64,000 bases of DNA, taken from NCBI GenBank assembly GCA_037176885.1, contig JAWWNJ010000175.1:1-64000 (forward strand), in the 5' to 3' direction. Shown piece by piece: positions 1 through 64,000 of this stretch. Numbering within the stretch: position 1 is the first letter of the stretch; each line of letters begins with the position of its first letter. Source of the DNA: Favolaschia claudopus. Taxonomy: Eukaryota; Basidiomycota; Agaricomycetes; Agaricales; Mycenaceae. Made by a program: the position numbers and the translations under genes. Under the pieces are notes generated by a model. That model saw only the letters and a list, made by a program, of their open reading frames with translations, searched no databases and was not told the DNA's origin.

Positions 1-2569
1 CATACTTGGCAGTTATAGCAGCTTTGAAGTTCTTGTAGTGCATGACCTGGTCCTCGTTGCCAGTTGCAGCCCCTTAGAGTCATGGTTAGTACTTATCATC
101 GGAGGAAAGAGCTCGAAACATACTGAGTGCAGCTAAAGTAGGGCGACAACCGCTGCCCGTCGCTTGTCAACGTTGTCGGGCATCACTTCGGAGTCATCGG
201 GCTGTTGCAGCAGAAGGCATTGAACTTCTTTGCAAATTGGGTCGGAGTCAGATTAAAGTTCGCGACGAGGAACTGTTCGGCGTGGGGCAGTGCCCCCGGT
301 GTGGAAGTTGACGGTGTCGTTGACGTCGCCGCCAACAATCATAAAGAAGCTTTCGCTCCCCGACCGTTGGTCAAGGAGGTTGAACTGTCCAACAAAACAA
401 ATCAGTTCAAAGCTGCCACGGATGCCACCGAAACGAAAAGACATACCTCCGACTGAACCACGTTTGCGACACGGACTAGCATCGGCCGCCGCAGCGCCGT
501 TGGTTGCCCGTGTACCCACAACCTTGCGCGCCCTCGACGCCAAAAACCGCACCTTCAAGTCCTCCAGCATCTCATCAGACCACTCCTTGGCCTCCTTCTC
601 CATCGTCTTTTTGTTTTTCTTCATCTTGGGAAGTCTTTTGCCCGGATGATCTGAAGTTGAAGGGTCAGGCAATGAGAAAGAGGAATAAAGGAAAGAACGC
701 ACCCTTCCGCCAACACAGACACCAATCCCAATACTTCGCATTCGCCACATTGTACCCCCGCTTCTTACCCTTCTCCTTGTGGCGTGGATGCTGGAGCATG
801 TAGTTTCGGGCATCCTTGAGGGTGACGCCGCACTCCTCCGCTATCGCAGCAGCATCCGTCTCGAACTGCTCAAACCACTTCTCGGCGCGCTCAACAAGGC
901 GCGCCAGCGCCTTCTTCTTCTCCACGCCCTTGAGCCCAGCGGTGTTGACTTCGGCGTCAGCCCTGGGGCCGGTTTTCTTGGTTCGCCGGGCCCCCGTCGG
1001 TTGCGTGGGCATGCTGGGGTTACGCGCACGGTGGGTGTTACCAGGCACGCGTTCCCGCGTGGCGTCCTCCACCCCGCTGTCCTCCAACTCGTCCTCATCC
1101 CCCTCGTCCTCCTCATCCTCATCCTCATCCTCCTCGTCCTCATCCCCCTCGTCCTCATCCTCCTCGTCGTCACTGTCATCCCCCTCCCCCTCCTCCCCTC
1201 CTCCCTCGTCCCCTTCCTCGTCACCCTCGTCCTCCTCCTCATCCGCCCTCGCCCGACCTCTCCCCTTCGCAACCTTTTTGACTTCTCCCTCGTCACCCTC
1301 CTCGTTACTCTCGTCTTCCTTCTCACCCCCCTTCGCCCGATGCTTCCCCTTCGCAAGCTTTTTCACTTCCGCTCCCCTCTCCTTGTCTCGCTCTAGGTCC
1401 TCCTCATTCCCCCTCTCCCGTGCTTTCCCCTTCCTCAACTCTCCCTCATCCCTCAACTCCGCGTCGCTGGTCACCTCTTCGACGATCGAAGGCAGCAACA
1501 CAGAAACGGGTTTACCCGCTGCTGCTGCCCTCGCCTTCTCGTCATTGTTGATGACGGCGCTGACGATGTCCCGGGCGAGATCGTCAACATCGGAGTCGGG
1601 GATGGGTAGCGTCCACCGTTCCGAGTTCATCGCATTCTTTTCGCGCTGCCTCGCAGCATGTGTCGCGCGATGCTTTCGCCATATTTCGGCGGCGGTGAGT
1701 TGGGGCTGCAGGGCGGTGGCATCCGTGGCAGGTGGCATCGCGGTGTCGTCGCCGGCATCGCCGTAAAGCGCGAGCGCTGATAGCGCGTTATCGAACTCCT
1801 CCCCGGCAGCAGCGCGCCAGTCCACGGACTCACTGCCAACGGGGGGGGCAGATGCGGGAGCACCGTCGGAGGAGACGTGAGTAGCAGTGGAGGGGTCGGG
1901 AGTAGCGGTGGAGGGGTCGGGAGGAGCGGCGGTGGGGTCTGGAGCACTGACCGGGGGAATAGGAGTGGCGGCGGGCAAAGCGGGAGACGTAGAACTGGTC
2001 GGTTTTTGTGATGCTGGTTTTTTCTTCTTGTTTTTGCGCGGGGGTGGGCCAACGGCGAAGGACTTGGGGTGCGGGGGTGATGAGACGCTGGAAACGCGGT
2101 CGGCAGTAGTGTCACCGTCGGCGTGGGCACCGACGGTGTGGTTGTCAAGAGGGTCGGCGGTGGCAGCGCCGTCGGCGTGGGCGCTGACGGCGGCATCTGT
2201 GGAGACGTCGGTTGCAGGGGTGGCGTCGGTGGTGGTGTTGGTGGCAACAGTGGCAGGGGCAGCACCCAGCTTACCGCGGCTGCTGCGACGAGGGGCGAGG
2301 GCCGCATTTTCGGTGGAGCCGGTGTTGTTGGTGTGGGCGGGCTCGTCATCCGTGGCAGAGGTGGCAGAGGCGCGTTTGGCGCGGCGGCTACGACGACCTC
2401 CTGCGCTGTTGACAGAATTGGTGTTGTCGGGAATGAGAGGATCGTTGTCGGCGCCAGAGGCCTCGTCCGGCTCAGAGTCTTCAGGTGAGATGGGATTGGG
2501 GGTCGTGTCGTCGCCGTTGGGGACCAGCAGGCCGAACTTTTCTTTCTGATTTTGTTTAGTCCTTGCCAT
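1..2569 (-). pseudogene. Acidic HMG-like companion protein, 3' part frame-disrupted, runs off left edge
   Basis: The first exon, 2569 to 703, is a 622-residue open frame. It starts MARTKQNQKEK, then has Ala/Thr/Pro-rich low complexity, basic and acidic blocks and a long Asp/Glu run encoded around 1080-1230. An intron 702-651 (GTGCGT..CAG) joins in frame to a stretch with NVANAKYW and KEAKEWSDEM motifs, the kind of helical segment I associate with HMG-like proteins next to agaricomycete TET/KDZ genes. A further candidate intron is 446-385. Below about 384 the coding-looking sequence jumps between frames and meets stops, and a last piece (72-1) with DQVMHYKNFKAA runs off the edge. So it is either a decayed copy or has homopolymer errors. 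It is transcribed head to head with the TET gene. The start at 2569 is preferred because a good 3' splice site precedes it; an in-frame Met also exists at 2671. Confidence 0.55.
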
Positions 2570-2688
2570 CTGCACCTGTAGGTTAGTGTCGCGTCGAGAC
2601 GCGCCAAAGGCGGCGGGAGACGCACCGACAGTGGAACGTCGTCGCTGAGTTGCTGGTAGGAAAAAACACAAGTCCGTTTGATGGGCGA

Positions 2689-2706
2689 CACGTGAAGTGG
2701 CACGTG
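2689..2706. promoter_or_regulatory. Paired CACGTG E-boxes in a bidirectional promoter
   Basis: Two perfect CACGTG palindromes (2689-2694 and 2701-2706) lie 12 bp apart, about one helical turn, in the 231-bp gap between the divergent companion gene and the TET gene. CACGTG is the classic bHLH site. Function here is inferred. Confidence 0.4.
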
Positions 2707-2800
2707 ACAGTCACGTTCTTCTGACGAACATCACCAGCCGAAAACGCGCTCCTTCTCCCTTCTCCCTCACTGCAGAGCGTCCCACGTCCAACGCGTTTCA

Positions 2801-4611
2801 ATGGTCCGGCTTACAGGTATGTGTCTCACCGTCAATTTCCCTTCCTATCTTCGTCCTTTCTCCCGGGCTTGGTGGTCGTTTGATGACGCGTTTGGGGCTC
2901 GGTATCCGTGCACGGAAACCGCTTCAGACGTGATTCCCGCGTCCACACATGCTCAAAACAACGCATACGGCGAGAGGTACTCCTGCAGGGGAACCGTCGT
3001 TTCATGTATTGTTTTTATCTGCTGTTTCACTCACTTGCCACCGTTGCCACCCGTTTCAATTCACTGATTTGAATTCACTAGGAGTCTTTCAAGCGCTGGA
3101 TGTCTTGAACGTCCGAACGGTAAGTTACCGCGCATTGCGTCTCTGCCGCGTCTCACGCGCTCGCAGACACGCTCTGGCCGCCCGTTCTCGTCTTGGGCTC
3201 CCATCACCGCGCCCGAATTCTTCCGTCGTCGACGCCGTTGCAGCCGCCGCAGCCGTGCCTCCTCAGGAAGAAGAATTCGGACGACCGGATTTTGTTCTTG
3301 CTTCAGAAAGCCCACCCGGCCCTTTTTTCGCGGCGCTCCCCCCACCTTTGACCGACTCGGCTCCCTCCAAATCCCGGGATAAAACCCGCTCCAAACTCAG
3401 ACGCGCCAAAGCACGTCTTGCGGTCAAGGAAAAGCGTGACCCCCTACACGATCCCCCACCTCACAAGCATCTTCGGCACCTCGTTCGCGGCAGCAAAACC
3501 GCAATTCATTCGAACATTGAACTGGTCAAAACTCGTATCACAGCGCCAGGTTGGGTTGGTCTACAGGGGGATCGAGGTGGTGACCGAGGTGTGCACACCT
3601 TGGAGTATTTTTTTGGGCCAAAGGCGCGGCGTACGGGGTTCACACTGGTGAAAGCGCCACCCCGCAAGTGCGTTTCTATATTTCCTACTTTAGGTGCCTA
3701 TTTTGACCACCAATTTTTCAGTGAATCCCGGCCTGTCGTCGATGTAGATTCACGCGTATACGCCGTCTACGGTGCTATTCCCGACGACGACAACTTCAAG
3801 ACCAACGTCCATGACCCCGCCGTTCAAGCGCTTGAAACGGCGCGCCAGCAGATGGGGCCGCCCTCCTCCCACCGAAGAGGTGAATTTGTGACTCTTACCG
3901 GGGGGCAAACACACGGTAACGGGCGCAATGCCCCTAGTTCGGTGGTGAACGGCGTGATTAACTCCGCTATCTTCTTGTCGCTTGTCACAAACGAAGCGTT
4001 TGTGAGGTTGGCTGGATTTGCCACCGGTGCGTTGCCTAAACGTTTCTTTCTAATCTATCTAAGCATTTACAGGACTCTTTGCTAACTGGGCACCGAATGT
4101 ATTCAACTTCTACGTTGACTACATGTCCGACTTTTATAACAAATACCCCCACCTGCATCGACCCTTCAAGAACAGTATATGGTCAGCGTGTACGTTTAAT
4201 CTCGGCCCCCGAACTTACACACTTGGCCACCGCGACTCCTCCAATCTCGCGTTCGGGTGGTGCGCCATTACCGCGCTCGGAAACTTCGACTACATGAAGG
4301 GGGGGCACCTTATTTTGTGGGACAGCAAACTCATCTTAGAGTTTCCCCCCGGCTGCACAATCCTCGTCCCGAGTGCAGCCATCTTCCATTCCAATATCGC
4401 CATTGCCGCCGACGAAACTCGATACTCTTTCACGCAATACACCGCCGGCGGTTTGTTTCGGTGGGTAGAGCGCGGCTTCAAGTCTGAATCAGACTACTTT
4501 GCTGGTCTGACGGCAGAAGAGGTAGAACAAGAACAGTTACGAGGGCTGCAAAGGGCGATTGAGGGTGCTGGAATGTTTTCGACATTGGCTGAGCTGGTAG
4601 AAGGAGATTAG
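2801..4611 (+). CDS. TET/JBP-family 2-oxoglutarate/Fe(II) dioxygenase (5-methylcytosine oxidase-like)
   Basis: Four exons fit: 2801-2816, 3082-3667, 3722-4026 and 4073-4611, giving 481 residues with every junction in frame. The C-terminal half is the double-stranded beta-helix domain. Metal ligands are the HxD pair in LGHRDSSN (His codon 4228, Asp 4234) and the distal His in FHSN (4387). The 2OG-binding Arg is in ETRYSFTQY (4420). The N-terminal part is Arg/Ala-rich and basic, then comes the VYAVYGAIPDD segment usual in agaricomycete members. Known TET/JBP enzymes oxidise 5-methylcytosine or thymine in DNA; activity here is inferred from the complete residue set. The first intron (265 nt) carries a TGCCA dimer motif. 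The short first exon is my choice: it ends at a GTATGT donor and restores the frame. The gene is divergent from the acidic companion and looks intact. Confidence 0.9.
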
Positions 4612-5076
4612 ATAGCTTTGTATTTCGTGAATGCCACACCTGCCATCCAAAGTTTGCGTGAGATTAGACCGACTTGCGTGATTTTGTGATAAGTGCCACG
4701 GATGCCACCGAAAATTTCGGGGGCAACTGCTGATCGTGAACTCGTTTCACACCGATAATGCTCCCCAAGTCCTCCGCGCACCTCAATCTGCTGATCATTT
4801 GTTGAGCAGGCATTCGGCACTACTTACAGGTGTGTCTACTATTATTCTTGTGAATTTTCAAAATACCACAGCAGTCGAAAATGTTTCGAGATTAATTTGA
4901 GACTTGATTGCTTCCATATCAGTCCATACTGACCATACTCTCGTCTTGACCTCTTTCACCTCCTTCATGCTCTTCTCCGTTGCTCACACGCATCCCACTC
5001 AGTGAGCTGACCTCTTATATTTCTCAATGCATTCTTGTCTATCTTCCGTGATACAGCCCGCCAAAATTACCACAAA
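4612..5076. other. Intergenic, two TGCCA-dimer motifs
   Basis: There is no credible gene in this stretch. Motif dimers lie at 4632-4645 and 4694-4707, just after the TET stop codon. The rest is AT-richer spacer leading to the basic-protein gene. Confidence 0.6.
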
Positions 5077-5669
5077 ATGCGGTGAGGTCTGTAATACCAT
5101 CGCGGACTCCGGCCGCCCGCAAACTTGCCTGTAGTCGTTATTATGAGCGGCATGTTATATCTCTCAAGCCAGCTCCTTCACTCACACACACCGCACACAG
5201 AAACAAGGAATCTCTGGCTTCAAACAATCGACGAAGAATGCGACTGTATGTGTACAAAAAATAACAACAAGACGTCTCTCAAATGCAGACTCAGACGTAG
5301 ACAAACACTACAAGAGGACTCTACCACGGCCTCTATTTACAGAGCTCAAGCACAGGCTGCCGACAGAAAATACCGTGAAAGGTGTGTGGGCAGTACATGT
5401 ACACCTTGCTTCTCTACTTCATGCTGCTCTTCAATAGCAGGCGAACATTACTGGCTACCAAACAGAGGGAGAGAAGAGCACATGCAAGGGAGCTTGAGAT
5501 ATGTCAGGAAGCACCGGAGGAGAGGATATCAGGAGGGGGGAGAGATTCAGATTTTGAGATGAAGGAGAGAGATTCTGAGATGGAATATGCTTTGCTTGCG
5601 GCAAAGCATGCTGTATTGAAAGCCAGACGTACAGAATTCCTCGCCCGTCGTGCTGCTCAGGTTGTGTAG
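5077..5669 (+). CDS. Small basic helical protein of the KDZ/TET element
   Basis: This is a tentative model. The ATG at 5077 is followed by a donor GTGAGG at 5082. A short piece reading RYYERH follows from about 5143, then an intron to an acceptor near 5273. Exons then run to 5381 and 5441-5669; intron 5382-5440 keeps the frame. The product is rich in Arg, Lys and Ala, with repeated heptad-like blocks (RAQAQAADRKYRER, ATKQRERRAHAREL) that predict long charged helices. It resembles basic proteins common in agaricomycete genomes, whose function I do not know. Nucleic-acid binding or a coiled coil is inferred. Only the last two exons are well supported. Confidence 0.45.
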
Positions 5670-5799
5670 TAAAGATATAGGCAGAATTTTTAATTGATAA
5701 TTTTCGTGGCATTGGTGGCAGACGGTGGCATCGATGGCAGAATTTGACTTGATCGCTGTGAAGTGACGCGTCACGGCGACTTTCTGTCCTTCCACCATT

Positions 5800-6800
5800 A
5801 TGTCTGTCCCCTCATACTGCACCCCTCCCCTTCATCTTGATCCTGGCGTCACATTTGAGAGCACAGAGCGGTTTTTCTTGGTGACTGGGTCACAAGCTAG
5901 AGAGAAAAGAGGGGTTTACTCTTCATGGTGTGTGATTATTCTTGTGCACTACGAGCTGTATTCTCACCGTAACTTTGCAGGAAAAGTGTTGCTCCCTTAG
6001 CTGATGAGCTCCCCTACGATGCCGTGGTCAAATATAGCTCTTGGTCTCAAGTCTTGCGTGCATGGAGAGTGTGCTGCGAAGCAGGGGATCATGATCATCC
6101 TACCCCTCCCTCCGAACTCGAGTTTGCTGTTTCTTGCCCTGCCGACAACTCCGCCGACCTTTCGCAAGACATCGGAGAGCTTCTTGAAGGTGGTAGCTTT
6201 GTCGTCGAGGGCAGTGGGACTGTCCGCGATTCTTTTCGGGAGGCAACAACAGATTTTGTCCGGACTGGCGGTGCCATCCACCGTGTAGATAACCCGCATA
6301 TTGCGGCACATATCTCTCGTGGGAGCTCTTTGGCTGCGGCTGAGGCACTTTTCCATGCCAGCCAGTCTCTCCAGCGCCTTGAGGTGGCTGAGCCGGAGGA
6401 GAATGGGCCAGCAAGTCGAATTGCAGTGGACGCGCTGGATGCGGCGTTGCATGCCTTGCTGATTACAATGGATGGGAACTGTCGCCTCAAGAGGATGGGG
6501 AATTTTGGGAGTAGTGTGGCAGTGGGGGATGGAAATGTGAGTGACGAAGATCTTCCTGGTTTGTCGGAAGTGGAGGAAAGCGATGATGAAAAGCCGCAGC
6601 TCAAGGAGGAAGGTGTTGGGCCGAAGATGAAAGCTCGTGCAGTGAGGGTGGAGGGTGGGATGAGGGTGGAGCTTGTTGAAGCAGAGGAGAATGGGGGTGA
6701 GTCGGAACATTCTCCGGACATTACCTATGAAGACATACATGGTCCCGGCTCTCTTTCCCCTGGCCTTCATTTGGTTGGAGAGGAGTATTATTACGAGTAG
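5800..6800 (+). CDS. RNase H1 N-terminal/viroplasmin-like protein with an acidic tail
   Basis: Two exons, 5800-5927 and 5981-6800, give 315 residues; the intron has a GTGTGT donor and joins in frame. Residues about 20-70 read FFLVTG..GVYSSW, then a charged loop and YSSWSQVLRAW, the pattern of the RNase H1 N-terminal (viroplasmin-like) nucleic-acid-binding fold. The middle is Ala-rich helix. Around residue 205 is LLITMDGNCRLKRM, nearly the same as the catalytic-Asp motif of the KDZ transposase encoded downstream. The C-terminus is strongly acidic. The gene ends 193 bp before the KDZ start codon. Binding to RNA:DNA hybrids or DNA is inferred from the fold only. Confidence 0.6.
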
Positions 6801-6993
6801 TACAGCAATTTTTGTTTTGTGGCATCCGTGGCAACTGTGCAAATTCGAATATATCTACGGCATTTATTTTGTGGCATCCGTGGCGCTTGTGTCAAATTCG
6901 ATTCTCTGTGGCATTTATTTTGTGGCATGCGTGGCAGTTGTGGCAACTCGATTTCGAAAAATGATGCTGTGATCTCCCTTGTCTCTTCCCACA

Positions 6994-9900
6994 ATGGCAC
7001 CAGGAATCAAGGCAGCAAGGAAGAAGGTTACTGCTCCCTCTCGCTATAATCGCTCAGTCCGTGTGCCAGCCAAGAATTCAATGAGGCTCCAAACCTTGAA
7101 AGGAACAGCAAGGAAGCAGTATGAGGAAGACAAAGAGAAGGAAATCCAAGAGGCTTATCAAGCGAATTTAGAGGGTGCGCTACTATCTAGGAGAATCTTT
7201 CGAAAGCCTGAATGCTTTGTATGTTTACCAGCAGCAGCAGCTGCTGCTTCTGAGGCTTCCAGGCGGCAAGACATTCCAGATGATGATGGAGACATGACTA
7301 CCTGGCAGGATGTGTGGGAAGGGGAAGAACCTGTCATTATCAGTCATGCTGGGGGGGAGCTACACGATCTGGAGCAAGTGTTAGCATGGCAGTTACATGG
7401 AGAGGAGAGGCAGTGAGTTTTCTTCTTTTTCAATTTCATGCCTCTTTCTTTTCATTCTTCTTTCTTCTGGCCTTTACGGTTTTGTTGCTCCTGTTGACAT
7501 GTGTTCAGGAAAAAGAAAGATACTAGAGATAGGGCAAATCTTGTGGAGCGGCGTGTGCTGGGCTTCAGAGCTCAGCAGAAGAAAATGGTAGATGCCTTCA
7601 TGAATTTCCGGGCAGAGCAACCCCACTTGGGTTCAGGGCCACCTCCCGCGAACCCCGAATCTATTCAGAAGGAGTATACTATCACTGTGATGGACCTGTT
7701 GAGTGAGTTTTTTTCTTTCTTGTATCTGCCACCATTGCCACGGACACTTTCGGATTTCGGATTTCATCTGCGACCGTATCTGCCACCATTGCCACGGACT
7801 CTTTCGGATTTGATCTGCCACTGCTGCCACACAACAAATTTACTGACATCTTTTCTAGGCACATATAAGGTGGACGTGCCACTTGTTTCAGGTGATCACA
7901 CCATTGCATCCTGCTTAGTCGCTCAAGGGGTGATCCCGAGCTCTCCGTGGGAGCCCAGATTTGCTGTCGCCATCCGCGTCTTGGAGTTGTATCGACTTGC
8001 CCGGCTTCGTTGTCCTGCGCTGGGTATCCAGGCGTGGGTCAGAACCATGGCGGACCTTCATGACCTCCCCTTCAAGGAATCCTGGACTCGATGGTTCAGT
8101 GTCTGTTTCGACTTGTATCTTGAAATTTTGAGCGACGTGGAGGCTAGAGTGAAAAAGGCTTTGGGAAGGGATTCACCGGATTGGAGGTTGAAAAACTGTT
8201 GCCCCTGCTGCACCTACGAGCTTGAGGGAGAAGAGGCTATGGTGTTTTCCATGCTGATAACGATGGATGGGAACAATTCTCTGAAACGTATACTTCGCAA
8301 GGATCGAGGGGCTGTGGATGAGGAAGGAATTCCTCTCCGTGGGAATCGGGAGAGGCATGACCCACGTGCGGAGGAGGCGGGAGGAGACTACTTTCTGTCA
8401 AGGGAGCGTGTAAACAGGTGGGCAAAGGAACGGCTGGCAGAGGAGGTGAATTTTGAGGTATTTCTTTTCCGTGGCATGTGTGGCATTTATTCCGTGGCAC
8501 TCATGGCAGCTTCTGCAGAGCGATGATCCCAAAGAGAACACTGAATGTCAAGAGAGGTGGAAGAATCTTTCTGAGGAGCTGACCGCTAAAATGTGGGGCA
8601 TCTTTGACGAGACTGGAATCTTTCTTGCGCTGTGCCGACATGGTTTCACCATACTCTTAACTGACATGGTGAGAAGTGGAGAACTGTGAGTGGTGGCAAC
8701 GGTGGCAGACACACAATTTCTCACTTATCTCAGGGCAAAATATCCTCTTGCTATCATCGATGCAGTCCTGCGTGCGTTTCCGGAACTGAAACGTCTTGGG
8801 GCTGGATATGATGTAGGGTGTGGATTCCAGACCATTATAGAGCGTTCCCCTCTTTGCCGTTTGGCTAAGGATCGACAGCTCAAAATGCTCGTGGGAGCCT
8901 TCCATGGCCACGCACATAATCGGAAGTGTCAGTTGGACTACCTTGCAACATATGTTGAGGGCTTGGGCATTGAAGATCTGGAGGGATGTGAGCGAAAGTT
9001 TTCTCAATCCAACAGTTTGGCGAAGTGCACAAGATATGCGAGTATCTTTCACAGGAAGCAAAGCATAGGAACTTATTTTGCCCATTTGGATACCTTCGAG
9101 AGTTATGCCAATTTGAGTAAGTGCATCATTCCTTTGGGAATAATGAACTGAGACTATTTTAGGCAATTTCCTTGTGAAAAACTACAAACAAGCGCTGGAG
9201 ATTCTTGCAACAGAGGATGCAGTATACAAGGTGATGCGGGAATCAGGAGTGACAGAGGCAATCATTGAGGGTCGGATTCCGGAGGAAAAGAATTATCTGA
9301 AGGGTTTGATGAAGGAACCTGAAGAAGAAACAGACCAGATGGAGTACTACCAGCAACTTGTAAATTTGGAAGCTCGATGGTGAGTCGTCTGGGTTCTCTG
9401 TCAGAAAATGTGCTCAATGGTATTCTTGTTTCTTCTCTGATTGCACCTATTGTTCCTTGCCACCACTGCCACGCCTTTCACGCACCACTTGGATCCCTGC
9501 CACACCTGCCACGTTCCGTGAACCTGCCACTGATGCCATGGAACAGGGATCGCTATTCGGAGGTGTACGTGGAGGACTCCAATGCAAGGCGTGTTTCTCG
9601 ACGCCATGCATATGAGAGCTATGAGAAGGCCTTAACTGTGGTTCAAAATACAGAGACACGGCTTGACATTCAGGAGCGGTGGGAACGAGACTCAGCTGAA
9701 TGGCAAGAGGCTGCGGGGCTGGTTGCTACAAGAAGATACAGAAACGCAGTGGATAAGCTGGAACGCCTGGTCCTGCAACGCATATTCGAGTTTGCCAAGG
9801 TTGGCCAACCAGGATTAGGTACGTGATCAGTACTGTGTTCCTCAAAACTAATCGGTGGCATCGGTGGCAGCGTATAAAATCCGATCACACATTGCAAATG

Positions 9901-10568
9901 CCTTGCGGGTCCGGTCCAGAGCAATAAGAACAGCTCTAGACAAGTATAACATCGCTGCTTCTACCCTGATTCCCCCGGGGAGGCAGCTGGAGTGGAAGGA
10001 TGTCATTGACTATGCATTTCTGGCAGAGTTCGACATCATTCGGGATGTCAGCCGGCATGAAACAGCAAGGGAATGGGCAACTCCTGCAGCACGTGAACTC
10101 TTGGACCGCTACCACAAGCTGAAGCGGGCAAAGGAGGAGATCACTCGTCTCAATATTGAAATCAAGCGATTTGTGACTTACATGCGAGATGAGCGTCGAT
10201 TTCTTTTGAAGAAGGAGAAGGAGATACATGCTACAGATCCACACCTTGCATTCTTCATTGGCAGGTATCGGGACCAGCGTGGTCGCTTTGACTCAACACA
10301 TATGGAGCGTCTGAAGGGTTTGAAGAAGCTGGGCAGGAGGTTTACGGGTAGCTTGACACCTGGGAAGAGGTGTGAACAGACGGTTGGAGATGGTGATGTT
10401 GAGGAAGATATGGAGGAGGTTGAGGAGCAGACAGAGGCAGAGGCAGACAATGGAGAGCATGATGAGGAGTATGAGGATATTGAGGATGATGCTGAGGGGG
10501 AAGAGGTCGCAGAAGTCATGGAGGAAATGGCTTTGGCAATGGCTCAAGGAGATAATGAGACTCAGTAG
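6994..10568 (+). CDS. KDZ (Kyakuja-Dileera-Zisupton) transposase, intact
   Basis: Eight exons fit with all phases consistent: 6994-7412, 7509-7702, 7859-8457, 8519-8685, 8734-9116, 9163-9379, 9547-9818 and 9871-10568. They make a 982-residue protein with no internal stop. Order: basic N-terminus, conserved DLPFKESWTRWFS region, a Cys pair region (NCCPCCTY), then the RNase H-like core. Its acidic residues are Asp in LITMDGN (codon 8266), Asp in GAGYDVGC (8810) and Glu in LEDLEGCER (8981); GAFHGHAHN and the NYKQALEIL block follow as in the family. The C-terminus is a coiled coil ending in a Glu/Asp-rich tail. Five of seven introns contain TGGCA dimers, and the last intron uses one as its 3' splice site. 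KDZ enzymes move DNA transposons; this copy looks functional. Confidence 0.92.
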
Positions 10569-11060
10569 CACAAGCCTTGTACTATATAAGGGAAATACCT
10601 TCGAAAATTGCGTGGCATCCGTGGCAGCCCTACCGTTTCCTAAGGCAAGTACCTCCGAAAATTTGCGTGGCATCCGTGGCAGCCCTACCATTTCCTAAGG
10701 GAAATACCTTCAAAAATCTACATGGCATCCGTGGCAGCCCAACCCGACCAACCCCACCTCTTTCTGTTCGGTGGCAACAGTGGCAACGTAACCCTACCTG
10801 ACCCTAAGTCATTTCGCTCGATGGCAGCCGTGGCAGGCTAACCCTACCTAACCCTAGGTGGTTTCGCTTCGTGGCAGTCATGGCAGGCTAACCCTAGCAT
10901 TTTCTCTCGGTGGCAACCATGGCAAGGGTAACAAATTTAATTTCATTACAAACGGTTTGGTGGCAACTATGGCAGCTTTCCCCTGCTTTTTCTGCCTCCC
11001 ATACACCCCGTGGCATCCATGGCAGCCTGCCACAGATGCCATACGGACCTGCCACAGTCC
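10569..11060. repeat. 3' array of TGGCA dimers with telomere-like CCCTA words
   Basis: Directly after the KDZ stop codon there are three units of about 55 bp (near 10590, 10646 and 10701), each with a TGGCA dimer followed by CCCTACC. A looser array continues to 11053. Between dimers stand TAACCCTA-type words (10790-10895) that resemble degenerate fungal telomere repeat. No gene is present. This is probably the subterminal region of the transposon. Confidence 0.65.
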
Positions 11061-11068
11061 TCTAGTTA

Positions 11069-11099
11069 GTGTGGACATGTGTGGCACAAGTGTCCACAC
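11069..11099. repeat. Inverted repeat at the element's right margin
   Basis: Nine-base arms GTGTGGACA (11069-11077) and TGTCCACAC (11091-11099) are separated by 13 bp. The repeat lies just outside the last TGGCA dimer, so it may mark the transposon end or a terminator-like hairpin. Confidence 0.4.
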
Positions 11100-11165
11100 A
11101 AAGTTGTGTAAGTTAGTGGGAGTTGGAGGTGAAACGAAGGGGTTTTCACTGGTGGCGGGACTTAC

Positions 11166-12053
11166 CTTCCCTTTCTTGCCCTTGGGCTCTTCGTTCTCAG
11201 CGGGGGTATCGGGTTCCTTGCGCTTCGAGCCACTTGCGGGCGCCGGCTTGATAATAACAACTTGGGGGACTTCTTTGGGGATGGCACCGTAACGAGGGCC
11301 GCCGCCGCTCTGGAGGATCAGGACAAGTCAGTTCGCGCCCGGCGGCCGATGTAAAGTACCCGACTCACCTTGGTGGACTTCGTGGATGCGGAAGGGCCGG
11401 GTTGAGCTGGCCCCTGCAAAGAAGAAGACGAAGTTACCTTGGCGGGGACTGGCTTCCGCGACTTGGAGCCCGCTGGGTGGTCCGAGACTGGAGTGACCTT
11501 AGGTGTTTGAGGAGGCGCTGTGACGGGCGGGGCGGCTGAAGGTTCCGCCGGCAGCTGTTTCGACGCGTTGACGTCTGTAAAGTCACGCAAATATGTGTCC
11601 TACCGCGACGAGCAGACAGGTTACCCAAGAACTAGAAAGAAAGAGAGAAAAGTTACTCACCGGGCAGCCGAAGTGGAGGATCTCCGATTTTGTCAACAAC
11701 ATCTCCCTGAGCTGGGGGTAGTCTTGGCCCGGGTCGGCAAGGTTCACAGCGGTCCGAAGGGAGTAGTGGAGGGCGATCAGCCACGGCGGGCAGCCGCGAA
11801 GATCGCCCAGCCTGGCCCGCGAGTCTGTCTAAAGAAAATGGACGATCAGAGGGAGCCGCCGCCGACTAGCAGCAGCGGGACCTACCATAATAGCTCGAAT
11901 GTTGTTGAGGAACCTAAAGAGGTTGGCGGAGTCTTGCTGCTTGGCCACAGCAGGGATGGCGATTTGCTTGAGGTCGCGGAACTCGTCACTCGAAAGGCGA
12001 CGGAGGGCTCGATACCAGTCCTTGGCGGGAGCAGGAGCGGCAGCGGAGGTCAT
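11166..12053 (-). CDS. Unrecognised four-exon gene, possibly cut at its 3' end
   Basis: Exons 12053-11886, 11828-11661, 11599-11369 and 11309-11166 all have GT..AG borders and keep one frame: 237 codons without a stop. The start is Met-Thr-Ser, just downstream of a plausible promoter. The first 110 residues are helical (DWYRALRRLSSDEF, then LREMLLTKSEILHFGC); the rest is Pro/Ser/Lys-rich and ends in a basic nuclear-localisation-like KGKKGK. After 11166 a donor follows, but no further exon or stop is clear before the TET-KDZ element begins, so the 3' end may have been removed by that insertion. The introns begin with GTCCCGCTG/GTCCCGCC words that match the repeat-rich DNA upstream. I do not recognise the family. 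Confidence 0.45.
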
Positions 12054-14540
12054 GCTGGGTGTGAAACATCCAACATGAGTCCTAAACTCAGTAAAAGGTC
12101 CCAAAGACACCAGGCGGGAACGACTCACGTTAACGCGGTGGCGGGCTTGGGGTAGAAGAAGCTAAAGATAGACGAAAACAGGATGAAAAGAGGGAAAATT
12201 TGATGGGAACCTCGACGAAACCTCAGGCTCTTTTATACATCGAGCGGCGGAGCTCGAAATTCTTGATGGGATTCTCTGAAAACCTCAGAGAAAAACATTT
12301 GAATGAAGAAGCGCCGCCGTGAGAGCGAAAAATCTGAGTCAGACTGCGGCTGCGGGCCTAGAAAGGTGGAAGCAGGGACCTACAACGATAAAGTTTGGAT
12401 ATAATGAAAAGAAGCTGATGTACTTCCCAATCGGGAAGTCAATACATTCCCGATGACGATTGACGAAGTCCGAGCGCCGCGGCGAAGGATAAGGTTCGAA
12501 TTGAATGGCCTTGCAGGGTCGACCTAAAAATAGGTCGAAAGAGAGTTTCGGGAAGGCCTGAGGGCTGATTCTGGAATGGAATACAGAAGGGAACTGGCGG
12601 GATCGTCGGGCCTCGCTGGCGGGCCGCCAGCGTTTATCAAAATCGTTCCAGGACTAGATTGTCTTGAAGTCCCCTTCCTCTGAAAGATGACAAGTCGCTC
12701 AGCGGGCGGTACACCCACCGTCAACTCGGGAGAGTTGAAATCTAGAAAGGGGGAGATGATAGGGCCGCTCAGCGGCTACGCGTGAAACCACCGAAATTTA
12801 TCGATTTCTGTACCTATCAGCGGGAGGAAGTGAGGCTAGGATCACAGAAGATATACTCTACCTCGAGGGTAGTATCTTATTGCTTAGGATGGCCGATAAG
12901 CCAGCGGGACATCATCATCTGGTAGCGAGAGCTTAGCGACGTCTCCCTAAACATGGGAACGGGACTCTGACTTCAACTACTACTACTGTTGGGCCAAGAG
13001 CGTAGCGGGAAACCGTTGCCTCGAGGTGCCGGAGGCCACCAAGAGGAATTACCCAAAACCCCGATGTTAGGCGCTAACCCGCCGAACCACCATAGACGAA
13101 TCAGGCTGAAGGACAGAGGAACTCATTAGTACTGGTGGGGACATGCCGCCGGGAACATCACCTTCGGCGGGTCGAACAAGACCTCACGGGAGGGCCAGAT
13201 CAAGGAAGACTTGATCCTACACGAGCAGCGGGCTTATCGCCGAGGACCCGACTAGGGCCGGCGAGTGGACTGGATCAACCGGGGAGCATCGGCTGCCTCG
13301 GGTTCACTAGCGGGGAGACCAACCGACGATGCCGGTGTCAAATACCGTTGATATCGGGGAGTCTCTCGGCGAGTGGCGAACCTTTGGATTATATCGGCTT
13401 GCCCTGCTTCAAGCGGGAGCCTCTTTCCTGATGACAGAAGAACTTAGAAGAACTTGACCGCACTCGAGCCGCCACCAGTACGGACGGCGGGAGGTGAACT
13501 TGACCTTTGCTCGACCAGCGGCAAGCAGCCATTATGAAGATATTTCGTGTCTCTCCTTGAAGACATGGCAACCAGCACGCCATTGCACTGCAATAAGGCG
13601 CAATACCCACCCGCCCGCATGGACTTTCTCCGGGAGGCAGTCTTTTCACTCACGACTCGCAATCCTGAACATACCATTGGTTCCCAGCGGGCGCGGAATC
13701 ACTCTTGGACGCTCTCTCATCATGATTTTATTTGGTTGTTTCTGCTCCCGCTGCATGTATTTAATCTCCCGGTGTACTTTTTGTTACTCAGTCAATTACC
13801 TACCCGTAGACAAGGGCAGTTTGTAGCGGACTCTAGAATTTGAATTGAACTTTGAAAGAGACTAGACTTGATATCTGAGAGAGACTCGAGTGATACGGAA
13901 AGACTTGTGGCATACCGAGCCGCCAGAACTTTGAGAGCCCCGCCAGCCTTTGAGCCCGAGCCCTCCTGAAATACGAAGCCCCGTTTCTCGCCGTTCCGCG
14001 GTATAACCAAGACCCCCGTTCGTGCTTGATTCCGCGCCGTCGACGCCCCGTGTGCCAGCCGTTCCGCGGTATAACCAAGACCCCCGTTCGAGCTCGCCGC
14101 CGCGTAGTGGTGTAACTGCCCGGGTCACTGTTAGTGTCCGCGCCATCGACATAAGAGCCCCGCTTCTCGCCAGAGCCGCGCCGGTCGTATAAGAACCCCG
14201 TCCCGCTGAGCCGCGCCTTCTGCCCGCCGGTTGTCATCCAGAAAGCTTCTTGCCGGTTGACGATCCACTACCGGGCGACGCTTTTCTATTGGCACGGAGA
14301 CCCTCCCCGCTAGACTCAGAATTTCTCATTTCGAAGTCTCAGAAAGAGTGACTCTTCGCTTCTCCCGCTGCGAATCGTTTTGCCCGCTACGTTCTCGCTA
14401 GACAATCTAGTAGTTCGTCCCGCTCAAACGTAGCAACCTTGATTGATTGAAGCTTGCACAAGTATTCTGAGGGACGATACGTGCTCCCGCCACCCCGAAC
14501 ACACACACACACACGTCGTATTGGATTAGATTTTGTGATT
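12054..14540. repeat. 2.4-kb non-coding region rich in the RGCGGG word
   Basis: No supported gene is present. The hexamer AGCGGG/GGCGGG (and CCCGCT on the other strand) recurs roughly every 60-100 bp, also in the neighbouring gene's introns. Small hairpins occur, such as CTGGCGG/CCGCCAG at 12616-12630 and GCCGCT/AGCGGC near 12764. A short CA run lies near 14501. This is probably the non-coding body of another mobile element. Confidence 0.45.
13990..14090. repeat. Two 33-bp direct repeats, 68-bp period
   Basis: The same 33 bases, starting GCCGTTCCGCGGTATAACC, occur at 13990-14022 and 14058-14090. They create repetitive minus-strand open frames here that I do not regard as genes. Confidence 0.8.
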
Positions 14541-17500
14541 TTATATTTCGGTATATTTCACGCCTACACCTACACGCACCGTTTCAACGGGTCGAACGGC
14601 ATTTGGTTTGCAATTTCCCATCCGACAGTCATGCTGTACGGAGCATATGAACCTGATGGATTTCGCTTCCAGCACGACATGAGACTGTCCCCTTCCCGCA
14701 ATGATTTCTGCACCGTTTGGGCGTCGCAGGACCGGCCAATCGAATTGAGGGTGAAGCTGTTCGCTGCAGATGAACTGTTCCAAGGTCACAAGCGACCGTT
14801 CGCCAACGAGAAGTTCCGAAATGCGACCGATAACTGTCTTTCCGTCAGCCCCAGTTGCAAAGACCCAGCACCCAACCGTTCCTTTATCACCACTTTCCGC
14901 GGTAAGCACTTGTCCGACTCTCCATCGACTGCCATCTGATGGGTGATTGTTCCCCGTGTAGAACGTCGCAGCCTTCGTTGTGTGCCATTCAACCGGCAAA
15001 ACTCTCGAGGGCATGGGCTTGACGACACCGGGTTCTATTTTGGCTGGACGAACCCAGCCCAAATGCCGCTGGAATATCGGGTCGGCAAGTAGCACTTTTC
15101 GTACGCCTTTACCTGCCTGAATCCAGTGTTTAGATCGTGAATCCAGCCAATAGCCCCCAGACAGGATATGTTTCACCCGGTCCATTGAAGCAAACTTTGC
15201 AGCGATGTCTCGGCTTGGCGCTATTCGATTGCTAAAAATCGAGTTGAGGCGGAAGACACCATTGTAAGCTTCATAGATCTCGGTTGCCCATCGAATCAAC
15301 GGTCCAAAGCGTCGTATGTCGTCCGGTATATGTGCCAGTAGATGGAGTTTGATTTTGAGAAGAATGCGAAGCGGATCAACCTTGTCGAAGGCGTCCAGAA
15401 GATTAGCAATTGCGATCTTCAGCTCAGCCAAGTATTCATCCATGTTATGAATCTCGGGCACCCAGAGCCGCGCTCCAAGCTCTCCAGCAGCCTTGATCAG
15501 TGTGAACTGTTCGGGAGTCGATATCGCATGGACATGGAAGGGGAGGATCTGCATCAGTGTCTTGAAGTGTTTTCCGATGAGGTTGTTTCTGTATTGCATC
15601 ATGTACGACGCACGTAGCTATCGAATCGTGAGTCTCGCTTCTTTTCTTGTTTGGGATATTCTTACCGCGGGAACAGTTAAACCAGACAAATCCGTAGATT
15701 GTAGTCGAGCGGCCAGTAAGAGACGATCTTCATCTGACCATTGATTTGTGTTGAGAAGATGCCAGATATATTTGATTACCCCCAAGAGAATTGTATGCAG
15801 GAGCTCGACAGGTGTGTCCTGAGATGGATCCAAGCCGAGGATCTCAAGCAATGGATTCATTTTATCTCCCGGCTGTGATTTGAGCCACGCTTCAAGTTCA
15901 TCGGCAATGTCCTCGTCGCTACGTGCGGAATCGGCCAATTTCATTGCCTTCGCTTTTTCAAGTAAGATGTCAATCCAATGTTGTGTGGTTTTGTCCTTCG
16001 TTCCCGTCGATCGCTGATGCTCTGTTATAGCTTTCGCATTTCCAAGCATGGAGAAACGAAGCTGTTGTTTCAAGCTCTGCCGAATCTCCTCTGCGTCTCT
16101 CGCCACTCCGGCGAAATGACATTTGTGGTATGTCTCGTCAGACTCTTTTTCGAGCTTCGTCCCTCCCCAGTTGCATTTTCGACAGGGGAAGTTGGCGTTG
16201 CTCCCCATATGGCATGCTTCCTCTGACTGCTGAGGATTATCGGCAGGAAGGCCGGGGGCGCGGATTATGAAACGAGAGATGCGGTTCGTTGCGGCATTAT
16301 AACACCGAACCGGATTTGTTTCCGTGGCCTTGACCTGGTCCCGAAACGCAGCAAATTGTTCGGCAGAGGAGGCATGAGGTGAGGTTGAGACGTAATGAAC
16401 ATGGTACTCCTGCTGAAGCATACGACCAGGTAAGCAGCCGTTCGCAGTATACATGTTCATGTGCTTGTTATACTGTTTTGACTTGTTGCCAGATACATCG
16501 TCGGCCCAAGGGGAAACCATTACGACGAAAAGATCTTCATTATCATTGACGAGTTTGCGCATGTCGTTCGGCATTGGTGCAACCTCTGAGCCATCAACCC
16601 AATTAAGATCACCGAAGTGAGCTATAACGTCGTTATAATCGAGCTCGAGGTCATCTGCATTAATCATTTTGCACCCCATTATGTGCCACAGACCGTCCGG
16701 GCGTGGAGCGACAACATGCACATCAGAAGTGAGGCGGTTATGCCGGGTGATCCAGGTGTGAGGAATGACGAAGGTCCCATCTCGGAGCTGAGCTACCTCT
16801 TCGATCCAGAAGCGCTTGTGTCCTTTTGAAAACATCGGAGTCAACTGTGCAGGCGAGTATTCCATCCAGCGCTCTGCCTGGTATATTTCGGATATCGGAC
16901 CAGTGGTTTCCTCCGGATAGAATCGCATATGGGGTGCAACAAGAGGATTTTCAAAGTCCCGCGCAATACTACCGCGAATATCGTTCACGTAGAAGATGTT
17001 CTCAAGGTCTGAAACCACTTTGGTTGGCGCGCCTCCGCACAACGACCCAAGATTTTTTTGGAGTTTTCGGAATGATTTCAGCGAAGGAACATTTGGTGCA
17101 CCGAGCTGCTTTGCGAAATGTATCACCAAGGACATTTGAGCACTTGAAAATCGGCATCGAGGGAGGTTGTCCATCACGTCCAACAACATTGCCTGCGTGA
17201 GTTATGTTGTCAGGTTTCGTACCTCGATGATTTCGGTGAAATTTAACTTACAGTTTTATTTGGATATGGATGATATTCCGAAGACTCAAGAAGCGAAGGA
17301 TCCCAGCATCCGGGATCGTCTTCTTCTTCCTCGTCAAAAGCTTTGGGTAAGTCATCCCCAATGAAGGGTTCCTCTTCCTCCTCGCCAAAGAGATCTTCTC
17401 GCTGTGCCTCTTCGAGCATGCGCTGAAACTCTTCCTGCAGGAACGAACGAGTATCTGCCGGGGTGGAGACAGCTTCAGGTGCGTCATTTTGGCCCAATTG

Positions 17501-17935
17501 CTCCAACAGAATAGAATGGTCGGTTTCAGCGTAAGGATTGTCAGTGTCCATTGGCACTGTGCTATCGAACATGCCCCGAACATGAGGGGAAACGGCGGCG
17601 CTGGAAGCATTGGGGTAATTCACAACACCATCGGCAGTATGAGCTGCTGACATCTCCTCCAGCTCTCGAGCTCGTATGACTTCGCGTTCGCGCCGATTTG
17701 TATTGCATGCCACATGTGTTGGAGAGCTGAGGTGCGATTTCAAACTCTTCACAAGAATGTAATCTGCTGCTGCCACCGCAATTCCTTCTCCGTGACAGAT
17801 CTTGCACCGAACTCGTTTCCTGTCGCTCGAGTACTCAAGAAAGGGCAAAATTTCTGGTGATTGGTGGTCAGCACACATCCTTCCCCTTGTTAACCACCGA
17901 TTACCTGCCGGTGGGGCCCATGCGTGTGGCGCCAT
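14541..17935 (-). CDS. Plavaka/Tnp2-like transposase with N-terminal zinc finger
   Basis: Three exons, 17935-17252, 17192-15666 and 15617-14541, join in frame and give 1095 residues. The N-terminus has a BED/C2H2-like finger (CKICHGE..LKSHLSSPTH), then an acidic linker. Then come MDNLPRCRFS, FYPEETTGPIS, the core motif VSPWADDVSGNKSKQ around residue 455, the second motif LPADNPQQSEE, a Cys-rich knuckle (CRKCNWGG), and the C-terminal SYMMQYRNNLIGKHFK and GNCKPNAV blocks. All are usual in basidiomycete Plavaka (CACTA-related) transposases. The last 12 residues after NAVRPVE look unlike the family and the usual C-terminal extension is missing, so the end may be truncated. Otherwise it looks intact. 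It shares its promoter gap with the gene at 18046. Confidence 0.85.
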
Positions 17936-18045
17936 GATTCAAGGGAGTTCTGCTTCAAGTTGTTTGCCTTATTCGGAAGTTGATCAAAGTTTTAAAGTTC
18001 GTCGAGACACCAAACAAACAGTGTCCCTCTGTCTCTTCCACCATC

Positions 18046-19536
18046 ATGTCTTCACTTCTTGAAATGTCTCGACGCCTTCGAGCTGCTCAGCCCCCGCCCT
18101 CCACCCCTGATGACCGGTCAAATCCACCTTCCAGTCCTTCACCCTTCCTGCCTAACACCAGCAACAATTTCCTGGGTTCCGATCCCGCCACCTCCCCTCC
18201 AAACCGGTCTATGCCTCCTCCTTCATCTCTCCTGTTGTCCAGTGGGATCAGCGATACCGAACGACTTCAGAACTTTGGAGAGCGCCTCCTCAAACGGGTT
18301 AAAGTCAATGAAGACACACGGGCAGAGTTCATGCAATATATTCAGGTTTGAGTGCTTGCCACCGTACTCCGTGCGGCTGATAACATTGTATAGACCACCA
18401 ATCAGCAGGAGCGCGATGCTCTGCATGTTTTCCACCTCCTGCACACCAAAGAGCTTCTTGTGAATACGACCGAAGAACGTTTGAAGGAGTGGAAGCCATC
18501 GAAGGAACTTGCTGTAAGTTAACTGTTTGCTGCCTTGCTTGCCGTTCGTTGAGGCCTTGCCACTTGCTTTCCCTCTCGCAGAAAGTGATTCGCGACCATA
18601 TCTGGACGATTCTTCTGCTCCCCAACATCAAGTATTATTCGGGGAACGTTGAGGCCCAGATTATTGTGCGTGTTTCTTTTTTCAGCTATATTGAATCACT
18701 GATTGGTTACAGTCAACAATGCGAACCAATAAAGTCAAAGAACTCCCCGCTGCCGACAGCGAAGAAGCGCCTGATCTTATCAAGTTTGTCGCCCGTGAGC
18801 TGAGTCTCTTTCGCAGCCAAATGAAGAAGGAGGTGAGTTTTATTATGTTCTCGTGGCATCTGTCGAATTCTGACCACATGTCAGATTGCGGATTCTCTGG
18901 AGGACGATGAGACTCGAAACATCGCCAATCTTGCTGAGCAACTCCTCGAGCACGCGCCTTGGGTCAACCCAACACTCGGGTTGTATTATCGCATAGCTTT
19001 TATCGTGAGTTGATTCCCTTCACCTCACAAATTCATCTAATTTTTGTTGCTTAGCGGCGGCACCTTCGCGTGCATAAACATTCCATCTCCAAATTTTGGG
19101 GCGAGGTTGATGCTGAACTCGAAGAACTGCATGGAGTTTCTGCCGAGGAACATTTACAGTGTGTCACTTCTGGGTCTCTCTCCGTTTCATGTGCATTTAC
19201 CAGCAATACAGGTCGCTACGCTGTGGCTATGACGAAGACGTTGTGCTCTTCGGTGATCCCACGAAGACTCCCCACCGCCCCAAGAGCGATACATTCACCG
19301 CGGATTGCGCAAAGCGTCTCAAGGCGCTTTCAGCTGCTGCTGCTAAGGTCCAAACCCTCGGGAAGAAGGCCAAGAACACAAAAAATAGAAAGAGAAAGCG
19401 GGCGGCGGAACCCGAGGAGGAGGAAGCGGAGCCGAGTGGCTCTGGAGGTGGTGCGGAGAGCAACGAGCCTGAGGGTGGCAGTGGTGGTCGTGAACCAAGC
19501 AGCGCGGATGACGACAATGACGATCAGCAGTCTTAA
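18046..19536 (+). CDS. Companion gene of the Plavaka-like element
   Basis: Seven exons (18046-18345, 18394-18513, 18582-18665, 18713-18832, 18885-19004, 19055-19158, 19212-19536) keep one frame for 390 residues. The first exon is Pro/Ser-rich. The centre is an all-helical region of about 220 residues (LLHTKELLVNTTEERL, LPNIKYYSGNVEAQ, HLRVHKHSISKFW). The C-terminus has a basic nuclear-localisation-like KKAKNTKNRKRKR followed by an acidic Gly/Glu/Asp tail. I have seen this protein type beside Plavaka-like transposases, but its function is unknown. The divergent arrangement suggests co-expression with the transposase. Confidence 0.75.
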
Positions 19537-19860
19537 TCTGTATATATTTCCGTTTGAACACTGTTACATGCTTTTGATCTGTACGAATTCTTATTTTCAT
19601 ATCTCATTGATGCGTAAAACATGTCTCAGCCGACTCAATCTAAGGTCCAAATAGCAGAATTTTTGAGACGGATTTGCTTCACGCACCGTACTGTCCGATG
19701 TCGCTCACCGACGTCGTTTTGAATGCAAGTGTCGGAAAGACATCGGGGTGATTGGCTGAATGGATACTGATACGATGTACAACTGACTACGGAAAGAAGT
19801 CGTGAGGAGATGTCAACTGAAGTATATCATTGACATCGTCCTGACGTCGCTGAGGTTTGG
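19537..19860. other. Spacer without a recognisable feature
   Basis: This is AT-richer DNA between the companion gene and an F-box fragment. Nothing is recognised in it, and no inverted copy of the element's other flank was found by eye. Confidence 0.5.
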
Positions 19861-20187
19861 TGGTGTACAATTCCCGACATCCCCTTGCTGCGTTTAACCT
19901 CACTCGTCATGACCAGCAATCATTATCCACTGCTTGGGAAAGAATTGCTCCGCGTGCTCATTACTCCTGCGCTTCGACATCTTGAGATCCCAGAACATTC
20001 GCTGGACAAGCTTCTTGTCGCCTCGCTCGCGGAATTCATCTCCAAATCGGGTTGTAAATTGGAGGAGCTTCGCCTCAGTCACCGCGGTGGCAAGCCACAG
20101 GTCTCATTGTCGGAATGTCGCCTCGCTTTGCCGTCCGTTTCGAATATATATAGAGAAGGTCTAAGGAGTGGAAGTCCCTGCATTTGA
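19860..20187 (+). pseudogene. 3' fragment of an F-box protein gene
   Basis: The frame reads IPDIPLLRLTSLVM, then LITPALRHLEIPEHSL and LAEFISKSGCKLEELRLS. This matches the C-terminal region of the F-box genes at 49-64 kb (compare SLVTPALRHLEVFERSL and FISKSTCKLDELCI). The F-box and the first two thirds are absent, so this is a stranded fragment next to the Plavaka element. Confidence 0.7.
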
Positions 20188-20470
20188 TGGATATTTGGCA
20201 AGTAAATTGTGTTCTGGTTTTTGCTTCGACTGCCTACTCATGCATTTAGTGGGTGACTTCCCGTAAGCCCAGATACTTTTTCGCCAATATTTGAGGCTAT
20301 TTGAGGGGTGCCAGCGATGTCGGCATCTATTCTTTGATGGCGTAGAAATAGTCCTACTTTATTCCCTCAGCTTTTTGACGACTAGAATCCAACTAAGTTT
20401 ATCAGTAGACTCTCCCATGGGGCGCCAGCCTGCTGCCTCCGTCAAACGCGTCCCCTACGCGTGTTGCACG

Positions 20471-20813
20471 TCTCAAAACCGGACGTCCGTCCTAGACAGA
20501 ATACACGATTAGCTCAGCGTCGTGTTAGTTAACAACAACAGCTCTATTATGCACCTAGACAGAATACACGATTAGCTAGAGAATACTGTAAGTAATGTAT
20601 TCCTGGGTACAGAGTAATAGAAGCCTCACCTCAGCGTCGTGTTAGTTAACAACAACAGCTGAGGAAAAGCTTGGCGCGTGACGTGACGTGACATGTCACC
20701 GCTAGCGATGACGCAGTTGGATTCAGAGTTGGGGAGCCTGAAATCCACTTGCGTCATAGTTGCCTAAAGATAGATTTTAGGTTTGGCTCGCTCGCTTCCC
20801 GTTGGTTTCGACA
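20471..20813 (-). repeat. 3' LTR of the Copia element
   Basis: 343 bp, identical as read to 24549-24891. It contains two internal copies of a CTAGACAGAATACACGATTA unit and of GTCGTGTTAGTTAACAACAA, and a run of TGACG words. Confidence 0.9.
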
Positions 20814-23164
20814 CTCCCACTCGAGGTAAACCGTAATCCCAAGGCTCTTGCAAACTTCCAATGCTTTTCCCGGGAAAGAGGTTTAGTAAGGATGTCGGCC
20901 ACCATGTCGTGGGTAGACACGTAGCGAATGACGGCCTCGCCTTTTGCCACAATGTCGTCGCGAATGAAGTGGTATTTGCGCTGTATGTGTTTGGTGCGTG
21001 CTCGGAATTGTGGGTCCCGACAGAGGATGATAGCTGCTTGATTATCACAGAAGAGTTCTGTGGGTCCGCGCTGCTCGTGGCCGACTTCTGCAAAGAAGGT
21101 GCGCAACCAGGCTAGGTGCTGCCCGGCGTTTGACAGTCCAATGTATTCTGACTCAGTTGAGGATAGGGCAACCATGCCTTGCCGTTTGCTGGACCAGCCC
21201 AATGCTCCTCGACCAGATATGAATGCGTATCCGGAGGTGGATCGAGAAGTCTCGTTGTCACCAGACCAGTCGGCGTCAGAGAACCCGTGGAAGTCAAGAT
21301 CCCCAGCAATGTCCGAGCCGTCGAAGCACAGCTCAAGGTCACGAGTATACTTCATGTAGCGCAGGCCGCGCTTTGCAGCTTCCCAGTGGCATGCTTTGGG
21401 GTTTGCACTGTACCGTCCAAGCACGCCAACAAGGTATGCCAAGTCAGGTCGTGTCCCCTGGACAGCATACTGAATTGAGCCAACCACAGTAGCGTATGAC
21501 ACTGTCTCTCCGTTTATGGTCTGTTGGAGTAGTGTGGTGTTGTCGACGGGGTCTTCAGCAGTGAGGCGAGGGGTTGTAGCCATTGGAGTCTTTGACGGGT
21601 TACAGTCTGCCATACCGCAACGCTTAAGGACAGCGTCAATGTACTTCGTTTGGGAAAGGGAGATAGTGCGTCGCTGTCGGTCCCGTTTGATCTCGATCCC
21701 GAGGATGAACGAAGCAGCTCCAAGGTCCCGCATCTTGAATGTGGATGCGAGGAGAGCTTTTATCTCGTCCATGTATGGACGGGATGAGGCTGCAAGCAGT
21801 AGGTCGTCAACGTAGACCACCAAGTAACATATTTCCCCTTTCTTTCCCTTGAAGACGTACAGGCATGTCTCCGCGTCCAGCCGGTATGCACCAAGCTCCA
21901 GCAGTTTTGCGTCAAGTGTGACATTCCACACGCGACCAGCGTCTTTCAGACCATAGAGGGAACGTTTGAGTCGCCAACAGAACCCATCTGGAATATCCAC
22001 TCCCTCCGGCGGTGAGACGTAGATGGCGTCCTCGAGGACACCGTTGAGGTATGCAGTGGATACGTCCATCTGGTCCAGCTCCAGGTCGTACTTGGCAGCC
22101 AGCAAGCAGATGATGCGGATGGACTCAAGGTTCGCAACGGGGGCAAAGGTCTCCTTGAGGTTTCCACCCTGCTGTCCAAAATCCCGGGCGACGATACGGA
22201 GCTTGTATCGTTCGATGTTCCCCTTGCTGTCCAGCTTTATGCGCATGACTGGTTTGGTGCTGATTGGTTTGACTCCAGCGGGTGTGGGGACGATCTCATA
22301 GACATCGTTCTCAGCCAAGTTTCCCATCTCCTCCGCAAGTGCCGCCCTCCACTTATCAGCGTCAGGTCCGCTGAATGCCTCAGTGAGTGTAGCGGGAGTG
22401 GGAATTTCACTTGGGCCGCTATTGGCTACGCCAGCGAAGAAGGCGTCGTCAATGTCAATGAGCTCGATTTCAGGTTCTTCCTCAATGATTTGTGGAAGGT
22501 CGGCGACTTGGAGGGGAGGGGATTCTGGCTCGGCCGGCTGAGGCAGCGGTTCGGGTTTCCGGAGCTGCTGAGGGCCATCTGACTTCTGTAGAAGGTTTCG
22601 GTTTCGATCCGCTGGTTTTCTGGCACGTTCTCCTCGTCGGAGCGTGGGCTCGTCAGGCTTTGGCAGAGCTGGGACCGGTACTGGTGGTGCGACGACGGTG
22701 GGTAGTGGACGTGGTGACGCAATGGGATTTTTCCTGCGGGCAATGTGCTCAGAGATGGAAGTAGGGTTTACTGGTACAGGAATGCGAGAGGGTGTTTCGC
22801 GTTTTACTGTGCTGATAGTCTCTGTGTCTGTCTCCCCCCCTTGCCGAATGGAAAAAGTCCCTGGTGCTCCCACTGGCTCGACATCGTCAATCACGCTCCC
22901 ACTGTCTGAGGGCTCCCTCTCCTGTTCAGGACGGAACAAGAACTCCCACTGAGTTTGGGGTGCAGGGTCCTGAAGGACAGAGGTGTCTGTTTCCCCTGTC
23001 TCATCGAAGCGGACATGTCGGCTGTGGAAGATGGCCTTGGTCTTTACATCCAGGAGGCGATATGCCTTCTTCCCATCCCCCACATCACCATTACCATAGC
23101 CAAGCATGATGCACTGGCGGCCACGGTTGGAGAACTTCCCGACACGCTTGTCCTTTGGTATCAA
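20777..23164 (-). CDS. Copia reverse transcriptase-RNase H
   Basis: 795 codons from the first Met (23164); the frame is open a little upstream (PIQFRPFGCTGYALIPK), which is the segment after the integrase core. Next come KFSNRGRQCIMLGYG and a Pro/Glu-rich linker. RT blocks follow: RYKLRIVARDFGQQ, DVSTAYLNGVLED, SLYGLKDAGRVW and the catalytic YVDD (LVVYVDDLLL). RNase H has DADW, STESEY and DNQAA, and a late HDMVADILTKPLSREKHW. All catalytic motifs are intact. It is separated from Gag-protease by a frame change at the deletion junction, so a normal polyprotein cannot form. Confidence 0.9.
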   Translation of the reverse strand: MIPKDKRVGKFSNRGRQCIMLGYGNGDVGDGKKAYRLLDVKTKAIFHSRHVRFDETGETDTSVLQDPAPQTQWEFLFRPEQEREPSDSGSVIDDVEPVGAPGTFSIRQGGETDTETISTVKRETPSRIPVPVNPTSISEHIARRKNPIASPRPLPTVVAPPVPVPALPKPDEPTLRRGERARKPADRNRNLLQKSDGPQQLRKPEPLPQPAEPESPPLQVADLPQIIEEEPEIELIDIDDAFFAGVANSGPSEIPTPATLTEAFSGPDADKWRAALAEEMGNLAENDVYEIVPTPAGVKPISTKPVMRIKLDSKGNIERYKLRIVARDFGQQGGNLKETFAPVANLESIRIICLLAAKYDLELDQMDVSTAYLNGVLEDAIYVSPPEGVDIPDGFCWRLKRSLYGLKDAGRVWNVTLDAKLLELGAYRLDAETCLYVFKGKKGEICYLVVYVDDLLLAASSRPYMDEIKALLASTFKMRDLGAASFILGIEIKRDRQRRTISLSQTKYIDAVLKRCGMADCNPSKTPMATTPRLTAEDPVDNTTLLQQTINGETVSYATVVGSIQYAVQGTRPDLAYLVGVLGRYSANPKACHWEAAKRGLRYMKYTRDLELCFDGSDIAGDLDFHGFSDADWSGDNETSRSTSGYAFISGRGALGWSSKRQGMVALSSTESEYIGLSNAGQHLAWLRTFFAEVGHEQRGPTELFCDNQAAIILCRDPQFRARTKHIQRKYHFIRDDIVAKGEAVIRYVSTHDMVADILTKPLSREKHWKFARALGLRFTSSGSVETNGKRASQT

Positions 23165-24417
23165 AGCATATCCCGTGCAGCCGAACGGTCGGAACTGAAT
23201 GGGGTCAACCTTTCGCTTGAACAGGAAATGAGGGAGATCTGGAATGAGGGGAGGTATAGGACGTTCGAGAGTGTGAGGAGTGTCTGTTTGCCTTTGACAG
23301 TGCTGAGGAGCTGAATTTCCCCGATCCCAGTGGCGTCAGCGAACGACTCATCCCCAAAGCGTACTTTTCTCGGGGGGTCAAGCTGCTGAAAGGTCTTAGC
23401 TATGAACCACTCCAGGACCGGTACCATGTGTGTTGACGCGCCGGTGTCAAGGACTGTTGTGTAGACGAGGGCAGGTGTCGTTTCACTCGCAGCATAAGCT
23501 CCAATGCGTTTTGCAAGGTCCTTCGATACAGAGTTTCCGAATGCAGTAACATAATGTCCGCTCTCATCGCCCCCTGCATTTAGCGCCTTCGCCCCATCCT
23601 CCTCCGCCTTCTTCTTGAGGTCGCGGCAGTCCTTGGTGTCATGGTAGCAAAGGCCGTGGACTTGGCACTTCTTTGTGGGGCCACCGGTTTTCTTCCCTTT
23701 GTAGTTCGTCGACGAAGACGGCACTGCAGCTACGAGCGCGGACTCCTGTGGGCCAGTGATGATGGGGTTTCCCAACTCGGCTCTGATGCGCTGCTCAGCT
23801 TCGGAGAACTTGAGCTTTCCGCCCTGGGGGACACTGTTGACGGTCTGGGAGACGAACAGTCTCCACCCAGTTGTGTCTGGCAGTGATTTGAGCAGGATCC
23901 ATGCCATGAACTCATCGTCGACCGGCCGGGACATACTTGTCAGCGTCAGGCTGCCCGATCGAAGTTTGGTGAGGTGGTCGTCGAGCTTGGTGGAAGGGTC
24001 CCACTTGGCCTCTAGCATTTGGACAAGGGTGAAGAACGCGGTGGCACCAACGTTGACCTTCTCGTACTCCTTGACAATGGCATCCCATGTTTCCTTTGCG
24101 CCAGAGAGATGAGCGACGGATATGAGAATGGGGTTGGAGATGAACTTGTGGATGATACCACGAGCTCGGGCATCGCGTACGCGGAAAGAGTCGCGGATAG
24201 CGCTAGTGGAAGTGGTTACGACACCATAGATGGCAGAGACAGTGCTGGCAGATGCAGCTGCAGTTTCTGCGGCCGCCTGAGTCGCCGCGTTGTCCTCCCC
24301 AGAGATGATGAGGCCAACCTTCTCTCGGGCAAACTCTCCCTCCATTCGAATCTTCCAGATTGGATAGTTTTCTGCCCCGACCAGCACCGGAGTGGTGGGT
24401 TCAGATGTAGTCGCCAT
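23161..24417 (-). CDS. Copia Gag-protease polyprotein, truncated after protease
   Basis: The frame has 418 codons from ATG 24417. It opens with the Copia Gag pattern (GAENYPIWKIRMEGEF, then LSGAKETWDAIVKEYE and LLKSLPDTTGW). A Cys/His knuckle-like stretch follows (CQVHGLCYHDTKDC), then the aspartic protease motif VLDTGASTHMV near residue 325 and the NVLYLPSFQISLIS block that precedes the gag-pre-integrase region. After LISCS the sequence jumps to post-integrase DNA in another frame and stops. The usual gag-pre-integrase domain and integrase core are not present. Confidence 0.85.
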   Translation of the reverse strand: MATTSEPTTPVLVGAENYPIWKIRMEGEFAREKVGLIISGEDNAATQAAAETAAASASTVSAIYGVVTTSTSAIRDSFRVRDARARGIIHKFISNPILISVAHLSGAKETWDAIVKEYEKVNVGATAFFTLVQMLEAKWDPSTKLDDHLTKLRSGSLTLTSMSRPVDDEFMAWILLKSLPDTTGWRLFVSQTVNSVPQGGKLKFSEAEQRIRAELGNPIITGPQESALVAAVPSSSTNYKGKKTGGPTKKCQVHGLCYHDTKDCRDLKKKAEEDGAKALNAGGDESGHYVTAFGNSVSKDLAKRIGAYAASETTPALVYTTVLDTGASTHMVPVLEWFIAKTFQQLDPPRKVRFGDESFADATGIGEIQLLSTVKGKQTLLTLSNVLYLPSFQISLISCSSERLTPFSSDRSAARDML

Positions 24418-24548
24418 GTCTGGCGGATGACGTGGCCTGGAGTTGCGAGCGTTTGCAGACTCCTGCGGCTAGTTGGTTTTGCTGTTGAGCTGTGTAGCGT
24501 CCGGCTAGCGTTGCGCAGTGAAACTGGCGTCCTACGGGGCCCATAACC

Positions 24549-24891
24549 TCTCAAAACCGGACGTCCGTCCTAGACAGAATACACGATTAGCTCAGCGTCG
24601 TGTTAGTTAACAACAACAGCTCTATTATGCACCTAGACAGAATACACGATTAGCTAGAGAATACTGTAAGTAATGTATTCCTGGGTACAGAGTAATAGAA
24701 GCCTCACCTCAGCGTCGTGTTAGTTAACAACAACAGCTGAGGAAAAGCTTGGCGCGTGACGTGACGTGACATGTCACCGCTAGCGATGACGCAGTTGGAT
24801 TCAGAGTTGGGGAGCCTGAAATCCACTTGCGTCATAGTTGCCTAAAGATAGATTTTAGGTTTGGCTCGCTCGCTTCCCGTTGGTTTCGACA
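24549..24891 (-). repeat. 5' LTR of the Copia element
   Basis: 343 bp, identical as read to 20471-20813. It lies upstream of the gag-protease frame on the minus strand, followed by a 131-bp leader. Confidence 0.9.
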
Positions 24892-25077
24892 GCACGAGAC
24901 TCAACGCGTCAAGACGCGTATTTTGCGATGTTTGTTGATCGGAACCTTTCTCCGGGGTGTCTGGTACGGCGGCAGCTACGGGAGGAGGATGCCGAGGATG
25001 ACTGGGCAAATTGCCGGTGACGAAACCAACGGATGGAAGGCAGACACCTTCCAAATCCGTTTATTCGAGTAGCTTAG

Positions 25078-25113
25078 AATCTGAACAGGGGGTACCGACC
25101 CCCTGTTCAGATT
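25078..25113. repeat. Perfect hairpin, 16-bp stem and 4-nt loop
   Basis: Arms 25078-25093 (AATCTGAACAGGGGGT) and 25098-25113 are exact reverse complements around ACCG. The hairpin lies inside the short inverted-repeat element, to the right of the Copia insertion. Confidence 0.85.
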
Positions 25114-25369
25114 TAAACATCTAGCAAGGTTTAGAGCGACGGAAACGCAACGTAAGCAAGATCCAAGTCCGATGGGGTCCTCATGGAAGCTTCGGCATCT
25201 CCGCCGGATAGTCGAAAATATTGTAGAAAAGTATCTGGGCTTACGGGAAGTCACCCAGTAGCACCTCTAAAATCACGCATAGACCAAATCTTGATCAATG
25301 ACCGCCCCCTCACTTTAAATTTTTTCTTGTAATACTTGGAATAAGTACCGCTCGCTATATGAAACAAGA

Positions 25370-25425
25370 AGCATGAAGATTTCGGACACTATTTCGTTGG
25401 GTAGCTGTCAAGACGGAATATCGGT
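25370..25425 (-). pseudogene. F-box motif remnant
   Basis: The minus strand reads QLPNEIVSEIFM, the F-box core seen in the 50-64 kb genes, flanked by stops. This is an isolated scrap of the N-terminal region. Confidence 0.5.
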
Positions 25426-25727
25426 ATTCATTGAGATGCTGCTGCGTCAGCTCTCATTCCACTCCTTGGTGGCAGTGGCATTTTGTCGGGCCTTCGGCTT
25501 GGCCTCAATGTGGGCAATGCACTTTCGGTAGGCAGCGGGTGCATCTAGCATGATAAGCAGAGGCAAAATTTAAAACAGAAAACGAGTAAGTAGAGCTATT
25601 CGAGAGCTATGGTTCCTACGCTGTGATGACAAGTGGCAACAAAGTTCTGACAGAGGATGCCGGCGAAGTTTACACGACTTTTGAATTGAAACTTAATCCT
25701 AACCCGGTCTCAGACGCTGCATTCCCG

Positions 25728-27645
25728 TCATCTCATCTCACTGAATTTTCTCCATGATCTCCCAGCGGACAGGTCTACGACAGTCTCATAACTTCCTCTC
25801 GTATTCATCTCCTCCGGGATACCGTCAAAGAAAAAGTTAACCTAAATCGTAGACAGAAATAGCCGAAGCTCGAGCAACTAGAGAGCTTCACCTTCAGCAC
25901 ACAAGCATGATATATAGCGGAGAAACCCACCGCCAATTTCTGGCCAAAGCCTCCCATGTAGCCGCATGAGAACGGCAGCCACGGCCCCGCATTCGGATCG
26001 AAAGACCCATCCGCACGCAACCACCGTTCCGGGACAAACGCACGCACATCCTTCGAGAACCAATACCCCGTCCTCCATCGCTGCTTGCTCAACGCACTCC
26101 GCACCGCATCCAGTCCGTCCAGTCCGTCCGTCACATCCTTCGCGCCATCACTCTCCAGCTGCTGCACCATGGGGATGTGATACCCGAGGAGAACGGGTCG
26201 CGCGTCGTGTCGCCGGCGACGGTGGAGGCGACGCGCGAACAGCGCAAGATCTTGTACAGGACCGCGAAGAGGTAGGGGAGGTTTGCTCCGTCGGAGATCT
26301 CAGCAAAAGTGGGCGCGCGCGTGGAAATGGCGAGGAGCTTGGTGAGGAGCTCAGTCGGAGCTTGTGCTGGACGTCGGAGTGCTTGCAGAGTATCTTGACG
26401 CTCCACTGCATCGTGCTTGCGATAGCTGGGTGCTGCTCAGAATCAAAAATGCGTAGAGAGGACGACACGCACTCCCTGATCCGCCCAATGCCAAGGCCGT
26501 CGACTCATCCATGATCTCCGCCTCGCTGCGCGTCTCAGCTCCCTTCGCCCAATCCTCCTTCTCGCGCCCCAAGATAATGTCAAGGACAGTATCGGCTTTG
26601 CTGGTAGCTGCTTTCTCCGCCTCCCGACCTTCCGACGCGTACTGAGCGCGCGCTGCATGGAGCCTGCCGCGCAGGTAGTCATGCGTGCTCGCGATCGCCT
26701 TCCCCCCCTTGCGATTGAAAGTACGTGTTAGCCATGGCAGGAAGCGTGGAGCGGGGAAGAGCAGGCCGTCACCGATGGTGTCAAATAGAATCTCGAGATC
26801 AGCCGCGAGTTTCGGGATCTCGGGGCGTGCTCAGGGGGATGCGGTGGGATTGGCTTTGAGATGGTCCAGGGACATTCGGACGCCGCTGAACGAGGTGCCG
26901 AAAGTAGTGGAGGCGCACATCAATGGTGGTGAGGCGAAGGTCGTTAAGGACATCGATGACGTCCATTGGGTTGCTGCCTAGGCGCCTGGCACCTACGGAC
27001 CACAGGTCAACGATCTCCTGCATGAGGTCGAAGATTCGGGGACTCATTTGCGCGAGGAAGGGGTTGGTCATTGCTATTCCCAGACTGAGCGAGTTACTGA
27101 GTAACAGCAAAATAAAATAAAAAAAGGTGATTGCGACGTACTAGCGTTCATGATGCCTGAACTGGTAGGGAGAGCCAGCAATCCCTGCGGAATGGGGGCA
27201 GCAAATTTGTGCAAACTAGGTACATGACTAAATTCAAGCGCTCGAGGAAAATGTACAAAGCACTATTAACGAGAACGTTGTGCATCTCCTGCGAGTCCTA
27301 GATATACGCAAATGATCAGAAAAAAGTATGGGCACGATCACTTGGAGGATTTACTGCAAGATCGATCGCTTGGCCGAAACCAAACATTTGGCTGGCCTAA
27401 GATGCGCCGAGGCCAACCACGACCTGAGAAACACGACCAAGTCGCGTAGCAGTGTCATTGAAGGCGTAAGTGATGGAGCCTTTCTCGTTGGCCATCCTGA
27501 TAATGTCGCCGAGAAACCATTTGAGCTTGTTATGTGGAATGAGCGGTAGCGGCGTGGTCTTGCCGGGGCGGTACAAAATGAGGGAGAGAGCTAGAGCAAT
27601 GAATGCCCCGAGGTATAATGAGGTGGAATCCATTGACATGAACAA
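25728..27645 (-). pseudogene. Cytochrome P450 pseudogene
   Basis: The N-terminal exon begins at 27645 with a membrane helix (YLGAFIALALSLILY), then LPLIPHNKLKWFLGDI, typical of microsomal P450s. The middle exons (27078-26140) carry MDVIDVLNDLRL, EAEIMDES and EISDGANLPYLFAVLYKILR. The last exons carry DVRAFVPERWLRADGSFDP and the haem region FSCGYMGGFGQKLA. In a P450 the haem thiolate Cys should stand before FG (FxxGxxxCxG); here it is Gly. A premature TAG (25842-25844) splits the C-terminal LRLFLSTI/VNFFFDGIPEE region. Sequence between about 27400 and 27110 that should hold the N-terminal third is not recognisable. It cannot encode an active monooxygenase. Confidence 0.85.
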
Positions 27646-27979
27646 GTGAATGCCCTCATGAGAGTTATAACCGATGGCCTAGCTTCAAAAAAGGAGGAAG
27701 AGCGTCTGTCTCTCTCCCACATCGGCTGATCTCCGGGACATGACGTTCGGGATAGTTGCCCTCGTTGTCCTCAAAGTCTGTTCCACCCAACGTGTCATAG
27801 AGAGAGTCTGAGAGGAGCAAGAACGACTCGTAGATTACGAGTGACGTGGTGATAAACACCAGAAAACGGACCGAAGCCGATGCGACCTGGTGAGGAAGGA
27901 AGGGAATGGTGCGAGAGAGGAGGTGAGATGCGTAGACGGCGAGGGCACGGCTGCACGGTGGCTGAATCCGGTTCAAGAG

Positions 27980-28740
27980 TCAGACAAAGGAATGCTGCCC
28001 GCATCTCGTAACCACTAGACCCGGGCCGAGGAGGCATCTACGAAGGACAGCAGACGATGCATGCACTTGCGCTTGCCTCGGGGACGTTTCACGATCGCAA
28101 AAGGAATGTACGTGTGAGGATGAAGGAGTCCGCAGCGACTGTACCGAACTCGACTGGCCCGAGCTTCGCCGGCGAAAAAAGTAGCCGTCCGTGCATCTAA
28201 CAGAATGGCGAGCAATGAGTGTCTCCGACACCAAGCACACTGACTGCGACTGCCAGTGCGTTCCTGACGTGCGGTTGCTCATGCGCCGCCGCATCATTCT
28301 TGTCGTATCAAGGTCATGCGCTGCGCAGCACGAACGCCATTCCGCGAGAGATAACAAGTTTCGAAGGCGTGGAGGAGTATTTAAGAAAGGACTAGTACAC
28401 CGCATGCAGTCCTAGCAAGGAATTAGCATCCCCTCGACGGAAGAGAAACAAAAGAGAACGGACTACAGAACGTATACTAATCCCCATACTGCGAGTCCAG
28501 ACTCCGCGCCTCACTGGCGCTGACGGAAGTGAAAGAGGCAGCCCGCGCCCGAAGCTCCGCTATCGATGCCGCTGCAGTGATAAGGAGACTGTCCCGCAGC
28601 TGCCGAATTAGCGCCAGTCCTCGCTCCGTACATTGAGGGAAAGTGAGCGTGGAGTGAGCATGTATGCAGGAACCTTGCGTGTTGTTAGCGAGGGGCCTCG
28701 GTGGACGGAAGTCGTACTCACATACCGCAATTGTCCAGGT
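27980..28740. repeat. Diverged duplicate block, copy A
   Basis: This block aligns by eye, same strand, with 38860-39570, including GCCAGTCCTCGCTCCGTACAT and AACTCGAC..AGCTTCGCCG stretches, with many substitutions and small indels. It overlaps the putative minus-strand exon at 28478-28680. A second shared piece is 29560-29640 against 39890-39970. Confidence 0.6.
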
Positions 28741-29340
28741 TTGTCGGCAATGCAGAAGGGGTAGGTACTACATCCACGTCCGATGGTACAAGATCGAGAG
28801 GCCGAGTGTTTACGAGACTGTGAACAACAGTGAGCGGAAATGAATAGGCAAGGGAAGAGGGACAAAAAGATAGATAAGAGGTGGGTAGGCATACTCCTTC
28901 CATGCTACCGGTGAGGCGGAAAGACAGACGGAGAGGAAGGTGTTCCGCCTTCAAGTGAGACCAACGAGAACGTACCAAAATGAAGGCGTCCGAGGTGAGA
29001 GGGGGCTGTAGTGCTGGGATCAGCGCAAGCTGAAATAGCGGTGCATCCGATTCTGCTCTTGCGGCGAGGGATGGGCAAGCCATGTCGGAGGTTTGCACTA
29101 TAGAAACTTGTCAATTAGGAAGATATATGAGATGAGAGGAGGAGGAAGAGGGTTCATGAAAGCGACAGAAGGCAAGATAGGCTGCTTCTGCGCAGCCAAA
29201 ATTAAGGTCCAGAGAAATGCCGACCTCCCCGCTCCGAGGTGAGAAAGCGAGAATGAAGGGGAGAAGCTGATGAGCATCGGCACACAAAACCAGGATACAT
29301 ACACTCGCTTCAAGTTGACCACACATGTCTAGAAGAACTA
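28478..29340 (-). CDS. Putative multi-exon gene, unrecognised (possibly membrane protein or relic)
   Basis: The best part is the last exon (about 28680 to 28478), reading TERGLALIRQLRDSL and SSVSASEARSLDSQYGD-like sequence to a stop. It joins in frame across a 50-nt intron (GTATGT..CAAG) to a frame with VVHSLVNTRPLDLVPSDV. Upstream minus-strand sequence to about 29340 has hydrophobic stretches with several possible splice sites, but I could not fix one model. The block at 38860-39570 holds a degenerate copy of this exon. The family is not recognised. Confidence 0.25.
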
Positions 29341-30426
29341 CGCCACGCCAGAGTAGCGCTAGAAAGGGCATTAAATCCCGTCAGGAAAGATACCTCGGCG
29401 CCAGACCAAGAGAGTGCATACCGAAAGGCTCTACATAATCACTGGCATTCAAGTTGCGTGGGCGGCACTGGATCCAAAGATTCCAAGCTTGAATTTGTCT
29501 CCTGGGTTCGTCTTGGACCCTTCATCGATGAATGCGACAAGTGCTGGTAGCTCGAAGCATATGCAATGACATGAGTGAAGGTGGAGCAAGACACGTCGGC
29601 ATCGCCGGCAATGTCCGAGCCAGGTCTCGCCAAGCCCTCAAGCACACTCCAAGCACTTTCAGTACTGTCTCATGTGCTCGACCACGACGACTTCCAAGAA
29701 TGATATCATGCAACAAGAATATGCTCTATACCCTGTCAAATGTTTTATGGTGATTGCCCACTGGCAGTGTACTTCGCCCTTCACCGAAGTCCCAGCTTTG
29801 AGATCGACTCTTGAATGCTGAAAAAAGTTGTGAAAACCTGCAATTCAAGCAAAATTCAAGCCTTCATCCACTACTTAGTGCGCTCGTACGCTTCTCCCCG
29901 ACTCTCCTCCTTGGTAACTTTTATGGGCACAATTGTGTTGACAACTTTTCGACGCGGTGAGGTGCGGCAAGGACGCCAGGCTCCGGGATCATACGTACAA
30001 GCCTCCGGAGGGGATGCGAAGATGCAAAGAAGATGATAAGTAATTGCCACAAGATTACAGATATGAATCAAAGCTATGGATGGCTCTCAGTCACCACCCA
30101 CGAATGTCTCGGTTCACGACGAACCGGTCTTGCTCACCGGCTAGAGGCTCGGCGTTCAACTTTTGCGTCTAGAGGGATGGCATCCTAGTGAACTGTCTTG
30201 CGTTTCCTGACAAGCGCGGTGCTCTGTTCTCAAAGGCCATCAACAAACAGACAGATGGGCGAGCTCTACATCGTCCTTTGGTTTCGGATCCTGTTCAGTG
30301 TTCACCGAAAGCACCATGGCAAATACCTGAGATGAGTGGACGTCGTGTGCAGATCTCCGCCTTTTCGCCGGTGAATAAAAAGCAGAGCGAGCCAAGCGAC
30401 CACTGCTTGAGTGTTCCCCCCTGAAT
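29341..30426. other. Spacer, no gene supported
   Basis: It contains the short duplicated piece 29560-29640 and the promoter region of the gene at 30427. Nothing else is recognised. Confidence 0.4.
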
Positions 30427-31687
30427 ATGCGCCGAATCTTGCTCCTCTGTGGTCTGCAGGCTCTAGCTTCCACCTATGCATCTCAGCACCAGCAGGTGTT
30501 TGAGATTTCCTCGAAAATCCAAAATGGCACCAGCGTCGCTCAATTCACATCGACCTCGACTCCCCTTGACGCTCCCAAAGTACACCCTATCAACGGTTCC
30601 GCATTCGATTGGTGGTACTTCGACGTTGTATCATCCGACCCCGATAGCCTTGCTTCAGTTGTCGTCACTCTCTTCACGAGCTCCCAACCCGCGTTCCCGC
30701 TGTTGGACCCATCCGAATCGGTCCTCGCTGCCCGCATATGGGCATCCTTTCCAAACGGCACGCTCGTAAAGGCAGAAGCATTTGCTCATAGCGCAACAGT
30801 CACTACCGAAGGCGCTGATTCCAGCGGCGACTGGCATGGAACCGGTTTCAGATGGACCAAGGTTGCCTCGATGTATACGATCGATGTCCATGCTCCGGCT
30901 ATTGGATTCAAAGGATCTATCATCCTTCAATCTGTGTGTTGCTTCTTTTCATTCATTCCCACAGCTCGGGCCTCATCTATTTCCCAAATATAGACCGCCC
31001 CCGCTCACCTTCCTTGCGATTCAGCTATCAATGCCGCTGATACATTGCAAGTAGGACCCCACATTGGATGGGCAAATAGTGTTCCTGACGCGGTGTCGAT
31101 TGTAAATCTCGAGATTAATGGAACTGCGCTCGTGTTCGAAGGCTCTGGATATCACGACAAGGTGCGGTTCTTCACCCCTTGTTTCTGATACACCTAAACT
31201 CACTGGCCACAATCAGAATTGGAGTGACCAACCGTTTACGACTCACGTTGCGTCGTGGTATTGGGGCCATGGCCGTCTCGGCCCGTACTCCCTCGTTTGG
31301 TTCGATATGTTGGATGTTAACGGCGTTGAACACGTCTCCGCATATCTCGCCAAAGACAATCAAATTGTCACAGCCAGCTGCGCCTCGCAAAGCATCTCTG
31401 TACGGCCCACCGGCGCTAACAACGCCAGTTCATTCCCGCCAGTCATGAGCACCCCGAATCCCACCGGTTACCACATCTCACTCGACATTGGCAACGAAAC
31501 CAGGATGGAAGTGAGCGTCAACGTGCTCGGGGATTTAATCCACCCCAATCCGGTGTATGGACGCTTTGTGGGGAATATGAGCGCGTGGATTGTTGTTCCT
31601 CCCGGAGCCACGGGGAACACTCAGCAAGGACACCCGGCTGATTTACGGGGCATGGCTTTGTTCGAGCAGTTCAAATTTATCAAGTAA
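30427..31687 (+). CDS. Secreted AttH/CrtC-like lipocalin-fold protein (Diels-Alderase-like), copy A
   Basis: Three exons, 30427-30933, 30994-31161 and 31217-31687, give 381 residues. The start MRRILLLCGLQALAS is a clear signal peptide. The mature part opens with APKVHPINGSAFDWWYFDVVS, then GTGFRWTKVAS, VGPHIGWANS, the GYHDKNW motif and SWYWGHGRLGPYSLVWFD. WWYFD and YHD-NW are hallmarks of the AttH/CrtC (hydroxyneurosporene hydratase-like) double-lipocalin fold, which includes fungal Diels-Alderases. Several NxT/NxS glycosylation sites fit secretion. The reaction is not predictable. A paralogue with the same three-exon structure lies in opposite orientation at 40109-41352. Confidence 0.75.
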
Positions 31688-32356
31688 ATGGCAATTCGGT
31701 TCGTGTTCAGGAGCACCTAGAATATCCTATAGATCCATATATGCGGAAGTGTTCGACCAATGATTGTATGTGTCGACGTTACAGTGGGGAACGCGGGCAA
31801 GGCCGTTCGAGAATCGAGCTCATTCTCAGAACTACCTGGCAGTCATCCTTCAGCCGGAACATCACATTCCAGCTGAGCTTGCAGCGCAAAAGCCGCCACT
31901 AGCGTACAAAGTATGGGAATCTGACTGGCAGAAAAGAACGCCGGTACCATGATTAATCCCGCATGAACTATTGGCTCCCTAGAATAACCTTTGGCTGGGT
32001 CCGTGCAATCTAACCTAATGTTCTTAGATGTTCTCGTCCAATTTCCGATTGTTCTTCAAGTTCTTGAGACGATGGATTCGGACAAGCCACTGACAGCTGA
32101 GCAATTCATGAGAGAAGCGGTCCTAGATCTCACAGCTATGAGCGGAGATCGACGCCTTCTGTCACTGTAACAGATCCCACAAAGTGGCAACCACCTTGGT
32201 ATCAGAATTCTACAGCCAAGACGCCCGGGACGTAGGTGTTTGTGGGTCCAACACACCTGACCTCAACCCATACTTCGCAGTACTGTCACTCCCGCGATTT
32301 CAATCAGATATGGCACGAATTTACCCTAACTGATGAAACCGAATTTATCTGAAGCT
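31688..32356. other. Intergenic, nothing recognised
   Basis: This is the 3' flank between the convergent copy A gene and the GMC gene. Only short spurious frames are present. Confidence 0.5.
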
Positions 32357-34944
32357 TTACTCCGCCGCCTTGATCAAGTCTGCTGCCTTCTCGGCCACTG
32401 CAATAACAACCGCGCAAGGATGGCCTGAAACATGCGTCGGGAACACAGATGCGTCAACGACACGCAGCCCAGAGATTCCGTGCACACGTAAAGCAGCATC
32501 CACGACACTATCGGCAGCAGAAGCTCCCATTTTGGCGGAAGAAGTCTGAGCGGGGTCAGCGTGCGCAATGGAGCACCATAAAAGGACAAACGGGGTGCCA
32601 TGCCGTCTGGCAATTTCGCTTGATCCACGCGGTCAGTGCTTCATCGGAGACCTACACACGCCGAAAGTAATTATCCACGGGCAACCTTACGGAGAGCCGT
32701 TTAGACGCTCACAGTATGGGGATTGGCATCCCCCGGCCAAAAGTAAGCAGATTCGTCGTTCGAATCAGCGGGCAGATCGAGGAAACTTGCTAATGGTTCT
32801 GTACGGGCAATTCCCAGTGCAAGACGAGCTGCCTTGATGAGAACTCGAAGATCGCGCTCATCCGAAAGATATCTATCAAGTGATATATTGAGTAAGAATT
32901 GGTGAGGTAGGAGAACGGACTTGGGGTCAATGAGAGGCGAGTCTGATATTTTGCCGCTGGCCAATGTGATGGTGCCCTGGCTCAAAGGGTCGATCGAGAT
33001 GCAGCCCTATCGAACTTCAGTGCATATTCGTTGAATGGCGGTGGCATAGCTCACAATGGTAAGTCCACTACGACCGGGGGTTTTAGTGAAGCCGTTGTTA
33101 ACAACGATCAGCGGAGCGAAGAAAATCTCGATATCCGGAGTAGCGGATGACCCCACTGCGAGGTCTACGAGCTTGTTGTTTTTGTTTGGAGAAGCACTGG
33201 AAGAATGAGAAGCAGTGAAAGGTGCGAATGAGATGACACATACACAATAGAGTCCGAGTGCACGAATATTCCAACTGGAGCAGCAATACCTGCCATGGGA
33301 CCCGATCCTGAGATGAGCCATCTTCCAAGTGCGGCGAGGCCACCCAATGGAGAGAGAATATGGTCCCAAGTCTTGCCCGGCTTGGCACGCACGACAAGTG
33401 ATCCATTTGAAAAGTGCTAGTAGCGTTCATGAGTATCAAGGAAACACAAACACGCATGAACCAATTTCAACTTACATCAAGTAGGTTCTTCCCTACGAAG
33501 GGTAGATCGCGTACGACTGGGATGTTGTGCTTCTTGAGCTCCTCTGCAGGTCCAAGACCGGAGAGCATGAGTAGTTGGGGCGTTGCAACGGCGCCTGTGC
33601 TGACAATGACCTCACAGCGAGCCCTTACAGCAAAAAGCGGTTGTCCCTCCTCTTTTGCAAGCACGACGCCTGTTGCGCGGGTCCCATTTTTTGAATCGTC
33701 GAGGACGATACGCATGACACGCGTCTGAGTTATAATGGTCAAGTTGGATCGCCGAAGGACGTCCGGTGTGAGATACGCAGTTGCCGCGGAGCTGCCTACA
33801 CATAAAAATTTGAGTGCACACGTTGCAGAGGCCACCAGATCAACATACGCTCGCCTCGAGGGTCCACAGAGCCGGCAAAATTAGACACGCCGACAGGGCC
33901 ATTTACAGCATTCATATCGCTAGAAGGGTTGATTGAGACACAAGGAATGCAATAGGATTCTTACGGTATTCTTGGTATACCAGTATTCACAGCGGCATCG
34001 ATTACCGAATCCATTATTGGCTGGAGTCTTACGGGTTAGCAATGTTGTTGAATGGGAATGATTCACATACCGCAAATGGGCCGTAGCGTGTGGAGGACAA
34101 CCCCGAACTACCATGCAAGGTCAAGTCGATGTCGGGGAACGCGGCGTTGGGACTGTATTTCTCTGCTTTGTGGAAGTATCTGAAGCATGATTCTCGTTAG
34201 AGCGTGCCTCGTCCGCTAGAGACATCACAACTTAGCCATCTCTGTGGGTCCCCAGCCTGTGGCGCCAGCTTGTTCCCATTGTTCAAAGTCTACGTAAAAT
34301 GAGCGGAATGGAAACGTATTCGGACCGGACGTACTTTTCGGCGAGCACCTTTGGTACACCGAGGCGTTGATAGAACTAGCGGCCGTCTGTAAGGAGCGAA
34401 TCGGGAAGAGAGTTGGCATTCCCTTGCCTTGAGCCGCCAAGTATCTTTCCGCGAGCCCAGGGTACTCTTTTGCCGTCCAGACAAACTTGAGGACTGGATC
34501 ACATGAATCTTTCACGAGAGCACAAATCCTCACAAAGAGGCCTTACATCGTCTCATACTTCCAATTTGCTTCGGTCGGAATGAGCTGCGTGAATGCAAGA
34601 GGAATCCGAGACAAGAAGTTTCCTTCGTTACTGCAGACGCGTCAGTAAGTGCATCACTGAGTAAGCTGGACAATCCACCTTTTGCCGGCTTCAATAAGGA
34701 GGACACTTTTCGAGGAGTCCTCGCTTAGACGCGAAGCTAACACGCAACCTGCCGCCCCTGCACCAGCGAAATATGAGACATCCGCTAAATGATTCACAAC
34801 TTGAAGCAACATACCGCCGCCGCAGATGACATAGTCGTACGATTTCCAGGCTGTAGACCCCGGTTCCAAGGCAGCACCCTCCTCACGGACGGATGTCGCA
34901 ACTTTGGCAAGGCTGGAGGAGGATTTCGACGAAGTGATACCCAT
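32357..34944 (-). CDS. GMC oxidoreductase (FAD, aryl-alcohol-oxidase/choline-dehydrogenase type), intact
   Basis: About fourteen exons read through without a stop from Met 34944 to TAA at 32357-32359. The first exon has YDYVICGGG and the next [14 protein letters not shown] with LLIEAGK: the FAD-binding Rossmann start. Then follow [17 protein letters not shown] (second GMC signature), [32 protein letters not shown] (PROSITE GMC type 2) and [10 protein letters not shown]. The C-terminal active site has the two histidines in TAWHPTSSAKMG and VSGHPCAVV. No signal peptide is evident (Ser-rich N-terminus), unlike secreted aryl-alcohol oxidases. The intron 34427-34376 has a GC donor (AG|GCAAGG). It oxidises an alcohol with FAD; the substrate is not predictable. 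Confidence 0.88.
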
Positions 34945-35640
34945 GCTGACCCACCCTCAATCCCAGCTAGCCTCGAGTGCGCAAGTAGTGGGAATTGGAA
35001 AGCGGCGTAACGGCGTTCAAAACGCATTCCCACGCTTGCCACCGAAATTCTGATGTCCAGCGCTCAATCAGCGAGCATGCCTTCGATGAGTGGGAGCTTG
35101 GAAGTTGGAACGGACTTGGAAGTTGGATTTCTGAATCCATAGTATTTTCGGCCCAAGTTCGCCGAAAACAGAAAGGGCCGGATACATCAAGATCGTGATG
35201 GCTCGGCTTGATGAACCTGACATCTTGTTTCTTCCGCACTTCATTGCCAGCCTCAAGCCATCCGTCTGAAGGTTCGGAACCACTGGTTTTAAGGGACGAG
35301 TTTTGCACTGGGATCTAAATTGCTTGGAAGGTCGTTAGTATGATCGATGAATCAAAAAAATCTGGGCGCTGGGTTGGCGCTGGGTAAAATTAGACTCCGC
35401 CAAGACTCCGCCCTTGATTCGGCACTCAACTTGCTTCGTCTGAGGAAGTCACTGGCAGTTCCAAACTGACGCTCTCACTGCTCTTAGTTATTCATGAAAT
35501 GAATCAGCCAAGAATCAGCACCCTGTTGCCGTCATGAAACTCCGTGCTTCGGTCTTGATGCTATATTATAGTTTTGTGGGTCCTTTTAAATACTTAACAA
35601 GCCAGTCTGAAGGGCTGCTGACTCCCTCATCGACACACCA
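34945..35640. promoter_or_regulatory. Divergent promoter region (GMC gene and DUF6534-type gene)
   Basis: The 696-bp gap between two divergently transcribed intact genes has AT-rich stretches near 35560-35600 (TATATTATAG, TTTTAAATAC) upstream of the plus-strand start. No known operator is recognised. Confidence 0.35.
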
Positions 35641-37588
35641 TGGCCACTCCAAACGGCACAATAATCCCAACTCCCGATCCTGCAGTGATTGCTGCCGCCG
35701 TAGCTGAGGTGAAGGAGGTCTTTGCGACCTCGTTCATCGGGTTTGCCGTCTCCACCACGTAGGCAAAAATTGCCTCGATTCACCGCTATGTTTTGTGACA
35801 TCTGCATTATGAACAGTGCCTATGGGATCAGTATATTGCAAGCATATCTCTACTTCAGGTACGTCTCGGCCTTGCCAATTCAAACAGTCGGTTCTAACTT
35901 CCCCAGGAATTACCCAAAAGATCAGCTACCATTAAAACTGACCGTATGTTTTATGCCCCGACATCCGGTAATTGCATTGATTCAGCTCGAAACAGGTCGG
36001 AGCGCTATGGTATTTACTCGCCTCAAGTCTCAGCGTTTACTACTGGTCTCAAACTGATCATAAGGATCCTGGATACGCTCTCCACCATCATGATAGCCCA
36101 TTCGCTTTATACGTACTTTGTCCTTAATTTCGGAAATATGGCTGCCGATGCCCTGGTCCCATGGTATGTTGCTTTCGAGTGAATGCATGATATCAGCTCA
36201 AACCAATTTCTGCAGGAGTTTCGCGGTGGGTTGCGTCCTCGTTTTCAGTGAAGCATGAATCTTATGCGTACGATACAAGCTCGAGAATGGTTTGCTTGTA
36301 AGTTCGTTCCAAGCTGTATCACGCTCAGGTTTTCGAACACCTATCTCAGACGGCAGTCACGCTCATCGCTCAATGGCAAGTTCCTAATCGTGAGATGGTC
36401 GTCTCACTCTTACAAAAATCTACCAGTTATTATTCTTGGCAAATCTGGACAAGTGTGTCTCCTATAGTTGATTTTGTCCCCGCGTTGCTAACGAATCCCA
36501 GTCAGTAGAAATATCTACATTACCGGAATCATTGTACGTCTGAATCTGGTCGCTCAAAATCGTATAATGACCCCTAAGCTCTCGCGTTTCCGCAGTTTCT
36601 GCTTGCCATCGCAGCTTTTGGTGACGCATGCATTGTCGATTACTGGAACTGTTACTTACTCAACGCTCTTCTTGATCAGGGCTCGGTCTCTGTCAGTTTT
36701 TTTTTTCGAAAAGAATTCAGCATTACTAATATAGCTTCTAGACGTAACAGTTCACCTGTAAGGCTAATTCATGAATATCCAAACCCCATCGAGCTTCTTG
36801 CGTATAGGTTCCTCTTCCCAACCGTGGAATCCATAGGTACCCATTTGTTCCAGGTTTGTCTCTCCAACACATCAATTTCCTCTTTCGGTGCTGAGAAAGA
36901 TTACGCCCAGGCGGTCAGTGGGCCAGTGCAAGCTGCTGCTGGTGCTTGTGATATACTTATCATGGTTGCACTCGTCTACTTCCTTCGTTCGAAGCGTCGT
37001 ACGAATGTTCGCCGGTAAAATCTTTTGTGGACATAATTGTCAATAAAGTGAACCCTCTTTCTTTTGCAGTACGGAGGAGATAATCGATACCCTTGTTCTG
37101 TATGCCATGTGCAGGGGTATATTAACGGCGTATGTCTATTGCAGCGCTTGAATTCATACCTGTAGAATTCTAAAGCGCGCATTCTCAGCATAACTCAGAT
37201 TATGTTCCTTGTCCTGGTAATTTTGACCGATTCTGTACCCTATAATTCATTGCTGATTGTTCATTTAGAATCTCGCCTTTCCGACCCGCACATTCTGGCA
37301 ACCCTTTCACCAGCTCATCAGCAAAGGTAAATCTTGAAATCTGCTGTTGCACGGCGACAACATTCATCATGCATACAGTATATGTCAACTCGATTCTTGC
37401 CTCCCTCAATGTTCGGAAAGTCATACGCGGGAAGGGTGAGCCGGAACGAGGCGACACCCACAAAACTTCCAGCTCGGGCATGACGAACTCGAGTGTACTG
37501 ATAGTCCGTTTTACGCTCGCCATCTCGTACTAATTGCTGCGCAGACGACCATGCACCTGGAATTTCTAACTCCGAAGCCCACCACTGA
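35641..37588 (+). CDS. Seven-helix membrane protein of the DUF6534 type
   Basis: The start MATPNGTIIPTPDP lies at 35641. Many small exons (the first 35641-35758) join in frame to give the order ATSFIGFAVSTTAYGISILQ, YLYFRNYPKDQLPLKL, VGALWILDTLSTIMIAHSLY, VPWSFAVGC, a variable middle, VQAAAGACDILIMVALVYFL, TEEIIDTLVLYAMCRG and VNSILASLNVRK. These are the helices and the closing NS(I/V)LASLNxR block of the basidiomycete DUF6534 family. I end it at the TGA 37586-37588 after an intron with a GTACTAAT branch site. Such proteins are numerous in mushrooms and their function is unknown; a receptor-like role is speculation. No disruption was found. Confidence 0.75.
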
Positions 37589-38859
37589 CTCCGCCGCAAC
37601 TTATGCTACCCAAAATCAAGCACAACCTCGCGGATCGGCATCTGTCACCGAGGACTTGGTAAGTCTTCAAGATTTTTTCCGAACGCAATCAACCATTTCC
37701 TCCCCATTTTAGAAAGCCGAGATTTAAAAGGTGTTTTTGACTCTTTGATAGCGATTCTGGTGGCCTGTTTATCGATTCTTTTTCACCTATTTTGTGCTCG
37801 GACCGTGTACTTATCCTTTGTTTGTGACCACATCAGTACTTAACCTTGCCAATGAACGTTCCTGGAACTGGAAAAACTGGAAAAGATATTATCGATGATC
37901 CTACTGTGGGCACCAAGGCCAGGAATAAGAACTGTCTTGCGCTCTGACTCGCCGCCAAACATGCCTCTGCCCACTGCGCACGCATTCGGAGAAAATCGTA
38001 CTGTAGCTAACAGCCCAAAACCCTTTGCAGTTTCAAATAGCGAGAAACGTAAGGACAGAGCCAGGGATAACGACGGCGCACATCGTGGCAAGACATGCTG
38101 TCCGACTGTGACTCCGACGAGCCTACGACAGGTCGAGGGATGGATGTAATCAATGATTGTCTACTCGTAGACACAAATAGGGAACCGAACGACGAGATGA
38201 CGAGGAACAGAACAAGAGTAGGAACAGGAGCAAGGTCTAGAGAAGAAAACCTGGAAAGGCAGATCCTCCTGCTTTTCATGAAGATCAAGGCTTGGCCCAA
38301 GACGTACAGGCAAACGCTGCGCCAGGCCCCTGTGTATATGTACAGGAGCAACGGCAAGTCGTTGAGTGTCACCGCAAAACAATTTCCACGCGAGTTAGAA
38401 GCCACCGGCACCCGGGCTCTATCGACATCCCTTGAGACGCATACCGCGACGAGATGGTACGGAACTCGAGACCGCACATACCCGCTTTGGGCGCTTCCCC
38501 ACGCAGCAGTGCCTTTGAGCGTGACACCTGAGCACACTTCTCATGGCGACAGGCGTACGTGAGCTGAAGAAAGCAAGAACTCGCATGCGAGGCCGTTGCC
38601 CTTCTCTCCGCCACTGAAAGCACCCTGCAGGTCCTCGACTGCACTTCGCGACAGGAACACCACCCCTCGTTCGGTAGAAGACATAAGCATGAAAGGTCCT
38701 TGTATATATTTGAGCGAAGGGTCGGGACTGACGACGCACGGACGAGAGGCTATACGCCATATGGACGTCCCGCCGTGGAACCAGCAGCGAGATGACTTGA
38801 TATTCGAGAAATATAACGAGAGCGCGATGATAGACATGCGCGGAAGCATCGAGCCCAGA
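37589..38859. other. Spacer, no gene supported
   Basis: It holds open frames up to about 190 codons on both strands, but none has recognisable motifs, consistent splice signals or protein-like composition. It is possibly decayed DNA leading into the duplicate block. Confidence 0.4.
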
Positions 38860-39570
38860 ACGAGAATTCCGCATAAACGAAAGCCGGCAAAGAATGCTTG
38901 CACCTGGCCCGGGCACCTCTGACGAATGCACAAGGACTGAACGTGTGAGGATGAGGCAGCCCGCAGCGACGGTATGACCGAACTCGACAGGCATGCAGCT
39001 TCACCGGGGAAGAAAGGCAGCCGTCCGTGCACCAAACAGCGAGCGATGAGCGTCTCCGATACCAACCACTAACGCCGCGACTGCGCTCCTCATGCTTCGC
39101 CGTATTGTGCTTGTCGTATCAAGTTCATGCGCTGCGCAGTACGAGCGCCACTCCCGGAAAGAACAGGTTTCGACGGCGTCAGGGGAGTTGTCGGAGGAAA
39201 ATATTACCAGTGGTAGACGGCATGCACTCCTGCAAAAGGATCAGCATCCCATCCGAGCCGGAAGAGAAACGAAAGAAAACGGACTCAAGACTGTACGCTG
39301 CGAAGCCGCACCTCACGCTGACGGAGTGCAAGGGGCAGTCTACGCCTAGAGCTCCGCTACCAATGCCATCCGCTGTAGTAGTAAAAACGGAGCGTCCCGC
39401 GACTGCGGACCCGCGCTTCACAGGCTGAAGGAGCGCCAGTCCTCGCTCCGTACATCGCTCCGTACATCGAGGAGAGGCGGGTGTGAGTATGTAGGCCTTG
39501 CATATTATTAGCGAGGAGCCTCGTAGAATGAACGAAAGCCGTAACTTACATACCGCGATGATGCGTTCGC
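38860..39570. repeat. Diverged duplicate block, copy B
   Basis: Same-strand counterpart of 27980-28740. It carries a local tandem of GCTCCGTACATC near 39450 that is absent from copy A. The minus-strand exon seen in copy A is frame-broken here, so this copy is non-coding. Confidence 0.6.
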
Positions 39571-40108
39571 ACTGAAGTAGAATGGTCAGAACGATGCCTC
39601 CAGAGCTGAGACAGAGTACTCGCAGTCTCTACATCATCACCGGCAGTCTACGATTTGTGTGGACCTCACAATATCTTGTCGAGCCTGACGCCGTGTTCCT
39701 CGTTTTGAGGTACTGTAGCAGCAGCAGCTCTGAGATCTTGGAGCCTTTATCAATACTGGGCTTGCTTTGCCGACGTGACATCCGTTTTGAGGACCGTTTG
39801 GCTCAGGTGGTCTGCGTGCGGCACCAACGAACTTGAGTAGAACGCGGCAAGCATCTTAGGAAACGACTGAACGCCGTGGGATGAGACAAGGATGAATCAT
39901 GAGAGAGTCGGACAAGCGTCGGCACCGCCGGCCACTCACATCCCGCCCGGCCCTCAAGCACACACTCTCAAGTCTGCGGTCAACCATGGTCTCCCGCAGT
40001 TCTCCCGCCCACATCGACAACCGGCGGTTATCGTTCTTTTTTTTCGGATTTCAATTCGTATGGATAATTTGTGGTTTTCTATTTGTATTGAATTACACAC
40101 CATCTAAC
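39571..40108. other. Spacer, no gene supported
   Basis: It contains the short piece 39890-39970 that matches 29560-29640. The rest is the 3' flank of copy B of the AttH/CrtC-like gene. Confidence 0.4.
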
Positions 40109-41352
40109 TTACTTGACAAGCTTGAACTGCTCGAACAAAGCCATCCCCTGCAAATCAGCCTGCGTCTTCCCCCTGGCTCCCGGGGGAACAACAATCCGAG
40201 CACTCATATTCCCAACAACGCGCGCATAAGCGGGATTAAATTCGTTCAGATTCACAAGCACATTAACGTCCACTTCCATCCTGGTCTTGTTACCGAGATC
40301 AAGAGAAATGTGGTAGCCAGTGGGATTCGGTGTGCTCAATACGGGCGGGTAGAAGCTGGCGTTATTAGCGCCGGTGGGTCGTACAGAGATGCTTTGCGAT
40401 GCGCAGCTGGCTGTGACGATCTGGTTGTCTTTGGCAAGATACGCGGAGACATGTTCGATGCCGTCGATATCCAACATGTCGAACCAAACGAGGGAGAACG
40501 GGCCGAGACGGCCATGGCCCCAATACCACGACGCGACGTGGGTTGTAAATGGTTGGTCGCTCCAGTTCTGGTAGCATCTGATGAATTTGAAAGGTTTCTG
40601 AACCAAGGAAAAAACACCGCACCTTGTCGTGATATCCAGAGCCTTCGAACATTAGCGCGGTTCCGTTAATTTCGAGGTTCACAATGGACGCTGCGTCAGG
40701 AACACCATTTGCCCATCCAATGTGTGGTCCTACTTGCAACGTTCCGCCGTCAACAACTGCACCGCAAGGAAGGTGAGCGGGAGCCGTCTATATTTGAGTA
40801 GAGAAATAGATGAGCCATGAGGCCAGAATAATGAGGGAAGTAACACACAGATTTGAAAACAATAGAGCCTCTGACGCCAACAGACGGGGCATCGACCTCA
40901 ATCGTATACGTGGAAGAAACCTTGGTCCATCTGAAACCGGTACCCTGCCAGTCGCCGCTGGAATTATCGCCTTCGGTGGCGACTGTTGCGCTGCTAGCAA
41001 AAGCCTCCGCCTGCGCGAGCGTGCCGTTCGGGAACGAGACCCATAAGCGAACAGGGAGGACGTTATTAGACGGATGCAGCAGCGGAAATGCCGGCTGGGA
41101 ACTCGTAAAGAAAGTGACGACAACCGAAGCAAGGCTATTGGGGTCGGAAGACACGACGTCGAAGTACCACCAATCGAACGCGGAACCATTGATAGGGTGG
41201 ACCTTGGGAGCGTCAAGGGGGGCCGATGTAGACGTGAATTGCGCGATGCTGGTTTCGTTTTGTATCGCGGAGGGGATCTCGAACACTTGCCGGTGCTGCG
41301 ATGCGGAAGCTAGAGCCTGCAGACCACAGAGGAGTGGCAAGATCAGCCGCAT
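40109..41352 (-). CDS. Secreted AttH/CrtC-like lipocalin-fold protein, copy B
   Basis: Three exons, 41352-40849, 40787-40623 and 40567-40109, give 375 residues. Gene structure and sequence closely match copy A (same intron positions; shared DAPKVHPINGSAFDWWYFDV, GYHDKNW and LVWFDMLD). The signal peptide is MRLILPLLCGLQALASA; an in-frame Met 15 bases upstream (41367) is possible but gives a poorer signal sequence. It lies convergent to copy A with the GMC and DUF6534-type genes between, so the pair arose by inverted duplication or by duplication plus inversion. All reading frames are intact. Confidence 0.75.
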
Positions 41353-41526
41353 AGCAATAAATATCAAGAGGGGGACGCCAGAATTGTGGTCGGTTGTCGT
41401 GCTCTACTTACCTTTTATCATACGGGATCTACCTGGGTGGAGGTAAGTAAGGCTCGAGATCTCACGTTTTGTCATTCTTTGACATCAGATTTACAAGCCG
41501 GAAACGCCGGCACTGGCAGCAGCAGA

Positions 41527-42213
41527 TTAATTGGTGGGTTTAGCCTCCAAAGGAATTATGAGCCTAGCGGACAAGAGCTTCAAGGCACAATAGATCCTTT
41601 TCCAACTACGATTCCATGAGTTCTCGGTGTTGCGGCCACAAAGAAAATCCAGCAAACCATACGGAATGGTCATGGAAAATTTGTCGACGGCCAACATTCG
41701 GTCCACAGAGGAAAAGCCGTAGAACTCCGCAAGGTGTGCCTTGAAACACCGCGACAGATTGCTTGCCACATTGCGACGTTCACACAGAGGTGCCGAACGA
41801 AGCAGAGGAGCGGCGTCGATTGTGACGGGGCTGATCCATTCGCTAGTCAAAATCAGACGGAGATGGCGAAGGGGGAGCAGGGTCCGCTGAGCAGCGGAAT
41901 AAATGCACAGGAGCTATAGTCATTCCCATTCTTCGCGGTGGAAACGGAAAGCGGCATATGGCTCTGAAGACTTGTTCATCCCACAACACCGCCATCTGGA
42001 GCAGATCTGCGTAAGTACAGTGAGCGAACTCGAGCCTGTACGGGGAGCAACAATAGGAGAGGTGGGGATGGAAGAGATGAAAATCTCCGATATGATTTCG
42101 GTCGGTAGAGCTAACACAGGGTATTTGTAGCGGTGGAGAAGCTGGTGGAGACCGTGACGTTGCTGTACGGCCAGCCTGTACATGTACCTCGACCCTGTCG
42201 AGGCGACGCTCAT
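41527..42213 (-). pseudogene. F-box protein pseudogene
   Basis: The minus strand from about 42130 reads YKYPVLALPTEIISEIF and LTQICSRWR, a clear F-box like those at 49-64 kb. The following region loses the frame; VFRAI and PVTIDAAPLLRSA appear in other frames near 42000 and 41820, with most of the LRR-like part deleted. It is a degenerate copy with at least two frame breaks. Confidence 0.7.
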
Positions 42214-44659
42214 TCACGTCGTCTACGAGTGCGTTTGACACATCGCTCTTCTCATTCTCCCCAGTATGTATCTGTCGAGCTCCCACTGGCAGTCTGGCAG
42301 CAATTTTAAAACAAAGAACTTGGATTTCGGCGTCGATATTGATAATGCGCGTGCGGTCGGCTGCAAGAATGGAGTGCTCTGCTTTTGTATGGGTAGATGT
42401 GCTTCAGGCTCTCAGTCGTCGGGAAGGAATGTAGCCACAGCCAGGACCCAGGTCCACCATGTGAGTTGGCGGAGAGTTGAAGAGCCATGAAGTGCTTTAG
42501 GGCCAGCCGTCAGCGGCTCGGCCCGGCCCTCCGCATCATACATCCATTCCTTCCCCCTTCAACTCCGCCAATCGTGCTGCTACCTTTGCTTTCCCAACAA
42601 CTGTGTGGGTTCTGCACCAGAGAGGCCACGAGTGGCTCGTCTTTGTGGCTTGCAGGCGTTGAGGACCATCGTCGATGCGTCTTGACTCTTCCGTTACTGT
42701 GCACTTTCCTATAGCCTTTTCCTGACAAGTGCTTCCCTCAAGGATCTGTCGCTTTCGAGCGCATCATACATCAACATTCTCTTCCCGTCTGGCCCGCCAT
42801 CGCTGCCTTAGACGCGGAACCCGGACTAATAACTCTTGTCATCCTTCCTCCGAGTCGGCGCTGACATCCCCAGCCCCTCATCTGTACTCGAACCATCGCC
42901 TTCACCAAGCAGCCGAGCCGCACAATGTCTTCGCTTTTCGTCTGCAAATGCATTCAGCGCACCATCATCACGCTAGCACTCCAGGAATGACAGCAGGGTG
43001 TTGAGCTAAGAAACGGCCTCGATAAATTCATTCACTAACTGTGACTCCTTTGACTTGCGCAATGGCACGTCCGCTCTATGTAGGCTGCCGACAGCAATCA
43101 GCTCATTGACGTCAGTGTATATGTGCTCCCGTTGGAGCCAGGCTTGACACCATACGCGGAATTGACCAGACATCCCGGAGGAGCTCTACATCTATGAGCA
43201 ATATGTGCCTCGCTTAACTTGGATCGGGAAGGGGGTATTCGAAAGTACGTCTCTCCCCTTCATCTCAGATCTGGCACTCTTGCTGACAACACACAAAGAT
43301 CCCCTGCAACCGACTGCAACCGACCGCTACACAGTCACCTGCGCAAGGCGTGGACCAAGTCCCTTCAGCGTCTCCGGACCTCATTTTGAATGCCAGCTCA
43401 GTGCTCATCGGGGAACCCTCCTTTCTCGACATCGACATCGATCCCCTCCACAACCTCATGTCCGCCCAATTCCTTATACTTACGCACAAGCACGGCGAGG
43501 GTTTCGTCGGCCACGACCAAGGGCTCAGCGCTCAGCTCGCGCACTGCACACACACGCGACACTGCGTGCCGTGTCGTCCTCCAATTCCTCCTCCACGCCG
43601 CACGCGCAGGCTAACCCTCAAATGACTCTGGATGGCAGTCTGCAATCACGACCTCTGGCCTCAGCATCCGACTTCACATCGTCGTTCATCCTTGCCCGCT
43701 CCTGGTTGTTCCGCCGCTTCAGCCTGACGGAGGACGTAAAGGAGCATATTATTGAGACGACCGTTGTTACCCTCGCGCAACCATCCACCCACGACCCATA
43801 TACACCTCCCTCAGCACTTTCCTCATCCAGCAAGGCGCTCGCGGGGTCGTGTCAGGTGGTGCTATCCATAGTCTCGGAGCCCGTGCGGGCGTGAAGGAGG
43901 AGCTTGGGGGAGTTGGGGATGGAGAATCGGGGCGCAGGTGTCGAAGGAAAACTACTGCCGCCGGCGCCGGCGACGAAGAAGGACGATAAGTGTATGCGGA
44001 GGGTAGATGGGTCGACCGCATTCAAGGCGCATCGGGATTGTGCGGATGTCGCAGGAACGCGTGGAGGAGGATTGCGGTGAGGACGGGGCGGATCGCGGCG
44101 CAGGCGGCGCAGGAAGAACACCGCCGCTGGCGCCGGCGACGAAGCAGGACGATAAGGGGATGCGGAGGAGGGCGGGGCGGAGGTTTACGCTGATATGCAG
44201 AGACGAGGTGGGTGGATGTCGGAAGCTCCATGTCATTCGCGATCTTCATTCCCGGCGAACTCAGCGCTCGAAGACGTAGATGCAGCACCTAGTGGACACG
44301 CGAGCGCGCCCGCCGCGAGGGCCCCGGTCAAAGTACACCAGTATGACACAATCGTCGTTCGCGTGGTGGATTCCTCGGATTGGATAGTCCTGCATGCACA
44401 ATGCACATTTAGCGCTTCGAACGACGCAAGTTATAGCACCACATGATATTTCGGTCATCCGCGACGTATACAGTATATGTATGAGATATTGATAGGATGT
44501 ACAGAATAGTGATGTGGCCTATCGTAGGTAATGGCGAGCAGTAACGGTGAATGTCGGACTAGTTCAGAATGAAATCCAGAGACATGACTTGCTTGGCTGT
44601 ACGCCGTGGCTTCAGTGGTCTGAGACTCGGCTTCGGTTGCGCCTGAAAGCGTCTCAGTG
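42214..44659. other. 2.4-kb region without a recognisable gene
   Basis: Frames up to 229 codons exist (for example 43205-43894 plus), but composition and lack of motifs or splice structure do not support a gene. A diverged 44-bp direct repeat lies at 43957-44000 and 44122-44165. Confidence 0.4.
43957..44165. repeat. Diverged direct repeat, offset 165 bp
   Basis: Both copies share GGCGCCGGCGACGAAG and AGGACGATAAG followed by ATGCGGA, with a few substitutions. It lies in GC-rich DNA without a supported gene. Confidence 0.6.
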
Positions 44660-45743
44660 TCATTGCGGCGGCTTGAAGGGAGGAGTATTACATACCTCGA
44701 GCTTGATCAACGGCATATGTGCTCCTACCTCAAGCTTGACCAACGGGATCGAGGGCATATGAGATTCTTGTCCTTGGGACATAGTCTGGCAAGAAGTCAG
44801 CCATGGTAAAGACGAGGAAGAAAGCTCAGACCTCGGATGGGCGAAGAGGTAGAGTAATAGCCGAATTGACGAGGGTGGGAGGCGGCACGAACTGGTTGGT
44901 GATATCTGCGATGAATTGAGTCATTGAATGCTGGTCAGAGTAGGTCGACGTACCGCCAAGGGCAGGTCTATTATTGACCGCCTTTTTGCCTTTGTCGGTT
45001 TTCGTATTCAATCGCGGGGCTTTTACAGTCTTTCCATTTGTCGTCCTGTAACGGAATATCAACTGCCATCTTGGAGCGGGACAGGTCGAGATGTACTTCG
45101 GTCTGATAACCTTCAAAGCTTCCTCGGCGAAGAAACCGTAATGTCGTTCGAACCAGGGCTTGATACGAAAAAGGCTGAGAGAGGGCCCGTGGCATAGATG
45201 GTGTGCGCCGAGATAGACGAGGAGGGACTTGTGATCGTCCAAGATGGGGATGAAGGTATCGTGGAGCGGGCATTCTAAGCAGTTGATGGAGTGACCGGTG
45301 GCGGTGACCAGTGCTTTGGAGGTTGCTGGCGAGGTCAGTACTTCTCCGATCAACTGTAGGGATTTGCTCGAGGTTAGCTTGTTGGACGAAAAGAGCTGGA
45401 CTAGGCGTGCCTTCCATTCTTCGTCCGTGGCCTCAAGCTTAATTGAGGAGGACGTTCGCAGATGGGTGAAGACAAGCAGCTGCAGTAAGCTTGAACCTTC
45501 GGCTTCGAGTTGCTCGGTGGACCAAAGACTGAGACAGGTTGCGAACTTGCGAGGCAGAGCATCGAAGGACCAGAGCTTTCTCTTGAGAAATTCGGCTGTT
45601 TTCATGGCGCGGAGGACACGAAATTGAACCGCAGCAGAGCTGGGGAGACTCGGGGTATTTTCGTCAACGGCGAGTTTGTCTGATGTAGCTTGCATCGTTG
45701 ATTTTGATTGTGAGCCAGAAAGTGAAGCAAGAAGTGAAGGCAT
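44660..45743 (-). CDS. Unrecognised protein, two exons
   Basis: Main exon 45743-44832, intron 44831-44786, last exon 44785-44660 to a TGA. The body is a mixed helical protein (FLKRKLWSFDALPRKF, SLLQLLVFTHLRTSSS, LLVYLGAHHLCHGPS, RIKPWFERHYGFFAEEAL), then a Lys-rich stretch and a short C-terminus with two PLVKLEV-like repeats. I chose Met 45743; the frame is open further upstream to 45977, but that part looks like 5' leader. No family is recognised. It is divergent from the nucleotidyltransferase-like gene, 374 bp away. Confidence 0.55.
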
Positions 45744-46117
45744 TGGCGAGATGATATTTCGGCGAGTCTTGAAGCACTGAGATCGAGAGAGAGATGCTGA
45801 GCGGGCGGGATATTGAGCAAAACTATCGCCGTCTTGAGGTATAGGGAGATGATGGTGGTGGAGGACAAGAGTCAAAGCGTTGGTCACGCTGTGACTGATG
45901 GCGTTTTTATTCTTCCTCTTCACCCGATGTTCCGCTTTGATATTGCATATATGCTTTGTTACTATTGTCTCAGCCATTGCTTTGACCTTTCCTATAAATT
46001 CAGAGCGAATTTCGACGTGTTTTAGTACCCTTTCTGTGCCCCTCAGCGCTTCTAACGGTTCAGCTGCTTAAAATCCACCGACCAGCTGTGTTCCTGTCCT
46101 GAACTTGCCGCACTCAC

Positions 46118-48702
46118 ATGGCAACATGCTCAAGCCCACCTCTACGCTACAGCCCCCCTCCGCCGCCTACGCCTCCGCCTCCAGAAATCTACTGGAACGG
46201 CTCCTCGCAGCTGGCACGAGAATTCATCGAAAACAGCGTCCAAGCCCACGAGCAGAATCAGCGCAAGCAGGCTGATGGTGTAGCTAATTCGGTGCCTCGT
46301 TTGATTGACTTGGTGGCAAATCGACTGGCTGCTACCGCAGACCTTGATACCATTCAGACTACGCTCAATGCTATTGCGCATGCACCAGCGATTTTGCAAA
46401 ACAATATTCACCAGTGGCATGCACTCCCGTACACCATCATGCGCCGAACGCTTCTTCGCCTCTTTTATGAGGGTGCCCAGGAAGGAACGGAGTGGGAACA
46501 TTCCACGTCTGACGAAACTCAAAACAAGATAGATGAATGGTGCGTTTAAATTTGATATCCGAACGACGACAACTGTAACACCACGATTCATCCCACTTCA
46601 ACACAGGATTCTGCAGAACGAGAAACACCTCAACAACTCGACCTCCGATTGGCAACGTGGTCTGGTCACCCTGGATGACGCCGACCACGTCTTCCCCGAC
46701 TACGTTCTCACGAAATTCCGTCGCACCATCAGACGGCCGAATTCTCTCCCTGGATTCACTATTCTTTCCCTCGCCACTCAAACGTCTATTGCTATTCAGC
46801 CCTCCACCGCCGCATTCGCAGAGAATTTCTCGCTCATCTCGCAAGGTTTGCTGAAGAATCTAGACTGGAGCAACCTCTTCACCGCTGGCGGGATCGTCCT
46901 CGCATCGCTCACCCTTCAGACGTTGTACGACGCTCCGACATGGTGTAGAAACTCTGACATCGACATATACGTCTACGGTCTCTCTCCAACCGAAGCCAAC
47001 AAGAAGATTCGTCACATCTTCGACACGTTCACGGCGAATCTGCCTCCGGGAACGCGCACATTTGCGGTGCGGAACACGAAAACCGTCACTTTCTACGCGA
47101 AATATCCTCTCCGTAGAATCCAGGTTATTCTCAAGCTCGTGAAGTCCCCACGAGAAGTTTTGCTAAATTTTGACCTTGACATCTGTGCGATGGGCTGGGA
47201 TGGTTCCAAGCTATGGATGCTTCCTCGCGCTGCCAGGGCTCTTGAGAGTGCGTTCTACCTTTACGATGGGTCTACAGCATTGCTGACTGACAATAGCTGG
47301 AGCGAATGTCTTCACGATGAATCTCATCTACGGCCATTACCTTGCCGAACGGCGCGAAACCCAGCCTCAGCGGTACGCATTTTGCCTCTCTTCTGATCAA
47401 CGTTTCTTATCATCACACAGAGTGTTCAAATACGCCGGCCGGGTTCGTTTTCCTGTCCATTCGAATTTCTCCATTTTCTGAACTTTCTCTCCCTCCAGGG
47501 ATATGGACTGCGCTTTCTTCCTTCCTATATCGCATCTCTGCGAAACTCTGCAGCTCCGCAGGACCTCGAGCGTATTGCAGAAGACACTGAATATCGGACT
47601 CGCGATTGGTTAGTCCAAACCTTCGGCTATCCCTCTGAATCTTTCTGCATATCCATTTTCCCTGGATATCCCCTGTCCGGATTCGCTGCACTGATGCGAC
47701 CAACGATCTTGTGGGGAATGGGAAGGGCGGGCGAGCTTCTGTATGTTGCTTCGAATTTTCAGACGACTTTTTCATCAACTCATTCAACCATCGTTAGTGT
47801 CAATGAAACGTATTGGAGTACTTCATCTTATGAAGATAGGGTACGAATTCTTTTTGTATCGGTCAAACTAAATTTATTCCTGACTTATTTGTTTTCAACA
47901 GCCTGCTCAGAAGTCCGACCCAGAGTACGTCTTACTTTGGAATGGTTCCGCACTGAACGCTTACCTCTCCACAATCTTTTGGCAGATTTCCATGGAACAA
48001 AGACTTTACTATCACTGGATATCTCACGCACATTCACGAATGCAACGCCAAAGAAACTACAGCATGGATCCTGAGCGATCCAGATCGCCTTGAGCGGCAT
48101 GGCATACACAGCATGAGCGGGTTCGAAATTGCTGACGCGGTGCAGCGTCTCTCGGGAGCTCCCACGGTTGAACTCTTGTTGCATCCCCAGTATGATTTGC
48201 GCCTTCCGGTCATCCTGCCTTGCAACTTCGTTCTGTACGCAAACGAACTTGTTGCCCGAGCACAAGCACTCGCTGGCTTGCAGCTCTGCCAGTGCAAAAT
48301 TCTGGAGCCCGCAATTCCGGATCATAGCTTCATAGGTCGTTCTGACGAAGAACAGGAGGGTTTATTTGTGTGGCGGATTACCCCGGAGATGATGTGGCAG
48401 CGGCTCGACCGCAGGGTCGACGAGTGGGTGCTCTATTCTGCGTGTTCTTCTGCCGCTCATTCATTCTTGGTAGAGTTTTCGAAGTACTGCAAGCCTTTCG
48501 CCGAACGAATGGACACCTAGGCGAAGAGATGTTGCAAGCCGGACGGTTTCGCGACGAACTTGTCAAGGCTGGGACTCGCAGGAGACAAGATCCAGAATTC
48601 GAATCTTTTGGGCGGTGGGTCGGACGGTCTCCGCCTGCGCTCAGAGAGCTTCCGCGTCGGGAGGAATTCGATGAATCGGACTCAGAATCGGACTCGGACT
48701 GA
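46118..48702 (+). CDS. Nucleotidyltransferase-fold (Pol-beta-like) protein
   Basis: The start MATCSSPPLRYSPPPPP is Pro-rich. Several exons join in frame (46118 to about 46539; next from about 46607). Around residue 250 is LFTAGGIVLASL followed by CRNSDIDIYVYGL: the Gly-Gly and DxD pattern of the Pol-beta nucleotidyltransferase fold. A later FDLDICAMGWDGSKLW offers the third acidic residue. This arrangement is found in a basidiomycete-expanded family of unknown role. Downstream blocks are GYGLRFLPSYIASL and ITPEMMWQRLDRRVDEW, and the C-terminus ends in a Ser/Asp/Glu tail (DESDSESDSD). A short intron near 48466-48524 is needed to reach the TGA at 48700-48702. No disruption was seen. Nucleotide transfer is inferred from motif spacing only. 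Confidence 0.6.
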
Positions 48703-49041
48703 TTCTATGCAGACTGTGCTTGGGAGCACACCATCCTTACTCAAACGATTCTTTGTGTATGTCAACGCGAAAGGTTATTACTATGCATACTTGCTCTTCG
48801 GGATTGAAATACAAAATTAATTACGTGGAGACAAAAAAGGATCAATCAAGTTCCTAAGGCTGCTGCGATTACAACTTAATACGAGATGAAAAAAGGGAAG
48901 TCGGCTCCACTTCTCCCGATCGCTGAAGGTCCTTGTTGCATGCTACGGAATTCTCTTGGTGTCTGCGGTTTTAACTTAGCTGGCGTCCAGTCCACAGCGA
49001 AGCTACTCGATATATACTAGTGATTTTTCTCGACTCATGCG
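48703..49041. other. Intergenic, nothing recognised
   Basis: This is the 3' flank shared by the convergent nucleotidyltransferase-like gene and the F-box pseudogene. Confidence 0.5.
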
Positions 49042-50170
49042 CTAAGGTAGCGGTCTCCGCGCCGAGTCACCAATCTTCGACGCTGATATGCATGTAGCGG
49101 TGGGGACAAGAGTGTGGTAGCGTTCTAATGGGATAGATATACCCCCATGATCGTACATGATGCACAGTCGATCAAGTGTGCAGGTGGAATTGGAAATGAA
49201 AAACGAGAGCGTTCGTAAACGATGTTCGCCGAGAGACCGTTCGAAGACCTCAAGATGGCGAAGTGCAGGTGTAACCAAAGAACGAATTATCCGATCATCC
49301 GCGACGCCAATATCAATGTCCACAACGAGTGAATCCAGGTGTGGGAGGCGGATTTCAGGCAGTGCATTATTATCGAGCTCTTGGTTGCTTATGAACAGTT
49401 TGCAGTATACGAGGCTGGGAGTTGTGCAGAGAATTCATCCAGATAACACCAATACATGCTTAACGATGTCAATTGCTGCCATGGCAATTCGACACCTGTG
49501 CATGCGTCGTGCGATAAGATGGCTGAACGCAGGAGAGGAGCGGATTTAACTTTGAGGACAGTCATTATGTCCAGAAAATCCAGTCGTAGGTGACACAGGA
49601 GGGGCATTGAGCTGTCCAATAGAGAATGATAAGTGAAAGATCCTGGGTCCGAGTCACCGACTGTGACGGTCAAGTGCTCCCAGCGTGTGCGCTGCGAGAT
49701 AAGATTCGAGAGTGCGCTCGACCAGGGCGCGGTCATGTACTCTTCGAATGGCAGAACCACGTCAAGAGAGAGGGGATAGCAACCAGACCGCGTCAGCCAC
49801 GCGTCGAGGAGGTGGTCTATCCCGACATGACTTCGTGGTAGATAGATCGCCCTCCAGAGTTGGGGAATAGACAGCGCTATATCACGCCATTGGGAGCAGA
49901 TGTGGGTGAGAAGAGTGGGCGAATAGAACCCAGTCATTTCAGAACAGAGGGGATAGGTGGGTAGAAACTGCAAAAATATCTCGATGGTGATTTCATTCGG
50001 CAAAGTCAAGACTGGGTATTTGTACGCGTCGATTCTTGCCTGAGCTGCAGCCTTCTGAGGCCGCAATTCGGCCACAGTATCCTCTAAACCTGCCCAATGA
50101 CCCAGATCTTCGGATTCGATCTGTGCATCGATTCCGCGATTTGACGATCTCCGGCTTGAAGCATACTGGA
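49042..50170 (-). pseudogene. F-box protein gene with frameshifts
   Basis: From about 50080 the frame reads YKYPVLTLPNEITIEIFLQF, PTLLTHICSQWRDIALS, then LRR-like sequence to LTSLSMYWCYLDE. There the continuation (TPSLVYCKLF, LPEIRLPHLDSL, SLVTPALRHLEV) is in the next frame, so a one-base change sits near 49440. At the 5' end the leader (LQAGDRQ, then DAQIESEDLG) also needs a frame change near 50140. Compared with the intact gene at 59962 it is otherwise full length, so decay is recent or the breaks are sequencing errors. Confidence 0.7.
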
Positions 50171-50296
50171 TAATTGCACGACTTTCGAAGGGCGGAGTTT
50201 TGATGAGGCATGCACAACTTCGTATAATATCCTTCGTCTTTCCTCCAGGGTAGGCCTGAGGTGCACTCGAGCGTTGAGATCGTCGCAGTTTTGGAA

Positions 50297-50312
50297 AGAA
50301 GCGTAAACCCTA
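50297..50312. promoter_or_regulatory. Telo-box (AAACCCTAACCCC) upstream of F-box genes
   Basis: AAACCCTAACCCC occurs here and, inverted, near 63382-63394 in the other duplication arm; GTTAGGGTT also lies near 59783. It sits between the divergent F-box genes. AAACCCTAA is a known promoter element in other eukaryotes; a role here is inferred. Confidence 0.35.
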
Positions 50313-50467
50313 ACCCCAAACGCAGTGACGTCGACGGTGCCTCTGCTTCCCAACTTGTTCCCAACTGCTTCCTGCCTTTCTTACCACCATACACTCCGAG
50401 TCCGGGCACAGGGTCCTACTAGGCTACTGTGCTCGTCGGCGGACACGGAAGCTTACATTCCTCCGTC

Positions 50468-51592
50468 ATGACCTCTCTTGTGACCGACAGTGCTCGTATT
50501 CTGGATATCGACACCGAAATTTCCCAATTCGAGCGACCTGTCGCCCCACTGCGTCTTGAGAAAGTCTACCCTGTTCTATCGTTGCCCAATGAAATCGTAT
50601 CCGAAATCTTCATCCAATTTTTACCAGCGTACCCCAATCGCCCTCCACTTACCGGATTGCGTTCGCCTACTCTCTTGACCCACATCTGCTCCAAGTGGCG
50701 ACATATAGCTCTCGCCAACCCTGCACTTTGGAGGGCACTTATCTTGCGGCTTCCTTCACCGTACGACGTCAACGCTATTAGCCGTCGATTCCACTTGGCT
50801 GAAACCTGGCTTTTGCGGACAGGATGCTGTCCACTTTCTGTCGAGATTGACGAGTGGAACGCTCATTTGACGCAGGAGCAATCTCAGTATTCGTTCATGG
50901 CTTCTCGACGAGAACGCTGGGAGCATCTTGAATTCAAAGCCATGCGTGTCAATCTCGCCTTATTTGACGGCTCCCTCCCTCTCCTCCGGTACCTACGTCT
51001 AAAACTCAGCCTAGCCTCGGCCAACATCACATTACATGGTGCCCCCCTTCTACGTTCAGTTGCGCTCACCGGTTTTGCCTCGTCTTGCGTCACTTTGCCG
51101 TGGACCCAATTGACCTCACTCGCGTTGGAAAGTGTTTTTCCAGCTGATTGTATGCGAGTGCTGCGAAAGACCCCAAACCTGTTGGATTGCAAGCTCGGGA
51201 TCTTCGATAAACTCTCCATTGGACCCTATACAGCGCAAGATATTGGTGGACAAACGCCAGTCTTGCTTCCACATTTGCACTCTCTCGCGCTGAATGGTAC
51301 GGGAACCGTCACAGGATTCCAGTTCAGGGAGAACTCAATCATGAGCTATCTCATACTCCCCTCGCTCAGCCGTTTGGAAGCCCTCGACCGTGCCATCGGG
51401 AAGCATCCCCCCTCTGTCCTATCATCTTTCATCTCCAGGTCCGCATGCACATTGAAGGAACTGTGCATCACATACGACGACCACCTCGTCATCGAATTAT
51501 CTGAGTACCGTCTCGCTTTCCCTTCCATTCCCGAGCTGTCTTCGCGGCCGCGAAGGGCCAAACGTGACGGCAGTAATGACGAGGACTGGTGA
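50468..51592 (+). CDS. F-box protein with LRR-like C-terminus, intact
   Basis: A single exon of 374 codons. The start MTSLVTDSARILDID (50468) is shared with the inverted copy at 63261, which supports it over the upstream Met. The F-box is YPVLSLPNEIVSEIFIQF, then SPTLLTHICSKWRHIALANP, followed by a leucine-rich beta/alpha region (LRYLRLKLSLASANI, APLLRSVALTG, LPWTQLTSLALES) and a closing SEYRLAFPSIPEL with a charged tail. F-box proteins are substrate adaptors of SCF ubiquitin ligases; the target is unknown. The family is strongly expanded in agaricomycetes. This is the intact parent-like copy of the inverted duplicate. Confidence 0.85.
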   Translation: MTSLVTDSARILDIDTEISQFERPVAPLRLEKVYPVLSLPNEIVSEIFIQFLPAYPNRPPLTGLRSPTLLTHICSKWRHIALANPALWRALILRLPSPYDVNAISRRFHLAETWLLRTGCCPLSVEIDEWNAHLTQEQSQYSFMASRRERWEHLEFKAMRVNLALFDGSLPLLRYLRLKLSLASANITLHGAPLLRSVALTGFASSCVTLPWTQLTSLALESVFPADCMRVLRKTPNLLDCKLGIFDKLSIGPYTAQDIGGQTPVLLPHLHSLALNGTGTVTGFQFRENSIMSYLILPSLSRLEALDRAIGKHPPSVLSSFISRSACTLKELCITYDDHLVIELSEYRLAFPSIPELSSRPRRAKRDGSNDEDW

Positions 51593-53044
51593 GTAGACTT
51601 GCTCTTCGATAGCTGCCCACTCACTGATTGTTTTCTCGAGAATAGAGCATTTGATCCATAACAATGTCTTGGATGAAGCATGATCGTTCATGCTTCAGCT
51701 GTATATGTACGCCGAGTCCCACCATCTCTCTTAAAGTAACTGACCTGGCCTAGCGTCCTTGGCGTCAGGATACATCATAAAAGACCCTGGGTCGTCCTTG
51801 CGCTCTCGCCATCGAAGTCGCTCGAAGAGGGCTCCTATAGCACCTATCCTCATACTTCGCTCTCCCTCGCCCCCAGATTTACGGTCTCGCCTCGCTGTTC
51901 GTTCCCCATTCCCCGCACCAGACTGAGCTTTCCGTCTGGAGCCAGTGCTACTCCAACTTCAAAGGGTAGCTTCTTACTTTCGATCTCCACATTGTCTGCC
52001 CGGCCCCTTATTTCGGGCTGCCGATGGGCGACCTCACGAGTGCGGGAAGCCGCCACCGTGCTCTCTCTTCCTACTATCCTTTTCGAAGCATGCTCTGGAG
52101 TCCCATACGCCTGCGATGGATCACGAATCACTCGTCATCAATGATACATCTCGGTGGGGCTGCGCTTGTCGGCGGTGAAGGGCAATATGCAGACAGTTGT
52201 TGAGTGGGTGTGCGTACGATGGTGGTCGAGGATGTTGAGGGCCAGCGTGCACGAGAGGCGCGGCAGCTCTGACGTCTGAGACGGAGCACACGACGGAGGC
52301 GGAGTGGTGCGCCGCTAGTGTTTCTCAAAGCTACTTGCCTGCCAAGACCCTGGAAACCAGGGTCTCTATTGGGCACCTACCCGACCAGCGGAACGCGACA
52401 AGTGGGCGCGTACTGTACCTGTGCCCCTGCGTCTCTCGGCGGTCCGCAGGAGCAGCTTAGGCGTATGAGGGATGGCCCCGAATTTGTATGCGGTTACTGT
52501 CGAGTCTTTTGCTTGTTCTTTTGATTTCCGAAATGTAGTCACAATTATCTTTCTTGCTCCGCATGCGCATATCAGTCAGAACCTTCACTCGCAGTGCTTG
52601 GCGGCTTTCGTAGTAAATACACCATTATCCTTGTTTGCAGAACGAGAATTTTTCGCGATGCGTCACACTTAGTCACACTCTATTTTCCCGCTGCTCGCGA
52701 CGCACTTAGAAACAAAGGCTCTGATTTGCTGCGCTTTCCCTTTCCCTCAATCCTTTGGCTCCTTTCAACCAAACTGCGATTGCGGGCAACTCGGAGAACT
52801 TAACAGTCGCTTCTTGGTCGCTTCAATCCGAGTCATTCATTATTGATCATGAATGCACTGCTGCTTCGTTGGAGCTGAGCATTCAAGAATGGCCATTGTC
52901 ATCGTCGATTCAAAGTCGAGATAAAGACGATTCTTTTAAGTCTAGAAACGCCGGAGCACTCACCACAAAGAATTCGAGCACAGTATAAAACCGACCACTG
53001 GGAGTCTGCTACCTTGCTACTGGAATCGCTTTGCTTCGACTAAC
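51593..53044. other. Flank of the F-box gene: duplicated DNA, no gene supported
   Basis: 51593-52330 belongs to the inverted duplication; conserved stretches (VVVED-like and PRTRLS-like frames) exist in both arms but frames are broken in both. 52331-53044 is AT-richer promoter DNA of the next gene. Confidence 0.45.
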
Positions 53045-54608
53045 ATGAATCCCCTCAAACCCTCTGCTCTTGCTGCTGTGGAGGATTGGAAGGCGTTCGA
53101 ACCTGATGTGAAGGGATATATCCCGCCTCAAGAGCTTCAGCTTTGGCCTGGCTGCATCAGTATCGAGGTGCGTTGTGTCGTGCCACTGACACCACCCACT
53201 CAAAGCCGTTGCTGCCCCACAGGATCAACTTCGGAAATTCACCTCTGCAGACTTCATGCGAGGCAATGATGCACCTATTATCGCTGCCGCCGCCTCGATC
53301 GCGTTTCCCCTTACAAAACTCGTCATTGAAGAGGAAACATTTTCTCTGCCTTTATCGCCTCGAGATGTTGCTTTCTTGTCTGGAAGGTCTATCGCCGGAC
53401 GGATTAGTGTGCCAGCAGCACAGGTGCGTATCCAAGTCTGGTATAATTGTCTCTGGCACCGAACACCCATATTTCAGGTTTCACTCTCAAATAACAGAGC
53501 AACACAGATCATCTCAGACCGGGTGTCAGATGGTGTACGCAATATCAAAGCTTTGGGTCAGCACCAGGAAATCCTTGAAAGTCTAGATATATTCAAGCCT
53601 GGTTCCCACCAACTCAAGTTCGTTCCATTATGCCATATCACACACTTAATGAGTTCAAACTCACTAAACAGAACGGTCGCCCAAGACAAGCTCCACTTTG
53701 CCAACGTCTTCGTGATACTCCCGACCTTTACGGATGCTATCGATATCTGCGCATTTGCGACCCACGAGTCGGCCGTCAGCCAGGTCCAGCTGTCGAAAGA
53801 TCTCAGTACAAGGGTCAGCGCCATAGCTGTCTACACTGGTGTCTCCGACCTTCGTCTTGAGGTCTCAGCCGGCGAAGCAGTTTGTTTAGTTTACAGTGTA
53901 TTCGCCCCGTCCGAGACTCCACCCTCCCTCATTCCCAGCCTTTACAACCTTTCTGGCTCATTGCCTCCCTTGCGCGATGCGTTTTGCCTGTGGAAACACA
54001 AGCTTCTTTCCGGCCAAGATGCACCTCCCCTCACCATCTTTTTCCTCGTTCATTATCCTAAACACGCGCAGAAGTTCAAGAATAAAGACGCCACCCTCCT
54101 TTGCCATATCGCACCCTTGGCCAAGGCATACGGCTTCAATCTGCATGTTGCACGGTTGAATCTCACTCGGTCGACGAGACAGGAGGTACAGCACGAATAC
54201 AAAGACTATCTCGGGTTGGACAGTGAATATGACGGCGAGGACTTGACGATGTCGAAACACGCCAAAGAGAGGTACTCAGTTGGAGAATTAACTGATCTTG
54301 GAGAAGAGCGATTAAAGAATGATGTGTTGCTAAAGCTTGCTATAGAGCAGGTGAAGGGTGATGCTTATTTTCGGAAGCAGATTCGACGTCTTCGTTACAT
54401 CGAACGACACGAGATCGAGGATGACGGGGTACGTCTTTCCGTTGTTCTCCACTGCTTTGAACTGACTTTGGTGTGATTAGTGCTATTTTGCGACGGTGAA
54501 CTATGAGCATAGTGCGTTCAACTTTCAAATTCTATGTGGAAGATCTATTACTGAACTCATTCACTTTCAGTTTACGCAGTCCAAGTCTTGTTGCTCGTCC
54601 CGACCTGA
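53045..54608 (+). CDS. Degenerate 2OG-oxygenase-like protein, tandem copy 1
   Basis: Five exons (53045-53167, 53223-53423, 53508-54428, 54481-54511, 54571-54608) give 437 residues. Order: VKGYIPPQELQLWP, NDAPIIAAAASIAFPLTKL, SLPLSPRDVAFLSGRSI, LDIFKPGSHQLKF, FVILPTFTDAI, VYTGVSDLRLEVSAGEAVCL, LRDAFCLWKHKLL and LLCHIAPLAKAYGFNL. The layout follows a basidiomycete family of prolyl-hydroxylase-like 2OG-Fe(II) proteins, but the HxD and distal His expected near the GSH and VSD positions are not present, so it would be a pseudo-enzyme. That assignment is inference from pattern, not a search. A 31-nt exon is shared with copy 2. The genes are tandem, same strand. Confidence 0.55.
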
Positions 54609-55235
54609 GCTTCTATTTTGTCGCCTCGCTCACAAATTTAGATTGTACAGCTCGGAAAATTGACTGTATACTTGGACTGATACTAGCTACCTCTCCTTGA
54701 TCATATATATATCTTACGCGCTGCTGGTAAAAGATATTTGAAAGTGGAGGTCCTTACGGCATTCAAAGTCTTTGATGGACTTCCTGATGCCTTGCACGAA
54801 CTTTCCTCTTCCCAAGTCTCTACTTTGAGTTTGCCATTAACGCTGCTCTAAATCAACATAAGCTTGGCTGTTATCTTGTCTGCTCCTCCTGAAACTGAGA
54901 TGTGCGCTGCAACTCTACGGTGCTGCGCAGTGCGCTCTCCCTATGTAACTGACTCACTGGTCACTGGCCCGGAGTAGTCCCCAAGCCGTCGTCCAACTTG
55001 AACATCGCAGACCATTCCATTTGCAGATCAAGTCGACGACTTTTGAGTCTTGACCAGTTCTTATTCAAGATATTCAGCTTCCGCGACTCGACGCCCTCGA
55101 GGCGGGCATACGCCACATTTTACCTAATCCACGTCCTTCAAGAACAAAGGCCCGCTGCTGTTATTGTTCTCAGATTGGCACGGAGCACTCGGCGCTCGTC
55201 GCCCTTTTCTGCCGCCTCTCTTGACCTCCACTATT
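54609..55235. other. Promoter/spacer between the tandem paralogues
   Basis: No gene is present. Pyrimidine-rich DNA precedes the start of copy 2. Confidence 0.5.
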
Positions 55236-56816
55236 ATGGATCCCCTCAAACTCGATGAATTGGCCGCTGTGGAGAACTGGGATACATTTACGCCAAATAT
55301 GAAAGGTTATATTCCGCCTAAAGAGGTTGATCTCCATGAATCGTTCACAACTATCGAGGTGCATTTTTGTCCAAATACTCGAGCTCGGCGTTGACCGCAA
55401 GTCCAGGATCAGCTGCGGGAGTATATTGACCGCACCCACATGCGCGACAACGATGCGCCAATCATTGCCTCCAGCGTTTCGAAGGGATTCCCAGTCGCAC
55501 GGCTGAAGATTGGCAGCGAAACTTTTGCTGTGCCTCTATCCCCGCGAGAAACCACTTTTTTAGCGCATGACCTGGGCAATTTTCACGATCGTTGGGGTAG
55601 CATGTCAATCGATGAGGTACGTATCTGAATCGGGACCTCCGACTGTTTTCTTGAACTCCGCTGGTATTAGCCCAAGATTCTGAATGATGACGCGCTGAAA
55701 ACAGTATCATCTGTGATTTATGCCGCTCTTAGCAATTTTCGAGCTGCCAACAGTCTCAATTCGAATTTGCAGCGGTTGGAAGTTTTCAGGGAAGGATGCC
55801 ATCAACTGTCGTGCGTGTTTCTACTTTCACACATTTCCTTCAAGCTCACTCTCAACACGAGTAGGACAACCGCCGAAGGCAACTCGCACAAAGCCACAGT
55901 TTTCCTGTTTCTTCCGACCCTGACGGAGGTTATCCGTATCCGCGTGCGGGCAACCCACGAGTCGCGAGTCATCGACGTGGACTTGCCCACAGATCTCAGC
56001 GGGAGCGCCAGCGCCGTTGCGATCTATACAGGTGTCGAGCACGCGCTTCTTGAGATTGGACTTGGGGATGAAGTCACTTGTTTGACCTACCACCAGTGCA
56101 TCGGGAGCGGCGGTGACGACGATATGGCTCCGTGCCTCGAAAATCTTGCAGGTGCTCTCCCTCCTCTGCGCGACGGTTTTTGCTTGTGGAGACACAAGCT
56201 GATTCACAACCAAGACGAGCCTACCGTCAGGCTCTTCTTCCTCGAATCCCATCCTGAGCATGTGCAAGACCTCGTCGGCGATGATGCGACACTCCTTTGC
56301 CACCTGGCGCCGTTGGCCAAAGCCTATGGCTTCAAGATGTACACCAGTCAGCTCATCTACACCGAGTCGACAACGCAGGAGGTCTATCACGAGTATGAAG
56401 ATTACATGGAAGATTGCGATACCTCGAAGCTCCAGATGTCCGGCTGTCCCGAAAAAACCTACGAGTGGGTGGGGCTGCGGGATCTGGGGGGCCAAGAGGT
56501 GAAGCAGCCAGCTTTGCTGGGTCTTGCTGAGACAATGGTGAAGAGCGAAGAAGGGTACTGCTATTATCTTCTTGAGAATCTTGATCATGAATCGGACTGG
56601 GAAGGCGTTGATGATTCGGTAAGTGATCTAGTTCATTTCATTTCTCCATCCCTTCCCGACAGACCCTAATTTCGTGCTTTCAGAAATATTATGCGACGGT
56701 TAATTATATCCATGGTAAGTACAAACTGCCCTGTTTTCATTGCTCAAGACAATTTCTTACTTGCTACGTACATATTTTCAGTGCGAAAAGCAACGGTCTT
56801 GTTCGTTGTGGCCTAG
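55236..56816 (+). CDS. Degenerate 2OG-oxygenase-like protein, tandem copy 2
   Basis: Five exons (55236-55358, 55407-55616, 55671-56618, 56684-56714, 56782-56816) give 448 residues. It follows copy 1 step by step: MKGYIPPKEVDLHE, NDAPIIASSVSKGFPVARL, AVPLSPRETTFLA, LEVFREGCHQLS, VFLFLPTLTEVIRI, IYTGVEHALLEIGLGDEV, LRDGFCLWRHKLI and LLCHLAPLAKAYGFKM, then YYATVNYIH in the 31-nt exon. Intron positions are the same, so it is a tandem duplicate. The frame is intact, which suggests the fold is kept under selection although catalytic residues appear to be lost. Function unknown. Confidence 0.6.
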
Positions 56817-56909
56817 ATTTTGTCAATGAAAAACGACAAGGTTCACGCCTATCATCTGATTATTGACTGCCTGTAATGTATTGCGCGCCCCAATCCATTT
56901 GTCCTTGCT

Positions 56910-58448
56910 TCAAATACGCAGCGTGACGGGAGAGACAGTTGTACTCAGCCGCACCCATCCTCTCTCATCACTCTCCGCGCGCTTCCCATCCTTGCTCCAA
57001 TATATGTTTCCCTGGGCGTGGCGGCCGGTGCTAGTCTTCGCAACCGTGCGACGGCGTCCCTTTCGCAACGGATCTGCGAGATCCTTCACGCCCTCGACCT
57101 GCGCCTTTGACCGTGTCGTCCACAGATCATACGCCCCTTCGTACTCGGAGAACAGATACGCTGAGGCCGCCCCCCTCGAAGTCGACGCATCGAGGAAGAA
57201 GCTGACATTCTTCTCCGCTGCCAGCATCGTCCGGCTGGGGGCATGAATAGTAAGGGCAGCGTTAGACGTCCGCGCAGTGGCACGGAGAATGGCATTGTCG
57301 TAATCTGAAACGAGGCCGAGGTTTGCTGTGATCGGGCTGGTGAGGTATGAATAAGTGAGTTGGCGAAGGCAAGACGCCGTGACGACTGACCCGTTCGACG
57401 TTGTGATGTTCACCTGCGACTCGGAGCCGGTGTCTTTTCCGTACATGATTGCGGTCAAGTCGACTGGGGCGTTGCTAGTTTGCACAGCAACCCCGTCCAG
57501 CCCATTGAAAAGACCCTCCACCTTCGCGTTACTGGTCTGCATGAACGCCGATACACCACTCATACTCTGCATTAACAACATCAGCGATGGTCTAAGCTCA
57601 GTACAAGTCCACCTACGACGAAATTTATAGGAGCATCAGATGTCTTGAATCGAATAATGCCAAACGATAAGGAAGACCAAATAGCGTAAAAGTCGCCAGT
57701 GGTATGGGAGAAGCGGGGAAGGTCGGTGCTGAGGTCTTTGTAGCCCCGCACGCCGGAAGGCAATGCTACCGTTATATTGAGGCGGACGTCTTGCGCGTCG
57801 TCAGCCTAGTCGAAGTGAGCCGAGCAGCGCCGTCATTCGACGACCGCACCCACCCAAAGCAGGAGCCCATGCTCATTCGCCCCTCTCATCCGGCATGCCT
57901 TGGTCTTCTCCAAGTCTGCAGCGTCGCGATACCGCGCCGTGATATTGACTTCGATGGGGCCCGTCGCTGTATGGTTTGCTGTCTCGACGATGCTGATTTG
58001 GCCAGAGAGCGGACCACGAGAGAGAAAGAAGAGCAGATCGGCATCGATGGGAAGAAGGAAAGATGCGGAGGCAGAACCGCTCGACTCTTGGGGTAGCCAT
58101 TTTGCGCAGTATTCCGCATCGTCGGGTGATTCATACGACTACGAAGAACCCAAGAGACCTTAGCGCGCCTCTCGATGCGAGCGGCAGACAGACCTGGAGT
58201 CTTGGATCTTCCGCAATATCTGTGAATATGATCTCACGAGATAGGTCTCCGCTGGACTCAAATGGACGTATCCACAGAGCGAGTAGTAGCAGAACGCAGC
58301 ACGTAGCGACAACGTAGAGCACTCTACGATGGAACTTGCGAGGGTCGAATCTGGACGGCGGATTCGGGGTGGAGGACGGCTCATCTGCATCCAAGGGTAA
58401 GGCAATATGCCCGGTTCCAAGGGGAATGTCATCGACGGGGTTTGGCAT
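56910..58448 (-). CDS. Membrane-anchored DUF7330-like protein
   Basis: Exons read in frame from Met 58448: a short cytosolic Pro-rich head, a single membrane helix (VLYVVATCCVLLLLALWI, residues about 45-62), then an extracellular part. Introns at about 58187-58136, 57823-57770 and 57628-57582 join EDPRLQ to SYESPDD, GLLLW to ADDAQDV, and INFV to SMSGVSAF. The ectodomain has repeated SNAP-type turns (KTSDAPINF, MQTSNAKVEG, VQTSNAPVDL, TTSNGSVV, RTSNAALTI), the beta-solenoid-like repeat of basidiomycete DUF7330 proteins. It is a type II membrane protein; role unknown, possibly cell wall or surface. No disruption was seen. Confidence 0.65.
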
Positions 58449-59961
58449 GACGAAGGAAAGCTGGGGAGAGACAAGCTAGGGACGAGCCAGCATTAACACG
58501 AACGCGTTATAATGCCGTTTTATTGAGCGAGGTACGAGTTAGAAACAATAAAGCGTCTGTCTAGAGAGACTACGTTTTTTGCGGCACCGACCCGCCGTTA
58601 TTGTGCATGCAGTGAGATGAGAATAGAAGCGCCATTCAGAAAACCAGCGCGGGTACACTGATGGATAGATACAAGTGTATGCAGAAGCATCAAAGATGAC
58701 TATCCCTGCACGACATGAGTGAGAAGAAGGGAGGATATGTATATGACAGGGACACGTACCGATGCTGCAGCGCGAGCTCCCTCTGACTTTGCGGACGCAG
58801 CAGCTTTTCAGAAACCTCCGGAGACGCTCAAGGCTGCATCCACAATACACCACCAGACGGTCGGTTCGGCAGCATACACGGTCCAGCACAAATGGTGGGA
58901 TCTCGACCAACCATCGACGTCCAAGACCTGTCTCAGAATAAAGTGGCTGCAAAGACACTATCAGAGGAATGCCATAAAAACGAGTCGCCGCTCTGACGTA
59001 CATCGTATGAACACTCTGAAAATGCCGCTCTTCCTCCCTTTTTGCGCTCGAGGAGTGAGTCCCTAAGCACTCATCCCCAGTCCACGAGCCGTGAACGGAG
59101 AGAGTGGTCGGCGCGTCGAAGCTCGTGAAGTAGAGGTCGCTGATACGTGGACTGGTTTGGCGTGACTCTGACGGGCTACCTTGCGAGAGGAAAGATGAGT
59201 GGTAAATTTTGCGAGCGGACGATTGACACACCGCTTTTTGTGGACCTGCCCCTTGGAGTTCAAAGGCTAATGCCTTCCCACCTGAGGGACATGGAAAAAG
59301 AAACCAGTTAAGAAATTGCCTACCTGCCGTCTTGCATACTCGCAATTGAAAGCGGACAGACTACACTTGTCAAATATAGTGCCCTGTGGATTTTGCAGAG
59401 CTAAGGACGGCACACCGTGACGCTGGTGGAAACGTCGTAACTATAGCGAGACAAGTCGGGCGTTCTTCATATATCGCTGGCTCTTGGGGTACAGAATGAG
59501 TCAAGACCTTGCAGCGCTGAGCATAGTATGTTGGCGTCCTGACTTTCTGTAGCCTTTTGCAGCCGTCTTCATCGTTCTAGGAGTCCTTCGTTCGGCAATG
59601 GCATGCGTGCGTTTAATGTCTCGATCCTTCAACGTTGGTGCAATTCTGCAGGCCGTCGTCGACGCGGGAAGCAGCCAGATATTATCGCGGGATCCAATAT
59701 CGTATGCGCTCATAGAAAAAAAATCGGCCTCAGCGTCACTTGAAGACTCAGAAGATCTAGAGGATGAGCCGTGGCACGTTAGGTTAGGGTTACAACTTGA
59801 GGGCCGGTCCTGGCAAAGCTTAGGCTTCTTCCCGCCTGACACCAACCCTAGCTATCTACCTGCCATAGCGGGTGTGCAAGGACTAGGTGAGAAATACCGC
59901 ACATTATGGCAATAGGGGACTCGGAACTATTAATTGCATCTGCACAACAGACCTAAAACCC
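58449..59961. other. 1.5-kb region without a supported gene
   Basis: A minus-strand frame (58539-59345, 268 codons) has no motif, is Cys/Arg/Ser-rich and unlike the neighbours; I do not accept it. A telomere-like GTTAGGGTT lies near 59783, upstream of the next F-box gene. Confidence 0.4.
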
Positions 59962-61065
59962 ATGCTAAGCTCACTCGAAGCAGACCGAAGAACTATTTTG
60001 GATTACAACGCACAGATCGAACCAATAGAACTCCGTCTGGCCGAGTTGCGGGCTCAGAGAGCCGCAGTGCAAGCGAGACTCGATGCCTACAAGTACCCGG
60101 TCTCGAAAATTCCGAACGAAATCATCTCCGAAATATTCCTCCAATTTCTACCCACCTATCCTCTCTGTCCTGAACTTGCTGGACGGTACTCGCCAACTCT
60201 TCTCACACACATCTGTTCCCAATGGCGTCAAATAGCGCTTTCTACTCCCCAACTCTGGAGGGCAATCAATTCATCTGACAGCGCTGCAGGAGAAATTCAC
60301 GCTATCAAAGCCTGGCTTGGTCGGTGTGGTAGCTGTCCACTTTCTCTCGAGATTCGCCCAGCGGAGAATGAGCGAAAAGGGTTATTGGGAATGCTCGATT
60401 CACAACGCGCACATATAGAACACTTGAAAATAGTAGGCTCTCCCATCGTTCTCACTTTATTGGACAGCGCCATGCCGGGACTTCGCCATCTACACCTCGA
60501 TCTCTGGGCTGGCTCGCGCTCAATTAAGCTGACCATGGCACCCCTTCTTCGCACAGCTGTCTTGATGGACGCTGCGTGTACGGTTGTCCAATTACCCTGG
60601 GGGCAATTGACAGCATTAGCACTTCGTTTCGGTTCGCCGAAGGAGTATTGCTCAATTTTGCGGCAGGCTCCCACTCTGGTACACTGTGCTCTAGAGCTGA
60701 AGGCATACTATAACGATGAGGTTGTACTTCCCGAAGTTAACCTACCGCTGCTGCGTTCACTCGTCCTAAAATCTCCACCTCAAAATGTGGATACCAAAAT
60801 GATCAGGTCGCTGGTTGCGCCGGCGTTGCGTATTCTCAAGGTTTCTGAACAATGCATCACCACCCTTGGCCAGAATCCCCTCCAACCGCTCTCATCTTTC
60901 ATCTCCAAATCCACTTGCAAACTTGATGAGTTATGCATCATATATCCGTATAACGAGAAGGCTCCGTATGTCCCATTGGAACGCTACCAGCTCGAATTCT
61001 CTTCCATTCCGAGCATATCTGCAAATTGCGGGCATCATTTTGACGAGAATATTTTCGACGAATAG
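59962..61065 (+). CDS. F-box protein with coiled-coil leader and LRR-like C-terminus, intact
   Basis: 367 codons from Met 59962 (MLSSLEADRRTILDYNAQ), preferred over an upstream in-frame Met because relatives begin with this short coiled coil (IELRLAELRAQRAAVQARL). The F-box is YPVSKIPNEIISEIFLQF, then SPTLLTHICSQWRQIALSTP, LRR-like repeats (LRHLHLDLWAG, APLLRTAVLMD, LPWGQLTALALR, LPLLRSLVLK, SLVAPALRILKV) and the closing FISKSTCKLDELCI block. A substrate adaptor of SCF ubiquitin ligase is the family role. It lies inside the spacer between the inverted duplication arms. Confidence 0.85.
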   Translation: MLSSLEADRRTILDYNAQIEPIELRLAELRAQRAAVQARLDAYKYPVSKIPNEIISEIFLQFLPTYPLCPELAGRYSPTLLTHICSQWRQIALSTPQLWRAINSSDSAAGEIHAIKAWLGRCGSCPLSLEIRPAENERKGLLGMLDSQRAHIEHLKIVGSPIVLTLLDSAMPGLRHLHLDLWAGSRSIKLTMAPLLRTAVLMDAACTVVQLPWGQLTALALRFGSPKEYCSILRQAPTLVHCALELKAYYNDEVVLPEVNLPLLRSLVLKSPPQNVDTKMIRSLVAPALRILKVSEQCITTLGQNPLQPLSSFISKSTCKLDELCIIYPYNEKAPYVPLERYQLEFSSIPSISANCGHHFDENIFDE

Positions 61066-61429
61066 GTAGGCGCTTCAATATTTGCTCTGCTCGCCAAGTG
61101 ACCTGTATTTATAGGGCTGAAGGGATGATCGATAAACGACCTTGTCGGAGGTGTTTTGGTGCCCGCAAAGAATGTTATTGCTACTTAATGCTTAGTACAA
61201 GCCCCCAAACACTACCGATGAAGGTCCTGATTGGTATGTATATGCAGCGCAAGAAAGAGAGTTGTAACTATATATCGGAGAAGGAAAACACAAAAGACTT
61301 GACCGCTCACATACGCCCGACTTACTCGCACCAAACTCCGAGAGATCATGATACGATACGCCCCGACTTCACTTCCCGATGGAGAGACACTCGACTCTGC
61401 GCGCAGCAGCTTAGTCTCTTAGAGAAACC
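61066..61429. other. 3' flank of the F-box gene, nothing recognised
   Basis: Short spacer before the right arm of the inverted duplication. Confidence 0.5.
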
Positions 61430-63404
61430 CCAGCCGCGCACCACTCCACCTGCGTCGTGTGCACCGTCCCAAACGTCAGAGCTGCGGTGCCTCTCGTGCA
61501 CGCTGACCCTCGACATCCTCGACCACCATCGCGCGCACACCAAGACAACGGTCTGCATATCGACCTTCACTGCCCAAGAGTTATTGCTGACGAGTGATTC
61601 GTGATCCGTCGCAGGCTGACGGGATTCCAGAGGACGCTTCGAATAGGATAGTAGGAAGAGCGAGCACGGTGACGACTTCCCTCACTCGTGGTATCCCACG
61701 GCGGCCACCGGTAGCCAGAGATATAGGGAGTAGACACACGTGGGCGAAAGCATGAAGCCACCGTTCGAGCTTGGGTAACAGCAGCTCCAGACAGCGGGCT
61801 CAGCCTGGTGCGGGGAATGGTGAACGAAGGGTGAGGCGATACGGTAAATCTGGGGGGCGAGACAGAACAGGGAGAGCGCAGTATGAGGATAGGTGCCATA
61901 GGTGCCCTCTTTGAGCGGGGTCGGTGGCGGCGAGAGCACGCACGTACGACCCAGGGTCTGTTGTGATAATGTATTCCGACGCCAAAGGCACTAGCAGCCG
62001 GGTTAGTTTCTTCCAGAAAGATGGCAGGACTCGCTGTACATATACGGCGGAAGCATGGACATTGCTACTCATGGATCAAAAGCTCTGTTATCGAGAAAAC
62101 AGTCAGTGAGTGGGCAGCTATTGAAAAGTCAGCTCACCAGTCCTCGTCATCCACCACGTAAGTACTATCGTGACGTTTACGATTTCGCGGCCGCGAAGTC
62201 ATCTGGGGAAGGGAAGGGAAGGCAAGACGGTACTCAGACAATTCGATGACGGGGTGGCCGTCGTATGTGATGCACAGTTCCTTCAATGTGCATGCGGACT
62301 GGAAGATCAAAGATGATAGGGCAGCAAGAGGATGCTTCCCGAGGGCACGGTCCAGAGCTTCGAAACGGCAGAGCGAGGGGAGTATGAACTGCTCTATAAT
62401 CGAGTTCTCCCAGAACCGGAAGGTTCCCATACCATTCAGCGCGAGAGAGTGCAAATGCGGAAGTACGACTGGCGGATCTTCCGCTACGGGTGCCCCAAAC
62501 AGAAATTGATCGATGATCCAAAATTTTGCACTCCAACAGATTTGGGGTGTGCCGCAGCACTCGCATACACTCGGCTGGTAAAACCCTTTCCAATGCGAGA
62601 GAGGTCAATTGAGCCCACGGTAAAGTGGCGCGAGCTGTGGCAAGACCGGCGAGCGCAACTGAACGTAGACGGGGGACGCGATGCAATGTGATGTTCGCTG
62701 AATATAGGCTGAGGTCTAGACGTAGAAACCGGAGGAGAGGGAGTGATCCGTCAAATAATGCGAGATTGACACGCGGGGCTTTGAATTCAAGATACTCCCA
62801 GTGTTCTCGTCGAGAAGCCATGAACAAGTAGGAATGCTCCTGCGTCGTCAAATCAGCCTCCGACTCGTCAATCTCGACGGAAAGTGGACAGCCTCCGGTC
62901 CGCAAAAGCCAGTTTTCAGCCAACTGAGATTGACGGTCCAGGCTGATAGCGTTGTCGTCGTACAAATAAGGAAGACGCAAGGTAACTTAAATGCCCTCCA
63001 AAGTTCAGGGTTCGTGAGGGCAATATATCGCCACTTGGAGCAGATGTGGGTCAAGAGAGTAGGCGAACGCAATCCGGTAAGTGGAGGGCGATTGGGGTAC
63101 GCTGGTAAAAAGTGGATGAAGATTTCGGATACAATTTCATTGGGCAACGATAGAACAGGGTAGACTTTCTCAAGACGCGGTTGCGCGACAGGCCGCTCGA
63201 ATTGGGAAATTTCGGTGTCGATATCCAGAATACGAGCACTGTCGGTCACAAGCGAGGTCATGACAGAGGAATATAAGCTTCCGTGTCCGCCGACGAGCGT
63301 CGTAGGACCCTGTGCCCGGAGTATATGGTGGTAGACAGGCAAGATTGAAGAAGGAAGCACAGATCACCGTGACTAAGTCTGGGGTTAGGGTTTACGCTTC
63401 TCTC
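61430..63404. repeat. Inverted duplication, right arm
   Basis: Reverse-complement counterpart of 50287-52330. It contains the broken F-box copy and about 700 bp of its 3' flank, including a GTGGTCGAGGATGT..GAGGG block and an ATCACGAATCACTCGTCA block shared with the left arm. Confidence 0.75.
62134..63261 (-). pseudogene. F-box pseudogene, inverted copy of the gene at 50468
   Basis: The first part, from Met 63261, equals the 50468 gene almost residue for residue (MTSLVTDSARILDID, LPNEIVSEIFIHF, THICSKWRYIALTNP). Near 62985 the frame shifts (WRAFKLPCVFL against KLPYLYDD), continues in a second frame (LAENWLLRTGGCPLSV, LTSLALERVLPAECM), and shifts again near 62480 before MHSLALNGMG and the normal C-terminal end with VDDEDW. 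It is full length but cannot be translated without two frame changes. Confidence 0.85.
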
Positions 63405-63474
63405 TCAGTGCTCACCCAGTGCGCTGTTAAAAAGTCCGCGTGAAGTCTGCCAGCAGGCCCCCAACTCAATAGCC

Positions 63475-64000
63475 ATGCGGAGCGACCTTCCAGTCCATCG
63501 AGCATGTCTTGCGGAGATCGACGTGGAAATTGCTGAGGTCGAACAGCGTTTAGCTAAATTGCGCTCCAGAAGGGCCGCTATTAAAGGATTACTCGACGCC
63601 TACAAATACCCTGTCCTTACCCTCCCCAACGAAATCGTCTCCGAAATTTTCTTCCACGCATCTCCGCCGGTAGCCCTCTGGGAACCGCATGCCCCCTTCT
63701 CCTCTCCTCTTATCCTCACCCATGTATGCTCAAAATGGCGGCAAATGGTCTTCTCCATGCCTCTGCTTTGGAGCACCTTCAGACTCGCTTTCACGCCAAA
63801 CGACATGAGGCCCAGCGCCGACCGTCAGATTGCCCTAGCTTATAACTGGCTCAAGCGATCCGGCTCCTGCCCGCTTTCCCTCGACATACAGCATGCCATG
63901 GAGATGGACACCCGCTACTCGAAGTTGCAAAGCTTCTACAGCGACCTCGGCGAGCACTCCGTGCATTGTGGCCACCTAACAATCACTGGCTCGTTCACGG
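63475..64000 (+). CDS. F-box protein, cut by the right edge
   Basis: Open frame from ATG 63475 to the window end, at least 175 codons. It begins MRSDLPVHRACLAEID with a coiled coil (EVEQRLAKLRSRRAAIKGLL), then the F-box YPVLTLPNEIVSEIFFH, LTHVCSKWRQMVFSMPLLW and the start of the LRR-like part (LKRSGSCPLSLDI). It is a separate family member, not part of the inverted duplicate, divergent from the pseudogene at 63261 and sharing its telo-box promoter region. Confidence 0.8.
   Translation, partial: MRSDLPVHRACLAEIDVEIAEVEQRLAKLRSRRAAIKGLLDAYKYPVLTLPNEIVSEIFFHASPPVALWEPHAPFSSPLILTHVCSKWRQMVFSMPLLWSTFRLAFTPNDMRPSADRQIALAYNWLKRSGSCPLSLDIQHAMEMDTRYSKLQSFYSDLGEHSVHCGHLTITGSFT

Follow-up and report, generated by a model that had tools for sequence, protein, structure and literature searches.

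A TET-carrying KDZ transposon of Favolaschia claudopus with an element-wide DNA motif that may serve as a recognition code

A KDZ transposon with a TET-like gene at the contig edge

The window, by which we mean the whole 64,000-nt stretch of Favolaschia claudopus DNA analysed here, opens inside a KDZ DNA transposon, whose right part (positions 1–11131) it contains and which leaves the contig on the left. The element accounts for ~11.1 kb of the window and other DNA for the remaining 53 kb. Its right end was placed at 11131, where related inverted repeats in the genome end together: 27 of the 36 non-self genome matches to the terminal inverted repeat (TIR) of the window end at query base 572 or 575, which corresponds to window position 11131 or 11134. 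The right TIR region (10569–11131) ends with ...GTGGGAGTTGGAGGTG at 11131. On the left, the element runs past the contig start, which cuts the leftmost gene, and a query with window positions 1–900 retrieved homologues on contigs C55 and C7 only, besides itself. Thus, the mobile unit exceeds 11.1 kb instead of measuring 7.8 kb, the limits of 2801–10568 given in a preliminary description of this DNA are wrong, and the target-site duplication (TSD) of the window copy itself cannot be checked.

The KDZ transposase gene (6994–10568, plus strand) consists of eight exons (6994–7412, 7509–7702, 7859–8457, 8519–8685, 8734–9116, 9163–9379, 9547–9818, and 9871–10568), which, as previously stated, join in frame; all introns are GT-AG, and the 982-aa product contains no internal stop. 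Its assignment is supported by a profile search (Pfam PF18758, E = 5.6e-72, 242 bits against a cut-off of 26.6). In an alignment of 30 proteins including the window protein (P0123), the D241 and E446 columns are invariant and the D386 column is at least 90% conserved; we take these three columns to be the catalytic residues, so that the D-D-E set appears to be kept, as had been claimed. The predicted structure of the transposase is a weak model (pLDDT 65.8, pTM 0.57) that gave no match at E ≤ 0.001, and it therefore says nothing about which protein might read the motif described below.

The TET-like dioxygenase gene (2801–4611, plus strand) was reconstructed with splice models as exons at ~2801–2816, 3082–3669 (5′ part uncertain), 3721–4026, and 4073–4611. 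Its catalytic set, already recognized in the preliminary description, is retained: all 19 genomic paralogues examined have HxD, the distal His, and the Arg, and among 29 homologues HxD and Arg are found in all 29 and the distal His in 27. The N-terminus is another matter. The conserved TRSGRPFSSW stretch and the SVVDAV stretch that follows it lie in different frames in the window, with one extra base near 3218–3222 relative to the C7 copy, an apparent one-base frameshift that could also be an assembly error. In the splice models a single-frame reading of this region requires intron retention, and the NCBI model (P0001, 406 aa) skips it. The frameshift leaves the catalytic domain unaffected. 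Hence, of the earlier proposal that both genes are apparently functional, the part concerning an intact KDZ gene and a preserved TET catalytic domain appears sound, but a functional whole TET protein is doubtful.

In profile searches, Pfam Tet_JBP (PF12851) matched 5 of the 19 paralogue exons at E = 0.0033 or weaker, and the window exon was unmatched. Sequence and profile searches among PDB chains retrieved no TET relatives; only fold comparison did, with the predicted structure of the window TET closest to CcTet, followed by NgTET, TET2, and CMD1. CcTet of Coprinopsis cinerea (7w5p, 8jkk, and 7vpn; PMC11040006, accessible text) shares 13% identity with the window protein over aligned residues and has Gly331 where the latter has Asn. 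The Gly331 position, five residues after the HxD His326, corresponds to Asn1387 in human TET2 according to the same text; counted in this way from the HxD His, the residue is Asn in 29 of 29 homologues of the window TET. By inference, this Asn favours a conventional 5mC pocket. The AG-type TETs of Kyakuja elements are described as having Gly or Ser at this position (Kojima 2025, PMC12730594, accessible text), in contrast to the Asn found throughout the present set.

The three further genes that had been noted are present and are here called A, S, and V. Gene A (1–2569, minus strand; tblastn exons ~8–73, 439–651, and 704–2569) has its 3′ part cut by the contig start and corresponds to P0121, an NCBI ‘partial’ model of 712 aa; it encodes a low-complexity protein with a conserved stretch at residues 540–698 of the model and has homologues in the C1 and C37 elements described below. 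Gene S (5056–5669, plus strand) is small and multi-exon, with RYRER-type basic segments and provisional exon limits; by tblastx it is conserved 3′ of TET in six elements. Gene V (5800–6800, plus strand; exons 5800–5927 and 5981–6800) encodes 315 aa with an N-terminus that, presumably, resembles viroplasmin-type domains, without a Pfam match. Pfam placed none of A, S, and V in a family above cut-off, and of the encoded proteins only KDZ gained a domain. In tblastn comparisons with the C1 and C37 elements, identities were 28–31% for A, 27–50% for V, and 39–42% for S, all three being more diverged than KDZ and the TET catalytic exon.

Complete relatives reveal 8-bp target-site duplications and long inverted repeats

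Two complete five-gene relatives were delimited. The first (C1:55516–70231, 14,716 bp) carries 576-bp inverted ends that are 99.5% identical, inward of which weaker similarity continues; it ends CACCTG...CAGGTG and is flanked by the TSD CATTCCAC. The second (C37:1073595–1086081, 12,487 bp) has TIRs of ~540 bp at 93% and the TSD CGTTGGAG; BLAST adds one complementary TSD base to each side of this element, so that a check at the BLAST limits yields only 6 bp. Both contain homologues of A, S, V, TET, and KDZ, which does not imply that A, S, and V are intact there. Gene order in C1 is that of the window, and in C37 the TET–S–V block is flipped with respect to A and KDZ. Seven nonautonomous elements with a perfect 8-bp TSD were also found, on C2, C69 (two copies with common flanks), C12, C15, and C32 and at C1:98660–100626. 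All nine complete relatives thus have a perfect 8-bp TSD and long inverted repeats (TIRs of ~0.4–0.6 kb), and eight of them are independent insertions. The two C69 copies (C69:1115715–1118462 and C69:1128638–1131379), which share TSD and flanks ~13 kb apart, represent a tandem segmental duplication.

TET-bearing KDZ transposons of Agaricomycetes were reportedly described by Iyer et al. in 2014. The association asserted in the preliminary description is indeed published, and the TET-bearing Kyakuja and Zisupton elements of Agaricomycetes likewise combine a KDZ transposase and a TET/JBP gene in one mushroom element (Kojima 2025, PMC12730594, accessible text). According to that text, Kyakuja elements have a 7-bp TSD, CA..TG ends, and no TIRs, unlike the present relatives with their 8-bp TSDs and TIRs; Zisupton elements have 8-bp TSDs and TIRs and in this agree with these relatives.

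A tandem dyad occurs throughout the element and mostly outside coding exons

The most informative feature of the element is a DNA motif that had been mentioned only in passing. It is a dyad, TGGCANNNRTGGCA, made up of a tandem pair of RTGGCA half-sites 9 bp apart. The window contains 32 dyads on both strands, all within 414–11041, against an expected 0.07; the remaining 53 kb of the window contain none. Ten lie in the right TIR region, part of them spaced 49–55 bp, ten in KDZ introns 2, 3, 4, 6, and 7, three in gene A coding DNA, and nine in other DNA outside modelled coding exons, which places 29 of 32 outside such exons. Genome-wide, 2168 dyads (1081 + 1087 on the two strands) compare with 290 (156 + 134) for the reversed pattern. 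Nearly all half-sites are preceded by a purine, though the count did not demand it. Most half-sites lie within dyads: 63 of 78 RTGGCA in the window, 166 of 190 in the C1 element, and 77 of 100 RTGGAA, the form described in the next section, in the C37 element. The motif exceeds chance by far, but the earlier term ‘private DNA motif’ applies to a whole clade of elements rather than to this one.

Dyads are densest in the TIRs, and many of those in the C1 element lie in local repeats. Within the KDZ gene they are confined to introns. In the window, C1, and C37 genes together, with the TGGCA form counted in the first two and the TGGAA form in C37, coding DNA contains 0 dyads in 8202 bp (2949 + 2643 + 2610) and introns contain 37 (10 + 23 + 4) in 1734 bp (626 + 731 + 377). 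The dyad-bearing introns are 2, 3, 4, 6, and 7 in both the window and C1, and 4 and 6 in C37; the KDZ gene on C9, covered in its 3′ half, has TGGAA dyads in introns 4 and 6 as well. In intron 6 the dyads lie on the minus strand in each of the four genes; agreement is less strict in the other introns. Of the 21 intron pairs from the window, C1, and C37, 5 exceed the best alignment among 30 shuffles and 16 do not, which argues that the dyads largely outlast the sequence around them. Their occurrence on both strands in introns favours a role at the DNA level over one at the RNA level. In intron 7 (window 9856–9871, and also in C1) the 3′ splice site directly follows a TGGCA half-site (TGGCAG|exon), so that the dyad doubles as acceptor.

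Coding exceptions occur in two places. The modelled coding DNA of gene A contains three dyads in the window, seven in C1, and three in C37, and the TET N-terminus contains six in C1 and two in C37. In gene A and the TET N-terminus of C1:55516–70231, the coding dyads read as low-complexity repeats of the Ala-Thr-Pro-Ala-Thr type. A constraint acting on the DNA may shape these protein stretches of gene A and TET.

A concerted one-letter switch separates two groups of elements

The C37 element contains 40 dyads of a TGGAA form and no TGGCA dyads, whereas C1 and the window contain 90 and 32 TGGCA dyads, respectively, and no TGGAA dyads; without the purine rule the C1 count is 91. Both half-sites are changed, with spacing unchanged and partly in the same introns, and TGGCA/TGGAA hybrid dyads number zero in the window, C1, and C37 elements. 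Among 30 TET loci examined, which were drawn from 150 scored matches and 275 candidates of a first look, TGGCA dyads alone occur at 15, many of these loci being near-identical copies of a few lineages, TGGAA dyads alone at 2, and neither form at 13. Among loci matching the window TIR, the 20 examined all have TGGCA and no TGGAA, as expected from that query. Genome-wide, TGGAA dyads number 620 + 648 against 200 + 228 for the reversed pattern, with inverted arrays among the 100 places listed.

Further letters were considered and rejected. TGGTA (119 + 125, or 244, against 186 + 180, or 366, reversed) is not enriched and forms no arrays among the places listed; TGGGA (301 + 325, or 626, against 214 + 222, or 436) forms no clusters among the 100 places listed. 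Two loci taken for TGGAT and TGGAG variants (L059 and L062) proved to be local repeats instead.

The switch lies between two KDZ clades. In a tree of 27 rows, hand-picked among 120 homologues listed, one clade (100/100) comprises the window, C1, C7, C42, C64, and C81 and adjoins Mycena galopus and M. albidolilacea proteins, and a second (100/100) comprises C37 along with four more proteins from F. claudopus, including one from C9, and adjoins an M. venus protein. For the window, C1, C37, and C9, the motif assignment comes from the KDZ gene itself; for C7, C42, C64, and C81, it comes from the surroundings of TET genes on the same contig, which covers two of the five rows in the second clade. 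Since the clades adjoin different Mycena proteins, the split is older than these Favolaschia copies, horizontal transfer aside.

CpG depletion in nonautonomous copies

CpG observed/expected ratios are 0.17–0.29 in five nonautonomous TGGCA elements (one C69 copy, C69a, being left out) and 0.23 in the TGGAA one, against 0.75–1.16 in their flanks; they are 0.70–0.85 in the three five-gene elements (window, C1, and C37) and 1.05–1.18 in five motif-free TET loci. The depletion of the nonautonomous copies fits methylation and deamination of the family, copy age being uncontrolled in this comparison. Within these copies, the motif-bearing TIRs have ratios of 0.22–0.47 against 0.13–0.18 in the interior. 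In KDZ genes, the dyad-bearing introns (0.48–0.57) are no richer in CpG than the exons (0.58–0.68), so that protection of CpG by the dyad is not visible in this comparison. The CpG loss on C2, C69, C12, C15, and C32 (flanks 0.75–1.14), in a genome otherwise near 1, is a sign of methylation-driven decay.

Discussion

Three features of the dyad speak for an element-encoded, sequence-specific reader: it is spread across the element, it persists in KDZ introns, and one of its letters has changed in concert. Based on these findings, we propose, with a probability of roughly two in five, that this TET-carrying KDZ transposon bears an element-wide recognition code, through which a putative reader would guide TET oxidation to copies of its own family. 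First, an element-encoded DNA-binding protein would read two tandem RTGGCA half-sites 9 bp apart and, within its own family, would coat the TIR arrays together with the noncoding gaps, among them the introns. Copies marked in this way would then attract the transposition complex and TET, and TET, presumably recruited by the reader, would oxidise 5mC at marked copies rather than genome-wide. Reader and sites would drift together, as from C to A, until a new, non-cross-reacting family arose. A first guess for the reader would be gene A, followed by V, S, or the KDZ N-terminus. Identity does not set gene A clearly apart from V and S as the fastest-diverging gene, so that A as reader stays a guess. 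Gene S was rejected as a reader peculiar to the motif families, as S-like pieces, some of them weak, also lie beside motif-free TET copies.

Several observations count against this proposal: the density of dyads in TIRs, the coding dyads in A and TET, the possible TET frameshift, the absence of a Pfam match for every encoded protein but KDZ, and the fact that no CpG protection is visible in KDZ introns. Moreover, with 13 of 30 TET loci bearing neither dyad, TET elements manage without it. The main rival, which we regard as quite possible though on the doubtful side, is that the dyad is a site for the transposition complex only, bound by KDZ or an accessory protein as subterminal repeats are elsewhere, with internal copies arising by local duplication or serving titration and with TET unguided. 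The dense inverted TIR arrays agree with this, as they also occur in nonautonomous copies, whose TIR pairs stand 2–4 kb apart and which lack the genes by tblastn-type matches; in addition, Kojima speculates that Agaricomycete TETs act in a non-target-specific manner (PMC12730594, accessible text). However, four KDZ genes have kept dyads in their introns, and introns 4 and 6 carry them on both sides of the letter switch, which a role at the ends alone does not need. For the TIR arrays, a role in transposition is at least as plausible as a reader recruiting TET, and both may hold.

It is rather unlikely that the dyads are sites of a host transcription factor or chromatin protein acting in promoters, enhancers, or insulators, with the switch reflecting another host factor. 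Such sites commonly occur in introns, intergenic gaps, and TIRs, and the genome-wide counts include some isolated matches, but comparable clusters are missing from the other 53 kb of the window, and a family-wide concerted change is easier with an element-encoded reader. Least probable of all is functionless selfish growth of tandem repeats with TET as a decaying passenger, since, even though tandem arrays expand easily, many C1 dyads lie in local repeats, and the window TET is possibly frameshifted, isolated dyads sit in separate small introns, half-sites agree without hybrids and nearly all follow a purine, and the TET residues are conserved in 19 paralogues.

The proposed guidance of TET by a reader would resemble the anti-silencing of plant VANDAL elements by VANC proteins, with an oxidase of its own added. 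TnpA of the maize En/Spm element is said to bind arrays of a short subterminal motif and to be linked to demethylation; that element is of the CACTA type and has no known TET gene, and its motifs are subterminal, whereas the present dyads are element-wide. VANC21 of Arabidopsis VANDAL21 sits on a short motif in introns, intergenic DNA, and terminal DNA, and VANC6 targets of VANDAL6 carry a different motif (PMC5735166, PMC10398659, accessible text of both). As far as those texts go, the likeness includes a family-specific, noncoding, often tandem short motif that differs between related families, here with coding exceptions in A and the TET N-terminus, and silencing as the counter-force. On the same basis there are differences: VANDALs are MuDR-type plant elements, VANC is not known to be an oxidase, and the present element carries a TET gene; for VANDALs, binding and loss of methylation were measured.

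The presence of TET in KDZ elements and the anti-silencing idea, which Kojima 2025 proposed for these TET genes, are already in print (PMC12730594, accessible text), and the motif system is the new, testable part. The main text of that paper contains neither the word ‘subterminal’ nor ‘tandem repeat’, and its accessible text describes no short private DNA motif; by titles and the opening parts of abstracts, we found no description of such a motif for KDZ elements in the open literature. Taken further, and held more tentatively still than the proposal above, the data may point to a sequence-addressed DNA demethylation system, in which reader and TET would both be encoded on a fungal transposon, reader and sites would co-evolve, and at least two mutually blind groups (TGGCA and TGGAA) would coexist in one genome. 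Such a system would be convergent with VANC, eraser included, and would even spell out its address in low-complexity coding stretches, in the form of Ala-Thr-x-Ala-Thr repeats.

Were TET guided by the dyad, a transposon would have combined a short site and a reader into an addressable DNA demethylase, with specificity predicted from one base; this would also explain how many TET-bearing families can coexist in a genome that is not erased throughout. The two motif groups, found side by side in a single genome, serve as mutual controls, which makes the idea directly testable. If TET is unguided, the dyad is still a likely recognition site of a KDZ transposition system.

Other features of the window

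Beyond the element, on the minus strand, adjacent ORFs of 358 and 527 aa (14541–17201) resemble part of another transposon and have no Pfam match at E ≤ 0.1. Two long ORFs of 852 and 435 aa (20777–24468, minus strand) appear by eye to be Ty1/copia-like, with gag-like and reverse transcriptase/RNase H-like character. Several ORFs between 49389 and 62986 resemble, again by eye, Agaricomycete F-box/leucine-rich-repeat proteins.
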